Positions 1-64,000 of a stretch of 64,000 nucleotides of DNA are shown here, piece after piece. Location of the stretch: the NCBI RefSeq assembly GCF_011516885.1, contig NZ_WOTD01000001.1, positions 186,001-250,000 of the forward strand. The letters run 5' to 3'. Origin of the DNA: Acetobacter lambici. Lineage in GTDB: Bacteria > Pseudomonadota > Alphaproteobacteria > Acetobacterales > Acetobacteraceae. Position numbers and translations under genes: made by a program. The notes under the pieces are model-generated. The model had not been told where the DNA came from. It did not search any database and was given only the letters and a program-made list of their open reading frames with translations. The stretch's first letter is position 1. Each line of letters begins with the position of its first letter.

Positions 1-1
1 C

Positions 2-751
2 GCCAACATTCTGCGCCTGCGCAATATTTCGGCCGATGACGTTATGGTGCCACGGGCCGATATTGTGGCCATGCCGGTTTCCATCAGTCTGGACGAGGCA
101 CTGGCCATGATGCGGCGCGAAAACCACTCGCGCATGCCTGTCTACCGTGACCAGTTGGATGACATTGTGGGCATGATCCACGTTAAGGATCTGATTGCCT
201 ATGTGGGCACCAGCGAGGCGTTCAATCTGGAACCCCTGCTCCGCCAGCCGCTGTTTATTGCCCCGCAGATTCCCGTGCTGGACCTGCTTTTGCAAATGCG
301 CCAGCGCCATATGCACCTAGCACTTGTGATTGACGAATATGGCGGCATTGACGGTCTGGTCACAATTGAAGACCTGATCGAAACCATTGTGGGCGATATT
401 TCCGACGAGCATGACGAACCCGAGGCAGTGCTGATTACCCCGCGCCCGGATGGATCGTTTGATGTGGACGCCCGCTGCCCGGTTGAAGAGTTCGAGCAAA
501 AAATTGGCCCGATTCTGACCGAGAGCGAAAAAGAAGCCGAAATCGAGACCATTGGTGGCCTTGTCTTCCGCATGGCCGGGCATGTACCCACCCGCGGCGA
601 GGTGCTGACGCACGAAAACGGCTATCTGTTCCGTGTGCTGGATGCGGATGCACGCCATATCCGCCGCGTTCGGGTCCGCAGGCTGCTCAGCGAGGGGGAA
701 AATGCCTCCGCGCCCCCTGCTCAGGCAGGTCAGCCCTCAACAACAGGTTGA
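2..751 (+). CDS. CorC/HlyC-type CBS-domain protein, 5' end cut off by window edge
   Basis: The frame is already open at the first base, so the true start lies outside the window; 249 residues are visible. The first residues (NILRLRNISADDVMVPRADI) are the hallmark entry into the paired CBS domain of the HlyC/CorC family. Two CBS modules cover roughly residues 15-145, with the ending LVIDEYGGIDGLVTIEDL, followed by the C-terminal CorC_HlyC domain (about 165-240) with EIETIGGLVFRMAGHVPTRGE. In the family this cytosolic half is attached to a membrane DUF21 domain or occurs alone, and is linked to Mg2+/Co2+ efflux or envelope maintenance. Whether a membrane domain precedes it cannot be seen. Family assignment is firm, function is inferred. 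Confidence 0.9.
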   Translation, partial: ANILRLRNISADDVMVPRADIVAMPVSISLDEALAMMRRENHSRMPVYRDQLDDIVGMIHVKDLIAYVGTSEAFNLEPLLRQPLFIAPQIPVLDLLLQMRQRHMHLALVIDEYGGIDGLVTIEDLIETIVGDISDEHDEPEAVLITPRPDGSFDVDARCPVEEFEQKIGPILTESEKEAEIETIGGLVFRMAGHVPTRGEVLTHENGYLFRVLDADARHIRRVRVRRLLSEGENASAPPAQAGQPSTTG

Positions 752-820
752 CGGCGGTTCTTTCTGCCGCCATCCCTGTTCCCAGAATTATGGTCCATTG
801 ATCGGGAAGGCTTGGTTCTC

Positions 821-1441
821 ATGTCCTTTACACGTCGTTCTTTTCTTGTCGCCACGGGTGCCGCACTCACTGCCAACTCATTCCAGAGTGCGGCTTTTGC
901 GGCCGATGCGCCCGATACGCTCTTTACCCCCCGTGTGCTGGGTAGCCCGGATGCCAAGGTTGTGGTGGAGGAATGGTTCTCCCTGACCTGCATCCACTGC
1001 GCGCATTTTGCGGAAGAGACCTTTCCGCAGGTTAAGAAAAACCTGATCGATACGGGCAAAATCCGTTACGTTTTTCATGACTTCCCCACCGACCAGTTGG
1101 CAACCCTTGCCGCCATGGTTGCCCGCACCCTGCCCGAGGAACGGTACGAACCTTTCTGCTCGGCCGTGCTCTCCAGCCTCGACCGCTGGGCCTATAACAA
1201 CGAGGTCGACCACAAGGCCGAGTTGCAGAAAATGGCCGCCTTTGCTGGCATGCCAGCCGAAACGTTTGAAAAAGCGGTTACGGACCAGAAGCTGCTCCAG
1301 TTCATCATGACCGAACAGAGCGAGGCGCAGGACAAATATAACATTGAGTCCACGCCCACCTTCCGCTTCAACAACAAGGAGCAGGTGTCCAGCGCCCTCT
1401 CCTACGACGATTTTGTCAAATATCTGACCAAGGCAAGCTGA
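821..1441 (+). CDS. DsbA-like periplasmic thiol:disulfide protein
   Basis: A 206-residue protein with an N-terminal twin-arginine-like signal (SFTRRSFLVATGAALTANS, cleavage near AFAADAP) and a DsbA-type thioredoxin fold. The redox motif is CIHC (SLTCIHCAHF), and the second half carries the cis-proline region ESTPTFRFNN. It resembles the alphaproteobacterial DsbA/Com1-like proteins that oxidise or isomerise exported proteins. The ATG at 821 is chosen because GGGAAGG at 804-810 sits 10 bases upstream. A TTG at 812 would be almost on top of that ribosome site. It lies 48 bases before smc on the same strand and may be co-transcribed. The substrate is unknown. Confidence 0.85.
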   Translation: MSFTRRSFLVATGAALTANSFQSAAFAADAPDTLFTPRVLGSPDAKVVVEEWFSLTCIHCAHFAEETFPQVKKNLIDTGKIRYVFHDFPTDQLATLAAMVARTLPEERYEPFCSAVLSSLDRWAYNNEVDHKAELQKMAAFAGMPAETFEKAVTDQKLLQFIMTEQSEAQDKYNIESTPTFRFNNKEQVSSALSYDDFVKYLTKAS

Positions 1442-1458
1442 CTGTTTTTTAACAGTCA
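1439..1458. other. Perfect 8-bp hairpin between dsbA-like gene and smc
   Basis: TGACTGTT and AACAGTCA face each other across a four-T loop, and the left arm includes the stop codon of the DsbA-like gene. No T-run follows, so it is a weak candidate for a terminator or mRNA 3'-end stabiliser rather than a clear intrinsic terminator. Confidence 0.4.
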
Positions 1459-1488
1459 GCCCTCCCGACCAGAAAAACACAGATCTGT

Positions 1489-4400
1489 ATGACGGTTCGT
1501 TTTGTTCGCCTCCGCATTGTGGGGTTCAAAAGCTTTGCCGACCCCATAACCGTGGAGCTACTGCCCGGACTGACCGGCGTTGTTGGCCCTAACGGGTGCG
1601 GTAAGTCCAACGTGGTGGAAGCACTGCGCTGGGTTATGGGGGAATCCTCCGCCCGCTCCCTGCGTGGGGGCGAAATGGACGACCTTATTTTTGCAGGCAC
1701 AGCCGGTCGCCCCGCCCGCTCTTTGGCCGAAGTGACCGTAACGCTGGAAGGGACAAAGGGCTTTGGCCCGGCAGCCTTTGCCGATCTGGACGAACTCCAG
1801 ATTACCCGCAGGGCCGAACGCGGAGCGGGCAGCGAATACCGTATTAATGGCCGCACCGTCCGTGCGCGAGACGTGCAGACCCTGTTTGCCGATCTGGCGT
1901 CCGGTGCGCGCTCCTCCGCCATGGTCAGTCAGGGCCGGGTGGCCATGCTGGTCGGGGCTCGGCCGGAAGAGCGGCGTAGTATTCTGGAGGAAGCGGCAGG
2001 CATTACCGGCCTGCACGCCCGCAGGCACGAAGCCGAGATCAAACTCCGCGCGACCGAGGGCAACCTGACCCGCGCGGAAGACCGCCGCGTGCAACTGACT
2101 GAACGGCTGAGCGGTCTTGCCGAACAATCGCGCGAAGCCACACGCTACCGCGAAATTTCCGCCGCCCTGCGCGAGGCGGAAACCGAGTTGCTGGCGGTCC
2201 TGCACGCACGGGCCAGACTGGCCGTGGAACGCGCAGCCGCCATGGCCGTTCAGGCACGCAAAAACCTGAACGAGCACGAAGAAACGGCCGAAACAGCCGT
2301 TCTGGCCGAATTTGAAGCCACAAAGGCCCTGCCCGCCCTGCGTGAAAAAGCAGATGCCGCCCGCACGGCGCTGGAGCGGTGCCGCGTGCTGGCCGAAGGC
2401 GTGGTCAGGGAGGAAGAGCGTGCCGCCGCACAAGCACAGGCCGCAGCCGAACTGTTGCAACAACACGAGGCTGATGCCCAAGCTGCTCAAACCCGCTTGC
2501 AGGATGTTCTGGACACACTGGAACGGCTCCAGACAGAAAAGGCCGAGGCGCAGGTTGCGCTAACCTCACTCCCCACCCGCACGGCCGACGCCGAGCAGCA
2601 GCTACAGCAGTTAAGTGCCCAGCAGAGCGAAACCGAACAGGCCCTTGCCAGCCTGACCGCCGACCTGAACACAGCCCGTGCAGGCAAGGAACGGGCCGAA
2701 GATGGGCTGACCAGTGCCCGCGCACGGCATGACCGGGTCTGCCATGCGCTCAACACCATTCAGGCCGAACTGGCGGAACTGGAGCGCCAACTCCCCTCCG
2801 AACAGGCTCTGGCCACGGCGCAGGAACGGGCGGAACAGGCAAGCCTTGCCCAGCAGGCGGCAAAAGCCGCGCAGGAGGAGGCCGAACGCCTTTGCGCCCA
2901 GTGCAATGTTGACCTCTCCATTGCCAAAAATAATGCACAGGCGGCTCAGGCCGCACAAACCGAGCAACAGAAAGCCCTGCAACAGGCCCGCCAGCGCCTG
3001 ACATCCTTGCAAACCGAACTGCAAGGGGCCGAAAAGCGCCATGCCGAGGCTCTGGAGGCTCTAGTCAGCCCCGACGTGCTGAATACCCTGCAAACCAATA
3101 GCCAGCACGCAACGGCCGCATTGGACCTTGCCGCTCAGGCGCAGGAACAAGCCGAGGCCGAACGCCGCGCGGCCAGCACCGCCTTTACCGAGGCCAGCCG
3201 TGCGGCGCAGGAGGCGGAGGCACACCAGCGTAGTGCTGCCGAAGCCCTGCGTACGGCCCGCACCACACAGCAGCGCGCGCAGCAGGAAGCACAGACACTC
3301 GCGCGCGAGTTGGACAAAATCCGCGCGGAAGCCATTGCCGACACGGTTGTGGCCGAGGCCAGACAAGCCCGCACCCAACACGAAAGCGCATTGGCCCAAA
3401 CCGGCGCGGATATGGAGCAGGCCGAGCACACGCTGAGTAAGCAAAAAGCCCAGCATGCAACAGCGTGCGAGCAGCAGACCTCTCTCCAGACCGAACTGAC
3501 CCGCCTGCAAGCACAGGCCGAAGGGCTGGATCAGGCTCTGGGGCAGGACAGCGCGGTGGCGGAAAACCCCGTTTCCACCCAGATCACTGTTCCCGAGGAG
3601 TACGAAAACGCTCTGGCTGCCGCTCTGGCCGAAGGGCTGGACGCCCCAACGGCAGGCGACGCGCCACAGGGCTGGCGGCAACTCCCGCCCGAAAGCCTGC
3701 CTGCCCTGCCCGGTGGCGCGCAACCACTCAAGAGCTGCATAACAGCCCCCCCTGAGCTGGACCGTGTTCTACTCTCCACCGGTCTGCTCCCCCAGGGTGC
3801 GGACGGGCGTGCCCTCCAGCAGGCTCTGGCACCGGGGCAATGCCTTGTCTCCACCGCCGGGGATTTGTGGCGGTGGGATGGATTTTACGCTCGTGCAGGC
3901 GGGGCCAGCACCGCCGCCCGCAGGTTGGCCCAGCGCCGTATCCTGCGTGAAACGCAACTTCGCCTTGCCACGCTACAGGCCGACCTGCCTGCCATACAGG
4001 CCAGCGTGGCCACCTGCGCCACAGCCGTAAGCACCAGTGAGAACGCGCTCAAGGAACTTAGGCACAAACGCCACGTGCAGGAACAATCCCTGCAAAAAGC
4101 CCGTGCGCATGAAACCGAAACCGAGCGTCGCCATGCCTCCTACCGTGCCCGGCTGGACGCCATGCTCCCCCAGCATGAGCGCGCGCAGGCAGCACTGGAG
4201 GAAGCGGGAGCAACACTCACCAAAGCCCAGACCACCCATGAAAGCCTGCCATCGTTGCAGGATATTCAGTCCGCACTGGCCGCAACGCGTAACACAAACG
4301 CCACCGCACAGGTTGCCGAGCAGCAGGCCCATACCGCCTTCAAACAGGCGCAAGCCACTTTGCAGGCTGCACGGGACAAGCTTGCACGGACCGAGCAGCA

Positions 4401-6036
4401 GCACGCATCGGCCACCACCCGGCTGGAAACACTCACCCCCGAGCTTGAGCGCCTGCGCCACAATCTGGCAACAGAATCCACCACCGTAACGGAGATGGAA
4501 GCAAACTTGGCCTCGGCCCAGTCCATGCAGCACGCCCAGACCGCCCTGCGCGAAGCACAGGACAGGCTGAACACTGCCAACACAGCGCTACAGGCCGCAA
4601 CACAGATTACGTTGCAAGCCGATGGGCAGGCCGCCGAAACCGCGCAGACCAACCGCAAACTACAGGAGCAGGCCCTTACCCTGCGCAGCCGTCTGGCGGG
4701 GCTGACCCCACGGCAGGCAGACCTGCAAACCGAGCACACGGACGCAACACACCTCCTGCACGCCGCACAGGCCACGCTGGATGCAGCCCTTGCCGCTATA
4801 CCCGAAAACGCCGAAGCCAGACTGGACCACCTGAACACCCAGCGGGCCGACCTGCTGGCCAGACTGGACAGCGCGCGTGAACTACGGGCCGCGTTGCAAG
4901 CCGAGTCCACCACGCTGGCGGACCGACTTGCCGCGCTGGATACCGCACAGGCTGAGTGGAATGCGCGCGAGAGCCTTGCCCGTACGGACAACACCAATGC
5001 CCTCCAGCGGCTGGAAAGCGCACGTGCCAACCATAGCAAGGTGGCCGAACTGCCCACCGCCGCGCAGCAACAAAAAGCCAGCACTCTGGCCGCTCTGGAT
5101 GACGCGGAAGAGCATTTTACCCAGACTGATCGTTTACGGACCGAGGCCGAAGCCGCACTGAACGCCGCTCATGAGCAGCGCCGAAAAACCGAGGGCGAAC
5201 TGGCCACAGCCCGTGAAAATCTGCTCAAGGCGGAAGGTAAGAGCGAACAGGCTCAGGCAATTCTGGACCAGTTACTGGTCGAGACACCAAACCCGCCCAG
5301 ACAACCCGTTTCCGACCTGACGGAAGGGGCCGAAACCTCCCTGCGCCGCAAGATTGCCCGCCTGACCCGTGAACGTGACGATATGGGCCCCGTCAACCTG
5401 CGCGCTGAACTCGAAGCCGAGGAAGCCTCTACTCAGGCCCAGACGCTAGGGGCTGAAATGAGCGATCTGGAGGAAGCCATAAACCGGCTGCGTGGCTCCA
5501 TTGGTTCGCTCAACAAGGAAGGGCGCGAGCGGCTTATGGCCGTATTTACGCAGGTGGACCAGCATTTCCAGTCACTGTTTACGCGCATGTTCGGTGGGGG
5601 GCGCGCCCATTTAGGTCTTGTTGGCAGTGATGACCCGCTGGAAGCCGGGCTGGAAATTTACGCCCAGCCACCGGGCAAAAAACTGGCCACACTGTCTCTC
5701 CTCTCCGGAGGTGAACAAGCTTTAACCGCGCTTTCCTTGATTTTTGCGGTATTCCGCTGTAACCCTGCTCCGATATGCGTATTGGATGAAGTGGACGCTC
5801 CACTGGATGACGCCAACGTAGGCCGCTTTAGCGCCCTGCTCGGCGACATGGTTGTAGAGGCCGGTACGCGTTTTCTGGTTGTGACACACCACCAGCTCAC
5901 CATGGCCCATATGGACCAGCTCTTTGGTGTAACCATGCAGGAGCGCGGAGTAAGCCGCGTTCTTTCTGTTGATCTGGCTAAAGCGGCCTCAATGGTCGGT
6001 CAGAAGGACAAGGAACCCACTGATGTCACATCCTGA
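1489..6036 (+). CDS. smc: Chromosome segregation ATPase SMC, unusually long
   Basis: This 1515-residue SMC protein holds sister chromosomes and organises DNA loops together with ScpA/ScpB. The N-terminal head has KSFADP and the Walker A GPNGCGKSN (about residues 33-41). The C-terminal head has the ABC signature LLSGGEQAL and the Walker B CVLDEVDAPLDD with D-loop. Between them run two very long Ala/Glu/Gln-rich coiled coils around a short alphaproteobacterial-style hinge (about 690-800, with GDLWRWDGFYARAG). Typical bacterial SMCs are near 1150-1200 residues, so the arms are expanded by roughly 150 residues each. Coding is clean throughout with no frameshift. ScpA/B are not in the window. Confidence 0.97.
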   Translation: MTVRFVRLRIVGFKSFADPITVELLPGLTGVVGPNGCGKSNVVEALRWVMGESSARSLRGGEMDDLIFAGTAGRPARSLAEVTVTLEGTKGFGPAAFADLDELQITRRAERGAGSEYRINGRTVRARDVQTLFADLASGARSSAMVSQGRVAMLVGARPEERRSILEEAAGITGLHARRHEAEIKLRATEGNLTRAEDRRVQLTERLSGLAEQSREATRYREISAALREAETELLAVLHARARLAVERAAAMAVQARKNLNEHEETAETAVLAEFEATKALPALREKADAARTALERCRVLAEGVVREEERAAAQAQAAAELLQQHEADAQAAQTRLQDVLDTLERLQTEKAEAQVALTSLPTRTADAEQQLQQLSAQQSETEQALASLTADLNTARAGKERAEDGLTSARARHDRVCHALNTIQAELAELERQLPSEQALATAQERAEQASLAQQAAKAAQEEAERLCAQCNVDLSIAKNNAQAAQAAQTEQQKALQQARQRLTSLQTELQGAEKRHAEALEALVSPDVLNTLQTNSQHATAALDLAAQAQEQAEAERRAASTAFTEASRAAQEAEAHQRSAAEALRTARTTQQRAQQEAQTLARELDKIRAEAIADTVVAEARQARTQHESALAQTGADMEQAEHTLSKQKAQHATACEQQTSLQTELTRLQAQAEGLDQALGQDSAVAENPVSTQITVPEEYENALAAALAEGLDAPTAGDAPQGWRQLPPESLPALPGGAQPLKSCITAPPELDRVLLSTGLLPQGADGRALQQALAPGQCLVSTAGDLWRWDGFYARAGGASTAARRLAQRRILRETQLRLATLQADLPAIQASVATCATAVSTSENALKELRHKRHVQEQSLQKARAHETETERRHASYRARLDAMLPQHERAQAALEEAGATLTKAQTTHESLPSLQDIQSALAATRNTNATAQVAEQQAHTAFKQAQATLQAARDKLARTEQQHASATTRLETLTPELERLRHNLATESTTVTEMEANLASAQSMQHAQTALREAQDRLNTANTALQAATQITLQADGQAAETAQTNRKLQEQALTLRSRLAGLTPRQADLQTEHTDATHLLHAAQATLDAALAAIPENAEARLDHLNTQRADLLARLDSARELRAALQAESTTLADRLAALDTAQAEWNARESLARTDNTNALQRLESARANHSKVAELPTAAQQQKASTLAALDDAEEHFTQTDRLRTEAEAALNAAHEQRRKTEGELATARENLLKAEGKSEQAQAILDQLLVETPNPPRQPVSDLTEGAETSLRRKIARLTRERDDMGPVNLRAELEAEEASTQAQTLGAEMSDLEEAINRLRGSIGSLNKEGRERLMAVFTQVDQHFQSLFTRMFGGGRAHLGLVGSDDPLEAGLEIYAQPPGKKLATLSLLSGGEQALTALSLIFAVFRCNPAPICVLDEVDAPLDDANVGRFSALLGDMVVEAGTRFLVVTHHQLTMAHMDQLFGVTMQERGVSRVLSVDLAKAASMVGQKDKEPTDVTS

Positions 6037-6049
6037 AAAGGGAGCTGGC

Positions 6050-6799
6050 ATGTCTGTCTGCTGCAGTGCGACCACATCGCACAGGTGTTTGAAAAAAATT
6101 GCCCTTGCGGCAACCCTGTGCGTTGCATCCGTGGCAGTACTGGCTATCCACCACACCAAAACCAGTGGGATCATGGCGCGTATCCACCACGGGCTTATTC
6201 TGTGCGCCAGCAATACTGGCGCACAGAACATTGCGCAGGCAGCAACCATTTCCTCCATGGATCGCCCCGGTATGATCCGCTTTGGGCTGACCAGCGGAGC
6301 AGATGGACAGGTTGCTGTGGAACCGGGCAGCAGTACTCTGGCCACTGTTCTGAACACTGCAAGCCATTCCAACACCCTGCTAATGCTGGACCTGCATGGC
6401 GCAGACCCCAAGGAAGTGGCGTCCGAGGTCAGCAAGGCGCATATGCGTGACCGGGTTATTTTTGTACCCGCAGATTACAAAAGCACTGCCGCAGCCCTAA
6501 AAGCTGATTCCAAGGTTATGGTGGCCATTCCCATAAACTCCGAGCGGGACGCCTATAACGCCCACCGCATGGCCGGTCGCCATCCTTACGCCGCCTACCT
6601 TTCCCCCTCCGCCGCACCGAGCCTGTTCTCTCTGGTCCACCGCGATGCCGAGGCGATTATTACCGATAGTCCTTCGACCAAAATATCCACTGCTGACTTT
6701 CTGGCAAACCGGCCGGTTGATATTGTGATCACGCACCAGCCTTACCAGTTGACCACATCGCTTGCGGTCCCTCCGTCCACAGTCACGCACTCCGAATAA
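6050..6799 (+). CDS. Unknown membrane-anchored protein, distantly GDPD-like
   Basis: A 249-residue protein with a single N-terminal hydrophobic segment (CLKKIALAATLCVASVAVLA) that could be an uncleaved anchor or signal. The rest reads like a degenerate TIM-barrel half: MLDLHGADPKEV, then RDAEAIITDSP and RPVDIVITHQP. This reminds me of the glycerophosphodiester phosphodiesterase fold, but without its catalytic HRG/E-D motif, so I do not assign an activity. The start at 6050 has AAAAGGGA seven bases upstream. An in-frame ATG at 6023 would overlap the smc end by 14 bases and is also possible. It probably shares a transcript with smc. Confidence 0.7.
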   Translation: MSVCCSATTSHRCLKKIALAATLCVASVAVLAIHHTKTSGIMARIHHGLILCASNTGAQNIAQAATISSMDRPGMIRFGLTSGADGQVAVEPGSSTLATVLNTASHSNTLLMLDLHGADPKEVASEVSKAHMRDRVIFVPADYKSTAAALKADSKVMVAIPINSERDAYNAHRMAGRHPYAAYLSPSAAPSLFSLVHRDAEAIITDSPSTKISTADFLANRPVDIVITHQPYQLTTSLAVPPSTVTHSE

Positions 6800-6878
6800 C
6801 ACACTCTTCCGCACACGCACCCCAAGCACAACTCCGGGCCGTAGATACTGATCTGCCGGAAGCCTTCCAGATAGCCAT

Positions 6879-6915
6879 AAAAAAAAGCCCCTGCCCTTGT
6901 GAAAAGAGCAGAGGC
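6879..6915 (-). terminator. Intrinsic terminator of aarC
   Basis: Read on the minus strand, GCCTCTGC pairs with GCAGGGGC and is followed directly by eight T residues. It lies 26 bases past the aarC stop codon. Confidence 0.85.
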
Positions 6916-6940
6916 CCAAAACCCGAACCAGCCGCCCCGC

Positions 6941-8590
<1,650 letters not shown>

Positions 8591-8754
8591 TCAGGCTTGT
8601 TTCCGCCCCTGAAAGCTCTTGCACCCTATGCTCAAACAGAACCCTCTGGCGCGTCACATACTTGTGCATGCGTATGCCCCCTTCAAAAAAAACTTGCCAG
8701 CACCGTTCCTGTTTTCGCTCGAAAAGCCTACATGAAGGTTAGAAAAGAACAGGT

Positions 8755-9506
8755 ATGGATGGAATGTTCACGGATACCGGGCATGACGAAAACGTGAAGA
8801 ACGCAATGCGGAAAGGACTCCGCATTGTGGGCGATGTGCATGGGGATCTGGAAGCCTTCCGCCATGCCGTGGCCACGGATCGTTTTGTCATTCAACTGGG
8901 TGATCTGGTGGATTATGGGCCAGATAGCGCAGGCGTGCTGCGTCTGATGCTACAGGTCCAGCGCGAGGGGCGCGGCCTGTTCCTGATTGGCAACCACGAC
9001 CGCAAGCTCGGTCGCGCGCTTATGGGTAAAAAGCTCCGATCCTCCCCCCATCTGGACGAAACACTGGCCCAGCTTGGTGCGCCGGATAATGTGGATGTCC
9101 TCCACGACGTACTGCCCGCACTGGAGCAGGCGCCGGCATGGCTGGTTATGGGCCGGACCGTTTTTGTGCATGGTGCATTTGAGCCGCACATGCTGAACGA
9201 CCCCCCCCCCCCCCGCTGGGGCGCGTGACCTACCTGCTCTCCCGCGCCCTGTTTGGCGAGACCACAAGCCGCATGCAGGCCGATGGCTACCCCGAGCGCA
9301 CGCTGAACTGGGTCAACCATATTCCCAACGGCTATACCGTTTACTGTGGCCATGACCAGCGCTCGACCAACGGTTGCCCGTTAACCATACCCGGCCGTGC
9401 CGGTGGGCGTGCCATATTTGTAGATACGGGTGCAGGCAAAGGTGGGCATCTGGCATGGGTGGACCTGCCCTACCCCCCCGTGGAAGAAAAACTTTTTGTC
9501 TGTTAA
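8755..9506 (+). pseudogene. Metallophosphatase gene frameshifted at a 14-C tract
   Basis: Two overlapping frames together encode one calcineurin-type phosphoesterase resembling PrpA/ApaH. The first half (8755-9228) carries GDVHGDLEAF, GDLVDYGP and GNHDRKLG (metal ligands D, H, D, N, H) and FVHGAFEP. The second half, which would otherwise need a GTG at 9225, carries YLLSRALFG and YTVYCGHDQRST with the last metal His. The break is in an uninterrupted run of 14 C at 9201-9214. Thirteen C would read NDPPPPLGRVTYLL straight through. Either the gene is switched off by slippage, it is a true pseudogene, or the run was miscounted in sequencing. Substrate unknown. Confidence 0.85.
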
Positions 9507-9511
9507 CGTCA

Positions 9512-9549
9512 GGGCGTTACGCGTTTATAACGCTCCCATAATGTTTTTT
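9512..9549 (+). terminator. Probable terminator after the phosphatase gene
   Basis: GGGCGTTA pairs with TAACGCTCCC (two-base bulge), followed after a few bases by six T. It lies between the phosphatase stop and the chorismate mutase start. Confidence 0.5.
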
Positions 9550-9575
9550 ACCAGCAGCCAGAGACCTTGATCACC

Positions 9576-9896
9576 GTGACAAATCAGCCGTGCCCCCCGG
9601 AAGCCCTGCAAGACCTCCGCCGTAGCATAGACAATATTGACGCAGCTCTTGTTGCCATGCTGGCCGAACGCTTCCGCTGCACCAAAGCGGTTGGCGCGCT
9701 CAAGGCCCTGCACAAGCTCCCGCCCGCGGACCCCGCGCGTGAGATACAGCAGATCGCCCGCCTGCGCCGCCTGGCCGAAGACGCACATCTGGACCCCGAC
9801 TTTGCGGAGAAGTTCCTCAACTTCATCATCCACGAAGTCATCCGCCACCATGAAGCCATTGCGCTTGAGGCCTCGCCCCTTCCTCCCTCACCATAA
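9576..9896 (+). CDS. Chorismate mutase, AroQ type
   Basis: A stand-alone, roughly 106-residue AroQ-class helical chorismate mutase that turns chorismate into prephenate for Phe/Tyr synthesis. Visible family features are LRRSIDNIDAALVAMLAERF (helix 1), the TKAVGALKA segment and the ending FLNFIIHEVIRHHEAI. There is no signal peptide, so it is cytosolic. The start is uncertain: GTG at 9576 is preferred over TTG at 9567, and neither has a strong ribosome site. It sits 14 bases upstream of sixA on the same strand. Functional coupling to acetate genes is not evident. Confidence 0.85.
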   Translation: MTNQPCPPEALQDLRRSIDNIDAALVAMLAERFRCTKAVGALKALHKLPPADPAREIQQIARLRRLAEDAHLDPDFAEKFLNFIIHEVIRHHEAIALEASPLPPSP

Positions 9897-9910
9897 CATC
9901 ATGTGATCTT

Positions 9911-10456
9911 ATGCCCGCTCTCCCCACACCCCGCCGCCTGATTCTCCTCCGTCACGCAGAAGCAGTACCAGCCGAACTTGGCAGCTTTTCCGCCGAGTCA
10001 GACATGGCGCGACCTCTGACGCATGATGGAGAGCGGGCAGCCATGCGGTGTGGGATATGGCTACGCGAAAATGGGCTGACACCCGATACAGCCCTATGTA
10101 GCCCGGCGGTAAGAACACAGCAGACGCTTGCAGGGGTGCAGAACGTCCTGCGCCCCCCAGTCATAAACAATGTGTTCTTGTGTCCCGAAATATATGAGGC
10201 CGAACCGGGCGCTCTGGCCATGGCGCTCTGGCAGGTTCCCCCACAGGCACGCACGGTCCTTCTGATCGGGCATAATCCGGGCATTTCCGAGTTTGCACGC
10301 TGGCTGGATAACAGGAACGAAATGCTTGATCAGGGATTCGCGCCAGCCTCGCTAGCGGTCTTCAAGATGGTCGGGAGCGACCTTGTTCCTGACCAGAGCT
10401 CTTGGGCAAACTGCGGCAGCATGAGCCTTGTTTTGCACACATTCACGCGACCCTGA
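9911..10456 (+). CDS. sixA: Phosphohistidine phosphatase SixA family (AarB-like)
   Basis: A 181-residue histidine-phosphatase (phosphoglycerate mutase superfamily) protein. The catalytic signature is LILLRHAEA near the N terminus, with the second active-site His in LLIGHNPGISEFA. In E. coli SixA dephosphorylates phosphohistidine on signalling proteins. In A. aceti the gene beside citrate synthase in the acetic-acid-resistance cluster, called aarB, is a SixA homologue as I recall, and this gene lies in the matching place, 150 bases upstream of aarA. The ribosome site is weak. The true substrate in acetic acid bacteria is not known to me. Confidence 0.88.
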   Translation: MPALPTPRRLILLRHAEAVPAELGSFSAESDMARPLTHDGERAAMRCGIWLRENGLTPDTALCSPAVRTQQTLAGVQNVLRPPVINNVFLCPEIYEAEPGALAMALWQVPPQARTVLLIGHNPGISEFARWLDNRNEMLDQGFAPASLAVFKMVGSDLVPDQSSWANCGSMSLVLHTFTRP

Positions 10457-10606
10457 GAGAAAAAACCCCGGTTTCCTGCCGATCTAGACGCGTGATAACG
10501 CGCGGTTTATCGGGATGAACCTTTTTGTTTGCTCCTGAATGGGAGACAACACTCAAACAGCAGGCCGCAGTCGCGACCGTGACCCCACTATGCAAAAGGA
10601 AACACC

Positions 10607-11917
10607 ATGAGCGTGTCGCAGAACGAGGGTAAGCAGTCCATCGCTACCATTTCGATCGGTGGCAAAACCGCCGAGATGCCCGTACTTTCTGGCAACCTTG
10701 GACCGGATGTTATTGATATTCGTAAACTGCCCTCCGAGCTGGGCGTGTTCACGTTTGACCCCGGTTACGGCGAGACGGCCTCCTGCAACAGCAAGATCAC
10801 CTTTATTGATGGCGATAAAGGCGTTCTGCTGCACCGTGGCTACCCCATTGCCCAACTGGCGGAAAATGCTTCGTACGAAGAGGTCATCTACCTCCTGCTC
10901 AATGGCGAACTGCCCAACAAAGCACAGTACGACACATTTTCTTCCACGCTGACCAACCATACCCTGCTGCACGAGCAGATCCGCAACTTCTTCAATGGCT
11001 TCCGGCGTGATGCCCATCCGATGGCCATTCTGTGTGGCACGGTTGGCGCACTTTCGGCCTTCTACCCCGATGCGTGCGACATCGCCATTCCTGAAAACCG
11101 CGAACTCGCGGCCATGCGTCTGATCGCCAAAATTCCGACCATTGCGGCATGGGCTTACAAATACACGCAGGGTGATGCCTTTATTTATCCGCGCAATGAT
11201 CTGAACTACGCGGAAAACTTCCTGTCCATGATGTTCGCGCGTATGTCCGAACCCTACAAGGTCAACCCTGTTCTGGCCCGCGCCATGAACCGGATTCTGA
11301 TCCTGCATGCTGATCATGAGCAGAACGCCTCCACCTCCACCGTGCGTCTGGCAGGGTCCACCGGGGCCAATCCCTTTGCCTGTATCGCAGCGGGCATTGC
11401 CGCCCTGTGGGGACCGGCCCATGGTGGCGCCAATGAAGCTGTGCTGAAAATGCTGGCCAACATTGGCAAAAAAGAGAACATTCCTGCCTTTATCGCTCAG
11501 GTCAAAGACAAGAACAGTGGCGTCAAGCTCATGGGCTTTGGCCACCGTGTGTACAAAAACTTTGACCCGCGCGCCAAGATCATGCAGCAGACCTGCCACG
11601 AAGTTCTCAAAGAGCTGGGCATCAAGGACGATCCGTTGCTTGATCTGGCTGTAGAGCTGGAAAACATTGCACTGAGCGACGATTACTTTGTGCAGCGCAA
11701 GCTCTACCCGAACGTGGATTTCTATTCCGGCATTATCCTCAAGGCCATGGGCATTCCGACCAGCATGTTCACCGTGCTGTTTGCCGTCGCGCGGACAACT
11801 GGCTGGGTCAGCCAGTGGAAAGAAATGATCGAGGAACCCGGCCAGCGTATCAGTCGCCCCCGCCAGTTGTATCTGGGTGCGAAAGAACGGGACTTTGTGC
11901 CCCTGAACAAGCGCTAA
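10607..11917 (+). CDS. aarA: Citrate synthase (AarA, acetic acid resistance)
   Basis: This 436-residue type II citrate synthase condenses acetyl-CoA with oxaloacetate. Motifs include [31 protein letters not shown] with catalytic His272, [12 protein letters not shown] with His313, and YPNVDFYSG with the catalytic Asp. The length is that of A. aceti citrate synthase, and loss of that gene is known to cause acetate sensitivity. Start: ATG with AAAGGAAA six to eight bases upstream. It follows sixA and is alone before a strong terminator, with its own long leader (about 150 bases) that can fold, since CCGAT and ATCGG enclose a CGCG...CGCG stem at about 10478-10519. With AarC it forms the acetate-consuming arm of the cycle. 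Confidence 0.98.
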
Positions 11918-11947
11918 ATACCCCAAGCCTACCTTTGGCTGGTCAAA

Positions 11948-11982
11948 AGCTGGTCCGCGGCAATGCGGGCCAGCTTTTTTTT
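11948..11982 (+). terminator. Strong intrinsic terminator of aarA
   Basis: AGCTGGTCCGC pairs with GCGGGCCAGCT around a short loop and runs into eight T, 30 bases past the aarA stop. Confidence 0.95.
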
Positions 11983-12026
11983 GTGGCCTGCCAAAACCAC
12001 AGAGGTTCCGCGCCGTTGTAAGTCAT

Positions 12027-12063
12027 AAAAAAAGCGGATGCTCATTTATCATGAGTATCCGCT
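12027..12063 (-). terminator. Strong intrinsic terminator of the 79-residue protein gene
   Basis: On the minus strand AGCGGATACTCAT pairs with ATGAGCATCCGCT (one mismatch) and is followed by seven T. It faces the aarA terminator and insulates the two converging units. Confidence 0.93.
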
Positions 12064-12118
12064 ACAATTCTCTTATGGTCCCGGCCAAATCCTAGCCGGT
12101 TAACACCCCCCCTACTGG

Positions 12119-12358
12119 TCAGGCGCAATTGCACCCGGCTGTAGGACCATCAGCTTTGCGTACCATGTGGTGGTCAATCCATTCGGAGACCAGCATGCGC
12201 GCTTCGCTCAAAGATGATTCAGGGTGATGAATGCGGTACAGGGTTGTACAGGCATTAAACGCGGTAACGTCTGCCGTACCCACTTCACGCAGCTCCGTGT
12301 AAGCCGTGATGACGGCACGCTCGCATTTCCGTGCGATCCGACTTGCTTCCATAGCCAC
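12119..12358 (-). CDS. Small conserved-looking protein of unknown function
   Basis: A 79-residue, soluble-looking protein with Cys residues near both ends (RKCERAV, FNACTTLY, and a GCNCA tail) and a predicted helical middle. I do not recognise a family. The GTG at 12358 is preferred because AAGGG lies eight bases upstream; ATG at 12352 is the alternative. The gene stands alone between aarA (converging) and pyrE (divergent). It has its own very strong terminator and an A/T-rich upstream region with inverted TTAATTG/CAATTAA arms at 12370-12403, so it looks like a real, independently expressed gene. Confidence 0.65.
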   Translation of the reverse strand: MAMEASRIARKCERAVITAYTELREVGTADVTAFNACTTLYRIHHPESSLSEARMLVSEWIDHHMVRKADGPTAGCNCA

Positions 12359-12627
12359 GACATTTACCCTTAATTGATAATCGATCTTAACTTGCGCAAT
12401 TAAACGCCACATCCTGCGTCAACGCAAGGATTAAGTTGTAATTTACTTTACACATAAAATCACAACCTGCGTATATCTCCCGTTTTTCTACATTGCAGCC
12501 AAATCCTGCGTTTTCCCGCCAAAAGCACGCCGCAAATCACATATACAGGCAGATGAGGCATGGATTTTCAGCCCGGCTAGCGGTATGCCAATCCGACTTT
12601 AACCACCATAACTTCAAGGAATCTGCC

Positions 12628-13380
12628 ATGATGTCGCCAGCAGGCATTGCCTCTCCTACCGGAGAGTCCAGCGAATGGGATCGTGATGCCGCCCTCACCA
12701 CCGCACGCCTGCTGCTTGAAATCAAGGCAGTCAACTTTCGTCCCGAAGAACCTTACACCCTGACATCGGGCTGGAAGTCTCCTGTTTATATCGACTGCCG
12801 CCGGATTATTTTCTTCCCCCGTGCTCGCGCAAAAATTGTGGAACTGGGTGTTGAGAAAATTGGTCGTCACGTTGGCTACGAAAGCCTTGAAGCCATTGTA
12901 GGGGGCGAGACAGCAGGCATTCCGTTTGCCGCATGGATGGCAGACCGCATGCTGCTGCCCATGGCCTATGTGCGCAAAAAGCCCAAAGGTTTTGGCCGCA
13001 ACGCCCAGATTGAAGGCGATGTGCCCGAAAACATGCGGACCCTGCTGGTGGAAGATCTGACAACGGATGGCGCATCCAAGGTGCAGTTCGCCAATGCCCT
13101 GCGCAATGCGGGCGCGATTGTGAACCACGCCTTTGTCGTGTTCTACTACGGTGTGTTCCCCGGTGCGCAACAGACCCTGACAGACATGAACGTCGCCCTG
13201 CACTCGCTGTGCACATGGTGGGATGTTCTCGAAGCCTGCGCCAGCCGTCCTTACTTCTCTGAAGAAGCGGCGTCTGAAGTCCGGCGCTTTCTGGAAGACC
13301 CCTGTGGCTGGTCCGCCCGCCGTGGTGGCGTAGGTAGTCTGGAAGAAGCTGCCGAATTCAAGGCTCGCAAGGACAAATAA
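12628..13380 (+). CDS. pyrE: Orotate phosphoribosyltransferase
   Basis: A 250-residue PyrE that makes OMP from orotate and PRPP in pyrimidine synthesis. The PRPP-binding motif is LLVEDLTTDGASK. Substrate-site stretches are FTLTSGWKSPVYIDCR-like (YTLTSGWKSPVYIDCRR here) and YVRKKPKGFG. The ATG at 12628 has AAGGA seven bases upstream; the frame is open further back but without supporting signals. The form is the longer alphaproteobacterial one, with a C-terminal tail after the FYYGVFPG segment. murI begins five bases after its stop, so the two are likely co-transcribed. Confidence 0.95.
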   Translation: MMSPAGIASPTGESSEWDRDAALTTARLLLEIKAVNFRPEEPYTLTSGWKSPVYIDCRRIIFFPRARAKIVELGVEKIGRHVGYESLEAIVGGETAGIPFAAWMADRMLLPMAYVRKKPKGFGRNAQIEGDVPENMRTLLVEDLTTDGASKVQFANALRNAGAIVNHAFVVFYYGVFPGAQQTLTDMNVALHSLCTWWDVLEACASRPYFSEEAASEVRRFLEDPCGWSARRGGVGSLEEAAEFKARKDK

Positions 13381-13384
13381 CACC

Positions 13385-14248
13385 GTGCAGACGTCTGGCC
13401 CCGCACTCAGTGGTCCCTACCGTGTTCTGGCATTTGACTCAGGCATTGGTGGACTGGGTATTGTGCGGGCCATTCGGGCACTCTCTCCTCACATTGGGGT
13501 CGACTACCTGGCAGACACTGCCGTTTTTCCTTACGGCGAGCAGGATGATGCCGTCCTTACCCGGCGCATCATCTCCCTTGTCTCCGCCGCTATTGCCCGA
13601 CTACGGCCCCAAGCCGTTGTTATTGCCTGCAACACTGCCAGTACGCTCGCACTGGATGCCTTGCGTGCAACCTGCCCCACCATTCCATTCATTGGCTGTG
13701 TTCCCCCTATCCGCTGGGCGGCGCGCCAGACCAAAACGGGCGTTATTGGGCTGCTCGCCACCCGTGCGACAATCCGTCGACCGTACCTGTCCCGCCTGCA
13801 TGCGCTTTACGCGCCAGACTGCACCCTGATCGCACACGCTGCCCCACATCTGGCAAGCTATGCCGAACAGGTTTTTCGTGGTCACTCCGTCCCCGATGCT
13901 CTTATTTATAAAGATATTCAGGGCCTGTTCAGCCACCCCGATTCCGGTCGGCTGGATGCGATCGGGCTTGGCTGTACCCATTACACATTTGTGCTCGATC
14001 TGCTCCGCAGGCTTACCCCACCCACCATGACATGGCTGGACCCGGCAGACGCTGTAGCCCGCCAGACCTGTACGGTTTTGCAAACCTTACAGCCCATGCC
14101 AGACACCTCGACACCACCAGAGCAGGCATGGTTTACGGCAATCCCGGCAGATGCGGAGGCTTTGGCCGCGCATCTGCCTGCCTTTGGTTTTGACAAAATC
14201 AATCTATGGCAGGAGCAGACAAGCCAGCCACGGGCCTGCACGGCCTAA
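13385..14248 (+). CDS. murI: Glutamate racemase
   Basis: A 287-residue MurI that makes D-glutamate for peptidoglycan. Visible are FDSGIGGLGIVRAI, the first catalytic Cys in VIACNTAST and the second in GLGCTHYTF. The start is GTG at 13385, five bases after pyrE. It converges on the polyprenyl synthase gene with only 90 bases between the stops and no convincing terminator, so read-through antisense is possible. Confidence 0.95.
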   Translation: MQTSGPALSGPYRVLAFDSGIGGLGIVRAIRALSPHIGVDYLADTAVFPYGEQDDAVLTRRIISLVSAAIARLRPQAVVIACNTASTLALDALRATCPTIPFIGCVPPIRWAARQTKTGVIGLLATRATIRRPYLSRLHALYAPDCTLIAHAAPHLASYAEQVFRGHSVPDALIYKDIQGLFSHPDSGRLDAIGLGCTHYTFVLDLLRRLTPPTMTWLDPADAVARQTCTVLQTLQPMPDTSTPPEQAWFTAIPADAEALAAHLPAFGFDKINLWQEQTSQPRACTA

Positions 14249-14337
14249 GCGCTGGCAGGTTTTCTCGCTGGTACAGGCCACTTTGGCACTGGGCAGGCAT
14301 GGTTTGCCTGATCTTGCCAAAATGGCCTTCAGCCAGC

Positions 14338-15408
14338 CTAGCTGGCGCGGCTGGCGGAGTAACTGGCGGTTTCCAGCAACAGGGCTTTAAGGTCGTTATC
14401 AGGGAATCCCTGCAACGCCTGACGGGCCAGAGTTGCGTAATCTTCCGCCTTGGCAAGGGTAATACCAATAGCGTTGGTCTGGGCAATAAGGGACAGTGCG
14501 GCATCCAGATCTTCCGGCTGCTGCTCACATTCCTCAATCACACGACGCCAGAATACGCGATCCTCCTCGCTACCAGCCTCGTAGGCTGCCAGTACAGGCA
14601 GAGTGACCTTGCCTTCCTTAAAGTCGTCCCCGACTTCCTTGCCCAGCACGGCCTGATCGGCTGAATAATCCAGCGCATCGTCCACAAGCTGGAACGCCAT
14701 ACCCAGATTGGCACCATAAACACGCAGGGCTTCACGCTCGGCTGGGGTTACATCCCCAATAACAGCGCCGGATTCGCAGGCGGCGGCAAACAGCGCCGCC
14801 GTTTTGCCATAGATAACCTGAAGATACTGCTCAACCGAGGTGGTAAGATCGTTCTGCGTGGTCATCTGCATGACCTCGCCTTCGGCCAGTGTTGCCGATG
14901 CAGCGGAGAGAATCGCCATGACATCAAGCGAGGCATCAGCCGTAAGAATCTGGAACGAGCGGGCGAACAGGAAGTCCCCCACCAGCACAGATGCCTTATT
15001 GCCAAAAATTGCGTTGGCGCTTGCCAGACCGCGCCGGAGCTGGCTGTCATCCACAACATCATCATGCAGCAGCGTTGCTGTATGAATAAACTCGACACAG
15101 GCGGCAATTTCCACATGCCGCATGCGCCCGTCCTGATTGTTGTAGCCACACAACCGCGCGGAGGCGAGTGTAAGCAGTGGCCGCAGCCTCTTGCCGCCAG
15201 CGGCCACAAGATGCGCAGCTAACTGCGGAATAAGCGCTACGGAACTCTGCATGCGGTCCACAATGACCTGATTACATGCCTGCATATCCGCAGCGAGATA
15301 ATCAGCCAGCGCCTTAAGGCCAGCTTCCCCTGGTTTACTCACAGAAACTCCAGATCCATCCTGGCTCGCGGCGCTGTCCATTTCCGACAGACTGACTGCA
15401 ACACCCAA
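14338..15408 (-). CDS. ispB: Long-chain polyprenyl diphosphate synthase (octaprenyl/decaprenyl)
   Basis: A 356-residue trans-isoprenyl diphosphate synthase that builds the ubiquinone side chain. The first aspartate-rich motif is LLHDDVVDDSQLRRG (DDxxD) and the second LVDDALDYSAD; GGKRLRPLLTL binds the diphosphate. The start is a TTG at 15408 with GGGGGA about seven bases upstream; ATG at 15381 is the alternative. Chain length (C40 or C50) cannot be read with certainty, and acetic acid bacteria typically use Q-9 or Q-10. Divergent from the methyltransferase gene with about 100 bases of shared promoter region. Confidence 0.93.
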   Translation of the reverse strand: MGVAVSLSEMDSAASQDGSGVSVSKPGEAGLKALADYLAADMQACNQVIVDRMQSSVALIPQLAAHLVAAGGKRLRPLLTLASARLCGYNNQDGRMRHVEIAACVEFIHTATLLHDDVVDDSQLRRGLASANAIFGNKASVLVGDFLFARSFQILTADASLDVMAILSAASATLAEGEVMQMTTQNDLTTSVEQYLQVIYGKTAALFAAACESGAVIGDVTPAEREALRVYGANLGMAFQLVDDALDYSADQAVLGKEVGDDFKEGKVTLPVLAAYEAGSEEDRVFWRRVIEECEQQPEDLDAALSLIAQTNAIGITLAKAEDYATLARQALQGFPDNDLKALLLETASYSASRAS

Positions 15409-15509
15409 ATGCTATTCCCCCAGCCACGGGATGAGTTGACGTTCTCTTATATGCGAGGCACCTGAAAAACGGTCAAGCACCAACAAATTCAAGCCAGCCA
15501 GATACAGTG

Positions 15510-16265
15510 ATGCAACAAGCACCATCAAGCCACCTTCCAACGACCTCGCACGGCACTCTTTTGCGTGGACGTATCGCTTACAGCCAGTTCCAGCAAGGCT
15601 ACCGTACAGGGCTTGAGCCCATTCTTATGGCCGCAGCCGTGCCCGCGCGCCAGGGCCAGCATGTGCTGGAAATTGGCTGCGGAGCCGGTGCAGGGCTGTT
15701 ATGCCTGATGCACCGCGTACCCGACCTGCACGGAACAGGCATTGAGAAAGACTCCGAGACCGCAGAGCTTGCCCGCGCCAACCTGCTTGCTAACAAAAAG
15801 GAGCAGGTCTCTGTTCTTGCAACATCTTTCCCCGAAGGTGTGCCAGAGAATCTGCGCTTTGAGCATTGCATGACCAACCCACCGTGGCACGCAACAACCG
15901 GCACAGCCTCCCCCGAACCCCGCCGTGATCTTGCCCGCCGGATGGGCATGCAGACCCTGCCTCTATGGGTTAAGGGAGCTGCCGCCATCCTGCGCCATAA
16001 AGGCAGCCTGACGCTGGCTCTCCCCACAGCCCTGACCGACAGAGCCGTGGCCGAACTGGTTTCCCACGGCTTTGGGGGCGTAACCCTTTACCCCTTCTGG
16101 CCCAAGGCAGACCGCGAGGCACGCATTCTGCTGGTGCAAGCCAGACTTGGGGTAAAAAGCCCTGCGCGCGTTCTGTCCGGCCTGATCCTGCACGAAGCGG
16201 ACGGAGCCTTTACCCCGCAGGCACGCGACGTGCTGGAAAACGGCACAGCCCTGCCCGGCCTTTAG
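15510..16265 (+). CDS. TrmN6-like SAM-dependent methyltransferase
   Basis: A 251-residue class I methyltransferase. The SAM-binding loop is VLEIGCGAGAGLLCL and the N6-adenine/amine motif NPPW occurs in CMTNPPWHA. This arrangement matches the tRNA1(Val) adenine-37 N6-methyltransferase family (TrmN6/YfiC), the usual annotation in alphaproteobacteria. The start is ATG at 15510, with a GTG three bases earlier also possible. It converges with nrdB, 21 bases between stops. Confidence 0.85.
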   Translation: MQQAPSSHLPTTSHGTLLRGRIAYSQFQQGYRTGLEPILMAAAVPARQGQHVLEIGCGAGAGLLCLMHRVPDLHGTGIEKDSETAELARANLLANKKEQVSVLATSFPEGVPENLRFEHCMTNPPWHATTGTASPEPRRDLARRMGMQTLPLWVKGAAAILRHKGSLTLALPTALTDRAVAELVSHGFGGVTLYPFWPKADREARILLVQARLGVKSPARVLSGLILHEADGAFTPQARDVLENGTALPGL

Positions 16266-16286
16266 GCCCGCCCCTTCGGCCCGATA

Positions 16287-17303
16287 TTACGAGAAAACCG
16301 AGCTTTCAAACGCTTCTTCCCATGTACCCAAGGTGGAAGCACGGCTGTATTCGGTCGAACGGTTTTCAAAGAAGTTGGCGTGTTCGACCGCGTTCAGCAT
16401 ATCGTCCAGCCAAGGCAGCGGGTTGGTGGTTGTGTTGTAAACCGGGTCCAGCCCAAGCTGGGTCAGGCGGCGGTCGGCAATAAAGTGGATGTAGGTTTTA
16501 ACCTGTGCCGCATCCAGCCCTTCCACCGGCCCCATTTCGAACGCCAGATCAATAAAGGCTTCTTCGTGTTCGACAATGGTTTTGCAGATGTCGGTCAGTT
16601 CCTGCCGCAGCTTATCGGTCCAGATATGCGGGTTTTCCTGAATGAACACGCGGAACAGGCGGATAATGGACAGGCAATGCAGGGTCTCGTCCCGCACCGA
16701 CCAGGACACGATCTGCCCCATGCCCTTGAGCTTGTTAAAGCGCGGGAAGTTGAGCAGGATGGCGAAGGAGGCAAAAAGCTGTAGCCCCTCCGTAAACGCA
16801 CCAAAGGCTGCCAGCGTCTTTGCGATTTCATGCTTACTGTCCACGTTAAAGGACTGCATGTAATCGTATTTATCCTTCATTTCCTTGTACTTAAGGAACG
16901 CGGAATATTCTTCCTCGGGCATACCCAGCGTGTCCAGCAGGTAGCTGTACGCCGCAATATGAATGGTCTCGATGTTGGAAAAGGCCGAGAGCATCATCAA
17001 CACTTCAGTCGGTTTGAAAACCCGGCTGTAGTGCTTCATGTAGCAGTTATTCACTTCCACATCCGACTGGGTGAAGAAGCGGAAAATCTGCGTCACAAGA
17101 TGGCGCTCGCTCTCGTTGAGCACACGGTGCCAGTCTTTTACGTCATCAGCCAGAGGCACTTCCTCGGGGAGCCAGTGCACGCGCTGCTGCGTCAACCATG
17201 CATCATACGCCCACGGGTACCGAAACGGCTTGTACACCGGGTTGGCTGTCAGCAGGTCAAAACGCTGTTCCTGCGGCTGCTGGCCGGTTTTGTGCTCGCT
17301 CAT
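16287..17303 (-). CDS. nrdB: Ribonucleotide reductase small (radical) subunit
   Basis: A 338-residue beta subunit that supplies the radical for NrdA. Iron ligands are visible in ETIHIAAYSYLLD, EEAFIDLAFEMG and RDETLHCLS. The radical Tyr is present (H-x3-Y in HIAAY), so this is a tyrosyl-type rather than a Phe-containing enzyme. The first ligand region reads SDVEVNN. The start at 17303 has GGAGG six bases upstream. It lies 78 bases after nrdA on the same strand and should be one operon with it. Confidence 0.96.
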   Translation of the reverse strand: MSEHKTGQQPQEQRFDLLTANPVYKPFRYPWAYDAWLTQQRVHWLPEEVPLADDVKDWHRVLNESERHLVTQIFRFFTQSDVEVNNCYMKHYSRVFKPTEVLMMLSAFSNIETIHIAAYSYLLDTLGMPEEEYSAFLKYKEMKDKYDYMQSFNVDSKHEIAKTLAAFGAFTEGLQLFASFAILLNFPRFNKLKGMGQIVSWSVRDETLHCLSIIRLFRVFIQENPHIWTDKLRQELTDICKTIVEHEEAFIDLAFEMGPVEGLDAAQVKTYIHFIADRRLTQLGLDPVYNTTTNPLPWLDDMLNAVEHANFFENRSTEYSRASTLGTWEEAFESSVFS

Positions 17304-17381
17304 TGTGCCTCCATCAGGCGGCACCACCCAAGGAAACCGCCACTCGACTGTAAGAAAAAACGGATACGGATCAGCCAGCTC

Positions 17382-19319
17382 TTACTGGCAGGCCAGACAC
17401 TCGTCATAATTATTGCCACTTGCGGCATGGTCCGCGGCTGCCTGCTCGGCAACGCCTACCCCCAGCACCTCGGACTTGGCGAGCACGTTGCTCACCGTAT
17501 CCGCCCGCTGGATGGACAGGCTGCGGCAGTAATAAAGAGACTTCAGCCCCTTTTTCCATGCCTGAAAATGAATCTGGTGCAGGTCGCGCTTATGCACATC
17601 CGCAGGCAGGAACAGATTGACCGACTGCGCCTGGCAGATAAAGGGCTGCCGATCAGCCGCATGTTCCACTACCCAGCGCTGATCCAGCTCGAACGCGGTT
17701 TTGAACACGTCCTTTTCCTGCTGGGTCAGAAAATCCAGATGCTGCACGCTGCCCTTACTGGTGGTGATGGAGGACCACACTTCTGGCGTGTCCTGCCCTT
17801 TTTCCACCAGCAGCTTGAGCAGGTGCCGGTTACGCACCGTAAAGGAGCCCGAGAGGGTTTTTTGCAAGAACACATTGGCCGCGATCGGCTCGATCCCCGG
17901 GCTGGCATTGCCTGCAATAATGGAAATGGACGCCGTGGGCGCAATGGCCATCTTGTTGGAAAAGCGTTCCTTAATGTCATATTCCTCGGCATCGGGGCAG
18001 GCACCACGCAGATCAGCCAGATGGCGGGAGGCGGCATCGGCCTGCTCGCGAATATGCTTGAAGATCTTGCGGTTCCAGACCTTGGCAATCACGCTCTCAA
18101 ACGGAACATTCTTGGCCTGCAGGAAGGAGTGGAACCCCATAACCCCCAAACCCACGGAACGTTCACGCATGGCGGCATACTTGGCCCGCTCCATGTCCTC
18201 CGGTGCGCGGTCGATAAAGTCCTGCAACACGTTATCGAGGAAGATCATGACATCCTCAATGAACTGAGGATTATCCGACCACTCATCCCATGTCTCAAGA
18301 TTGAGGGAGGACAGGCAGCACACCGCAGTACGCGCCTTGCCGTGATGGTCTATGCCCGTTGGCAGCGTAATTTCGGAACACAGGTTGGAAGTCTTGACCT
18401 CCAACCCGGCAAGCTTGTGGTGCTCGGGGCGCGCATTGTTCACATGGTCGGAATAAACAATATACGGCTCACCCTGCTCCATGCGCGCGGTGAGAATACG
18501 AATCCACAACCCGCGGGCCGAAATTTTGCGGATAACCGAGTTATCCTTGGGCGAGAGCAGCGCCCATTCAGCATCGGCTTCCACAGCACGCATGAATGCG
18601 TCGGAGACCAGAATACCGTGGTGCAGATTGAGCGCCTTACGGTTGGGGTCTCCCCCCGTTGGGCGACGGATTTCTATGAACTCTTCAATCTCGGGGTGCC
18701 AGACCGGCAGATAGACCGCCGCCGACCCACGGCGCAGGGACCCTTGGGAGATTGCCAGTGTCAGGCTGTCCATCACACGGATGAAGGGGATAACGCCCGA
18801 GGTTTTGCCATTACGGCCCACGTTCTCGCCAATGGAGCGCAGGTTGCCCCAGTAGGAGCCAATGCCCCCACCCTTGCTGGCCAGCCACACATTCTCGTTC
18901 CACAGATCGACAATGCCTTTCAGGCTGTCGTTCGCTTCATTCAGAAAGCACGAAATAGGCAGGCCGCGCGTTGTGCCACCATTGGACAGCACAGGCGTTG
19001 CGGGCATGAACCAGTGGCGACTGATATAGTCGTAAATACGCTGCGCATGGGCTGCATCGGCCCCGTAATAGGACGCCACGCGCCCGAACAGGTCCTGATA
19101 ACTCTCATCGGGCAGCAGGTAGCGGTTATCCAGCGTGGCCTTGCCAAACGGGGTCAGCAATGCATCGCGCGAGCGGTCCACACGCACCTGATGGTGCCCC
19201 GGAAGCTGCACCGTATCCTGCATCTGCTCGGCACCGAAAAGATCCGGTTCCTCAGCCGAGCCTGATGCTCCTGAATGGGAACGACGAACGTCATTCTCAT
19301 GCACGTCGATAAGACTCAT
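17382..19319 (-). CDS. nrdA: Ribonucleotide reductase large (catalytic) subunit, no ATP cone
   Basis: A 645-residue alpha subunit that reduces NDPs. Active-site residues are visible: the redox Cys in ISCFLNEAND, the N-x-C-x-E core in TSNLCSEITL, the second redox Cys in AVCCLSSLN, and the C-terminal CLACQ shuttle pair. The protein starts almost directly at the barrel domain and lacks the roughly 90-residue N-terminal ATP-cone that senses dATP in E. coli NrdA. The small subunit has none either. The start at 19319 has GGAGAG eight bases upstream. A pair of NrdR-like boxes lies 63-110 bases before the start. Confidence 0.96.
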   Translation of the reverse strand: MSLIDVHENDVRRSHSGASGSAEEPDLFGAEQMQDTVQLPGHHQVRVDRSRDALLTPFGKATLDNRYLLPDESYQDLFGRVASYYGADAAHAQRIYDYISRHWFMPATPVLSNGGTTRGLPISCFLNEANDSLKGIVDLWNENVWLASKGGGIGSYWGNLRSIGENVGRNGKTSGVIPFIRVMDSLTLAISQGSLRRGSAAVYLPVWHPEIEEFIEIRRPTGGDPNRKALNLHHGILVSDAFMRAVEADAEWALLSPKDNSVIRKISARGLWIRILTARMEQGEPYIVYSDHVNNARPEHHKLAGLEVKTSNLCSEITLPTGIDHHGKARTAVCCLSSLNLETWDEWSDNPQFIEDVMIFLDNVLQDFIDRAPEDMERAKYAAMRERSVGLGVMGFHSFLQAKNVPFESVIAKVWNRKIFKHIREQADAASRHLADLRGACPDAEEYDIKERFSNKMAIAPTASISIIAGNASPGIEPIAANVFLQKTLSGSFTVRNRHLLKLLVEKGQDTPEVWSSITTSKGSVQHLDFLTQQEKDVFKTAFELDQRWVVEHAADRQPFICQAQSVNLFLPADVHKRDLHQIHFQAWKKGLKSLYYCRSLSIQRADTVSNVLAKSEVLGVGVAEQAAADHAASGNNYDECLACQ

Positions 19320-19381
19320 GGCTTTTGCTCTCCGGTTTTTTACGAACGATCTTGGGGGGCGTGTGACTGGCGCGGACGCAC

Positions 19382-19429
19382 ACACCATATATCGCGCTTC
19401 TTACCCCACTTTGCCCCCATATCTAGGTT
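19382..19429. promoter_or_regulatory. Two candidate NrdR boxes upstream of nrdAB
   Basis: ACACCATATATCGCGC (19382-19397) and CCCCCATATCTAGGTT (19414-19429) both match the core of the 16-base NrdR consensus acaCwAtATaTwGtgt, and start 32 bases apart. That is about three helix turns, the spacing seen at known NrdR targets. They sit just before nrdA. NrdR represses RNR genes when bound to ATP/dATP. The second box is weaker, and an nrdR gene is not in the window. Confidence 0.5.
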
Positions 19430-19510
19430 TTTTTTTGATGAAAATGACCAATTTTAGACTTGCTCTTTAAAAAACGGCGGATTTCTCCCGCGTCGCTTGA
19501 GCGCGTCTTT

Positions 19511-20491
19511 TCAGCTCCCCCGGATCAGCCCGGATTGCTCCATAAGATTGCGCGTGGTCGTAATTCCATCCGCCACGGCCAGAGCCGCCGCCAGAGCGCG
19601 CCGACCAGCTACCGCATCCACCACAACAGGTGCGCCATGCACGCAGGAGGCCACAAAAGCCTGATGCTCCGCGAACAGCGAATCATGCTCCTTCCAGCTT
19701 ATGCTCTCACGCTTAAAGCCGCCTGTGCCCGGTAGCGGCAGCCCACGCTCACGCCCGATCATGCTCAGTTCACGTTTGACAAAATCGGCCGACAGATACC
19801 CCTCCTCGGAAAAAAGACGCATCCGCCGCTCGGTCTTGAGCGAAATGCGGCTGGCGGTAATGGTGGCCACACACCCGTTTTCAAACCGCACCCGCGCATT
19901 GGCGATGTCCTCATACTCGGAGCTGACCGCAGCCCCCAATGCATCCACCTGCGCAATCGGGCTATCCACAAGGGCCAGAACCAGATCCAGATCATGGATC
20001 ATAAGGTCCAGAATAACGGAAACATCCGTTCCGCGTGGCTTGTAGGGGGCTATGCGCGTGGCCTCTATATAGAGCGGGCGGGTAATGCGCCTGCTTATGG
20101 CCTCATGCTCGGCGGAGTAGCGCAACAGATGCCCGACCTGGCAGACCAGCCCGCTCTGCCGCGCCAGCGTGACCAGCATGTCCGCCTGTTCCAGCGTTGC
20201 CGCCACCGGCTTTTCCACCAGCACATGCCGCCCCGCCCGCAAAGCCTGCACGGCAAGGTCAAAATGAAACTCCGCCGGGGCCGCCACCACCACCGCATCG
20301 GACTGGGCAAGCAGTGTGTCCACATCCGCCACGACCGGGCACCCTGCCTCGCTCGCAACAAGCCGGGCCCGGGCGGGATCGGGGTCAAACAGACCAGACA
20401 GGCTCTCACCGGGCACATCGCGTATTTTCAGGGCGTGGTACCGCCCAAAATGCCCTGCCCCAATAACCCCTACTCGCAGCGTTATGTTCAT
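19511..20491 (-). CDS. Gfo/Idh/MocA-family NAD(P)-dependent sugar oxidoreductase
   Basis: A 326-residue oxidoreductase with an N-terminal Rossmann fold (VGVIGAGHFGRYHA), the family motif VLVEKPVAATLEQAD and a C-terminal beta-sheet domain with DLMIHDLDLVLALV, which carries the usual catalytic D/H. The sequence looks close to alphaproteobacterial members tied to UDP-GlcNAc 3-oxidation (GnnA-like), which would suit the amino-sugar-rich lipid A of Acetobacter. No lpx or gnnB gene is nearby, so that assignment is only a possibility. Same strand as nrdA, 190 bases upstream of it. Confidence 0.85.
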   Translation of the reverse strand: MNITLRVGVIGAGHFGRYHALKIRDVPGESLSGLFDPDPARARLVASEAGCPVVADVDTLLAQSDAVVVAAPAEFHFDLAVQALRAGRHVLVEKPVAATLEQADMLVTLARQSGLVCQVGHLLRYSAEHEAISRRITRPLYIEATRIAPYKPRGTDVSVILDLMIHDLDLVLALVDSPIAQVDALGAAVSSEYEDIANARVRFENGCVATITASRISLKTERRMRLFSEEGYLSADFVKRELSMIGRERGLPLPGTGGFKRESISWKEHDSLFAEHQAFVASCVHGAPVVVDAVAGRRALAAALAVADGITTTRNLMEQSGLIRGS

Positions 20492-20751
20492 CTGTTACCG
20501 CCCTTGCCTGATCTGGCCAGTTTTTAGTCTCCTCAAGGGGTAGCAGTCTCACCCCCGAATGCAAACAAAGCCCCCGACCCGGGCATGCGGCATCTGCCAT
20601 GCCGGCCCCATTTGGCGTGGAGTGATGCGCCTGAGCCACGCAAAATGAACGAAAAAGCACAGCATTCCACCCATAAGCGCGCGAACGGGTTGCATCTGTT
20701 GGGGTTGAACGGCATGTTCCGGGCAGCAAAACTGCAAGCGATCAGGTGAGA

Positions 20752-22311
20752 ATGTATTACAGCCGCCTCAAACTGGCCTCGGTACTGGGCGTATGCCTTT
20801 TAGGCCTGCTGCTGTGCCTGCCTAACGGCATGCGCAAGCCGCTCCCTTCCATACCATGGCGACAGATCCACCTCGGACTGGATCTGCGGGGCGGTTCCTA
20901 CCTGCTCATGCAGGTTGATCTGCAAAGCCTGACCCATGACAGGTTGCAAACCCTCTCGGAAAACACGCGTGATGCGCTGCTTGACGCACATCTTGGCTAC
21001 CAGAACATTACGGTGGATGCGGCCAAGGCCACCATCTCGTTCATGCCACGCATGGCGTCTGAAACCGATGCGGACATAGCGGCACTGAACGCCCTGCCCC
21101 GCGCGGTGCCGAACGAATTCAGCGTAAGCAGGCGTGAAGACGGCAGCATTGCCCTTGTGCTGGCCCCCGAATCCATTCGCGTCCGTGCGCGTGAAGCCGT
21201 GACCCAGTCTATTGAGATCGTGCGCCGCCGTATTGACGGCACAGGTGCCGTGGACCCCGAAATTACCCGTCAGGGTGATGACCGCATTGTGGTGGAGTTG
21301 CCCGGCATTAGCGACCCGGACCGGATCAAGGCACTTTTGGGCACTACGGCCAAAATGAGCTTCCATCTGGTGGATGCCAACCCGCTGCACGCCACCTACC
21401 CGCCACAGGGTGTAAGCCTGCTCCAGATGGCTGACCCGGCGGAGGGGGGGGCCCTGCCCGTGTTTGACCATGTGGATGTGGATGGCTCGGACCTGACCAA
21501 CGCAGGCGCTGTTATTGACCAGCAGAGCGGCAAATGGGCGGTCAGCTTCTCTTTCGATTCGATAGGCACACACGCCTTTGCCGCCGTCACACAGACCAAT
21601 GTGGGCAAGCGATTCGCCATCGTGCTTGATAACAAGATTATCGAAGCCCCCGTGATCATGAGCCCCATAACCGGTGGCAATGGCCAGATTACCGGCGGGT
21701 TTGACGCCCAGAAGGCCACCGACCTTGCCCTGATGCTCCGCGCGGGCGCGCTGCCCGCCCCCCTGAGCGTTATTGAGCAGCGCTCCATTGGCCCCTCGCT
21801 GGGCGCGGATTCCATCCGCGCGGGCATGATCAGCCTTGGCGTCGGCTTTGTTATGGTCGTGGTCTTTATGGTGCTGTTTTATGGCCGCTTTGGCTGGTAC
21901 GCGGATCTGGCCCTGCTGGCCAATCTGGTGCTCATGGTGGCTATTCTCTCGCTCTTTGAGGCAACCCTGACCCTACCCGGCATGGCGGGCATGCTGCTTA
22001 CACTGGGTATGGCGGTGGACGCCAACATTCTGATCAACGAACGCATACGCGAGGAAATTGCCCGTGGGCGCACCCCACTGGCAGCCATGCAGACAGGGTT
22101 TGAAAAAGCGACCTCCACCATTATCGACAGTAACGCCACGGCCCTGCTGGCCCATGTGATGCTGTTTGTTTTTGGCACAGGTCCGGTCCGTGGGTTTGCG
22201 CTCACCATTACCATTGGCATTGTGACCACCCTGTTCACCACCCTGCTGCTTTCCCGCATGCTCATGGCCCGCTGGTACGCGCGTACGCGCCCAACCAGCC
22301 TGCCTGTTTGA
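20752..22311 (+). CDS. secD: Protein translocase subunit SecD
   Basis: A 519-residue membrane protein that uses the proton gradient to aid Sec export. An N-terminal membrane segment is followed by the conserved HLGLDLRGGSYLLMQ, a large periplasmic P1 region, and the C-terminal five-helix RND-like block with GMAVDANILINERIREE. ATG at 20752 follows AGGTGAG closely; GTG at 20746 is possible. A G8 run at about 21446 lies inside the gene but the frame is intact. secF starts 18 bases after the stop. Confidence 0.96.
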   Translation: MYYSRLKLASVLGVCLLGLLLCLPNGMRKPLPSIPWRQIHLGLDLRGGSYLLMQVDLQSLTHDRLQTLSENTRDALLDAHLGYQNITVDAAKATISFMPRMASETDADIAALNALPRAVPNEFSVSRREDGSIALVLAPESIRVRAREAVTQSIEIVRRRIDGTGAVDPEITRQGDDRIVVELPGISDPDRIKALLGTTAKMSFHLVDANPLHATYPPQGVSLLQMADPAEGGALPVFDHVDVDGSDLTNAGAVIDQQSGKWAVSFSFDSIGTHAFAAVTQTNVGKRFAIVLDNKIIEAPVIMSPITGGNGQITGGFDAQKATDLALMLRAGALPAPLSVIEQRSIGPSLGADSIRAGMISLGVGFVMVVVFMVLFYGRFGWYADLALLANLVLMVAILSLFEATLTLPGMAGMLLTLGMAVDANILINERIREEIARGRTPLAAMQTGFEKATSTIIDSNATALLAHVMLFVFGTGPVRGFALTITIGIVTTLFTTLLLSRMLMARWYARTRPTSLPV

Positions 22312-22329
22312 AGAAACGAGGCGCTACTT

Positions 22330-23277
22330 ATGTTCGGACGTCCTCTTCTGCGTTTTGTCCGCAAGGATACGCACATCAACTTCATGCGCGGCCGCTACAT
22401 GGGGCTGATCGTCTCGGCCGTGCTTTCGATCGCATCACTTGTCCTGTTCTTCCACCCCGGCCTTACGCTGGGGCTGGATTTTCGGGGCGGGATTGTGGTG
22501 GAAGCCCAGACACCCGGCCCGGCGGACTTTGCCAAAATCCGCGCAGCACTGGCAGAACATGGGGTGCAGCACGCCTCCTTCCAGTCCTTTGGCGCAGCGA
22601 ACGATGTTCTGATCCGGCTGGACGCTGGCTCGGAGCAGGATACGCAGGCCATTGTGGACAAGGTGCGCCACACTGTAGCCGAAGCCCTGCCCGGCACGAC
22701 CATCCTGCGGGCCGATGCGGTGGGGGCTTCGGTTTCGGCCGAACTGTTCCGCAACGGCATGCTGGCGCTGGCGCTCAGCCTTGCCATGATTTTAGGCTAC
22801 ATCTGGTTCCGGTTTGAGTGGGAGTTTGCCCTCAGTGCGGTCATCACCCTTGTGCTCGATCTGACCAAGACGGTGGGCTTTCTGGTCCTGACCGGCTTTG
22901 AGTTCGATCTGGTCATGGTAGCCGCCATCCTGACCATTCTGGGCTACTCCACCAACGACAAGGTGGTGGTCTACGACCGTGTGCGCGAGAACCTGCGCAA
23001 GTACCGCACCATGCCGCTCATTGATCTGATCAACCTTTCGATCAACGAGACGCTCAACCGCACGCTGGGCACATCCTCCACAGTCTTTCTGGCATCCCTG
23101 CCACTGGCTCTGTGGGGAGGTGCTACGCTGTCGGGCTTTGCGTGGACCATGCTGTTTGGCATTGTGGTGGGGACGTCTTCCTCCATCTTCATCGCAGCTC
23201 CCCTTCTGCTGTTCATGGGGGAAGGCCGCCTGAAACGGGGCGCCAAAAGTGGCAAGACCGCAACGTCATCAACCTGA
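22330..23277 (+). CDS. secF: Protein translocase subunit SecF
   Basis: A 315-residue partner of SecD in the SecDF(-YajC) complex. It shows the first membrane helix, LTLGLDFRGGIVVEAQ and the conserved ILGYSTNDKVVVYDRVRENL of the C-terminal block. A GAGG lies about nine bases before ATG 22330. It is cotranscribed with secD and ends at a strong bidirectional terminator. Confidence 0.97.
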   Translation: MFGRPLLRFVRKDTHINFMRGRYMGLIVSAVLSIASLVLFFHPGLTLGLDFRGGIVVEAQTPGPADFAKIRAALAEHGVQHASFQSFGAANDVLIRLDAGSEQDTQAIVDKVRHTVAEALPGTTILRADAVGASVSAELFRNGMLALALSLAMILGYIWFRFEWEFALSAVITLVLDLTKTVGFLVLTGFEFDLVMVAAILTILGYSTNDKVVVYDRVRENLRKYRTMPLIDLINLSINETLNRTLGTSSTVFLASLPLALWGGATLSGFAWTMLFGIVVGTSSSIFIAAPLLLFMGEGRLKRGAKSGKTATSST

Positions 23278-23298
23278 TCACACTGGATCAGGGATAAA

Positions 23299-23335
23299 TA
23301 AAAAAACGGAGCAGTCTGACTGCTCCGTTTTTTTA
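23299..23335. terminator. Bidirectional terminator between secF and the lipoprotein gene
   Basis: ACGGAGCAGTC pairs with GACTGCTCCGT, with an A-run on the left and seven T on the right, so it can stop transcription from both sides. Confidence 0.93.
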
Positions 23336-23339
23336 TGCC

Positions 23340-23738
23340 TCAATGCTGGGAGAGTGGAACCGGTGCACCATTGGGCACCACCATCATACTGCCCGAAAAA
23401 ATGGCTGGCTCATCAATAGTAGCCAGAAAATCTTCCACCTTCAGCCCTGCCACCTTGAGCGTATTGCTACCCGGGTGATCACGAAACGCCAGAATGGCCG
23501 CAAGAGCTGCCCGATCTGCCGTAACAATGTGAACAATCTGCGGTAGCGTCAGGCCACCACTCATCAACTGCCCACGCGCCATGCCGTTGGCTATGGCGTA
23601 GCTGTACAGCAACGTGCTGGGGGTCTGCTCCACCTTGAGTTGGTATGGCACGCTCTGGCAGCCCGCCACGCCAACAAGGGCAAGCAGGACGGCAAAGGGG
23701 GACGCTTTACAAAAAAAGCGGAATACAGGGCGCTTCAT
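23340..23738 (-). CDS. Small lipoprotein of unknown function
   Basis: A 132-residue protein with a lipoprotein signal: basic start (MKRPVFRFF), hydrophobic core and lipobox LVGVAGC, after which the mature part begins CQSVPYQL. The rest is mostly helical (GQLMSGGLTLPQIVHIVTAD, then a DRAALAAILAF stretch) and is not a family I recognise. It should be anchored to the inner or outer membrane. ATG at 23738 is chosen since upstream codons in the frame give no signal sequence. Stands alone, converging with secF. Confidence 0.75.
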   Translation of the reverse strand: MKRPVFRFFCKASPFAVLLALVGVAGCQSVPYQLKVEQTPSTLLYSYAIANGMARGQLMSGGLTLPQIVHIVTADRAALAAILAFRDHPGSNTLKVAGLKVEDFLATIDEPAIFSGSMMVVPNGAPVPLSQH

Positions 23739-23825
23739 GTTTGAGAACCTACCCCATATTCCGCCTGCCGAAAATACGGCCACTGGCCCGGCATTAGCCA
23801 AGCCCGTTTTATGCCTGATTACCCT

Positions 23826-24317
23826 TTAGCCCTGCGGCGTTGTCTGGGCATTGTTCCGTGCTGCAAGCTCATCACGAATTTCGGTCAGCAGCACTTCCGT
23901 TTTGGTGGGAGCAGGCGCGGCTGCGGGCTTGGCTTCTTCACGCACATGCAGGCGGGTCAGGGCTTTGACCATCCAGAAAATGGCCATAGCCACGATCAGG
24001 AACTGGATAACCGCATTCACGAACAGGCCAAGGTTAAGTGTAACCGCCCCGGCTTTTTGTGCTGCATCCAGCGTTGCCTCGTGCGGGCCTTTAAGGGTGA
24101 CGAACAGGTTGGAAAAATCAATCCCGCCCACCAGCAGACCAATAATGGGGTTGAACACATCCTTGACCAGACTGTTCACAATTCCCGTAAACGCGGCACC
24201 AATGACCACACCAACGGCCAGATCGACCACGTTGCCACGCATGATAAAGGAGCGGAACTCCCCCACCCAACCCGGTGTGCGGACATGCGCCTTAAGATCA
24301 GTTTTAAGATCAGCCAT
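23826..24317 (-). CDS. mscL: Large-conductance mechanosensitive channel
   Basis: A 163-residue MscL, the emergency valve opened by membrane tension at hypo-osmotic shock. It has FRSFIMRGNVVDLAVGVVIG (amphipathic helix plus TM1 with the pore Gly/Val/Ala pattern), IVNSLVKDVFNPIIG, a short periplasmic loop and TM2 (FVNAVIQFLIVAMAIFWMV). The cytoplasmic tail is longer than in E. coli and Ala/Pro-rich before the final helix. AGGATAA lies eight bases before the ATG. Divergent from rpmE. Confidence 0.96.
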   Translation of the reverse strand: MADLKTDLKAHVRTPGWVGEFRSFIMRGNVVDLAVGVVIGAAFTGIVNSLVKDVFNPIIGLLVGGIDFSNLFVTLKGPHEATLDAAQKAGAVTLNLGLFVNAVIQFLIVAMAIFWMVKALTRLHVREEAKPAAAPAPTKTEVLLTEIRDELAARNNAQTTPQG

Positions 24318-24618
24318 GAATAATTATCCTGTTTGTAGGGTTTTATACAAAGATACTGATCTCTATCCGCCTGACTGGCTGTTTCTCAAGCTTTATTGTT
24401 GGAATATTTAAAAATCTTTGCCACGTATGCCCGTACCCGACCGTTATTCACACGGACTATTCAATGCGTTACCCAGCAACCGGCCGCTTGCCCTGCCCCG
24501 GTCTGATGCAAAAGGTGTGCAATCAACGGTTGATCCTACTGCCGCATACCGTTATATGCACGGCAATTCGGCCCGGTCGGTATCGGGCCTTCGTCTGCTG
24601 TAAAGAAAGACCTGTCCC
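24318..24618. other. Divergent intergenic region mscL / rpmE
   Basis: About 300 bases with promoters presumed for both genes. An A/T-rich stretch near 24395-24420 may hold the mscL or rpmE promoter, but I cannot place clear -35/-10 pairs. A short GGCCCG...CGGGCC hairpin at about 24570-24592 lies in the rpmE leader. A 61-codon frame at 24418-24603 has no ribosome site or recognisable protein features and is not called. Confidence 0.5.
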
Positions 24619-24849
24619 ATGAAGTCCGGCATTCATCCCGAATACCACGAAATCACCGTCATCATGACCGACGGCACGGAATACACCACCCGCTCCTGCT
24701 ACGGCAAAGCCGGTGACACCATCCGTCTGGACATTGACACCAAGTCCCATCCGGCGTGGACCGGCGTTCAGCGCATCATGGACACCGGGGGCCAGGTTGC
24801 CAAGTTCAACAAGCGCTTTGCAGGGATCGGCACCCGTTCCAAGGGCTGA
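24619..24849 (+). CDS. rpmE: 50S ribosomal protein L31 (zinc-free type)
   Basis: A 76-residue bL31. It has the typical opening [12 protein letters not shown], the TDGTEY turn and the ending FNKRFAGI. Only one Cys is present (RSCYGKAG), so the four-Cys zinc site of the C+ form is missing and this is the C-minus form common in alphaproteobacteria. The ribosome site is weak. A stem-loop terminator follows 26 bases after the stop. Confidence 0.96.
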
Positions 24850-24875
24850 TTTTTCAGCGTCTTTGTGTGCTTCAG

Positions 24876-24908
24876 GCCCCGCCCTCTTGAAAAAGGAGGC
24901 GGGGCTTT
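24876..24908 (+). terminator. rpmE terminator
   Basis: GCCCCGCC and GGCGGGGC close a long stem with an inner CTCTT/AAGGAG part and a GAAA loop. Only three T follow, but stem strength and position after rpmE support the call. Confidence 0.7.
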
Positions 24909-25024
24909 CCACGTTTGGGGTATGGCTGATGCCCCTTGTGGGGTCGGCCAGACAGACCTGCCACTTCGGGCCGCCTCATGGGGCCTGCTGCACGGCAGAA
25001 CCTTGCTGAACGAGGAGGTTCCAC
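24909..25024 (+). ncRNA. ROSE-type RNA thermometer in the hsp20 leader
   Basis: Just before hsp20 the leader can fold ACCUUGCU (25000-25007) onto AGGAGGU (25013-25019), leaving one G unpaired. This hides the Shine-Dalgarno AGGAGG. The UUGCU element opposite the ribosome site, with a bulged G, is the defining final hairpin of ROSE elements, which melt at heat-shock temperature. Further upstream hairpins (GGGGTAT/ATGCCCC near 24917-24937; CTGC/GCAG near 24987-24998) fit the multi-stem ROSE layout. Confirmation would need a covariance-model search. Confidence 0.7.
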
Positions 25025-25549
25025 ATGACCTATGATTTTGCACCCCTGTTCCGTACCGCCATCGGCTTTGACCGGCTGGCACAGGTAATGGACACCGCAG
25101 CCCGCAACACGGGCACACCAAGCTACCCCCCCTATGACATTGCCAAAACAGGGAGCGACAGCTACGCCCTGACCATGGCCGTGGCAGGCTTTGCCCCCGA
25201 TGATATTGAATTGCTGGTTCAGGACAGCACGCTTGTTGTCTCCGGTCGGGTCAGTGCCCCACAGGATGAGGGCGAAGTGCTGCACCGCGGCATTGCCCGG
25301 CGCGCCTTTGAACGCCGCTTTGCACTGGCCGACCATGTGGAGGTCACAGGGGCGGACATGAATAATGGCCTGCTCCGCATTAGTGTGCGCCAGATTGTGC
25401 CCGAGGCCCTTAAGCCACGCCGTATTCCGGTCAGGGCTGGCCATAATGCCGATATGCCAGCCGAGCCGGGCAGCGCGCCATTTGCTCCAAACCACAACGT
25501 GGCTACAGCCAACACGACCCGTAACCAGCCTGTGCCAGACGCGGCCTGA
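25025..25549 (+). CDS. Small heat-shock protein Hsp20/IbpA family
   Basis: A 174-residue holdase chaperone with an alpha-crystallin domain at about 35-130. YDIAKTGSDSYALTMAVAGF opens it, LVVSGRV sits in its middle and RRAFERRFALADHVEVTGA is the class A signature. GLLRISVRQIVPEALKPRRI is the I-x-I tail. An extra 35-residue Ala/Pro/Asn-rich tail follows. Ribosome site AGGAGG six bases before ATG, buried in a ROSE-like hairpin. Expected to protect cytosolic proteins during heat, and probably acid or ethanol stress. Confidence 0.95.
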   Translation: MTYDFAPLFRTAIGFDRLAQVMDTAARNTGTPSYPPYDIAKTGSDSYALTMAVAGFAPDDIELLVQDSTLVVSGRVSAPQDEGEVLHRGIARRAFERRFALADHVEVTGADMNNGLLRISVRQIVPEALKPRRIPVRAGHNADMPAEPGSAPFAPNHNVATANTTRNQPVPDAA

Positions 25550-25564
25550 ACGCGCCTTACGGGG

Positions 25565-25602
25565 CCAAAAGGGGGTGGAACTCTGGTTCCGCCCCCTTTT
25601 GT
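25565..25602. terminator. Terminator after hsp20
   Basis: AAAAGGGGGTGGAAC pairs with GTTCCGCCCCCTTTT (one mismatch) around a TCTG loop, 17 bases after the hsp20 stop. The A and T ends let it act in both directions. Confidence 0.9.
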
Positions 25603-25754
25603 TGTGTTTTTGCGGCTTGACCTGAACGGGCTGCTCCCTCCATATCGGGGGCATAGATGCGCGTCGGCAGGCACGCAGGCTTCGGAAGAGGTTCCAGGCC
25701 GTCAATTTTACCGGTGCCTGCGTGAGCGCCGCCCGACGACAGGATAGAAGCCAA

Positions 25755-26294
25755 ATGACGACCTTACCCTTGATGCCAAAAGCAACCGCTGTGTGGCTGA
25801 TCGAAAAGACCGCGCTCAGCTTTGAACAGATTGCCGCTTTTTGTGGGATGCACCCGCTGGAAGTGCAGGCCATTGCCGATGGTGAAGTCGCTCAGGGCAT
25901 TGTTGGCTATGACCCCATTGCCAACCACCAGCTTGCACTGGAAGAAATCCGCCGTTGCGAGGCAACCCCCACCGCACGGCTTAAAATTCTGGCGACAAAC
26001 AACCCCGTGCGCCGCCGCTCCAAGGGTGCGCGCTACACACCTGTTGCCAAACGCCATGACCGCCCCGATGGTATTGCCTTCCTGCTGCGCAACTACCCGC
26101 AACTGAGCGAACAGCAGATTGTTAAGCTGCTGGGCACCACCAAGGACACCATTGCTAAAGTGCGTGACAAGCAGCACTGGAACACGCCCAACATCAAACC
26201 GCGTGACCCGGTGACCGTGGGCCTGTGCAGCCAGACGGACCTGAACGCCGCCGTAGCCGACGCCAATGCCCGGCTTGAGCGTGAAGGGGCGTAA
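25755..26294 (+). CDS. trcR: Cell cycle transcriptional regulator TrcR (DUF1013)
   Basis: A 179-residue protein of the DUF1013/TrcR family, found throughout alphaproteobacteria and described in Caulobacter as an RNA-polymerase-associated cell cycle regulator. The order is family-typical: LPLMPKATAVWLIEKTALSF (first helix-turn-helix-like block), GYDPIANHQLALEEIRRCE, RPDGIAFLLRNYPQLSEQQI (second block) and RDKQHWNTPNIKPRDPV. ATG at 25755 has AGGATA nine bases upstream. Single gene followed by a long inverted repeat. Confidence 0.92.
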   Translation: MTTLPLMPKATAVWLIEKTALSFEQIAAFCGMHPLEVQAIADGEVAQGIVGYDPIANHQLALEEIRRCEATPTARLKILATNNPVRRRSKGARYTPVAKRHDRPDGIAFLLRNYPQLSEQQIVKLLGTTKDTIAKVRDKQHWNTPNIKPRDPVTVGLCSQTDLNAAVADANARLEREGA

Positions 26295-26354
26295 ATTCCC
26301 ATGCCCGCACTGGATGCGGGCGATCTTGATTTTTCTGCTGAATAAAATTTTTCC

Positions 26355-26394
26355 GGTTCAGTCTGCCGCGTGTGAATACGCGGCAGACTGAACC
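26355..26394. repeat. Perfect 17-bp inverted repeat downstream of trcR
   Basis: GGTTCAGTCTGCCGCGT is matched exactly by its reverse complement with a 6-base loop. A run of six T begins nine bases later on the plus strand, overlapping the stop of the minus-strand DUF465 gene. It most simply acts as a two-way terminator between trcR and that gene, but the perfect length is striking. Confidence 0.75.
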
Positions 26395-26406
26395 GCGCTG
26401 CGTTTT

Positions 26407-26571
26407 TTAGCCCGCCAGCCGTTCTATTTCTTCCTTGATCCTGAGCTTTTGCAGCTTCAGGCACATCAGAACACGCTCGTCCGGTCTGGGCCTACCCCCT
26501 TCGGATGCAATTTTCTGGTCAATATGGGAATGGCGGTGTTTGAGAGACTCTATCCTTGCTAGGCGCGCCAT
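26407..26571 (-). CDS. DUF465 (YdcH-like) mini-protein
   Basis: A 54-residue protein beginning MARLARIESLKHRHSHID, with the family core LKHRHSHIDQKI and LKLQKLRIKEEIERL. These are the two helices of the DUF465/YdcH family, whose role is unknown. The start has GGAGG six bases upstream (read on the minus strand), which supports a real gene despite the small size. It faces trcR and is divergent from a second DUF465 gene 230 bases away. Confidence 0.85.
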   Translation of the reverse strand: MARLARIESLKHRHSHIDQKIASEGGRPRPDERVLMCLKLQKLRIKEEIERLAG

Positions 26572-26801
26572 GGCTGCCTCCATTCGGTTAGTGACTCTTT
26601 TACGCTAGCGTACAGGCGGCCAAAAATTTCATGCTAATTTCATATTCCACCGCATACCGATATGCGCTGTGCACATGGAACTTTTTCAAGTTTGCGCAAG
26701 CTGGCTCCGCAATGCATGGTTGGTAAAGCGCACCATAAATGCGACAACGGAGTAATCCGATTGAATGCACGAGTCAGATGCACACAGGGAGAACCAGCGC
26801 C

Positions 26802-27008
26802 ATGATGCAAGACCGCGAGTCACTACTGGGGCAACTTCTTGAACTGCGAAGCGAGCATCGTGATCTGGATACGGTCATCAACAGAATGACCGTCGAGACA
26901 ACCTTTATCGACCAGTTGTACCTTCAGCGGCTCAAAAAACGGAAATTACTGCTCAAAGACCGCATAACACGGGTTGAAAGCCAACTGATACCCGACAATA
27001 TTGCCTGA
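26802..27008 (+). CDS. Second DUF465-like mini-protein
   Basis: A 68-residue, strongly charged helical protein (MMQDRESLLGQLLELRSEHR, then LQRLKKRKLLLKDRITRVES). The hydrophobic spacing and the final KKRKLLLKDRI match DUF465/YdcH. GGGAGAA lies about nine bases before ATG 26802; other in-frame ATGs at 26739 and 26778 have no better signal. It is 45 bases before purE and may be in its operon. Function unknown. Confidence 0.8.
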   Translation: MMQDRESLLGQLLELRSEHRDLDTVINRMTVETTFIDQLYLQRLKKRKLLLKDRITRVESQLIPDNIA

Positions 27009-27053
27009 CTTTGCAACAGGACCAGCACTAGCAAGACCGGATACCCTACCCCT

Positions 27054-27605
27054 GTGAACACGACAGCCCCCCAGACCACCACCTCCAACGCAGCAGACAA
27101 CAGCGCGGCAGCCAGCCCCCTCAAGGTTGGCATTATCATGGGGAGCCAGTCCGACTGGGAAACCATGCGCCATGCCGACGCCATTCTGAACGAGCTGGAA
27201 ATCCCGCACGAGACCCGCATTGTATCCGCCCACCGCACACCGGACAGGCTGGCGGACTATGCCCGCACGGCGGCGGAGCGGGGATTGTCTGTTATTATCG
27301 CAGGTGCTGGGGGAGCGGCACACCTGCCAGGCATGTGTGCGGCATGGACCCGCCTGCCCGTGCTGGGCGTACCTGTAGAATCCCGCACGCTCAAAGGCAT
27401 GGACAGCCTTCTCTCCATTGTGCAGATGCCCGGCGGTGTGCCGGTTGGCACGCTGGCCATCGGGTCCGCTGGCGCCAAGAACGCGGCACTGCTGGCGGCC
27501 TCAATTCTGGCTTTGCAGAACCCGGATCTGGCCGCACGGCTTGAGGCATGGCGCGCGGTACAGACTGCATCGGTCGCCGACACACCCGTGACAGAAAACG
27601 AATGA
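27054..27605 (+). CDS. purE: N5-carboxyaminoimidazole ribonucleotide mutase
   Basis: A 183-residue PurE class I for purine synthesis, converting N5-CAIR to [16 protein letters not shown] (phosphate site), [11 protein letters not shown] with the catalytic His, and [11 protein letters not shown] are clear. A non-conserved Thr/Ala-rich N-terminal tail of about 20 residues precedes the domain. The start is GTG. It overlaps purK by four bases (ATGA), showing translational coupling. Confidence 0.96.
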
Positions 27606-28774
27606 CCCATACACACGCAGCCCTTGCCCCCAACGCTGTTATTGGCATTGTGGGCGGGGGGCAGCTTGGCCGCATGTCTGCTGTTGCAGCCTCCCGGCTG
27701 GGCTATAAAACCCATATTCTCACGCAGGATGCGCACGGCCCCGCAGCACAGGTTTGCAGCGCCATTACTCTTGGCGCGTATGATGACCCCGATGCACTGG
27801 ACGCTTTTGCCAAGGCTGTTGATGTTGTCACGTTCGAGTTTGAGAACATAAGTGCGGACGCGCTGGACCGGCTGAACAGGCACTGCCCCGTACGTCCATC
27901 TGACCATATCCTGCGCATTAGTCAGGACCGGTTGGCGGAAAAGACTTTTCTGGCCTCCGCCGATGTGCCTCTGGCACCGTGGCATGCGGTTACGGACCAT
28001 GCCTCCCTGCTCGAAGCGGCAGCCCAGCTTGGCTTCCCGCTTATTCTCAAGACAACCCGCAACGGATACGACGGCAAAGGCCAGCGCCGCGTTTATACCG
28101 AGGCTGAACTGGACGAAGCGTTTGCCGCACTGGCCCCGCACCCGCTGGTGGCCGAAGGTATGGTCGATTTTGCCTGCGAACTCAGCGTTATGGTCGCCCG
28201 CGGCACGGACGGCACAATCCGGTGCTTTGACACGGTTCTGAACCACCACTGGCACGGCATTCTGGACCTGACACTAGCCCCCGCCCCCGTGCCGGACGAC
28301 GTAGCGCTTGAAGCGGGCCGACTGGCCGCCCTTATTGCCGAACAGTTTGATCTGGTCGGCATTATGGGGGTGGAAATGTTCCTTGTGCGTGATGGCTCGC
28401 TGATGGTGAACGAAGTCGCCCCCCGGCCACACAATTCAGGCCACTGGACAATGGATGCCTGCGCGCAGGACCAGTTTGACATGCACATCCGTGCTGTTGC
28501 GGGCCTGCCCCTGCCCCATGCCGCCCGCCATTCGGACGCGGTGATGAAAAATCTGGTAGGACCGGAAGATATGGCTCTATGGCCCGCCATTGTGGCCTAT
28601 CCGGGCCATATCCCCCACCTGTACGGTAAAAAAGACGCGCGCGTGGGGCGCAAGATGGGGCACGTGAACATTCTGTTCCCCTACGGCGCTCTTCCGGGTG
28701 ACTGGGGCATACAGGCCGCCCTTGGCCCCTTGGCCACCAAATGCGCAGCCCCTTCCCCCGTAGACGAAGACTGA
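27602..28774 (+). CDS. purK: N5-carboxyaminoimidazole ribonucleotide synthase
   Basis: A 390-residue ATP-grasp enzyme that carboxylates AIR using ATP and bicarbonate, the step before PurE. It shows [35 protein letters not shown] (ATP-grasp loop) and [14 protein letters not shown] with the metal-binding Glu/Asn. ATG at 27602 lies inside the purE stop. It converges with radC 34 bases away with no obvious terminator. Confidence 0.96.
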
Positions 28775-28808
28775 CAAACCACATCACCCTGAGCATGAGG
28801 AATATGGC

Positions 28809-29561
28809 CTAGAGTAGCCCTGCCTCCTTCATGCTCAGGACCTGCTCCTTGCCTACAATCAGGTGGTCCGCCACATGCAGGCCCACAATCCGGGCCGCGG
28901 CAATGATCTGCCCGGTCATGCTTATATCCTCGGCTGAGGGCGTTGCATCCCCGCTGGGGTGATTATGCACCAGCACAAAACTACCAGCCCGCAGGGCCAG
29001 CGCGCGCCGCACAATCTCACGCGGGTACACGGGGGCATGGTCCACCGTACCGCGCCCCATGACCTCATCCGCCACAAGCCGGTTTGCCGTGTCCAGAAAC
29101 AGCACACGCATCTGCTCGGTTTTATCACGCGCCATAAGGGCCAACAGATAGGCGTTCAGGGCGGGGCGTTCGCACAGAACACTCCCCCGCATCAATCGGG
29201 CACGATACAGGCGGAATATACTTTCCAGCGCAAGAATCAGCAGCACACGTACAGATTCGGGGAGCAGCCGCACACTCCCCTCCTGCTGGCTTGCTGCCAG
29301 CAGGAGGGCGGACAGGGTTCCATATTCCGCAACAAGAGCGACCGCCTGCTCTCTGGCAGGAATGTCCGCCATGCCCGCAGCCCCAAGCAGGGCGGCAAGG
29401 CAGTGCTGGTCATCCGCCCCCACCTGTTCCAGCTTTGCCACGGGCCAGATCTGCGCCAACCCGTCCTGCGGTGCAATAAAAAAGGCGGCACCATCGGCAA
29501 CGCCGGGCTGGGTTGGGGGGCTGCTCACCAGTCTGGCGCCATCTGGCGTGCGCTTGCCCAT
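28809..29561 (-). CDS. radC: RadC family protein with intact JAMM metal site
   Basis: A 250-residue RadC/UPF0758 protein. The C-terminal MPN/JAB domain is complete: VADEVMGRGTVDHAPVYPRE gives the Glu, and HNHPSGDATPSAED is an exact H-x-H-x7-S-x2-D metalloprotease motif. The N-terminal half is divergent and lacks the usual GHR..R/ELLELLL helix-hairpin-helix opening. The frame from ATG 29561 overlaps the upstream paralog by 37 bases, with GGAGGT right against the ATG. A GTG at 29528, overlapping the upstream TGA, is an alternative start. Despite the name, a direct repair role for RadC is not established. Confidence 0.88.
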   Translation of the reverse strand: MGKRTPDGARLVSSPPTQPGVADGAAFFIAPQDGLAQIWPVAKLEQVGADDQHCLAALLGAAGMADIPAREQAVALVAEYGTLSALLLAASQQEGSVRLLPESVRVLLILALESIFRLYRARLMRGSVLCERPALNAYLLALMARDKTEQMRVLFLDTANRLVADEVMGRGTVDHAPVYPREIVRRALALRAGSFVLVHNHPSGDATPSAEDISMTGQIIAAARIVGLHVADHLIVGKEQVLSMKEAGLL

Positions 29562-30292
29562 ACCTCCGGCCCGATCACCAGATGGTCATGCAGGCTGACC
29601 GCCAGCAGCGGAGCAGACTGGCGCATGGCCGCAACAAATGGCGCACTGCTCTGGAGAAGAGCGCGTACATCCTGCCCCTGTTCGGCCAGATACACGGTTA
29701 CAACCGCGCAGGACTGCACCTCCAGCGCACGTTGCAAAATATGGGCGACGCTCTGGCGCACTGCTTCTGCTTCTGCTTCTGCTTCTGGCCCACAGGTTGG
29801 CCGCACCAGTTGCTCATCCACCAGCAGGCTATTGCGGCTATCCAACAGCAGCATGCGCATTTGCGGACGCTCCACCACCTTTAAAGCCGTGTTGCAATAC
29901 TGCAAAAGACTGTCCCAATCGCCTAAATAGGTACGCTCGCCACTCCTGTCCTGCACCAGACATGCCGCAACATGGGGTAATTGCGTGCATAATGCTGCTG
30001 CGCCGCGTGGCATACCCGCCCCATGCAGCGCATCAGGCGTGGACTCGAGCACGCCGGAAAAAGACCCAAACTGGTTGATCAGGCTTTTGGCCAATGGCTT
30101 TGTATCGCGCCGGGGCACCGCGTAGAACAGCAGCATCTCCAGCAGTTCATAATCAGCCAGCGCGCCCGCACCATGGGCCAGCACCCTTTGGCGCATACGC
30201 TTGCGGTGCCCCACAGGCCCGGTGGAGGCAAAAACGGTATCTCCCTCCTGAGTGGAAGGTCTGCGGTCTGGCGGCATCTTTGTTTTCGCCAT
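29525..30292 (-). CDS. RadC-like paralog with intact N-terminal domain but destroyed JAMM motif
   Basis: 255 residues. The N-terminal UPF0758 part is canonical (GHRKRMRQRVLAHGAGALAD, ELLEMLLFYAVPRRDTKPLA, LINQFGSFSGVL). In the C-terminal MPN-like domain the Glu is still there (LLVDEQLV). The H-x-H-x7-S-x2-D motif is replaced by VYLAEQGQDVRALLQS, so no zinc site remains. A four-unit hexamer repeat encoding Glu-Ala pairs (29762-29785) is inserted at the place of the usual PREV segment. It is first of two overlapping genes and divergent from the helicase gene by 45 bases. It looks like a non-catalytic partner (MPN-minus), which is inference. Confidence 0.85.
   Translation of the reverse strand: MAKTKMPPDRRPSTQEGDTVFASTGPVGHRKRMRQRVLAHGAGALADYELLEMLLFYAVPRRDTKPLAKSLINQFGSFSGVLESTPDALHGAGMPRGAAALCTQLPHVAACLVQDRSGERTYLGDWDSLLQYCNTALKVVERPQMRMLLLDSRNSLLVDEQLVRPTCGPEAEAEAEAVRQSVAHILQRALEVQSCAVVTVYLAEQGQDVRALLQSSAPFVAAMRQSAPLLAVSLHDHLVIGPEVWASARQMAPDW
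29762..29785. repeat. TGCTTC hexamer repeated four times inside the RadC-like paralog
   Basis: Four exact tandem copies. On the coding strand they give alternating Glu and Ala. Changes in copy number would keep the frame and only lengthen the linker. Confidence 0.9.
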
Positions 30293-30337
30293 CCTATTGC
30301 TCCGATTGGCCTGAGGCGGACATCACTATATAAGGGA

Positions 30338-32563
30338 ATGGTGACCACATTCGAGCCCCCTTCTCATCCCGCCTCCCACGCCGCCCCCCAAAGCGGTTCC
30401 TCCTACCTTGCGCGCCTTAATCCGGAGCAACGCGCGGCCATTGAGACAACAGATGGTCCGCTGCTGGTTCTGGCTGGCGCAGGTACGGGCAAAACACGTG
30501 TACTAACCACACGCTTTGCCCATATCCTGCTGACCGAGCGCGCCAAGCCGTGGCAGATACTGACGGTAACCTTTACCAACAAAGCAGCGCGGGAAATGCG
30601 CGAACGCGTGGCCACGCTCCTTGGCTCTCCAGCCGAGGGGCTCTGGCTTGGCACCTTCCATGCCCTGTGCGCGCGCATGCTCCGCCGCCATGCCGAATAT
30701 GTGGGACTGACCCAGAACTTTACCATTCTGGATACGGACGACCAGTTGCGCCTGCTCAAACAGGTTATGGAACCGTGGCAGATCGATACCAAACGCTGGC
30801 CCGCACCCGGCCTGCTCGGGGTTATCCAGCGCTGGAAAGACCGGGGGCTAACACCAGCGCGCGTAACCCCTTCGGAAGATACGGATTTTGCCAACAACCA
30901 CGCCCGCGCCATTTACGAGGCGTATCAGGCCCGTCTGATACAACTGAACGCCTGCGACTTTGGCGACCTGATGCTCCATGTGACCGAAATCCTGCGCACC
31001 CGCCCCGATGTGCTGGCCCAGTACCACCGCCTGTTCCGCTACATTCTGGTTGATGAGTATCAGGACACCAATACCGTGCAGTATCTGTGGCTGCGGCTGC
31101 TGGCCAAACAGGCGGATGGCACGGCCAACATCTGCTGCGTGGGGGATGATGACCAGTCCATCTACTCATGGCGCGGGGCGGAAGTTGAAAACATTCTGCG
31201 GTTTGAAAAAGATTTCCCCGGGGCCCAGATTGTCCGGCTGGAACGCAACTACCGCTCAACCCGCCACATTCTGGGGGCTGCGGCAGGGCTGATCGCCCAT
31301 AATGGGGAACGGCTGGGCAAAACCCTGCGCTCGGGGCGGGACGACCCATCGGACGGGGAAAAAGTGCTGGTAACCGGCGTATGGGATTCCGATGCCGAAG
31401 CCCGCAGCGTGTGCGACATGGCCGAAAAGCTGTACCACAAGGGCCAGTCGTTAGCGGAAATGGCCATTCTGGTCCGCGCGGGCTTTCAGACCCGTGCGTT
31501 TGAGGAACGGCTTGTGCAGACCGGCCTGCCCTACCGCATTGTTGGCGGTGTGCGCTTTTACGAGCGGGCGGAAATCCGCGATGCTCTGGCCTATATGCGC
31601 GTGGTCAGCCAGCCTGCGGATGATCTGGCGTTTGAGCGGATCATCAACGTACCCAAACGCGGTGTTGGCCCCGCCAGCATGCAAAAACTGCGCGAGGCCG
31701 CCCGCTTTGCCGGAACACCTGTGAGCGTTGCGACCGAGACCATGCTCAGCACAGGCCAGCTCAAGGGCAAAATGGCCGACCAGCTCCGCACACTGATCAA
31801 CGCCCTGAACACCACGCGCGACATTCTGGGGCGCGAAGGCCACGTTCTGGCAGTTGAACACCTGCTGGAAGAAAGCGGGTACCTGGAAATGTGGCGGCTC
31901 GACCGTTCGCCCGAAGCGCCTGGACGGCTGGAAAATCTGAAGGAACTGGTGCGCGCACTGGCAGATTTTGGCACGCTGGGTGAGTTTTTGGAGCATGTGT
32001 CCCTTGTCATGGAGACGGACGAGAAAGCACAGGACGCCAAACTGTCGATCATGACGCTCCATGGCGCCAAGGGGCTGGAGTTTGACACGGTGTTTCTGCC
32101 CGGCTGGGAGGAAGGTGTTTTTCCCTCCCAGCGCACGCTGGATGAAGGCGGTTTAAAGGGGCTGGAGGAGGAGCGCAGGCTGGCCTATGTGGGCATTACG
32201 CGCGCGCGCAAACAGGCCCTGATCTACCATGCCGGAAGCAGGCGCATTTATGCCAACTGGCAGCCCTCCATGCCCAGCCGCTTTCTGGACGAGTTGCCTG
32301 ACGAGCATGTGACCCGCAAAAACGAAGGGGGCGCTACCCGCCGCAGCCTGTTTGCGGAGGAGAGCCTGTTTGACAACGGCCCCGTTGTAGCCCGCCGCAA
32401 ACGCACCCCCGAGGCCGAACCCGCCTTTGCTCTTGGTCAGCAGGTCCGCCACCCCCGCTTTGGCGTGGGCATAGTGATTGCGGCTGACCGCAACCATCTG
32501 GAAATCGCGTTTGAAGACGCGGGAACAAAACGACTTCTTTCCTCCTTTATCGAGAAATTATAA
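30338..32563 (+). CDS. uvrD: UvrD/PcrA-type DNA helicase
   Basis: A 741-residue superfamily 1A 3'-5' helicase for repair and replication restart. Motifs in order: Q/Walker A region LNPEQRAAI and AGAGTGKTRVL, LTVTFTNKAAREM, Walker B LVDEYQDTNTVQ, GDDDQSIYSWRGA, LERNYRSTRHIL, MTLHGAKGLEFDTVFLPGWE, and RRLAYVGITRARK. The C-terminal Tudor-like domain typical of PcrA/UvrD is present (FALGQQVRHPRFGVGIV). ATG at 30338 or GTG at 30341 follow AAGGG closely; a much longer open frame upstream runs antisense through radC and is not real. Its stop overlaps the prmA start by one base. Confidence 0.95.
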   Translation: MVTTFEPPSHPASHAAPQSGSSYLARLNPEQRAAIETTDGPLLVLAGAGTGKTRVLTTRFAHILLTERAKPWQILTVTFTNKAAREMRERVATLLGSPAEGLWLGTFHALCARMLRRHAEYVGLTQNFTILDTDDQLRLLKQVMEPWQIDTKRWPAPGLLGVIQRWKDRGLTPARVTPSEDTDFANNHARAIYEAYQARLIQLNACDFGDLMLHVTEILRTRPDVLAQYHRLFRYILVDEYQDTNTVQYLWLRLLAKQADGTANICCVGDDDQSIYSWRGAEVENILRFEKDFPGAQIVRLERNYRSTRHILGAAAGLIAHNGERLGKTLRSGRDDPSDGEKVLVTGVWDSDAEARSVCDMAEKLYHKGQSLAEMAILVRAGFQTRAFEERLVQTGLPYRIVGGVRFYERAEIRDALAYMRVVSQPADDLAFERIINVPKRGVGPASMQKLREAARFAGTPVSVATETMLSTGQLKGKMADQLRTLINALNTTRDILGREGHVLAVEHLLEESGYLEMWRLDRSPEAPGRLENLKELVRALADFGTLGEFLEHVSLVMETDEKAQDAKLSIMTLHGAKGLEFDTVFLPGWEEGVFPSQRTLDEGGLKGLEEERRLAYVGITRARKQALIYHAGSRRIYANWQPSMPSRFLDELPDEHVTRKNEGGATRRSLFAEESLFDNGPVVARRKRTPEAEPAFALGQQVRHPRFGVGIVIAADRNHLEIAFEDAGTKRLLSSFIEKL

Positions 32564-33477
32564 TGGCCCCTCCGACCCGCCGCCACGCAACCAGCCTGGA
32601 AACCATTTCCGTCACCGTGCCAGAAGCGGCCGTGGAATCGTACGAAAACGCAATAGGCAGCGTTTGCACCACCGTTGGTATTTTTGAAGCCAACCCAGAA
32701 GGCACCCAGTGGCGGGTTGAAGGCGTAAAAGACTCTGGCCACATGGAGGACGAACTCGCACTTGCCCTTATGCTGGCCGAGTTGACCAGTGGCGTGTCCG
32801 CCTCCCTCGAACGTGCCGCAACCGAGGCCGAAGGCTGGCTGGCCCGCACGTATGAGGCTTTTCCCGAACAACAGGTTGGCAAGCGCTTTGTGGTGCGTGG
32901 CACGCATCTGCCTGATGCCACCGAAGCCACCCGTATTGTCCTCACGCTGGATGCGGGCGTTGCCTTTGGCTCGGGCGAACATGGGTCTACCCGTGGGTGC
33001 CTGCGCGCGCTGGAGCGCATAGCCCACCGCCACCCGCGCCGTATTCTGGACCTTGGGTGCGGCACGGGTATTCTGGCCATGGCTGCGGCCGCCCTTTTGC
33101 ACCAGAAGGTGCTGGCAGTGGATATCGAGCCATGGTCTGTCCGTGTTTCCGCCCAGAACGCGCGGCGTAACCGGCTGAACCGGGCACTCACCTGCCGACT
33201 GGGCAATGGCTGGCAGACCCCCGCCATCCGCAAAAATGCACCGTATGATCTGGTGTTCGCCAACATTCTCGCCCGCCCGCTGTGCCTTATGGCCAAGGAT
33301 CTGGCGCAGGCACTGGCCCCCGGTGGCACGGTTATTCTGGCAGGCCTGTTGCAGACACAGGTGCGTATGGTGCTGGCCGCCCACCGCAGGCAGGGGCTGG
33401 TGCTTGAGCAGGTCCTGACCGAAGGAGACTGGGCAACCCTTATTCTGCGCCGCCCGGCTGGTTATTTTTCAGCCTGA
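32563..33477 (+). CDS. prmA: Ribosomal protein L11 methyltransferase
   Basis: A 304-residue PrmA that trimethylates ribosomal protein L11. The C-terminal SAM-binding domain has LDLGCGTGILAMAAA and the target-binding motif FANILARPL, and FGSGEHGSTRGC precedes it. The N-terminal substrate-recognition domain is present. ATG at 32563 reuses the last A of the helicase stop codon, so translation is coupled. Confidence 0.94.
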   Translation: MAPPTRRHATSLETISVTVPEAAVESYENAIGSVCTTVGIFEANPEGTQWRVEGVKDSGHMEDELALALMLAELTSGVSASLERAATEAEGWLARTYEAFPEQQVGKRFVVRGTHLPDATEATRIVLTLDAGVAFGSGEHGSTRGCLRALERIAHRHPRRILDLGCGTGILAMAAAALLHQKVLAVDIEPWSVRVSAQNARRNRLNRALTCRLGNGWQTPAIRKNAPYDLVFANILARPLCLMAKDLAQALAPGGTVILAGLLQTQVRMVLAAHRRQGLVLEQVLTEGDWATLILRRPAGYFSA

Positions 33478-33496
33478 TATTGTGCGGCATGTTCAA

Positions 33497-33516
33497 GCAG
33501 GCTCGCCCGAGCCTGC
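33497..33516. repeat. Short perfect inverted repeat after prmA
   Basis: GCAGGCTCG faces CGAGCCTGC with a tiny loop, 20 bases past the prmA stop. There is no T-run, so it is at best a weak or Rho-assisted terminator or an mRNA stabiliser. Confidence 0.5.
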
Positions 33517-33566
33517 CTTCCGCCTGACCATTCCCCCCATCCACCACCATTTTGCGGAGTAGTACC

Positions 33567-35348
33567 TTGGCCTCCTTATCCATGAGCAGACTGACCTCCC
33601 TTCGCACCCTGTTGCGCCAGAACGGGCTGGATGGGCTGATTATTCCGCATGGTGATGAGTTTTTGGGCGAATACACGCCTGCCTGCGCCCAAAGGCTGGC
33701 ATGGATAAGCGGCTTTACCGGCAGTGCAGGCACCGCCATTGTGCTGGCAGACAAGGCGGCTGTTTTTTCCGACGGGCGCTACATTACGCAAATGGACCAG
33801 CAGGTGGATGGCGCATGCTGGGAGCGCGTGCATGGTGGGCAGGTCCCCCCTGCCACATGGCTGGGCAGCAACACCCACCCCGGTGCCACCATTGGCTACG
33901 ACCCACGCATTATGAGTGCCGCCGAACTGGCCCCCTACCTGCAACAGGACCAGTTGTGCCTGACCCCCACACCCCATAATCTGGTCGACACCCTGTGGCT
34001 GGACCGCCCCGCCCTGCCCGCTGGCCCCGCTTTTGTGCATCCTTTGCAGTATGCGGGGGAGAGTGCTGCCAGCAAACGCACCCGCATTGCCCATGACCTG
34101 CGCGCGCTGGGGCAGGACGCTGCGATTATAAGCGATTCCGCCTCCATTGCCTGGCTGCTCAACATACGTGGGGCGGATATTCCCTGCACCCCCGTGGTGC
34201 TGGCCTTTGCCATTATCCATGCAGACGCAGGCGTTGACCTGATTATTCAGCCAGACAAAATTCCGGCCGATGTCCGCTCGTGGCTGGGTGCGGATGTGCA
34301 TGTGCAGGCACCCGATGCGCTGGAGCAGGTTCTGGCCACACTGGCAGGCCGCACCGTAGGCGTGGACCCGGCCAGCAATGCCGTATGGTTTACGCAAGCG
34401 CTGGGCCACCACAACGCAACCGTTGCCCCCACCCCAGACCCATGCCTGCTACCCAAAGCCTGCAAAAACGCGGTGGAACAGCAGGGCATGCGCGCAGCCC
34501 ACCTGCGCGACGGCGTTGCCCTGTGCCGCTTTTTGCACTGGATGGACACACACGCCACCACCACAACCGAACTGGACGCGGCCAGACAACTGACCGCCTT
34601 CCGGCGTGAGGCAGCCGAGTATGTAGAAGACTCGTTTACAGCCATTTCGGGGGCCGGGCCCAACGGGGCGGTGATCCATTACAGTGTGACCGAGCAGAGC
34701 AACCGCGCCATAGCCCCCGATGAGGTGTACCTGATCGACAGTGGCGGCCAGTACCCCGATGGCACAACCGATGTGACCCGCACCCTCTGGAGTGGTCCAA
34801 ACGTAGCCCCCGCAGCACTCAAGGCCGCCTTTACCCGCGTGCTCAAAGGTAATCTGCGCCTTGGCCATGCACGCTTTCCCACCGGCACCAAGGGCCATGC
34901 GCTGGACGCGCTCGCACGGTACGACCTGTGGCAGGCCGGGCTGGATTTTGACCATGGGACCGGCCACGGCGTTGGCAGTTTTCTTTCCGTGCATGAAGGT
35001 CCGGTCCGTATTTCCAAGGCCACATCCACCATTGCGTTGCAGGCGGGTATGGTCCTGTCCAACGAGCCGGGTTTTTACCTGCTCGGTGCTTACGGTATCC
35101 GTCTGGAAACCCTTGTTCTGGTCCGCCCGGCCACGCAGGCAGACTCCACGCGGGCCTTTTTGGAATTTGAAACCCTGACTCTGGCCCCCTTCGACCGCCG
35201 CCTGATAGACCCGGCCCTTCTGGGGGAAACAGATACCGCCCTGCTGGATAGCTACCATGCAGAAATCTTGCAGCAGATTGGCCCATATCTGCCTGCGGAT
35301 GCACAAAAATGGCTGCAAACGGCCTGTGCGCCTCTCAATAAGGCGTGA
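33567..35348 (+). CDS. Xaa-Pro aminopeptidase (M24B), long three-domain form
   Basis: About 593 residues, with two creatinase-like N-terminal domains and a C-terminal pita-bread M24 domain. This is the eukaryote-like APP length rather than the shorter E. coli PepP. Metal ligands: the two Asp in YLIDSGGQYPDGTTDVTRTLW, the His in HGTGHGVGSFLSVHEGP, and the Glu in LSNEPGFY and FETLTLAPF. It would cleave N-terminal residues before proline in the cytosol. TTG at 33567 is chosen because GGAG lies seven bases upstream; ATG at 33582 is possible. Confidence 0.93.
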   Translation: MASLSMSRLTSLRTLLRQNGLDGLIIPHGDEFLGEYTPACAQRLAWISGFTGSAGTAIVLADKAAVFSDGRYITQMDQQVDGACWERVHGGQVPPATWLGSNTHPGATIGYDPRIMSAAELAPYLQQDQLCLTPTPHNLVDTLWLDRPALPAGPAFVHPLQYAGESAASKRTRIAHDLRALGQDAAIISDSASIAWLLNIRGADIPCTPVVLAFAIIHADAGVDLIIQPDKIPADVRSWLGADVHVQAPDALEQVLATLAGRTVGVDPASNAVWFTQALGHHNATVAPTPDPCLLPKACKNAVEQQGMRAAHLRDGVALCRFLHWMDTHATTTTELDAARQLTAFRREAAEYVEDSFTAISGAGPNGAVIHYSVTEQSNRAIAPDEVYLIDSGGQYPDGTTDVTRTLWSGPNVAPAALKAAFTRVLKGNLRLGHARFPTGTKGHALDALARYDLWQAGLDFDHGTGHGVGSFLSVHEGPVRISKATSTIALQAGMVLSNEPGFYLLGAYGIRLETLVLVRPATQADSTRAFLEFETLTLAPFDRRLIDPALLGETDTALLDSYHAEILQQIGPYLPADAQKWLQTACAPLNKA

Positions 35349-35446
35349 TAGCAGGCATTTGCCACCAATGGTCACGTAAATGGGAATCGCCTGTATGCGC
35401 AAAGAAGCGCAGAACAGGCACCGAAGTTGAAAGGGAGCTTCTCAGA

Positions 35447-36478
35447 ATGACAGCACATAGCAAGACCATTCCCGCCACACTTATTCCCGGTGATGGCATT
35501 GGCCCTGAAATTGTTGAATCGGTTATAGAAATTCTGGACGCGGTTGAGGCCCCGTTTGTATGGGACCGTCAACTGGCCGGCATGGCTGGTGTAGATGCGG
35601 TTAACGACCCACTGCCCAAGCAGACCATTGAGAGCATCCGCCGTACGGGCCTTGCCCTTAAAGGCCCGCTGACCACACCTGTTGGGGGTGGCTTTAAGTC
35701 CATCAATGTGACGCTCCGGCAGGAATTCGGCCTGTTCGCCAACCTGCGTCCCACCAAGACCATTGTGCCCGGTGGCCGGTTTGATGACATTGACCTCGTT
35801 CTCTTCCGTGAGAACCTGGAAGGCTACTATGCCGCCATGGAGCATTACATTCCCGTGGGTGAAGACCCCAAGGGTATTGCTCTAAGCTCCGGCTTTACCT
35901 CCCGCGCGGAATGCCGCCGGATTGTCAAATACGCCTTTGATTATGCCGTGAAGAACAACCGCAAGACGGTTACGATCGTGCATAAGGCCAACATTCTCAA
36001 GCTGCTGACCGGACTTTTCCTTGAGGAAGGCCGTAAGGTTGCCGAAGAATACAAAGGCCGCATCGCCTTTAACGAACGGATTGTGGACGCCTGCGCCATG
36101 CAGCTTGTCATCAACCCGTGGCAGTTTGACGTGGTTGTCACCACCAACCTGTTCGGCGACATCCTGTCCGACCTGACCGCTGGTCTGGTGGGTGGTCTGG
36201 GTATGGCCCCGGGTGCGAACATTGGCGAAAAAGCCGCTGTGTTTGAAGCCGTCCATGGCTCCGCGCCAGACATTGCAGGCAAAGGCATTGCCAACCCGCT
36301 GGCCCTGCTGCTGGCTGCGGTTATGATGCTGCGCCACGTTGGCCACGAAAAGCAGGCCGACCGGATTGACGCCGCGATCAAAAAAGTGATCACCGAAGGT
36401 GGCGTCCGCACCAAGGATCTGGGCGGCAACGCCACATCCAAGGAACTGACGGCAGCCCTTAAGCAGGGTCTGGCCTAA
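35447..36478 (+). CDS. NAD-type isocitrate dehydrogenase
   Basis: A 343-residue beta-decarboxylating dehydrogenase in the short NAD-IDH form. LIPGDGIGPEIVESV opens it. LFRENLEGYYAAMEHY, TIVHKANILKLLTGLF (catalytic Lys) and TTNLFGDILSDLTAGLVGGLG (metal Asp) follow, and the nucleotide loop is EAVHGSAPDIAGKGIANPLA. The cofactor loop points to NAD rather than NADP. Isopropylmalate and homoisocitrate enzymes are relatives, but RENLEGYYA fits isocitrate. ATG at 35447 has AAGGGAG nine bases upstream. A third TCA enzyme in the window alongside citrate synthase and AarC. Confidence 0.9.
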   Translation: MTAHSKTIPATLIPGDGIGPEIVESVIEILDAVEAPFVWDRQLAGMAGVDAVNDPLPKQTIESIRRTGLALKGPLTTPVGGGFKSINVTLRQEFGLFANLRPTKTIVPGGRFDDIDLVLFRENLEGYYAAMEHYIPVGEDPKGIALSSGFTSRAECRRIVKYAFDYAVKNNRKTVTIVHKANILKLLTGLFLEEGRKVAEEYKGRIAFNERIVDACAMQLVINPWQFDVVVTTNLFGDILSDLTAGLVGGLGMAPGANIGEKAAVFEAVHGSAPDIAGKGIANPLALLLAAVMMLRHVGHEKQADRIDAAIKKVITEGGVRTKDLGGNATSKELTAALKQGLA

Positions 36479-36530
36479 GTTACGGGGCACTCTTCCGCCA
36501 CTGGCCAGCCCAGTAGCGGAGGATGACCAC

Positions 36531-36560
36531 AAGGGGGTGCTCTGGCATCCCCTTTTTTTA
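36531..36560 (+). terminator. Terminator of the isocitrate dehydrogenase gene
   Basis: AAGGGGGTGC pairs with GCATCCCCTT (one mismatch) around TCTG, with seven T following. It overlaps the last codon of the converging FUSC gene. Confidence 0.9.
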
Positions 36561-38477
36561 TGGCAGGTCCACGGGCTGGGCACAGGCCAGCAGCCTAAGG
36601 CTGACCAGTGCGTGCTCAAAAATTTCCTGCTGTTGTGGGGGCATCTGCGCCACCTGCCGGTCGAGCCAGCGCGCGGTTACGGCGGCCTGACGGGTCACTA
36701 CCGCGCCATCATCCTGCTCCCAGTGCCGCAAAAATGCCCGGAGTGCCTGCTGCACACTATGTGGCGTGGTTGGAGCCAGTGCCAGTTCACGCAGCAGAAT
36801 AACATGCATGCCACTGACCATGCCCGAGAACTGCTGGCGCGCAAAAGCATTGCGCTGCGGGAGCGGAATGCCCTGCGCGTTGCGTACAATACGCACCAGA
36901 CTATCCGCATTGCCGGACAGCCACTGATAAACCGATACGCTGTTATTGGCGGAGGCCAGATCCTGCAACTGCCTGCTGGTCCAACGTGCCGTGCGCAGCA
37001 TGTGGGAGTCTGGCCGGAAGGGCAGAACCGTGCGGTATGTCCACCCGGCTACCAGCACCGCCCCCAAAAATGCGAGTGACGTATTGAGGAAAGAGACCTC
37101 GTCATACCGTCCCTGATTATTTGGCCCCATAAGGACAGGCAGAAACATATTGAACGAAAAAGCATAACCCGCCGTAGCCGGGTTGCGCGCGGCAAGCCCG
37201 CCTATAACCATGGGCACCATGAGTAGCAACACCAGCAGTTCTGGCGTGCTGAGCGCTGGCAGAACCAGCGTGACGTACACACCCGCCACCAGCACGCACC
37301 ACACAGCCCCCCGAAAAAATGGTGCCGAGGCCACAACCGGGTTCTCCCGCGTGGCCAGCAGACCATACACAAGAGCCAGAAGCGACATAAAGGTCGGCCC
37401 CGCAGGCCATGCCGTGACTTCCCACAACAGCCAGCCAACCAGAATACCCGCGCACGCTCGCACGCCGTTTTCCACCGCCTCCAGCGTATGCCTGCGCGAG
37501 CGGATACGAAACCGGAAGCGATCGCCCCGCCTATGGGTCAGGCAGGCATCCACATGCTGCGTAACTGTCCGCTCATCCTTGCGGATGGAAGGCGGCACCT
37601 TTTGTGCTGGCAACAGCTTAAGGGTTGCCAGCCCTTCCGCCCGCGCCAGCATGACCAGTAACCCCGCCAGTGCGGCGCGGGCGTGATCGGCCATGTGACC
37701 ATAACCACCGGCCTCCAGCGCATCGTACTCAATACGGCTGCCTGCGGTTGTTAGTTCGCTTAGCAGCGGGCTCTGGTCCAGCTCTGTTGTCGGGTGGCCT
37801 TCCACCAGACAGGCCACGCGCCTGCGCACCAGCGCCTGCGCATCGTCCAACCGCATTTGCAGCCGGGCACGCGCGCGGGCCTGCAAGCCGGGCATGAACA
37901 AAAGGGCCAGCAGCGCCTCGCACACAACACCCAGCACAATATATGTGCCGCGCGACATGGCGATGTCGAACACCTGATCGGGCTGCATAATGGCCCCCGT
38001 GGCCACAATGGCGGAGGTAAATCCGGTCAGAACCAGCCCGTAGGCTTTGTACCCTTCCAAAAACGTGGCCATGCCGCAGCACAGGCCAATCCAGCAGGCC
38101 AGCACACCAAAAAACAGGGCAGGACTTTGTGGAAAAGCCGCAATAAGCCCCACAGCCACGCAGCACCCCAGAACCGTACCTGCAATGCGCCACCGCGCCT
38201 TGGACAGGCTCTCCCCGCGGGAGGACTGGGCAACCACCCACACGGTCAGTGGTGCCCACTGGGGGCTATCCAGCTCCATGGCCATGGCGATCACAAGCGA
38301 CAACCCGGCGGCAAGAGCCGAACGCACGGCAAAAGCCACATCCCCCCATGATGGAGCGACAAGCCACTTCAGCTTACCTGCCCATCGCAAAAGGAGCGCC
38401 TGCCACATGGCAGACAGGGGCACGCCCCCCCACCGGTGGACGTCTGGCATGCCTGCGTCTGGGTCCATATTGCTCAT
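36558..38477 (-). CDS. FUSC-family (AaeB/YccS-like) inner-membrane exporter
   Basis: A 639-residue membrane protein with two blocks of about five to six hydrophobic helices (around residues 45-200 and 345-510), each followed by a soluble helical region. This is the architecture of the fusaric-acid-resistance/AaeB family of aromatic-acid exporters. Visible family stretches are SPQWAPLTVWVVAQSSRGESLSKARWRIAGT-like in the first block (20 residues from SPQWAPL on) and a degenerate copy in the second. No ribosome site is clear before ATG 38477. It follows a LysR gene on the same strand with a candidate operator between them. The substrate could be an aromatic or weak acid, unproven. Confidence 0.85.
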   Translation of the reverse strand: MSNMDPDAGMPDVHRWGGVPLSAMWQALLLRWAGKLKWLVAPSWGDVAFAVRSALAAGLSLVIAMAMELDSPQWAPLTVWVVAQSSRGESLSKARWRIAGTVLGCCVAVGLIAAFPQSPALFFGVLACWIGLCCGMATFLEGYKAYGLVLTGFTSAIVATGAIMQPDQVFDIAMSRGTYIVLGVVCEALLALLFMPGLQARARARLQMRLDDAQALVRRRVACLVEGHPTTELDQSPLLSELTTAGSRIEYDALEAGGYGHMADHARAALAGLLVMLARAEGLATLKLLPAQKVPPSIRKDERTVTQHVDACLTHRRGDRFRFRIRSRRHTLEAVENGVRACAGILVGWLLWEVTAWPAGPTFMSLLALVYGLLATRENPVVASAPFFRGAVWCVLVAGVYVTLVLPALSTPELLVLLLMVPMVIGGLAARNPATAGYAFSFNMFLPVLMGPNNQGRYDEVSFLNTSLAFLGAVLVAGWTYRTVLPFRPDSHMLRTARWTSRQLQDLASANNSVSVYQWLSGNADSLVRIVRNAQGIPLPQRNAFARQQFSGMVSGMHVILLRELALAPTTPHSVQQALRAFLRHWEQDDGAVVTRQAAVTARWLDRQVAQMPPQQQEIFEHALVSLRLLACAQPVDLP

Positions 38478-38560
38478 GGTGTGTTGTACTCAGCCAACCG
38501 GAAAAACCGCACGATGTTCAGCTTGCCCGTATAAGTCCAAGCGTTTATTCTGATCACATC

Positions 38561-38575
38561 ATAAGCAAAACTTAT
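38561..38575. promoter_or_regulatory. LysR-type operator candidate (ATAAG-N5-CTTAT)
   Basis: A perfect 15-base inverted repeat of the T-N11-A kind bound by LysR regulators, 84 bases before the FUSC start and just past the LysR stop. A further ATAAG half-site lies at 38531-38535. Confidence 0.5.
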
Positions 38576-38592
38576 AATGAACCCGCATTAGA

Positions 38593-39498
38593 CTAAGCGG
38601 TATAAATATCGTCCAGTTCCAGACTGGTGGAAACATGCCACAATCGGGTCAGCAGCGCCGTGGAATTGGGCTGGTTCAGCCGCAGCACCCCAACCTCTGG
38701 CGCAGGCGACGGGTCCAGCCTGCGGATCTGTAGTGGGCCCATAAACCCCATACGCTCCGGCAGGGCGGACACAGGCATAATACCAGCAACCTTGCCCGCC
38801 ATAATTTCCACATGCAGCAGTTCCAGCACGTTGGTCTCAAGCATAACGCGCGGTGTAACCCCTGCGTGCGCAAAACAGGCATCCACCAGTTGCCTGCTCC
38901 GCATATTGCGGTTGAGCAGGCCCAACGGTAGTGCCGCCGCCTGCTCCCACCCGCACTCCCGCCCCGCAGGCAGCGGAATGGATGGAGCCGCAATAAGCAC
39001 ATACTGCTCGGCATACAGACGCTGGACCTCAAACGGTCCGTCCTTGGGAACCTGATCCAGATACATCAGCCCCAGTTGAATACGCTGCTCCCTGAGTTGG
39101 TGCAGAATTTCGGCATTGGGATAAACGGTGACCTCAACCTGCAAGGCCGGTACGGCGCTACGGAAATGCTCCAGCAGCAATGGCACAACCTGCACCCCCT
39201 GCGGCATAACGCCAATGGAGACAAACCCGCCTGCCACATCCTGCGCAAAGGCGGCCTCCTGCCGCAGACTGTCCAGATCAGCCAGCGTCTGGCGTGCCCA
39301 GATCAGCACACGCTGGCCTTCCTCCGTCAGCCCGAAAAACCGGCGGTTGCGATTGATGATGGTAATACCCAGCTCGTTTTCCAACTGCCGGACTGCGGAG
39401 GAAAGAGCAGGCTGGGACACACCACATGCCTGTGCCGCGCGTGAAAAATGGCGGTGCTGGTCCAGTGCGATCAGGTAGCTGAGTTGGCGCAAAAACAC
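38593..39498 (-). CDS. LysR-type transcriptional regulator
   Basis: 301 residues. The N-terminal winged helix-turn-helix (LIALDQHRHFSRAAQACGVSQPALSSAV) is followed by a two-lobe effector domain (FVSIGVMPQGVQVVPLLLEH onward). GTG start with AAAGGGG about ten bases upstream. It is co-directional with and upstream of the FUSC exporter gene, which it may control; aromatic or organic acids are typical inducers in such pairs. The effector is not readable from sequence. Confidence 0.92.
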   Translation of the reverse strand: MFLRQLSYLIALDQHRHFSRAAQACGVSQPALSSAVRQLENELGITIINRNRRFFGLTEEGQRVLIWARQTLADLDSLRQEAAFAQDVAGGFVSIGVMPQGVQVVPLLLEHFRSAVPALQVEVTVYPNAEILHQLREQRIQLGLMYLDQVPKDGPFEVQRLYAEQYVLIAAPSIPLPAGRECGWEQAAALPLGLLNRNMRSRQLVDACFAHAGVTPRVMLETNVLELLHVEIMAGKVAGIMPVSALPERMGFMGPLQIRRLDPSPAPEVGVLRLNQPNSTALLTRLWHVSTSLELDDIYTA

Positions 39499-39617
39499 CT
39501 GTGCGATGCCCCTTTACCCAAAATAATGCAGCGGTCCGCAGCCCTGCCCCCGCCCGCACTCACCAGCCGCCACACTGGTGCTGCACCAATACGGCACAAA
39601 CCTGCAATAATGCGGCC

Positions 39618-41165
39618 TTAGCCGATTTCAATCCCGATCTGTTTGATATCGTGGAACTTGATATCCGGGTTCTGATCCTCTGTCCGGCGCATCATAAAGT
39701 TCGAAGTCGCCAGAAAAACCGGGTCATCATCCAGATCATCCGCCATGGCCGAACGATTGGATGCGGTAAATGCCTCAATTTTATCCCGCGAGCCGGTTAT
39801 CCAGCGCGCAAGGGAGAAAGGTGTGGAATCAAAACCGATACCAACGCCATATTCCGCCCGTAAACGGGCCTGCAACACATCAAGCTGGAGCGTACCCACC
39901 ACCCCCACAATGGGAGGTGACCCATCCTGAGGGCGGAAAAGCTGGACCACGCCCTCCTCCGCCAGTTGCACCAGCGCCTGTTTGAGCTTTTTGGCCTTCA
40001 TGGCGTCATCCAGCCGGACACGGCGCAGAATTTCGGGCGCAAAATAAGGCACGCCTGTAAAGCGGATGTCCTCGCCTTCGGTCAGGGTATCGCCAATACG
40101 CAGGGTACCGTGGTTGGGAATACCCACCACATCGCCAGCAAAGGCCTCTTCTGCCAGATGCCGGTCCTGCGCAAAAAAGAACTGGGGTGTATGCACCGCA
40201 AAGCTTTTGCCCGTGCGGGTGTGCTTAAGGCGCATACCCCGCGTAAGACGGCCTGAGCATATCCGGGCAAAGGCAATACGGTCGCGGTGGTTGGGGTCCA
40301 TGTTGGCTTGAATTTTGAACACCAGCGCCGTCATACCCGGTTCATCCGCCGTTACCGTGCGGCTTTCGGCAGCCTGCGCACGGGGGGATGGACCAAACGC
40401 CACCAGCGCGTCCAAAAGGTCGGTCACGCCTATTTCCTTGATCGCACTCCCAAAAAAGACCGGGGTCAGATGGCCTGCATCAAAGGATTCGCGGTCAAAC
40501 TCCGGCAGGGCGGCCTCGGCCAGCTCCAGCTCCTCGCGCATGTGCACAAGCCGGTCGTCGTCCTCGGGCAGCGGAGTTAGCGTGTTCAGCTTGCCGTTCA
40601 GCAGATCATACGTGCCGATAAAGGTTGCGGCCCGGCCAACCGGCCATGTGGCGGGGCATGTATCGAGTGCAAGGGAAGATGCAATTTCGTCGAGCAGGGC
40701 AAAGGGGTCCTGTGCCTCGCGGTCCATCTTGTTGATGAAGGTGACGATGGGAATATCGCGCAGGCGGCAGATTTCGAACAGTTTGCGTGTCCGGTCTTCT
40801 ATGCCTTTGGCGGCGTCGATCACCATGACCGCCGAATCCACTGCTGTCAGGGTTCGGTAGGTATCTTCCGAAAAGTCTTCATGGCCCGGCGTGTCGAGCA
40901 GGTTGAACACGCACCCGCCGTAGTCAAACGTCATGACAGAACTGACAACGGAAATCCCGCGATCACGCTCAATGGCCATCCAGTCCGACCGTGTGCGGCG
41001 GCGTTCGCCCTTGGCCCGCACGTTACCCGCCAGCTGAATGGCACCACCGGCACGCAGAATGCGCTCGGTCAGTGTGGTTTTACCGGCATCGGGGTGCGAG
41101 ATGATCGCAAACGTACGACGGCGGATAATTTCCTTACCCAGTTCAGGATTGGCGGTATCAGACAT
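39618..41165 (-). CDS. prfC: Peptide chain release factor 3
   Basis: A 515-residue translational GTPase that recycles RF1/RF2 from ribosomes. G1 is SHPDAGKTT, G2 region RDRGISVVSS, G3 DTPGHEDF, G4 NKMDRE. Domain II and the RF3-specific C-terminal domain (QLDVLQARLRAEYGVGI) follow. GGAA lies seven bases before the ATG. It is 100 bases downstream of rpsD on the same strand, with a terminator between. Confidence 0.96.
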   Translation of the reverse strand: MSDTANPELGKEIIRRRTFAIISHPDAGKTTLTERILRAGGAIQLAGNVRAKGERRRTRSDWMAIERDRGISVVSSVMTFDYGGCVFNLLDTPGHEDFSEDTYRTLTAVDSAVMVIDAAKGIEDRTRKLFEICRLRDIPIVTFINKMDREAQDPFALLDEIASSLALDTCPATWPVGRAATFIGTYDLLNGKLNTLTPLPEDDDRLVHMREELELAEAALPEFDRESFDAGHLTPVFFGSAIKEIGVTDLLDALVAFGPSPRAQAAESRTVTADEPGMTALVFKIQANMDPNHRDRIAFARICSGRLTRGMRLKHTRTGKSFAVHTPQFFFAQDRHLAEEAFAGDVVGIPNHGTLRIGDTLTEGEDIRFTGVPYFAPEILRRVRLDDAMKAKKLKQALVQLAEEGVVQLFRPQDGSPPIVGVVGTLQLDVLQARLRAEYGVGIGFDSTPFSLARWITGSRDKIEAFTASNRSAMADDLDDDPVFLATSNFMMRRTEDQNPDIKFHDIKQIGIEIG

Positions 41166-41194
41166 AAATCAGTTCCGGGGCTTCTGGCATGAAT

Positions 41195-41238
41195 AAAAAC
41201 GGCAAACGCCGGATGGAGAGTAACCCCTCCACCCGGCG
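41195..41238 (-). terminator. rpsD terminator
   Basis: On the minus strand CGCCGGGTGGAG pairs with CTCCATCCGGCG around a short loop; GTTTGCCG then five T follow. It lies 27 bases past the rpsD stop. Confidence 0.7.
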
Positions 41239-41264
41239 TCCACAGGTCGAACCGGAGTTCCCGA

Positions 41265-41882
41265 TTAACGGGAGTAGAATTCGACCACCAGGTTCGGTTC
41301 CATCTGCACCGGATACGGCACATCGGAAAGCTGCGGGCCACGCAGGAACGTGCCCTTCATCTGGCGATGATCTACTTCCATGTATTCCGGCACGTCACGC
41401 TCGGCGGACTGGGTTGCATCCAGAACGATGGCGAGCTGCTTGGACTTTTCGCGCACTTCGATCACGTCACCATCCTTAACGATGTAGGACGGGATGTTCA
41501 GCTTGCGGCCGTTGACCAGAATGTGGCCATGGCTGATGAACTGACGTGCGGCAAACGGCGTGATCGCGAACTTCATGCGGTAGATGACCGCGTCCAGACG
41601 ACGTTCGAGCAGGTTGATCAGGTTTTCAGACGTATCGCCCTTGCGACGCACGGCTTCCTGATAGTAACGGCGGAACTGCTTTTCCGTGATGTTGCCGTAG
41701 TAGCCCTTGAGCTTCTGCTTGGCCATCAGCTGGACAGAGAAGTCGGAAGGCTTGCCCTTGCGGCGCTGACCGTGCTGACCCGGACCGTATTCACGACGGT
41801 TAACGGGGGACTTTGCACGGCCCCACAGGTTTACGCCAAGGCGGCGGTTGATTTTGTACTTGCTCTCAAGGCGCTTGCTCAT
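41265..41882 (-). CDS. rpsD: 30S ribosomal protein S4
   Basis: A 205-residue uS4. It opens [20 protein letters not shown] and contains the S4 RNA-binding domain ([36 protein letters not shown]). No zinc-Cys cluster, so it is the C-minus form. GAAGAG lies eight bases before the ATG at 41882; the longer open frame is not supported. Monocistronic, as is common in alphaproteobacteria. Confidence 0.97.
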
Positions 41883-42184
41883 AGTGCGCTCTTCATCTCT
41901 CAACAGGCAGGCTGGGAGAAACAGCCCGTCATTACACCGGTAGTCTCCGTCCACCACGGATCGGAGCGGGCGCATACCGCATTACCAGCAAAAAGGCGCT
42001 GGCCGGTCTGTCCACATTCCCGGCAATGGTCGCAGGATTTACGAGAACGTCGCCCACCTGTCAACAAAAGCCACGCAGGTGGTGCGGATTACTGGCGTGT
42101 GCCCCTGTTTTTGCTTTGTATTAATGGGTGGCAACATACTATCAGATCATCACTCTCTTCCTCTGATATGCAAGGATGAACTCC
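41883..42184. other. Divergent intergenic region rpsD / hdeD
   Basis: About 300 bases holding the rpsD leader and presumably both promoters. A hairpin-forming pair CCACCTG...CAGGTGG lies at about 42053-42082. No gene or tRNA was recognised in it. Confidence 0.5.
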
Positions 42185-42715
42185 ATGCCATTTGCACACA
42201 AATGGGCCCTCTTCGTCGGATTGGGCATTGCACTGGTCATACTGGGCTTTGTGGCCTGTATTGACGCTGTGTCCGTAACACTCGCCAGCACCATGTTTAT
42301 TGGTGGCCTGCTTATTTTTGCCGGGATCATGCAGGGCGTACATGCCCTTGCGGTCAAGGACTGGGGCGGATTCCTGTTTTCCCTGCTCTGTGGCGGGCTT
42401 TATATTATTGCCGGTGCGCTGCTGATCAAGGAACCAGTCTCTGGCTCCGTGGCCATTACGGTTTTTGCCTCGGTCTGTTTTGTTGTGGTTGGCGTTCTGC
42501 GCTCGGTTATGGCGCTGCAATACCGTGGCCTGCCGGGCTGGGGCATTATTCTGGGCAGCGGGCTGATCAGCCTTGTGGTGGGCGTGTGCCTGTACCTCAG
42601 CCTGCCGTGGTCCGGCCTGTGGCTGATTGGTACCTTTATTGCCGTGGAACTGATTGCAAGCGGCATTGGCTGGGTACAGTTCGGCCTTGCCCTGCGCCAG
42701 AGCAACCTGCGCTAA
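42185..42715 (+). CDS. hdeD: HdeD-family membrane protein (acid resistance)
   Basis: A 176-residue protein that is nearly all hydrophobic, with six predicted membrane helices in three repeated pairs (VGLGIALVILGFVACIDAV, GGLLIFAGIMQGVHAL, IIAGALLIKEP and later copies), the pattern of the HdeD/DUF308 family. In E. coli HdeD aids acid resistance at high cell density by an unclear mechanism. ATG at 42185 has AAGGA eight bases upstream; the earlier ATG at 42176 overlaps that site. An acid-stress role suits an acetic acid producer but is inferred. Confidence 0.88.
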   Translation: MPFAHKWALFVGLGIALVILGFVACIDAVSVTLASTMFIGGLLIFAGIMQGVHALAVKDWGGFLFSLLCGGLYIIAGALLIKEPVSGSVAITVFASVCFVVVGVLRSVMALQYRGLPGWGIILGSGLISLVVGVCLYLSLPWSGLWLIGTFIAVELIASGIGWVQFGLALRQSNLR

Positions 42716-42754
42716 AGGCATAGCGCAGGCACCATAGCGGCAGGCCGGGAGACG

Positions 42755-45397
42755 TTACTCCTGACCTGCCTCTTTGCCCGAACCCTCACCAGCATCGGGC
42801 TTTTCGGGCGGCATAAGGGCCAGCACATCCGTCTCGGGTGAGAGCAGTGCCCTTGCGGCCAGACCATCCTCATCCATGGCCGCTATTTTCTGCCTTGGCA
42901 GGAGAGATGTCGGACGTTCGCCCGCCTCGCGCTTACGCAGAATGGTTTCGATATTCTGCATCACCACCGGGTAGTCATCGACCAGACGGCGGAAGCGTGA
43001 CGCCTTGATGGCCATAAAGTGCCCGAACTGCACCGCACGCACGTTGCCAACGCACCGCCAGCCGTGCAGAGCCTCCTGCGCGCCCAGCAGGTCCCCTGCG
43101 CCGTACAGTTCATCCACACCCGCTATATGCGCCTCCACCAGCCCAGCGCTGATGAAGTAGACGTAGCGCATCTTTTGCCCCTTGCGGCACAGCAGCTCCT
43201 GCGGCGCCACAAACCGCAGAGATGTGGTGGTGGCCAGATCATGCAACTCCGCGCCGGGCAGGCCCTTGAACACCGCCGCATTTTTAATCCGGTCTTCAAT
43301 TCCGCTACGCAGGTCAAAGCTCAACCGCTTGTTCAGCCTGTGCCTGCGCCGCTCCAGTTCCTTGAGCAATTCGCGGTTCAGTTCATCACTGATCAGGGAT
43401 TCCGCGAGCAGGGTATCGTATTCCTCCCCTTCCAGACGGAGAGATATCTGGCGGAAGATGCGGTTTTCCAGCGCCTCGGCATAGCCATGGTAGTGCAGGC
43501 GCAGGGTTTCCAGCGCCTCATCAAGCAGTTTACGCTGGCGCGAGAGCACCTCGGCCACAATTTCCCCAATACGGCTACCCAGCGTGGGTTCCAGCCGCTC
43601 GCGCATGAAGCGGGTCAGCGAGATGGAAATAAAATGCGCCACCATCAGCATTTCAAACCGTTCGGCCATGCACAGCATTAACGGCCTGTCCCAGTGCAGG
43701 TAATTATGGATCCACTGCGCCAGATCAAACCGGAAGGATGGGCTGAGCCGCCGCCGGAGAGCCCGCACATAGCCCAGACGGCCTTCCAGCCTTGCTCCAT
43801 CAATAGCGGCTTCGGATGAGCGCAGCAGGGTTTCCATCACCCGGCGGGACAACCCCTGCATACGGAACAGGTCCAGCAGCAAAGAGCGTTCCTGACTGGC
43901 AATGGTGATCAGGGCAAGGTTGACGCGCTGAGTGTCAGACAAAGCCTGATCGAACACATTGGCGGCCTGCTCCTCCTCCGAGCGGCGTTCGATCTGGTCC
44001 AGAACCGGGCGCGTGGCATCCGCGCTAAAGCCTAGTTCGCCCCCCAGTTCCTCCGCCCGTTCGCGCACATTGCCCAGACCAATGCCCAGAACCTGATGCC
44101 GCATGGCCTCATCAATGGGAGAAAGCTGGTCAAGTTTCAAAAACAGAACAAGCGAGCGCAGGGTGGTGCCATTGACCAGCAGGGTAATCAGAACAAACCC
44201 TGTGGCGATGATCCCAATAAAATGAGCAATTGGTGTAGCCACATGTTCGTTTTCGGTAACCGCCAGCGCTAGAGCCAGCGTAATGGCCCCACGCAACCCG
44301 CCCCACACCATGGTAACCTTGAACGGCGTTGGCACGGGGGGGGAAAGACGCGACCACGCCAGAAGCGGCAACATGCCAAACACCACGGCGGCACGCGCGG
44401 TCAGCCCGGCCACACTTGCAATCAGGATCAGGACCCAGTCCCAGCGGGTCATGCCCACCAGCAGGTGCGGCACCAGCATGGAGGCGAGCACAAACACCAG
44501 TGACCCCGCCCAGAACACCAGTTGCTGCCAGAGCTGGTTAAGGAACAGCCACGTTTGGGGCCGCACGGTGGATGGCCCGTAAACCGAGAGCGTCAGCCCC
44601 GCAGCAGCCGTCGCCACCACACCGGATACGCCCAGAAATTCGTCCGAAATAATATAGACAACATAAGGCAGTGCGACGCTGAGCGTAATTTCAGCCGCGG
44701 AACTGCCAATGGCCGACATCATGGCCAGCGTCAGCCGACCACACAGCACCCCGACCACCAGCGCCCCCACGAAGGACACGACGAACGAGACAACCGCCTC
44801 CCCCGGATGAATGGCGCGGTGGAGTGTGACCGAAGGCAACAGGATGGAAAAAATGGAAATGGCGGCCGCATCATTCAGCAGCGCTTCCCCCTCCACCAGT
44901 CGGGTCAGGCGGGTGGAGGCTCCGATATCGCGGAAAATCCCGGCCACGGCGGACGGGTCCGTGGTCGCCACAATGGAGCCAAGCAGCAGGCAGACCACCA
45001 GTGGCATGCCCGCAAACGGCATAAGGGCAAAACCGATCAGGGCGGTGGACAGGGCCACAGCCACCACGGCCAGCAGCAGAACGGTTGCCGCCTCATGCGC
45101 CAGACGGCGTACATCAATAGCCAGAGCGCCCTGAAAAACCAGCACAGGCAGAAATATAAGCAGGAACGACTCACTGCTTATGGGAAAATCAAGCAGGGTT
45201 TCTGCTATGCCGCTCAGAGCGGAAGCATAGGATGTCCGCAGCGCAAAATCCGCCAGAGAGCCGATAATAATACCCACAATGGCCAGCAGAACGGTCTCGG
45301 ACAGTTCAAGCTTGCGGGCAATCGGCTGCACCGCGCTCACCACGACCAGAAGGAGCGCAATAACAAGTAGTATCGCAGCCAGACCTGTTACCGCCAT
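42755..45397 (-). CDS. Na+/H+ exchanger fused to a cyclic-nucleotide-binding-like domain
   Basis: About 880 residues. The first 420 form a CPA1 antiporter (NhaP/NHE type) with around 12 helices. VATTDPSAVAGIF and EGEALLNDAAAISIF carry the ion-binding Asp residues, and MVWGGLRGAITLALAL is the conserved Arg helix. A long helical cytosolic linker follows. Then comes a cNMP-binding-like fold at about 690-800 (VFKGLPGAELHDLA, LCRKGQKMRYVYFISAGLVE). The canonical GE...RxA phosphate-binding cassette is altered to GDLLGAQEALHGWR, so ligand binding is uncertain. Bacterial relatives of this layout exist and resemble sperm NHE. ATG 45397 has AGAGG nine bases upstream. Confidence 0.88.
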   Translation of the reverse strand: MAVTGLAAILLVIALLLVVVSAVQPIARKLELSETVLLAIVGIIIGSLADFALRTSYASALSGIAETLLDFPISSESFLLIFLPVLVFQGALAIDVRRLAHEAATVLLLAVVAVALSTALIGFALMPFAGMPLVVCLLLGSIVATTDPSAVAGIFRDIGASTRLTRLVEGEALLNDAAAISIFSILLPSVTLHRAIHPGEAVVSFVVSFVGALVVGVLCGRLTLAMMSAIGSSAAEITLSVALPYVVYIISDEFLGVSGVVATAAAGLTLSVYGPSTVRPQTWLFLNQLWQQLVFWAGSLVFVLASMLVPHLLVGMTRWDWVLILIASVAGLTARAAVVFGMLPLLAWSRLSPPVPTPFKVTMVWGGLRGAITLALALAVTENEHVATPIAHFIGIIATGFVLITLLVNGTTLRSLVLFLKLDQLSPIDEAMRHQVLGIGLGNVRERAEELGGELGFSADATRPVLDQIERRSEEEQAANVFDQALSDTQRVNLALITIASQERSLLLDLFRMQGLSRRVMETLLRSSEAAIDGARLEGRLGYVRALRRRLSPSFRFDLAQWIHNYLHWDRPLMLCMAERFEMLMVAHFISISLTRFMRERLEPTLGSRIGEIVAEVLSRQRKLLDEALETLRLHYHGYAEALENRIFRQISLRLEGEEYDTLLAESLISDELNRELLKELERRRHRLNKRLSFDLRSGIEDRIKNAAVFKGLPGAELHDLATTTSLRFVAPQELLCRKGQKMRYVYFISAGLVEAHIAGVDELYGAGDLLGAQEALHGWRCVGNVRAVQFGHFMAIKASRFRRLVDDYPVVMQNIETILRKREAGERPTSLLPRQKIAAMDEDGLAARALLSPETDVLALMPPEKPDAGEGSGKEAGQE

Positions 45398-45648
45398 ACC
45401 CATGCCCCTCTTTGCCAAAACCTGTCTGAATTCCACCCTTGCTAACACAATGATAAGGCAAGGAAATGGCAGACTCTGCTCTCTGGCTCCGCTTTTAACA
45501 GGCCCGAGGCAACCATGCCACACCTGCAAGCACAGGTCTGGAACATGCAGGCAGCGCATAACTGCCTGTTTTACGGAACCTGCTGAACACACAAGGCATG
45601 ACCGCAAACCACACAGGGCAAGACTTTTCGGGCGGGAAGATTGGGAGT

Positions 45649-45906
45649 ATGCTCCCACGCATGAAAAAACTGATGTGCTCCCGACCTCAGCTTGCCATGC
45701 TTGTGTTTATTCTCACAGGACTTTCGGCCTGTGCTGAAGACCCGCATGCGCATTATTACCATCCGCACAGCCACAAAGGGCAGGCCGCCCCCGACTGGTA
45801 CAGACCACCAGCAACACCACAGAACACCTTCCAGTATAAAAATTCCAAGAATTTTTATACAAAAAAGGCTGTTGGGGCTCAGGAAGGCCTACAGTATGAC
45901 CGATAA
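45649..45906 (+). CDS. Small His-rich lipoprotein, unknown
   Basis: An 85-residue protein with a lipoprotein signal, basic start then LAMLVFILTGLSAC as core and lipobox. The mature part opens CAEDPHAHYYHPHSHKG, which is His-rich and could bind metal, and is otherwise unfamiliar. GGGAAGA lies eight bases before ATG 45649; ATG 45661 is an alternative. Its last codons overlap the next small gene by 11 bases. Real but uncharacterised. Confidence 0.7.
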   Translation: MLPRMKKLMCSRPQLAMLVFILTGLSACAEDPHAHYYHPHSHKGQAAPDWYRPPATPQNTFQYKNSKNFYTKKAVGAQEGLQYDR

Positions 45907-46069
45907 AGATAAAACGGAAAAAGTTGTTCGTCTGGCCATTATTGCCGGGGCGATCATGGTTGGCATTATTGTTCTGACCTCCATGTATTCCGGCTTTGCC
46001 GCCCTTATGACCGGCCAACCCATGCCCGGGCAGCCCGCCCAGACCATGGGGCCGAATGAGACCCATTAA
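45896..46069 (+). CDS. 57-residue single-span membrane protein, unknown
   Basis: MTDKDKTEKVVRLAIIAGAI starts a short charged head, then one membrane helix (LAIIAGAIMVGIIVLTSMY), then a Met/Pro/Gly-rich tail. It overlaps the lipoprotein gene by 11 bases and the following solute-binding-protein gene by 14 bases in different frames, so the three are translationally linked. No known family recognised. Confidence 0.65.
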   Translation: MTDKDKTEKVVRLAIIAGAIMVGIIVLTSMYSGFAALMTGQPMPGQPAQTMGPNETH

Positions 46070-47767
46070 AAAACGACCTTTTTACACGCAGCGGGTGGGC
46101 AGCCTGCTGGCCTGCCTGCTGACCTGCCACCCCATTGTGGCAGTCTGCGCGGGCCTTGCCCCACTGCCCCAGCCCGAACATGGCGGGGGCACTCTGCGGC
46201 TGGTAGCGGCCGCTTCTGGCGGTACGCTGGACCCCCAGATCAACTACACAGGCAAATACATCAATCTTTTTGCCAATGTGTATGATGGGCTGACCACCTT
46301 TAACAAAGTCACAGGCCCTGCGGGCAAGGAGGTTGTGCCCGATCTGGCCGAATCCCTGCCCGCTCCGCAGGATGGGGGGCTGACCTATACCTTTACCCTG
46401 CGCCCCAACATCCTGTTCTCCAACGGTCAGCCCGTGACCACGGCAGATGTTGTGGCCTCTTTCCAACGGCTTTTTCGGATTGGCGCGCCAACGGCGGGGT
46501 CTTTTTATGGTGCCATCATAGGTGCAGATGCCTGCCTGCGCACACCCGCGCACTGCACACTCGACCATGGCATAGAGGTAGACGCCCCCAACAGGCGCAT
46601 AACCTTCCATCTGACACACCCGGATGCAGAGTTCCTGCAAAAGCTTGCCTTTACCCACGCCGTTATTCTGCCCGCCAGCACCCCCGACCATGATACGGGC
46701 AATACCCCCCTACCCGGCACCGGCCCTTACACGCTGGAAGCCTACGACCCCAGCAACTTCCTCCACCTTGCCCGCAACCCCGCCTTCCATGAGTGGAACC
46801 CGCAGGCACAACCCGCAGGTTACCCGGACCGGATCGAATATACCTTTGGCATACCAGAGGAAGCCGCCGTAACAGCCGTGGAGAACGGGCAATACGACTG
46901 GATGGCCGATACCATTCCCCTTGACCGGCTGGGCGAACTGGGCAGCCACTTTGCCGGGCAAACGCATGTCATGCGCCACCCTTCGCTCTATTTTTTAGCA
47001 TGAACATGCACGAAGCCCCTTTTACAGACATAAGGGTGCGTCAGGCGGTCAATTACGCGCTCAACCGCAAGGCACTGGTTATTCTGTACGGCGGGCCGGG
47101 TATTGCGCGCCCACTCTGCGGCCTTATCCCTTCCGCTTTAGGGGTTGAGGGCCAGACCTGCCCCTACACGCGCGCGGCATCCCCTACAGCACCAGCACAA
47201 CAATGGTCCGCGCCAGACATGCAGGCTGCCCGTAATCTGGTACGTGCCAGCGGCACAATGGGGCAAAAGATCACTCTGGTTGTCGCCAGTTCCAGCGCCG
47301 ACATGGCCATGGGCGTCTGGGTCCGCGACATGTTGCAAAACCTTGGATATCAGGCGGTTTTACGCCCGATTAGCAGCAGCCTGCAATTGCCCTACATCCA
47401 GAACACCGACAACCATGTGCAAATAGCGCTCACTAGCTGGTCCGCCGATTATCCTTCCGCCTCCAACTTTGTAGACGCACTGTTTGGCTGTGAGAATTTT
47501 CATCCCCATTCCGACAGTTCCATCAACATTCCCGGCTTTTGCGACCCGCAGGCTCAAGCCATCATGGACCGTGCCAGAACGGATACCAGCCTGAGCGCAA
47601 TGCAGCGCGACCAGTTCTGGGTGGACGCCAACAGACTGATCATGGCGCAGGCCCCCGCAGCCCCCATGATTGAAAAAGACAATGTGGTGCTGACGTCCGC
47701 CCGCGTTCGGAACTTTTTTTATACCGAGGTCAACCAACTCCTGTTCTCTCAGGTCTGGTTGCACTAA
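46056..47767 (+). pseudogene. Peptide/opine ABC transporter binding protein, frameshifted
   Basis: Two frames together form one family-5 solute-binding protein (DppA/OppA type), about 570 residues. Part one (46056-47003) has a signal peptide and the core GGTLRLVAAASGGTLDPQ, LPAPQDGGLTYTFTLRPNI and NGQPVTTADVVASFQRLF. Part two (47000-47767) continues with FTDIRVRQAVNYALNRKAL and YPSASNFVDALFG. The split is at a run of six T (46991-46996). One more T would read LYFFSMNMHEAPF through. The downstream part could start at an ATG in an ATGA overlap, but neither half would fold alone. No permease genes are nearby. Confidence 0.82.
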
Positions 47768-47785
47768 CAGCAGGGCCAATCGGGG

Positions 47786-47808
47786 TTATCCACAGAATCT
47801 GTGGATGA
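47786..47808. other. Inverted pair of DnaA-box-like 9-mers
   Basis: TTATCCACA (47786-47794) is an exact DnaA consensus box. It faces TGTGGATGA (47800-47808), one base off the reverse complement, five bases away, in the gap between two converging genes. It also forms a hairpin, so it may be just a stem-loop. Confidence 0.45.
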
Positions 47809-47856
47809 AATGCAGGACAAGTCTGGAATGATTGCGGGATAACACCCGCTAACAGT

Positions 47857-48894
47857 TTATTCCGCGCCAAGCCGCCTGAGTGCCCGCGCCCTGATCTGCT
47901 CGGGTAGGGGCACATAATCAAGCTGCTGGGTAACGGTTGCGCCGTCCACCAGCCCCCAACGGAAAAACCGGCGCACGGCATCCCCCTGATTATCGGCAGT
48001 GGCTGTGGCAGGGAGCAGCACATACGTGGTGGTGATAATGGGCCAGCTCTGCGCACCGTCCACATCGCTCAGTGCTGCGGTCAGGTCTGCCTCGTCCCAC
48101 TGGGCGGCCTGGGCGGCCTGGGCAAAACTGCTGGCCGACGGGCTGACAAAAAACCCTGCGTGGTTCTGCATCTGCACAAGGGCCAGATGGTTGCGCTCGG
48201 CATAGGCGTATTCAAGGTAGCCAATACTGCCTGCGGTATTCTGCACATAGGCTGCAATGCCATCATTCCCGCGCGCACCCGCACCTGCTGGCCATGCAAC
48301 GGATGTGCCCTTACCCACGCCCTCCTTCCACTGCGGCGAAACATGGGCGAGGTAGTCTGTAAAAACATAGGTCGTGCCCGAACCATCCGCCCGGTGCAAA
48401 GGTGCTATCACCTGATCGGGTAGATGCAGGTCGGGGTTAAGGGCTGCGATCCGGGCATCGTTCCACTGCGTTATGGACCCCGCATAAATATCGGCCAGAA
48501 CTGGACCGCTCAGGCGCAAGGCTCCATTGGCAATACCGGGCACATTGGCCGTAATGACCACGCCGCCAATAGCCGTGGGCACCTGCACAAGCTTGCCAGC
48601 CTCCAGCCGTGCATGGACCATGGGGGCGTCAGACGCTCCGAAGTCCACCGTGCCAGCCAGAATCTGGTTCTGCCCAGCCCCCGACCCTATGGTCTGGTAA
48701 TTGACCCGCACATCCACGCCAGAGGGAGCGGCGGCCGACCATGCCTGATACAGCGGCGCGGCAAAGCTGGAGCCTGCCCCCGTAATGCTTTCCGCCCGCG
48801 CGGCATGCGGCAGGGTAAACCCACCGCACAGGAGCAGGGCGGCAAAACCGGCTTTAACCCAACAACGCATATGGGTGAGGTGGGAATATGCCAT
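47857..48894 (-). CDS. pstS: Phosphate-binding protein PstS
   Basis: A 345-residue periplasmic phosphate-binding protein of the high-affinity Pst importer. A signal peptide (GFAALLLCGGFTLPHAARA) precedes ITGAGSSFAAPLYQAW and the phosphate-site segments DFGASDAPM, HRADGSGTTYVFTDYL and NTAGSIGYLEYAYA. AAGGAG lies seven bases before ATG 48894. A 9-base tandem repeat near 48105 encodes an AQAAQA stretch. pstC, pstA and pstB are not adjacent, so this is either an orphan or a second PstS. It lies 31 bases downstream of pheT. Confidence 0.93.
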   Translation of the reverse strand: MAYSHLTHMRCWVKAGFAALLLCGGFTLPHAARAESITGAGSSFAAPLYQAWSAAAPSGVDVRVNYQTIGSGAGQNQILAGTVDFGASDAPMVHARLEAGKLVQVPTAIGGVVITANVPGIANGALRLSGPVLADIYAGSITQWNDARIAALNPDLHLPDQVIAPLHRADGSGTTYVFTDYLAHVSPQWKEGVGKGTSVAWPAGAGARGNDGIAAYVQNTAGSIGYLEYAYAERNHLALVQMQNHAGFFVSPSASSFAQAAQAAQWDEADLTAALSDVDGAQSWPIITTTYVLLPATATADNQGDAVRRFFRWGLVDGATVTQQLDYVPLPEQIRARALRRLGAE

Positions 48895-48925
48895 GATCTG
48901 CTCCTTTTGCCGCCATCTCCTGCCT

Positions 48926-51385
48926 TTAGCGCAGGACCGCACCCGTTGCCTTGCTGACAGCGGCCACAATACGCTCGGACACTGCCTCGAGTTCAGCATC
49001 CGTCAGACTTTTATCGGTAGGCTGGAGGGTCACTTCCATCCCCACCGAGCGCATGCCTTCCGCCACATGCTGACCGGTATAGATGTCAAACAGGCTGACA
49101 TCGGCCACAAGCTGGCGGTCGGCTCCACGCACGGCGCGCAACACGCTTTCCACTGGAATATCCTGCGCGAGCACAAACGCAAAATCGCGCCGCACAGGCT
49201 GGAAGGCGGAAAGGACCGGCGCGCTTTTCTTCTTCTTTTTGGGTTGTGGCACACCTTCCACAAACACTTCAAACGCCACAACTGGCACATCAATCCCCGC
49301 AGCCTGAAGCACGGAGGGGTGCAGTTCGCCAAAATACGCCAGAATGTTCTTTGGCCCCTGCCGCAGCACACCGGAGCGGCCCGGATGGTACCATGCGGGC
49401 GCATCCGCCGTGGTGGTTATGGCATCGAGATTAACCCCGAACTGGCGCAGCAGTTCAAGCGCATCGGCCTTGGCCGCCCAAAGCGAAACCGCATTGCTGG
49501 GCACACCGGGGTAACGCTGGGTATGGCCCGAGCGTACACCTGCGGCCAGTGTCTGCTGCGCGGCCTCGGCAAAGGCCGGACCAATTTCAAACAGTCCGAT
49601 ATCTCCCCACCCGCGCACACTGTTGTGCCGGATTGCCGCGACCAGATTGACCAGCGGTGTCGGCCGCATCTGGTCCAGATCGGAAGCAATGGGGTTGAGC
49701 AGACGCAGGCTTTCTGGCGCGCCACCAAAATGCATGGCCTCCTCGTGCGAAACAAACGAGAAGCCTACCGTCTCCGTTAGCCCACGGGCCGCCAGCACAC
49801 GGCGCGCCAGCGCAAAACGGGCCTGCGCGGGCGTAAGCGATGCACCCGGCACCACGCTGATGGGCGGCAGAGGCACGGCCGGCACCGCATCCAGCCCTTT
49901 AAGCCGCAGGACCTCTTCCACCAGATCGCTCTCCGCCTCAATCGTGGCCACGCCCTGTGCGGCACAGGCCGCCACATCGGCGGGCAGGTCCCTGCCCTGT
50001 GACAGGACGGGAGCCTGCGCCACATCATTGCGCCATGATGGCACGCCGAGTTCGACCTGAGTTTCAGAGCGCGCATGCACCTCAAAACCCAGCTTTTCCA
50101 GCAGGGCCACGCTCTCATCGGCTGGCACGTCCAGCCCGCCAAGGTCACGCACCCGGTCAAAGCGCAAAGTTGCGTTGCGCTGCCATGCGGGTTGCTGCCC
50201 GGCGGAGACGACCTCGCTCGCTTCCCCCCCGCACAGTTCAACAATCATGCGGGTTGCGGCCTCAAGGGCTGCCACGGGTAGCGCCTGATCCACACCGCGC
50301 TCAAACCGGTAGCTGGAATCGGACGACAGGCCGAGCCTGCGGCTGCTCAGCGCCACACGCACGGGGTCAAACAGCGCGCATTCCACAAACACATCAGTCG
50401 TGGCTTCGGTCGCGCCCGTGCCGTCCCCGCCCATGATCCCGGCAAGGGACTGCACGCCGTTCTGATCGGCAATCACGCAGTCTTCCGCTGTTACGGTGCA
50501 GTCCTGCCCATCGAGCGTGCGGAAGGTCTCGCCCTCGCCCCGGCACAGGGTCAGCCTGCCGCCCGCAATCTTGTTCGCATCGAACACATGCAGCGGACGA
50601 CCGAGGTCGAAGCAGAAATAATTGGTAATATCGACCAGTGTGGAAATGGAGCGCAGGCCAATGCTTTCCAGCCTGTTGCGCAGCCAGTCCGGGCTGGGGC
50701 CATTCCTGACCCCACGAATGGTCCGCCCCAGCACCCACGGACACGCCTCGGGGTAGGTAATGGCCCATTCCACGGGGGAGGCAAACGTACCCTCCACCGT
50801 TTCGGCCAGCCATGGGCGCAGTGTGCCAAGACCTGCCGCGGCCAGATCGCGCGCAATGCCGCGCACACCCAGTGCATCACCCCGGTTGGGGGTAATGGCA
50901 ATGTCGATCACAACATCATCCAGCCCGGCAAAGTCGGGGTAGGACTGGCCAGGCAGTGTGTCGGCGGGCAGTTCGGCAATGCCGCTGGTTTCCTCACCCA
51001 GCCCCAGTTCGCGCAGGGAGCACAACATGCCCCCACTCAGCTCACCCCGGACCTTGCCCGCCTTGATGGTAATATCCAGCCCCGGCACATAAGCGCCCGG
51101 CGGAGCAAAAATAACCGCCAGATCCTTGCGCGCATTGGGGGCACCGCACACAACCTGTACGTCCGAAAAACCCGGACCCGCATCCACCCGGCAAACCTGC
51201 AACCGGTCCGCGTTGGGGTGGGGCTGGGCGTCCAGAATACGGGCGGTCAGGAAGGGTTCAAGGGCAGCACCCTTGTTCTCGACACTTTCCACCTCCAGAC
51301 CGATCTGGTTGAGCATGGCGCAGATTTCGGCCAGCGTTGCCTGGGTTTCCAGATGGTCATACAACCATGACAGCGTGAATTTCAT
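48926..51385 (-). CDS. pheT: Phenylalanine--tRNA ligase beta subunit
   Basis: 819 residues. The N-terminal EMAP/OB tRNA-binding domain (PHPNADRLQVCRV) is followed by B1-B5 domains, the catalytic-like core (ITPNRGDALGVRGIARDLAA) and the C-terminal anticodon-binding domain (FQPVRRDFAFVLAQDIPV). A Lys run (KKKKK) near residue 715 is a family-variable loop. It starts five bases after pheS; start support comes from the conserved MKFTLSWLYDHLET. Forms the alpha2-beta2 enzyme with PheS. Confidence 0.97.
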   Translation of the reverse strand: MKFTLSWLYDHLETQATLAEICAMLNQIGLEVESVENKGAALEPFLTARILDAQPHPNADRLQVCRVDAGPGFSDVQVVCGAPNARKDLAVIFAPPGAYVPGLDITIKAGKVRGELSGGMLCSLRELGLGEETSGIAELPADTLPGQSYPDFAGLDDVVIDIAITPNRGDALGVRGIARDLAAAGLGTLRPWLAETVEGTFASPVEWAITYPEACPWVLGRTIRGVRNGPSPDWLRNRLESIGLRSISTLVDITNYFCFDLGRPLHVFDANKIAGGRLTLCRGEGETFRTLDGQDCTVTAEDCVIADQNGVQSLAGIMGGDGTGATEATTDVFVECALFDPVRVALSSRRLGLSSDSSYRFERGVDQALPVAALEAATRMIVELCGGEASEVVSAGQQPAWQRNATLRFDRVRDLGGLDVPADESVALLEKLGFEVHARSETQVELGVPSWRNDVAQAPVLSQGRDLPADVAACAAQGVATIEAESDLVEEVLRLKGLDAVPAVPLPPISVVPGASLTPAQARFALARRVLAARGLTETVGFSFVSHEEAMHFGGAPESLRLLNPIASDLDQMRPTPLVNLVAAIRHNSVRGWGDIGLFEIGPAFAEAAQQTLAAGVRSGHTQRYPGVPSNAVSLWAAKADALELLRQFGVNLDAITTTADAPAWYHPGRSGVLRQGPKNILAYFGELHPSVLQAAGIDVPVVAFEVFVEGVPQPKKKKKSAPVLSAFQPVRRDFAFVLAQDIPVESVLRAVRGADRQLVADVSLFDIYTGQHVAEGMRSVGMEVTLQPTDKSLTDAELEAVSERIVAAVSKATGAVLR

Positions 51386-51389
51386 ACTC

Positions 51390-52460
51390 TCACACCCCTT
51401 CGTGCAGCAGTGCGGGTGCGAGCGGGTCTGCCCCGTAATGTCGCAGCCAGCGGATATCGCTTTCATAGAACGAACGCAGGTCGGGAATGCCGTTCTTCAG
51501 CATTGCCAGACGTTCGACCCCCATACCAAAGGCAAAGCCCTGCCACACGCGCGGGTCTAGTCCGCAGTTGGCCAGAACGCGGGCATGGACCATGCCGGCA
51601 CCCAGCACTTCCAGCCAGTCTTCCCCTGCCCCGATCTCGCCCGTTTTGCGCGACCAACCGATATCCACCTCCAAGGAGGGTTCGGTGAACGGGAAGTAGG
51701 ATGAACGAAAGCGCACCGGCAGGGACGGCTTGCCAAAAAATGCACGCAGGAACTCGATCAGGCAGCCTTTGAGATGCCCAAGAGTAATCCCCTCGCCCAC
51801 GACCAGACCTTCGCACTGGTGGAACATGGGGGAATGCGTTGCATCATGATCGGCACGGTAAGTGCGGCCGGGGGCAATAATGCGGATAGGGGGCTTTTGC
51901 CCCAGCATGGTGCGGATCTGCACGCCGGAGGTCTGGGTCCGCAGAACGCGGGTCACGTCCAGCCCCGGTGAGGGAGGAAGGTAAAACGTGTCGTGATCAG
52001 TTCTGGCGGGGTGGTGGTCCGGTGTATTCAGGGCCGAGAAGTTGTGCCAGTCGGTCTCGATATCCGGCCCTTCGGCAACGTGAAAACCCATAACGCCAAA
52101 AATGGCCGTCATTTCCTCAATCGTGCGGCTGATCGGGTGGATGTAGCCCGTGGCTTCCGCCGGAGGGGGGGCGGTCACATCCAGTTTTTCCGCAATCAGG
52201 CGGGCCTGTAGGGCGGCGGCTTCGAGCTCCCTGCCACGTGCTTCCACAGCCTGTGTCAGCTCATCCCGCAAGCGGTTCAGGGCTACGCCCCGGGCCTTGC
52301 GTTCATCGGGCTGCATTTTTCCCAACGCTTTGAGCAGGCCGGTCAGGCGGCCGGATTTGCCCAGTGTGCCAACGCGCACGGCATCCCATGCCCGCAGGTC
52401 TGTGGCACCAGCCAGTTCGGACAGGACATCCTGCCGAAGAGTTTCTAGATCGTCGCTCAT
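51390..52460 (-). CDS. pheS: Phenylalanine--tRNA ligase alpha subunit
   Basis: A 356-residue class II synthetase catalytic subunit. The N-terminal coiled coil is followed by HPISRTIEEMTAIFG, motif 2 GRTYRADHDATHSPMFHQ and motif 3 GFAFGMGVERLAMLKNGIPD. The start at MSDDLETLRQ is the conserved one; the ribosome site is modest. It lies downstream of rplT with a terminator-like hairpin between, so it may depend on read-through or its own promoter. Confidence 0.97.
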   Translation of the reverse strand: MSDDLETLRQDVLSELAGATDLRAWDAVRVGTLGKSGRLTGLLKALGKMQPDERKARGVALNRLRDELTQAVEARGRELEAAALQARLIAEKLDVTAPPPAEATGYIHPISRTIEEMTAIFGVMGFHVAEGPDIETDWHNFSALNTPDHHPARTDHDTFYLPPSPGLDVTRVLRTQTSGVQIRTMLGQKPPIRIIAPGRTYRADHDATHSPMFHQCEGLVVGEGITLGHLKGCLIEFLRAFFGKPSLPVRFRSSYFPFTEPSLEVDIGWSRKTGEIGAGEDWLEVLGAGMVHARVLANCGLDPRVWQGFAFGMGVERLAMLKNGIPDLRSFYESDIRWLRHYGADPLAPALLHEGV

Positions 52461-52553
52461 GGAACCCCGCGCTGAGGAAAAAATGCTACCGAGCGGATAC
52501 AATCTCCCGCTCCGGGAGAAAAGCCCTTTGGCCCAAAAACCATCCGCCAAAAA

Positions 52554-52584
52554 GCAAAAAGGCCGCCCGGTAATGGACGGCCTT
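52554..52584 (-). terminator. Terminator or attenuator between rplT and pheS
   Basis: On the minus strand AAGGCCGTCC pairs with GGGCGGCCTT (one G-T pair), then more T. It lies 31 bases past rplT and about 95 bases before pheS. Confidence 0.85.
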
Positions 52585-52614
52585 CTTGTATACCGGATCT
52601 GTCAGGACCGGCAA

Positions 52615-52974
52615 TCAGGCTGCCAGAGCGGCCTGTGCCTTCTTGACGATTTCGGCAAAGGTTGCTGCGTCATCAAATGCGATGGCGGCCAGAACCTTGC
52701 GGTCAATCTCGATCCCAGCCTTGGCCAGACCGTTAATGAAACGGCTGTAGGTCAGGCCGTGTTCACGCACTGCGGCGTTAATACGCTGGATCCACAGAGC
52801 GCGGAATTCGCGCTTCTTGTTGCGGCGGTCACGATATGCGTACTGAAGCGCCTTTTCAACGCGTTCCAGAGCAATACGGTAGTTGGTGGAAGACCGGCCG
52901 CGGTAACCCTTGGACAGTTCCAGAACTTTTTTGTGGCGTGCGAGTGTGGTTACACCGCGTTTAACACGTGCCAT
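52615..52974 (-). CDS. rplT: 50S ribosomal protein L20
   Basis: A 119-residue bL20 with [40 protein letters not shown] and [20 protein letters not shown], all standard. It lies 14 bases after rpmI. L20 is known to repress its own operon by binding its mRNA leader in other bacteria. Confidence 0.98.
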
Positions 52975-52988
52975 ATCTTAGATGCTCC

Positions 52989-53189
52989 TTACAGCCCGTA
53001 GGGGGCCCACTGCTTAACCGTACGGCCGTCCTGCGGCTGAAGAACCTGCGTGCCGCGTGCGGAGCGCTTCATCTTCTGGGTACGCTTGATCATGCCGTGA
53101 CGCTTACCGCACGGGCCGGAGAGCACCTTGCCGGTCGCGGTGATCTTGAACCGCTTTTTGACCGACGACTTGGTCTTCATTTTGGGCAT
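52989..53189 (-). CDS. rpmI: 50S ribosomal protein L35
   Basis: A 66-residue bL35: [20 protein letters not shown], then [25 protein letters not shown] lies seven bases before ATG 53189; the longer open frame is leader sequence. infC, usually just upstream, is absent here, so this operon begins with rpmI. Confidence 0.97.
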
Positions 53190-53737
53190 TTCTTTACTCC
53201 TGAAATACGCTGAACTTAACCGCCTTATCCCCGCAAGGGTGTAAAGCGGCTTCTGCACGGCCGGGCATGCCCCACAGGCCCGGACGCGTGCGCGAATGCG
53301 CTTCCTTAAAAGAAAGGCGGTTCGCTTTCAAGCCTTGGTTTGCAACAAATGCGCAACACAGAGCCCACCCGATTCTTCGACCGGTCGGATTCTGTGAGCC
53401 CAAAGGGGACGATCTACCCCCTATATATAAAGCAAGCCCCTCCACTCGCCCGAAGAAAATGCATGCCGCACATGCAAATCTTTACTTGTCTGTATCTGCG
53501 CGAATATAGGTAATAACCAGAAAAGGCCGTTTTTTGTAATATTCTTGCGATATATATAAATCATATACACTTACTCGTGTAATAACACGGCTTCTATACG
53601 TTTATCTATGATGCAAATCCAGATAGGATTGATCTCAATCAACGACAGACCGCAGACGCTGTTCCTCTGGCTGTGTTGGGCAGACTTGATCCATCTGCCC
53701 GCCAGACGGGACGTTTACACATAAGGTGGGGATTAGA
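53190..53737. promoter_or_regulatory. Divergent regulatory region rpmI / dehydrogenase operon
   Basis: About 550 bases without a gene. The rpmI side holds a possible TATATA -10 at 53422-53429 (minus strand) and a foldable leader of about 230 bases; CACAGA and TCTGTG close a stem at 53357-53397. The dehydrogenase side is very A/T-rich at 53530-53600 (likely promoter) and then carries an FNR-type box at 53629. An 83-codon minus frame inside (53194-53445) has no protein features and is not called. Confidence 0.55.
53629..53642. promoter_or_regulatory. Perfect FNR/Anr-type box
   Basis: TTGAT-CTCA-ATCAA matches the FNR consensus TTGAT-N4-ATCAA at all ten specified positions. It lies 96 bases before the start of the cytochrome c gene. 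FNR-type regulators exist in acetic acid bacteria (FnrG, GoxR). Whether it activates or represses depends on the unmapped transcription start. Confidence 0.65.
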
Positions 53738-55066
53738 GTGATCAAACGTCTATTAGCAGGAGCAGCAGCCATTGGTGCCATAGGTGGCCTGGGCTTTCTT
53801 TATTACGCCTGGTACCCACCTATTGAACCGGTAGAAGCCCCTGACCCGGGCAGTTTTTCCGCCGAACAGATCGAGCGTGGCCGCATTGTGGCCGCCGAAG
53901 GGTACTGCGCAGAGTGCCATACCCGCACGGATGGAAGTGGCGGCCCCGAACTGGCGGGCGATTACAAAATGGAAACGCCTTTTGGCGCCATCTATTCCTC
54001 CAATATTACGCCAGACCTCGAAACCGGCATAGGCAACTGGTCGGAAGAAGCCTTCCAGCGCGCCATGCACCTTGGGGTTTCACGCAAGGGCGTACATCTT
54101 ATTCCGGCCTTCCCGTTTGATCATTTTACCAAAATGACCGAGCAGGATGTGTCCGACCTCTATGCTTACCTGATGACACGCCCCGCCGTGCATATGACGC
54201 ACCGCACCAACGAACTGCCCTTCCCGCTCAGCCTGCGTATTCTTCAGGCCGGATGGAAGCTGCTCTACTTCACCCCCGGTGTGTACAAGCCCGACCCCCG
54301 GCATGACGCGCTATGGAACCGCGGAGCCTACCTGTCCGAAGGCAACGCCCATTGTGGCGCATGCCACACCCCGCGCGACTTCATGGGAGCCGAGAAAAAG
54401 AGCGCTCCTTACGATGGCGCGGTCGTGGACAACTGGATTGCCCCGCCGCTGAACGAACACAACCCCACCCCCACCACATGGACGGAGGACGAACTCTTCC
54501 AGTACCTGCGCTTTGGGGTCGCACCGCTGCATGGCCCTGCTGGTGGTCCCATGTCCCCCGTGCCGCACCGCTTCCTGTCCACTGTACCGGAAGAGGACGT
54601 GCATGCCATTGCGCATTACTTTGCTGATGTGGACCATGCCGCCGAGCGTGAAAAACATGACAAGGCCGCCCTTGCTCTTGCCATGGAACAGTCCAAGACC
54701 GATCTGATTGGCCCCAGCGTGGACCCGGACGCCAAGCTCTATCAGGGTGCGTGTGCTGCCTGCCATTACAATGCAGCCCCCTCCCCCGTGCTTGGCCGCC
54801 CAGATCTGGCACTGAACAACGCGTTGTGGCTGAGTGAGCCCACCAACCTCTATCAGGTCATCCTGCATGGTCTGACCGCAGAAGAGGGCCAGACCGGCGT
54901 GGCTATGCCCAGCTTCTACAATGCCCTGTCCGATCAGGATATGGCTCGGATTGCGGGCTACCTGCGCCGCACCCGTACCACCCTGCCACCATGGACCGAC
55001 CTGGAAAAGAAAGCAGCCGCAGTGCGCAAGACCATTACCACCATTCCTGTCAATTCATCGCACTAA
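53738..55066 (+). CDS. Membrane-bound dehydrogenase, tri-heme cytochrome c subunit
   Basis: 442 residues. The N-terminal hydrophobic segment (LLAGAAAIGAIGGLGFLYYA) exports and anchors it. Three heme-binding CxxCH motifs are at residues 57-61 (CAECH), 206-210 (CGACH) and 339-343 (CAACH). Methionine axial-ligand regions such as GVAMPSFYNAL follow. It passes electrons from the Mo/FeS subunits to ubiquinone on the periplasmic side. GTG at 53738 is chosen over GTG 53726 because AAGGTGGGG lies just upstream. First gene of a three-gene operon of the acetaldehyde dehydrogenase (AldFGH/AldSLC) kind; subunit letters vary, so no symbol is given. Confidence 0.92.
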   Translation: MIKRLLAGAAAIGAIGGLGFLYYAWYPPIEPVEAPDPGSFSAEQIERGRIVAAEGYCAECHTRTDGSGGPELAGDYKMETPFGAIYSSNITPDLETGIGNWSEEAFQRAMHLGVSRKGVHLIPAFPFDHFTKMTEQDVSDLYAYLMTRPAVHMTHRTNELPFPLSLRILQAGWKLLYFTPGVYKPDPRHDALWNRGAYLSEGNAHCGACHTPRDFMGAEKKSAPYDGAVVDNWIAPPLNEHNPTPTTWTEDELFQYLRFGVAPLHGPAGGPMSPVPHRFLSTVPEEDVHAIAHYFADVDHAAEREKHDKAALALAMEQSKTDLIGPSVDPDAKLYQGACAACHYNAAPSPVLGRPDLALNNALWLSEPTNLYQVILHGLTAEEGQTGVAMPSFYNALSDQDMARIAGYLRRTRTTLPPWTDLEKKAAAVRKTITTIPVNSSH

Positions 55067-55086
55067 GACGGACCACGGAGCACGAG

Positions 55087-55563
55087 ATGGTAAAATTCAA
55101 ACTCAATGGCCGTGACGTTTCTGTCGATGTGCCAGACGACACCCCCCTGCTGTGGGCGCTGCGTGATGATCTGGATCTGACGGGCACAAAATTTGGCTGT
55201 GGTGTAGGTCAGTGTGGTGCCTGCACCGTTCTGGTTGGTGGCCGGGCAACGCGCTCGTGCATTACCCCGCTCAGTTCGCTCGAAGGGGCGGATGTTACCA
55301 CCATTGAAGGGCTGGACCCCAATGGCAAACATGCCGTGCAGGAAGCATGGAAGGATATTCAGGTTCCGCAATGCGGGTACTGCCAGTCCGGCCAGATCAT
55401 GCAGGCAGTCAGCCTGTTAAAGGATTATCCGGACCCTACGGATGAGGAAATTGACGGCGTTATGGGTGGTAGCCTGTGCCGCTGCATGACCTATGTCCGC
55501 ATTCGCAAAGCCATAAAAAAAGCAGCCGCCGCCCTGCGCAAGGAGGAGCCGTCCAATGGGTAA
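55087..55563 (+). CDS. Membrane-bound dehydrogenase, [2Fe-2S] subunit
   Basis: A 158-residue small subunit with two [2Fe-2S] clusters. The plant-ferredoxin type is CGVGQCGACTVLV plus the distal Cys in RATRSC; the second uses CGYCQSGQ and CRC in GSLCRCMTY. It accepts electrons from the molybdenum site and passes them to the heme subunit. GGAG lies about six bases before ATG 55087. It overlaps the Mo subunit gene by eight bases. It has no signal peptide of its own and probably travels with the Tat-exported large subunit. Confidence 0.94.
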   Translation: MVKFKLNGRDVSVDVPDDTPLLWALRDDLDLTGTKFGCGVGQCGACTVLVGGRATRSCITPLSSLEGADVTTIEGLDPNGKHAVQEAWKDIQVPQCGYCQSGQIMQAVSLLKDYPDPTDEEIDGVMGGSLCRCMTYVRIRKAIKKAAAALRKEEPSNG

Positions 55564-57886
55564 GCTCGAACGTATTGCCGCACAGCAGGACCGGGCCGCA
55601 GGCCGTGGCCCCTCGCGCCGCAGTTTTCTGCTTACGGCTGCGGGGTCTGCCTTCCTGTTCGGGTTTGCCCGTCAGGGTAAGGCAGCACAGGTTTACCCGC
55701 AGGATGCCCCCGCCGCCTTGCAGGAGGCCAGCGCCTTTGAACCCACAATCTGGTGCTCCATCGCACCGGATGGCTGGGTGAACGTCAACATCATCCGCGC
55801 GGAAATGGGCCAGCATATTGGCACAGCCCTTGCCCGCATTATTGCGGATGAGATGGAAGCCGACTGGAACAAGGTCCGCATTACCTATGTGGACACAGAC
55901 CCCAAATGGGGCCTTATGATTACCGGCGGCTCTTGGTCGGTCTGGATGACATGGGACCAGTTCCGTCAGGCCGGGGCTGCCGCACGCACGGTTATGGTCG
56001 AACAGGGCGCCAAGTTGCTTGGCGTTGCACCTTCGGCCTGTATTGCGCGTAATGGGCAGGTTATTGCGGGCAGCCGCTCCATTGGCTACGGCGATATTGT
56101 CAGCCGCGCGCACCCGACCAAAACCTATACGCCAGAGGAAATGGCCAAGCTGCCGCTCAAGCCCGCATCCGAGCACCGGCTGATTGGCAAGGACGTCAAG
56201 GCGCTGGACATTCCGTCCAAAACCAACGGAACCGCCATTTACGGCATAGACGCCAAGCTGGACGGCATGGTCTATGCCCGCCCCAAACTGCCCCCCACGC
56301 GTTATGGCTCCAAGGTTGTCTCGGTTGATGATAGCGAGGCCAAAAAGGTCAAGGGCTACATCCGCTACATTGTGCTCGAAGACCCATCAGACACCGTTCC
56401 CGGCTGGGTTGCGGTTCTGGCATCCTCCTACCCGGCTGCCATCCGTGCGACAGATGCTCTCAAGGTCGTGTGGACACCGGGCAAAACCGCCAACATTACC
56501 GAGCAGGACATTCTGGACTACGGCCGCAAGCAGATTGCCAACAAGGCCGGTGGCTCCCGCGTGTTCAACGACCCCGGTGTTGACGAAACATTTGCCAAGG
56601 CCGCCAAGGTGGTCGAGCAGACCTATACCTGCTCCTCCGTGCTGCATTACCAGCTTGAACCCATGAACGCGCTGGCCCGCCAGCACGAAGGCAAGTGGGA
56701 AGTGCATTGTGGCAACCAGTGGCAGACCCTCTTCCTGCCCGTTATAGCCAAGGCTTTGCAGGTTCCTGAATCCGAAGTGGTCATGCGCAGCTATCTGCTG
56801 GGTGGGGGCTTTGGCCGCCGCCTGAACGGGGATTACGCAGTGCCTGCGGCCCTTATTTCCGAGGCCATTGGTGGCAAGCCGGTCAAGCTGATCTTTACCC
56901 GCTCGGACGACGTGCTGTTTGATTCCATCCGCTCCCCCTCCGTGCAGACGGTCCGTGCCGCACTGGGCCAAGATGGTGCAATTACGGCATGGCAGCACCA
57001 TGCATCCGCTGGCTGGCCGACCCGCGTTATGGCCAGCGCGTTTATGGAAAAAGGCGAAGATGGCAAACCCTACGACCAGTTTGCCATTGCTGGTGCTGAC
57101 CACTGGTACGACGTAGGCCCCATGCTGGTGCGCGCACTGGACAACGATCTGGCGAGCGATACCTTCCGCCCCGGCTGGCTGCGCTCAGTCAGTTCCGGTT
57201 GGACCCCATGGGCGCATGAGAGCTTTCTGGATGAAATAGCCTATGCCCGCAAGCTGGACCCGGTGGACTACCGCCTGAGCCTGCTGGATAGCAAAGGCCG
57301 CAATGCAGGCAGCGCGCCCAACTCCGTGGGTGGGGCCAGCCGTCAGGCCAATGTGCTCAGGCATCTGGTGGAAAAATGCGGCTATGGCAAAGTCTCCCTG
57401 CCTGCGGATACAGCCATTGGCATTGCCACCACTTTTGGGCAGGAACGCAACATGCCAACATGGACGGCAGGCGCCGTGCAGGTGCATGTTGACCGCAAAA
57501 CAGGCGTTGTAACCTGCCAGAAAATCTGGCTGGTGCTGGATGCGGGCACCATTATTGACCCCGATGGCGCAGCTGCACAGACCGAAGGTGGTGCATTGTG
57601 GGGGCTAAGCATGGCCTTGTTTGAGGGAACGGAAATTGTGGACGGCAACGTGCGCGACCGGAACCTGAACACCTACACCCCACTGCGTATTGCGGATGTG
57701 CCGGAGATGGATGTTGAATTCCTGCCCAGCACGGAAAAACCCATGGGTCTGGGCGAGCCGGGTGTAACAACCATTGCACCTGCTGTGGGCAATGCCATCT
57801 TCAACGCCGTGGGTGTGCGCCTGCGCCACCTGCCCATCCGCCCGGCGGATGTGCTTAAAGGCCTGAAAGAAAAAGGGAACGCCTGA
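55556..57886 (+). CDS. Membrane-bound dehydrogenase, molybdopterin subunit
   Basis: A 776-residue molybdopterin-cytosine-dinucleotide enzyme of the xanthine oxidase family, in the aldehyde dehydrogenase / isoquinoline 1-oxidoreductase beta subgroup. A Tat signal (PSRRSFLLTAAGSAFLFGF) sends it folded to the periplasm. Cofactor-binding features: GGGFGRRLNGDYAVPAA, YQLEPMNALA and the C-terminal MGLGEPGVTTIAP with the catalytic Glu. In acetic acid bacteria this three-subunit enzyme oxidises acetaldehyde to acetic acid. Close relatives act on other aldehydes or N-heterocycles, so the substrate is inferred. AAGGAGG precedes the ATG inside the FeS gene. Confidence 0.92.
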   Translation: MGKLERIAAQQDRAAGRGPSRRSFLLTAAGSAFLFGFARQGKAAQVYPQDAPAALQEASAFEPTIWCSIAPDGWVNVNIIRAEMGQHIGTALARIIADEMEADWNKVRITYVDTDPKWGLMITGGSWSVWMTWDQFRQAGAAARTVMVEQGAKLLGVAPSACIARNGQVIAGSRSIGYGDIVSRAHPTKTYTPEEMAKLPLKPASEHRLIGKDVKALDIPSKTNGTAIYGIDAKLDGMVYARPKLPPTRYGSKVVSVDDSEAKKVKGYIRYIVLEDPSDTVPGWVAVLASSYPAAIRATDALKVVWTPGKTANITEQDILDYGRKQIANKAGGSRVFNDPGVDETFAKAAKVVEQTYTCSSVLHYQLEPMNALARQHEGKWEVHCGNQWQTLFLPVIAKALQVPESEVVMRSYLLGGGFGRRLNGDYAVPAALISEAIGGKPVKLIFTRSDDVLFDSIRSPSVQTVRAALGQDGAITAWQHHASAGWPTRVMASAFMEKGEDGKPYDQFAIAGADHWYDVGPMLVRALDNDLASDTFRPGWLRSVSSGWTPWAHESFLDEIAYARKLDPVDYRLSLLDSKGRNAGSAPNSVGGASRQANVLRHLVEKCGYGKVSLPADTAIGIATTFGQERNMPTWTAGAVQVHVDRKTGVVTCQKIWLVLDAGTIIDPDGAAAQTEGGALWGLSMALFEGTEIVDGNVRDRNLNTYTPLRIADVPEMDVEFLPSTEKPMGLGEPGVTTIAPAVGNAIFNAVGVRLRHLPIRPADVLKGLKEKGNA

Positions 57887-57950
57887 CCTTACCCCGGTCA
57901 GGCTAAATACAAAAACCGGTCCGTACATATAGCGGGCCGGCCCCATGATT

Positions 57951-57996
57951 AAAAAAAACCCCAGCCCGGCATGGTTATGCGGACTGGGGGTTTTTT
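57951..57996. terminator. Bidirectional terminator of the dehydrogenase operon
   Basis: CCCCAGCCCGGCAT pairs with ATGCGGACTGGGG (a few mismatches), with A8 before and T6 after. A second weaker stem, CCGGTCCG/CGGGCCGG, lies just upstream at 57915-57940. Confidence 0.9.
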
Positions 57997-58045
57997 ATGG
58001 CGGGCTGTCATGCTGCCGCACTAAAAACCAATATGCGGCAACCGC

Positions 58046-58486
58046 TCAGGCGGACACAGCAGCAGCCGTGCGAATGGCGCGGGCCATGGCTTCCACCCCG
58101 TTGCCACGATTGGTGGACAGGGCCTGCACCAGCCCAAGATCACGCAGAAATCCGGGGTCCGTTGCCTGAATTTCCTCCCGCGTGCGGCCTGAATAGACGC
58201 GCAGCAGCAACGCGACCAACCCACACACAATGGCGGCATCAGACAGGCCAGCAAAGTAGAGCCTGCCGTCTGCTTCTTTTTCCTCCAGCCAGACCTGACT
58301 CTGGCAGCCGGGCACGCGGTGCGCATCGTTGCACCACTCGGGCGGGAATGGTGGCAGTTTGCGCCCCATTTCTATGATGTACTGGTAGCGCTCCATCCAG
58401 TCATCAAACACGTCCAGCTCATCGCCAATGGCTTCGATCGCTTCTGCCGCAGTGTCTTCCTGCGGATTAACAAATGGTGCTTCCAT
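58046..58486 (-). CDS. sufE: SufE sulfur-acceptor protein
   Basis: A 146-residue SufE that takes sulfur from the SufS cysteine desulfurase for Fe-S assembly. The active Cys is in HRVPGCQSQVWLE; DWMERYQYIIEMGRKLPPFP is the conserved start of the fold and LLLRVYSGRTREEI the later helix. Its ATG overlaps the hslU stop by one base. The Fe-S demand of the neighbouring dehydrogenase is notable, but sufE is on the opposite strand. Confidence 0.95.
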   Translation of the reverse strand: MEAPFVNPQEDTAAEAIEAIGDELDVFDDWMERYQYIIEMGRKLPPFPPEWCNDAHRVPGCQSQVWLEEKEADGRLYFAGLSDAAIVCGLVALLLRVYSGRTREEIQATDPGFLRDLGLVQALSTNRGNGVEAMARAIRTAAAVSA

Positions 58487-59799
58487 TATAAAATAAACCT
58501 GCTCAGATCACCCTTCCGGGCCAAAGGTGCCACCTTGTCGCGCACCATGGCGCCATCCACCACAACATTTTCGCCCTGACGGTCGGAGGCTGTGAAAGAA
58601 ATATCCTCCAGTAGTTTTTCCAGCACCGTGGCAAGCCTGCGCGCACCAATATTTTCCACCCGGTCGTTAATATCGGCGGCCAGTTCCGCAAGTGCATCCA
58701 CCGCATCATCGGCAAACGTCAGGCTTACACCCTCGGTTTTCATCAAGGCGGTATACTGCTTGAGCAGCGAATGTTCCGGGTCGGTCAGAATACGCCGCAG
58801 ATCATCGCGCGAGAGGGGCTGTAATTCCACGCGGATGGGCAGACGCCCCTGCAATTCGGGCAAAAGGTCTGATGGCTTGGCCAGATGGAACGCGCCCGAG
58901 GCAATGAACAGAATATGGTCGGTTTTGACCGGCCCGTGCTTGGTGGAAACAGTCGTCCCTTCAATAAGGGGGAGCAGGTCACGCTGCACCCCCTCGCGCG
59001 AGACATCGCCCCCCTTCATCCCCGTTTCGGATGAGCGGGCGCACACCTTGTCGATCTCGTCCAAAAAGACAATGCCGTTGTTCTGCACATGGGCCACGGC
59101 TTCCCGCGTCAGGCTTTCGCTATCCAGCAGGCGCTCGGCTTCTTCACGCCGCAGATGTTCGCGGGCGGCGGAAATCTTGAGTTTTTTCTGTTTGGGCGCG
59201 CGGTTCATGAAGCCTTTCATCATGTCCCCAATATTGATCACGCTCCCCGGCATCATACCCGGCATATCCCCCGGCCCGGTGGGGGCTGGCTCGGTTACGG
59301 CAATATCAATTTCCTTATCCTCAAGCTGCCCGCTGCGCAGCATGGTACGGAACTTGCTTTTGGTATCGGCCGAGGAGCCCTCGCCCGCCTGCACATTGAT
59401 AATCCGCTCTTCCGCCGCTTGGGCAGCCTGCTCCTCCACATCCTTGCGGCGCAGGTCCTTGAGCATGACAATAGCGGCATCCACAAGGTCGCGCACAATG
59501 CTGTCCACGTCCCGGCCAACATAGCCGACCTCGGTAAACTTGGTGGCCTCAACCTTAAGGAATGGAGCCTGCGCCAGTTTGGCCAGCCTGCGGGCAATCT
59601 CGGTTTTGCCGCAGCCGGTCGGGCCGATCATGAGGATGTTCTTGGGTACGACCTCCTCACGCATGGCCTCGGGCAGTTGTGCCCGGCGCCAGCGGTTGCG
59701 CATGGCAATGGCAACCGCACGTTTGGCATCCCCCTGACCCACAATGTAGCGGTCAAGTTCGGCAACAATGTCACGCGGGGAAAGATGGGGGGCTTGCAT
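58486..59799 (-). CDS. hslU: HslU ATPase of the HslUV protease
   Basis: A 437-residue AAA+ unfoldase. [17 protein letters not shown] is Walker A and [11 protein letters not shown] is Walker B. The pore motif GYVGRD ([11 protein letters not shown]), the I-domain with an MPGMMPGS stretch (about 110-230) and the C-terminal LSRFIL that docks into HslV are all present. The start overlaps the hslV stop. Works with HslV to degrade misfolded or regulatory proteins under stress. Confidence 0.97.
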
Positions 59800-60398
59800 C
59801 AGGCGTTTTCTCCCGCAGTGCTGGCATCCAGCGTTTCTATCCGCACGGAATGGTTGGTATAAACACAGATATCGCCAGCAATCTTCATGGCGCGGGTGAC
59901 AATTTCCGCAGCACTCAGCCCATCTACCGTCAGTAGTGCCCGGGCAGCGGAAAGGGCGTAATTACCACCCGAGCCAATGGCGATAATGCCGTCCTCTGGT
60001 TCCAGTACATCACCATTGCCTGTCAGGGTAAAGGAGTGTTCCGCATCGGCTACGGCCATCATGGCCTCCAGCCGGCGCAGGTAGCGGTCCGTGCGCCAGT
60101 CCTTGGCCAGTTCCACGCAGGCGCGCTCCAACTGGTTGGGGTAACGCTCCAGCTTGGCCTCCAACCGTTCCAGCAGCGTAAAGGCATCCGCCGTGGCACC
60201 GGCAAACCCTGCCAGAATGCTGCCAGAGGGGCCAATGCGCCGGACCTTGCGGGCGTTGCCCTTGATCACGGTGCTGCCCAGCGTGACCTGACCGTCACCC
60301 GCCATGGCAACCTGCGCACCCCGGCGCACACAAAGAATGGTGGTCCCGTGCCAGCCGACGGGATCATGCGAAGACGAAGCAGAATGAAAACTATCCAT
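59799..60398 (-). CDS. hslV: HslV peptidase of the HslUV protease
   Basis: A 199-residue proteasome-like threonine peptidase. The mature enzyme begins at the Thr in [12 protein letters not shown], so about 18 residues ([18 protein letters not shown]) are a propeptide-like extension typical of alphaproteobacteria. [12 protein letters not shown] and [18 protein letters not shown] are conserved. ATG at 60398 is chosen; a TTG at 60434 has no ribosome site. Stop/start overlap with hslU. It lies 45 bases downstream of the sensor kinase gene on the same strand. Confidence 0.96.
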
Positions 60399-60443
60399 AA
60401 CACCAAGAAATAGGCGTTCTGGCGCAGGACACAAGAGGGCGGG

Positions 60444-62438
60444 CTATGCTGCCAGCATAGCCCTTACATCTCCCAGCAACGCATCACGCGTGTAAGGCTT
60501 GTGCAGAACGGCAACCCCTTCGGGCAGAACACCAAAATCCGCATAGCCGGTTACAAACAGAACCGGCAAGTCGGCACGGACGTCGTGGATGCGCCGTGCG
60601 GCCTCGCCCCCGTTCATGCCCGGCATCATCACGTCCATGACCACAAGGGCAATGCTGGTGGTGGACTGTACTTTTTCCACCGCCTCCGCACCACTTGCCG
60701 CCTCCATGACCTCATACCCAGCGCGGCGTAAAAAGCCGCTGGTTACCGCACGCACGCCCGGTTCGTCATCCACGACCAGAATGGTGCTGCCTACTCCGTT
60801 TTCGGGCAGGACACGGGCAATGGTCTGCACCGTGTTGGCCGGTACCGCGGGAATGGCCGCCGCCATCTCCTGATCCATAGCGGGGAACCATAGCTCTACC
60901 GATGTGCCGCCACCGGGGGCGCTATCCACCCGCACCTCTCCCCCACAATGGCTGATGAAGCCGTAGATCATGGACAGGCCAAGCCCAACACCCTGCCCCG
61001 TACCTTTGGTGGTAAAGAACGGGTCAAAAATACGGGCGCGTATGTCCTCCGTCATGCCAATGCCGCGGTCTGTGACCTGCACCACAACCCATGCACCCGC
61101 ATGCTCACGCCCGACATGCCGTCCCAGCAGGCGCGCAACCCGCCGGACGGAAACACAGGTCGCCCCTCCCTCAGACTGGGCATCCAGTGCGTTAATGCAC
61201 AGGCTGAACACTGCCAGTTCAAGCTGCACCGCATCGGTCCAGACTGGAGGCAGGGCCTCGTCAGGAATACTGAAGCGCACACTGCTGAAGCGGCTCATAC
61301 CTTCCAGCCGGGAGGTGTCCAGCGCCCCACGGATTTCCTCAGGCACTTTCCCCTGCTTCATGAAGTTCTGAAGGTTTTCCAGCACGTCATGCATATCCAC
61401 CCGCTGGCAAACCAGATGCCTTGGGCGGCTGAAGTCCAGCAGCTTGCGGGTTAACACAGCCCCACGTCGGGCGGCCTCCATGGCGTTCTCATACAGCCGG
61501 ACGACCGAGGCCTCCTTTGGTGGCTCCAGATCCTGCACAAGCTCCAAGGAGCCCTGAATGGCCGTAAGCAGGTTGTTAAAGTCATGCGCAATGCCACCAG
61601 CCAGCGTGCCAATGGCCTGCATTTTTTGCGCCTGCCGCAACCGCTGCTCCAGACTTAAAAGCTCGCTGACATCGCGGTCGATCAGAATGGAGTAATCGGA
61701 CAGCATGGCCGACTGCACGGGAGTATTCCGCAGGCTGTCCAGCCGCACGCGCGTCAGGTCATGCCAGCGGGCCGGACCGTCGTGCGCAGGGAGCTGGAGC
61801 ACCTGCTGGTCACGCCCGGTCTGGGCAAGCTGGCCTTCAGCCTCCTTCAGACTTTCCAGTCTTGGGCCATCCACCAGATCCTCTTCGCGCTGGCCAATGC
61901 ACTGCGCGACCGTATGCCCCAACTGGCTTGCCATCTGCTGATTAAGCCGCACAAAGCAGCCAGCCTGATCCTTGACCGCAAGCCCGAAAGGCAGGTTGTC
62001 CAGCAGGCCACGCAGGAGCAGGCGTTCGCACTCCAGCTCTTTTTCCAAAAAGTACCGCGCGGCCGCCTGCCCAACCATGGAGAGCAGGGTTTCATCATCC
62101 CACGGCTTGTATGCAAAAAAGGAAATCTGACCCCGGTTCAGGGCAGCCTCCACGGCCGAAATATCGGCATACCCCGTGAGCAGAATGGCCCCCGCAGCAG
62201 AAAGCTCGCGCGCATGGGCCAAAAAGACATCACCCGTCATGCCCGGCATGCGCTGGTCAGAAACAATGACCGCAACGCCGGGATTCTGGCGCAGGCGATC
62301 CAGCCCTTCCTCCCCCGAGGACGCGGTCAGAACCGTATAAGCACTCTCCAGCAGATCGGACAGTGCGACCAGAATTTCGGGCTCGTCATCCACAACGAGC
62401 ACCAAAGGGCGCTGTGTTGGTTCATATAACGTGCTCAC
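60444..62438 (-). CDS. Hybrid sensor kinase: receiver-PAS-HisKA-HATPase-receiver
   Basis: 664 residues, cytosolic, without membrane spans. An N-terminal receiver (VVDDEPEIL, phospho-Asp 61 in VSDQRMPG, Lys in AYKPWDDE) is followed by a PAS-like domain (about 140-265). The kinase core has phospho-acceptor His285 in LAGGIAHDFNNLL and ATP-site motifs DRGIGMTE and GVGLGLSMIYG. A C-terminal receiver carries VVMDVMMPGMNG. GTG at 62438 has AGGAGAGG six bases upstream and overlaps the upstream kinase gene by 17 bases. No DNA-binding partner is visible, so its output is unknown. Confidence 0.9.
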   Translation of the reverse strand: MSTLYEPTQRPLVLVVDDEPEILVALSDLLESAYTVLTASSGEEGLDRLRQNPGVAVIVSDQRMPGMTGDVFLAHARELSAAGAILLTGYADISAVEAALNRGQISFFAYKPWDDETLLSMVGQAAARYFLEKELECERLLLRGLLDNLPFGLAVKDQAGCFVRLNQQMASQLGHTVAQCIGQREEDLVDGPRLESLKEAEGQLAQTGRDQQVLQLPAHDGPARWHDLTRVRLDSLRNTPVQSAMLSDYSILIDRDVSELLSLEQRLRQAQKMQAIGTLAGGIAHDFNNLLTAIQGSLELVQDLEPPKEASVVRLYENAMEAARRGAVLTRKLLDFSRPRHLVCQRVDMHDVLENLQNFMKQGKVPEEIRGALDTSRLEGMSRFSSVRFSIPDEALPPVWTDAVQLELAVFSLCINALDAQSEGGATCVSVRRVARLLGRHVGREHAGAWVVVQVTDRGIGMTEDIRARIFDPFFTTKGTGQGVGLGLSMIYGFISHCGGEVRVDSAPGGGTSVELWFPAMDQEMAAAIPAVPANTVQTIARVLPENGVGSTILVVDDEPGVRAVTSGFLRRAGYEVMEAASGAEAVEKVQSTTSIALVVMDVMMPGMNGGEAARRIHDVRADLPVLFVTGYADFGVLPEGVAVLHKPYTRDALLGDVRAMLAA

Positions 62439-64000
62439 CGCGCCTCTCCTCTCCTGTTTTGTAGGGCACACGGATGGTAAAACAGGCACCACCCAAGGTC
62501 CCTGAGTTTGTTATAACAATACTCCCGCCGTGTGCCTGCACAACCCCATACGCCGTTGCCAGACCAAGCCCGGTCCCCGAGCCTACAGGTTTTGTTGTAA
62601 AAAACGGTTCAAAAACGCGTTCCTGCAATTCCTGTGGTACCCTCGGCCCTGTATCCGATATCTGCAACACGTAATTTTCGGTCCCTCCGGCCTCTGCCGC
62701 CTCCAAAAAAGAGGCAATCAGAATCTGGTCCTTGCGTCTGCCAGGCACGATCCCCCCCTGCTTGCGGGCTGTCTCGCGCTTTTCCAGAATGGCGTCGGCT
62801 GCGTTGCTCACAATGTTCATGACCACCTGATTGACCAGCGCCGCCTGACAGACCAGTTCGGGCGGTGCTTCCAACCGACATTCCACGGCTATTTCCTGCC
62901 CGAGTTTGGGGGCCAGAAGTGTCAGCACCATGGCAATGGCGTCCGGCACATCCAGCCGGCGGAATTCGCCTTCCTCCAGACGGGAAAAACGCCGCAGGCT
63001 GGCAACCAGTTCACGCAGTCTGGACAGGCCGACAAGGGAGGAGGCCAGCCGCTCGGACCCTTTGGTCAGCGCGGCTTCCGCCACCACGGTATCGCCCTGC
63101 CTTACAGCCTGCAAAGCCTGCGCCATACTGCGTTTGACCGTGTTCTCATGCGCCAGCACAAAAGCCAGTGGGTTATTGAACTCATGCGCAATACCAGCAG
63201 CGAGTTCCCCCAGAGAAGCCATTTTGGCGGACTGCACCAGTTTGACCTGCGCATCGATCAACTTACGGTTAGCGGCCGCCAGATCCGCATTAACCCGGCG
63301 TAACGCATCGGCCAGCGCCATACGCGCACGGGCACTTTCTATATGCGCTTCCTCACGCCGGGCTTCGTCTTGCAAGGTTTTGCGGCGCACAAGGCTGCTT
63401 ATGCGTGCGACCAGCAATGCGGGTTCTATGTCCGAATCCGTCAGGTCATCCACGCCGGCATTAAACGCCATCCGTATTTTTTCTGCCGTAAGCTGGCCAT
63501 GTTCCACAACGCCCAGCACACGGGTGCATTGGCGGCTCCTGCGTCGGAAGGCGGAAACGGTCTGCGCCAGCGCCAACCCGTTAAAGGCCGGGCAGCTCAG
63601 ATCCACCACAATACAGTCTGGCTGGATGCGCCCGGCACTGACATTGGACAACTCAAGCCGGTCGGGGTCCTCCACCAGCTTTGCGTCCTCGCCATTCTGG
63701 CGCAGCATTTTGACAATACGGGGGGTTTTGCCAACATTGGCCCCATCGGGCCATGCCCATAAAATACCACCGGGCGCGGTCACGACGGATACGCGCGGCT
63801 GGCGGAACACGGCTCCCTCACGCTCGGCTGTTTCATCCCCGAATTCGCGCAGGAGAGCGCATATCCGAAAAATCAGAAAAACCGGGTCATCCGTTGCGCA
63901 AAAGCAGGCATCCGCCCCGCGCTCGAGAATTTCGCGCTCCTGCTCCGCGTTATGTTCGTCCACCAGCACAACAACGGGTATGCCCCGTGTGGCCGATGTC
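62422..64000 (-). CDS. Second sensor kinase with receiver domains, N terminus outside window
   Basis: The frame stays open to the window edge (TSATRGIPVVVLVDEH is readable past the first in-frame start), so the protein begins beyond it. Visible parts: the end of one receiver (ILERGADACFCA), a second receiver with its Asp in CIVVDLSCPAFNG, a coiled linker, HisKA with MASLGELAAGIAHEFNNPLA, and an HATPase domain ending GSGTGLGLATAYGVVQAHGG. It overlaps the hybrid kinase gene by 17 bases. The two are translationally coupled and probably act in one phosphorelay. Signal unknown. Confidence 0.88.
   Translation of the reverse strand, partial: TSATRGIPVVVLVDEHNAEQEREILERGADACFCATDDPVFLIFRICALLREFGDETAEREGAVFRQPRVSVVTAPGGILWAWPDGANVGKTPRIVKMLRQNGEDAKLVEDPDRLELSNVSAGRIQPDCIVVDLSCPAFNGLALAQTVSAFRRRSRQCTRVLGVVEHGQLTAEKIRMAFNAGVDDLTDSDIEPALLVARISSLVRRKTLQDEARREEAHIESARARMALADALRRVNADLAAANRKLIDAQVKLVQSAKMASLGELAAGIAHEFNNPLAFVLAHENTVKRSMAQALQAVRQGDTVVAEAALTKGSERLASSLVGLSRLRELVASLRRFSRLEEGEFRRLDVPDAIAMVLTLLAPKLGQEIAVECRLEAPPELVCQAALVNQVVMNIVSNAADAILEKRETARKQGGIVPGRRKDQILIASFLEAAEAGGTENYVLQISDTGPRVPQELQERVFEPFFTTKPVGSGTGLGLATAYGVVQAHGGSIVITNSGTLGGACFTIRVPYKTGEERRGEHVI

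Follow-up and report, generated by a model that had tools for sequence, protein, structure and literature searches.

Two genes related to radC lie side by side in Acetobacter lambici, within the window analysed here (a stretch of 64 000 nucleotides). One of them, gene A, codes for a RadC paralogue with a dead JAMM site; the other, gene B, codes for a paralogue with an intact one. The locus raises the question of why an inactive and an active copy are kept, and whether their products work separately or together. Below we compare the two proteins with canonical RadC, follow them through related genomes, and weigh a division of one RadC function between them against the alternatives.

Two RadC paralogues with complementary losses

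The two overlapping frames described in an earlier note on this DNA are both present on the minus strand, A first and B after it, and the two possible overlaps with the alternative B starts are as that note gave them (table 1). They are the sole matches in a PF04002 profile search of the whole genome, whose closest named relatives are Acetobacter species, for example A. lovaniensis and A. fabarum (the genome's own records were possibly excluded from this comparison). Of the two candidate starts of B, the one giving the 4-base overlap is the better conserved: ATG, GTG or TTG stands at this position in 19 of the 23 genomes in which A and B are adjacent, and at the 37-base-overlap position in 10 of the 23 (a 24th adjacent genome, G029, was not scorable because its B is fragmented). 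In genera such as g45, g37, g44, g57 and g61, the open frame of B, counted from stop to stop, opens at the end of A or at most 26 bases before it. At locus L194, the B frame (4638-5807) is extended by a long stretch at its N terminus, and an ATG is available within ATGCCTGA, which overlaps the A stop.

Table 1. Features of the A/B locus, a phosphatase gene found between A and B in a relative, and segments of the natural A-B fusion. Positions are those of the window unless a locus or residues are given.
Feature	Position	Strand	Description
Gene A	29525..30292	-	JAMM-dead RadC paralogue, 255 aa, ATG at 30292
Gene B	28809..29561	-	JAMM-intact RadC paralogue, 250 aa from ATG; 239 aa from GTG at 29528
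A/B overlap	29525..29561	-	37 bases with the ATG of B; GTGA at 29525-29528 with the later GTG
A residues 25-78	30059..30220	-	conserved RadC N-terminal block (GxxGHRxRMR...LADYE...DTKPLAK...FGSF), largely lost in B
A residues 161-234	29591..29812	-	erased JAMM site; variable-length loop
B residues 1-130	29172..29561	-	diverged N terminus, without UPF0758_N match
B residues 199-212	28926..28967	-	JAMM motif HNHPSGDATPSAED
uvrD/pcrA-type helicase	30338..32563	+	divergent from A; ATG start at 30338 assumed, longest ORF opens at 30023
purK	27548..28774	+	convergent neighbour of B
HAD-type phosphatase gene, Gluconacetobacter example	L157:4693-5400	-	between A and B
G063 fusion, A-type N-domain	residues 37-128		i-E 8e-23
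G063 fusion, JAMM-less segment resembling the start of the A MPN domain	residues 173-225		weak alone, i-E 0.45
G063 fusion, B-type JAMM domain	residues 467-607		i-E 8e-39

Protein A is recognized by the RadC model PF04002 (27.3 bits, cut-off 22.1); it scores just below the cut-off of UPF0758_N (24.8 bits, cut-off 27.1) and below that of TIGR00608 (82.3 bits, cut-off 133.85). The motif H-x-H-x7-S-x2-D is absent from it, and nothing similar occurs in the sequence. The JAMM motif is given as EXnHS/THX7SXXD in PMC300881. The loop ahead of the JAMM helix varies from 15 to 51 residues, with 19 different lengths, among 47 A proteins, whereas its length is constant, at 19 residues, in every one of the 36 B and 26 canonical proteins aligned. 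In the window, this dead active-site loop includes a 6-base tandem repeat, CTGCTT, present in 4.5 copies (29761-29787) and giving an alternating Ala-Glu run. The rest of A is not free to vary: the 47 A proteins share 31 invariant columns, and among the residues of the MPN scaffold L148, L150 and N154 are invariant, with D159, E160, R188, A189 and L190 kept in at least 90%.

The earlier note called the N terminus of A a textbook one and its JAMM site erased. The loss of the site stands, and the first N-terminal block is very well kept, but the word textbook is too strong, since the helix-hairpin-helix (HhH) half is kept only in part. The first glycine of the canonical GLG hairpin persists in 89% of A proteins, the conserved H106 and K112 (canonical numbering) in 0% and 6%, respectively, and the canonical hairpin is mostly lost. 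The solved RadC domain 2qlc is matched by the A profile at 1.6e-12; the match of the profile to a region of topoisomerase V is weak (2e-4, no single stretch passing), and those to Hef (0.11) and UvrC (0.21) are not significant. We take the regions of these three proteins matched by the profile to be HhH. The Pfam HhH models HHH_5 and HHH_2 are matched by two of the 47 A proteins and four of the 26 canonical ones. Because the HhH likeness of A is weak and H106 and K112 are lost, classical HhH DNA binding by A should not be taken for granted.

Protein B presents the reverse pattern, a perfect JAMM motif behind a diverged N terminus, as had been claimed. It reaches 134.5 bits with PF04002 and 147 bits with TIGR00608, above the cut-off of 133.85, and has no match to UPF0758_N. 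In genus g37 (11 genomes), B has lost the greater part of its N terminus, its match to TIGR00608 beginning between positions 35 and 77 of the 218 in the model; the match of A begins at model position 1 in eight, among the matches listed. The B proteins of Gluconacetobacter (L155-L157, L159-L163, L167, L172) read HNHPGWNPxPSRED, with GW in place of the usual SG after HNHP and the metal-site letters kept.

The same complementary split is found across the aligned proteins. By per-protein scan (E 0.01), UPF0758_N is detected in all 47 A proteins and all 26 canonical RadCs but in none of the 36 B proteins, and the RadC JAB domain PF04002 in every protein of the three sets (47/47, 36/36 and 26/26). 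Left out of these alignments were eight of the 54 named A loci (L123, L150, L158-L162 and L164; near-duplicates or broken), three of the 38 B loci (L160, L161 and L164) and two of the 28 canonical ORFs (L188 and one of L195); the fragmentary B sequences of L123 and L140 lay outside the 38 B loci from the start. None of the 113 A ORFs contains the HxHx7SxxD motif, which is present in 89 of 91 ORFs of type B and 62 of 63 canonical ones; some genomes appear twice in these counts through different collections, and ORFs below 190 aa and the unclassified L211, L254 and L259 are excluded from them. Both B misses are Acetobacter persici JCM 25330 (L164, the same contig as G009:C232), counted twice, and the canonical miss is L183. 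In the latter (L183:3920-4681), a canonical-type RadC has HNP replacing HNH, possibly an independent JAMM loss or an error in a MAG.

Of the residues that at least 90% of canonical RadCs share, A retains 86% and B 26% in the N-block, and A 28% and B 85% in the JAMM core. The division is blunter elsewhere, with retention in A and B of 64% and 43% in the HhH half, 65% and 73% in the linker, and 51% and 79% in the C-terminal tail. In this pair UPF0758_N and an intact JAMM site do not share a chain: the former is in A alone (below its cut-off in the window protein), the latter in B alone.

Conservation, linkage and selection in relatives

A and B types occur together in 138 related genomes (37 + 22 + 79), the latter two sets being judged mainly by score and 11 of the 79 having no A-type row among the matches listed. 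Within the genus group of the window, an A-type and a B-type sequence occur in each of the 37 genomes searched. Some copies in this group are damaged: B is frameshifted in G005 and G029, A and B are broken in G009, and A is split over two contig ends in G030. The three drafts with frameshifted copies (G005, G029 and G009) are 86-92% complete, and in two of them the best match to uvrD or purK is also partial. Acetobacter okinawensis DsW_060 (L124), of the same species as one of these drafts, has an intact B.

In an order-wide survey, 295 of 299 genomes gave a match, and chosen genomes were then searched for RadC in two sets of 50 and 80. The set of 50 comprises 22 genomes with A and B (confirmed by sequence), 23 with canonical-type RadC only (a class assigned by score; the RadCs of G072 and G232, which are fragmentary, are known from score only), three in which the search found no RadC (G191, G218 and G240), one fusion (G063) and one remnant (G159). 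In the set of 80, two or more RadC matches were found in 79 genomes (an A-type row being among the matches listed in 68 of them), and G086 has a single canonical RadC. Typing was by TIGR00608 score, A falling at about 53-128 bits, B at about 125-209 and canonical RadCs at about 209 or more, so that the classes touch. Named carriers of both types are Acetobacter, Gluconacetobacter, Tanticharoenia and strains KSS8 and KSS12; in Nguyenibacter, A is present on a short contig. The RadCs examined from Roseomonas, Elioraea and Acidiphilium are JAMM-intact. Among 24 genomes representing other families of the class, A was matched in 19 and B in 20, and the 16 RadCs retrieved from them are without exception canonical and JAMM-intact; one of these genomes, G048, has a second, weaker match beyond the 16 examined. 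A third RadC-type match besides A and B, possibly of mobile-element origin, was seen at G112:C102:7878-8462 and at G247:C5:61590-62003.

The survey also covered the arrangement of the genes. In Gluconacetobacter, Tanticharoenia, KSS8, KSS12 and others, A and B flank a HAD-type phosphatase gene that runs in the opposite direction; it was not matched in the Acetobacter loci with overlapping A and B. The two genes are unlinked in 12 of the 37 genomes of the genus group, and also in G061 and G062. Among these 12, B lies beside the phosphatase gene in G006, G019 and G030, and beside purK too in G019 and G030. The overlap is thus one arrangement of several and is not essential, and retention of the pair cannot in general be put down to co-translation; with A and B unlinked in some relatives, an operon does not always enforce their joint expression.

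These results bear on several points of the earlier note. It had proposed that decay or absence of the JAMM-dead gene in most relatives would speak against the pair, and A-type sequence turned out to be kept across the acetic acid bacteria. Conservation of the pair is therefore borne out there, but conservation of the overlap is not general, the genes being separated or unlinked in many relatives, and the statement that both products are made together through the overlap fails as a general rule. Its UvrD neighbour is real and conserved: uvrD adjoins A in 40 of the 54 named A loci, and lies beside A also in small-genome genera (G061, G062, G067, G075, G096, G140 and G163).

The genes pepP, prmA and uvrD lie upstream of A on the opposite strand, and in the window 45 bases (30293-30337) separate the ATG of A from the likely ATG of uvrD. 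On the other side, purK has the same position in other Acetobacter, Tanticharoenia, KSS8 and KSS12; purK-purE follows B in Acetobacter, Tanticharoenia and KSS8, purK alone was seen in KSS12, and purK-purE was not seen near B in the Gluconacetobacter loci. purK is probably not part of the system. A scan of the locus for promoters and terminators was uninformative. No LexA-type site (GTTC-N7-GTTC) was found within the window, and SOS control of the locus was rejected on this ground.

Both genes are under purifying selection. The dN/dS values from 15 species pairs range over 0.18-0.30 (A) and 0.12-0.28 (B), compared with 0.02-0.11 for uvrD, purK and prmA; the dN of A is several-fold above that of its neighbours. 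The slowest part of A is the N-block (median dN 0.10, compared with 0.21 for the C-terminal half). In B, the median dN is 0.47 for residues 1-50, 0.27 for residues 51-130 and 0.09 for residues 131-250, the JAMM domain, which is the slowest part. Synonymous divergence between A. lovaniensis and A. fabarum is 0.41 for A and 0.64 for B, compared with 0.11 for uvrD, 0.22 for purK and 0.09 for prmA; the raised values of A and B suggest recombination or weak codon bias. The rates of A and B co-vary beyond uvrD over 36 genomes (L123, L140 and L164 excluded), with a partial r of 0.57 and 0 of 2000 permutations as high. The corresponding values are -0.02 for A-prmA (1128/2000 permutations) and 0.45 for B-prmA (0/2000). 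Because B co-varies with prmA too, the A-B signal, though suggestive, is weak and unspecific.

Origin of the pair, natural fusion and joint loss

Trees were established from the RadC sequences in a quick and a careful version, the latter with 72 rows (63 of the 135 rows were left out). In the careful tree, A is monophyletic (100/100) and so is B (99/99). A groups with one canonical type, that of Roseomonas, Elioraea and Acidiphilium, with 86/82 in the careful tree and an SH-aLRT of 98 in the quick one. One recent duplication as the source of both A and B was considered and not retained. The placement of B is unstable: in the careful tree it is sister to A plus that canonical type (98/97), and in the quick tree it groups with the other canonical type (91). 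Topology tests leave standing both a single A+B clade (p-AU 0.29) and a grouping of B with the second canonical type (p-AU 0.20). Both A and B have long stem branches. Elioraea tepidiphila (L178) has two RadCs in tandem, both JAMM-intact, and this could be a picture of the ancestral two-gene state.

In genome G063, the one genome in which a fusion was found and the sole representative of its genus examined, A and B are encoded as a single frame of 621 residues beside uvrD. The frame is open over all 621 codons; there is some residual chance that it arose through a sequencing error in which a stop was lost. In the same genome (G063:C1:1895482-1896987), the uvrD match spans residues 6-499 of 741 within an open frame of 1000 residues.

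Genome G159 carries one decayed RadC remnant, the DNA of which retains an HNH-like site, and no A. With the remnant taken for a former B, G159 is read as a joint loss of A and B.

A probable division of RadC function between two proteins

We consider it probable that A and B are two halves of one RadC function, split between paralogues and acting together, most likely as an MPN-minus/MPN-plus complex. The reading is based on the complementary domain losses, the conservation of both genes, the selection acting on them, the fusion and the joint loss. In the proposed mechanism, B would supply the metal-dependent RadC/JAB catalytic centre, and A an N-terminal domain, distantly HhH-like, together with a catalytically dead MPN domain that keeps its scaffold residues. 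The dead MPN domain of A would pair with the active one of B, and A would bring B to a nucleic-acid substrate or regulate it there, possibly close to UvrD. In this account the pairing of the proteins, the targeting to DNA, the nature of the substrate and any link to UvrD activity are inferences; the fusion supports a direct MPN-MPN contact only indirectly. An isopeptidase activity of B is doubtful, because a published analysis (PMC5512222) considers RadC-type JAB domains unlikely to have a groove for the ubiquitin tail and favours nucleic-acid or nucleotide processing.

The loss of catalytic residues and the dN of A, several times that of its neighbours, might suggest a decaying duplicate on its way out. 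Decay is nonetheless ruled out, at the level of near certainty, by the invariant columns of A and its dN/dS; A-type sequence extends across the 138 genomes (with the 11 noted above lacking such a row among the matches listed), and frameshifted copies are confined to the three incomplete drafts. It is also improbable that A and B are independent proteins with new, unrelated functions that have become neighbours by chance. The long stem branches, the unlinked genes of some lineages and the rate co-variation of B with prmA fit such independence, but their losses relative to canonical RadC are complementary, a natural fusion exists, and the two are present together in those 138 genomes (same reservation) and lost together in G159.

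The remaining alternative keeps both proteins in the same pathway, in line with the fusion and the joint loss, and dispenses with the MPN-MPN heterodimer: A would bind DNA or act as a regulator on its own, its JAB fold being vestigial; B would be a lone enzyme, and any contact between them transient at most. We regard this as rather unlikely, though clearly less so than independence. It would agree with the faster evolution of the C-terminal half of A than of its N-block, and with the many relatives in which A and B are unlinked or separated by the phosphatase gene. Against it, A retains residues of the MPN scaffold, three of them invariant in all 47 proteins, and the G063 fusion keeps a stretch like the start of the A MPN domain along with the JAMM domain of B. 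The proposed split-function complex can be compared with several known systems.

Canonical RadC (TIGR00608/PRK00024; UPF0758_N + PF04002) is the source of both genes, A keeping the N-domain and residues of the MPN scaffold and B the JAMM domain. It carries both parts in one chain, whereas here they are in two paralogues, with A below the TIGR00608 cut-off. The two active RadC paralogues of other Acetobacterales, as in Elioraea tepidiphila L178, belong to the same family, and A groups with one such type; unlike A and B, both copies are JAMM-intact. Among eukaryotes, CSN5-CSN6 is a known MPN-plus/MPN-minus heterodimer. Another is formed by Rpn11 with Rpn8, reported as an enzymatically inactive MPN subunit (PMC4749569). 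In these pairs, as in A and B, one JAMM-intact and one JAMM-dead MPN paralogue are kept together. The present pair differs in being bacterial and of RadC-type JAB, with no ubiquitin system implied, in being a proposed dimer, and in having a dead partner that bears a RadC N-terminal domain. Rpn11-Rpn8 may serve as the closest working analogy; we do not claim membership of that class. The RadC JAB domain has been linked to DNA-acting modules, namely RadC-like DinG helicases and polyvalent proteins (PMC11981726, PMC5512222). In the RadC-like DinG proteins, candidate metal-site residues are reported to be conserved and the domain is fused to the helicase, whereas here a dead RadC paralogue is involved and UvrD is encoded by a neighbouring gene. 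No prior description of a JAMM-dead/JAMM-active RadC pair was found among the literature matches listed, a search with most subscription journals outside its scope.

On a broader proposal our judgement is evenly balanced: that the pair is a bacterial MPN-plus/MPN-minus enzyme that arose independently of Rpn11-Rpn8, in which a dead RadC subunit bearing the N-domain positions an active RadC-type metalloenzyme on DNA, and that its relatives record the steps from a single active RadC through two active paralogues and an active/dead pair to a fused pair and joint loss.

RadC is widespread, and its biochemical function is unsettled in the sources consulted; in Zymomonas mobilis, radC has been counted as a thermotolerance gene (PMC5571576). 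The split pair offers a handle on what RadC does. The acetic acid bacteria provide a natural separation-of-function experiment, with the catalytic centre and the N-terminal module in separate genes, so that each can be deleted, purified or mixed alone. If the A/B complex is real, it would be a bacterial counterpart of the active/pseudoenzyme MPN pairing of the proteasome lid, with its evolutionary intermediates still living.
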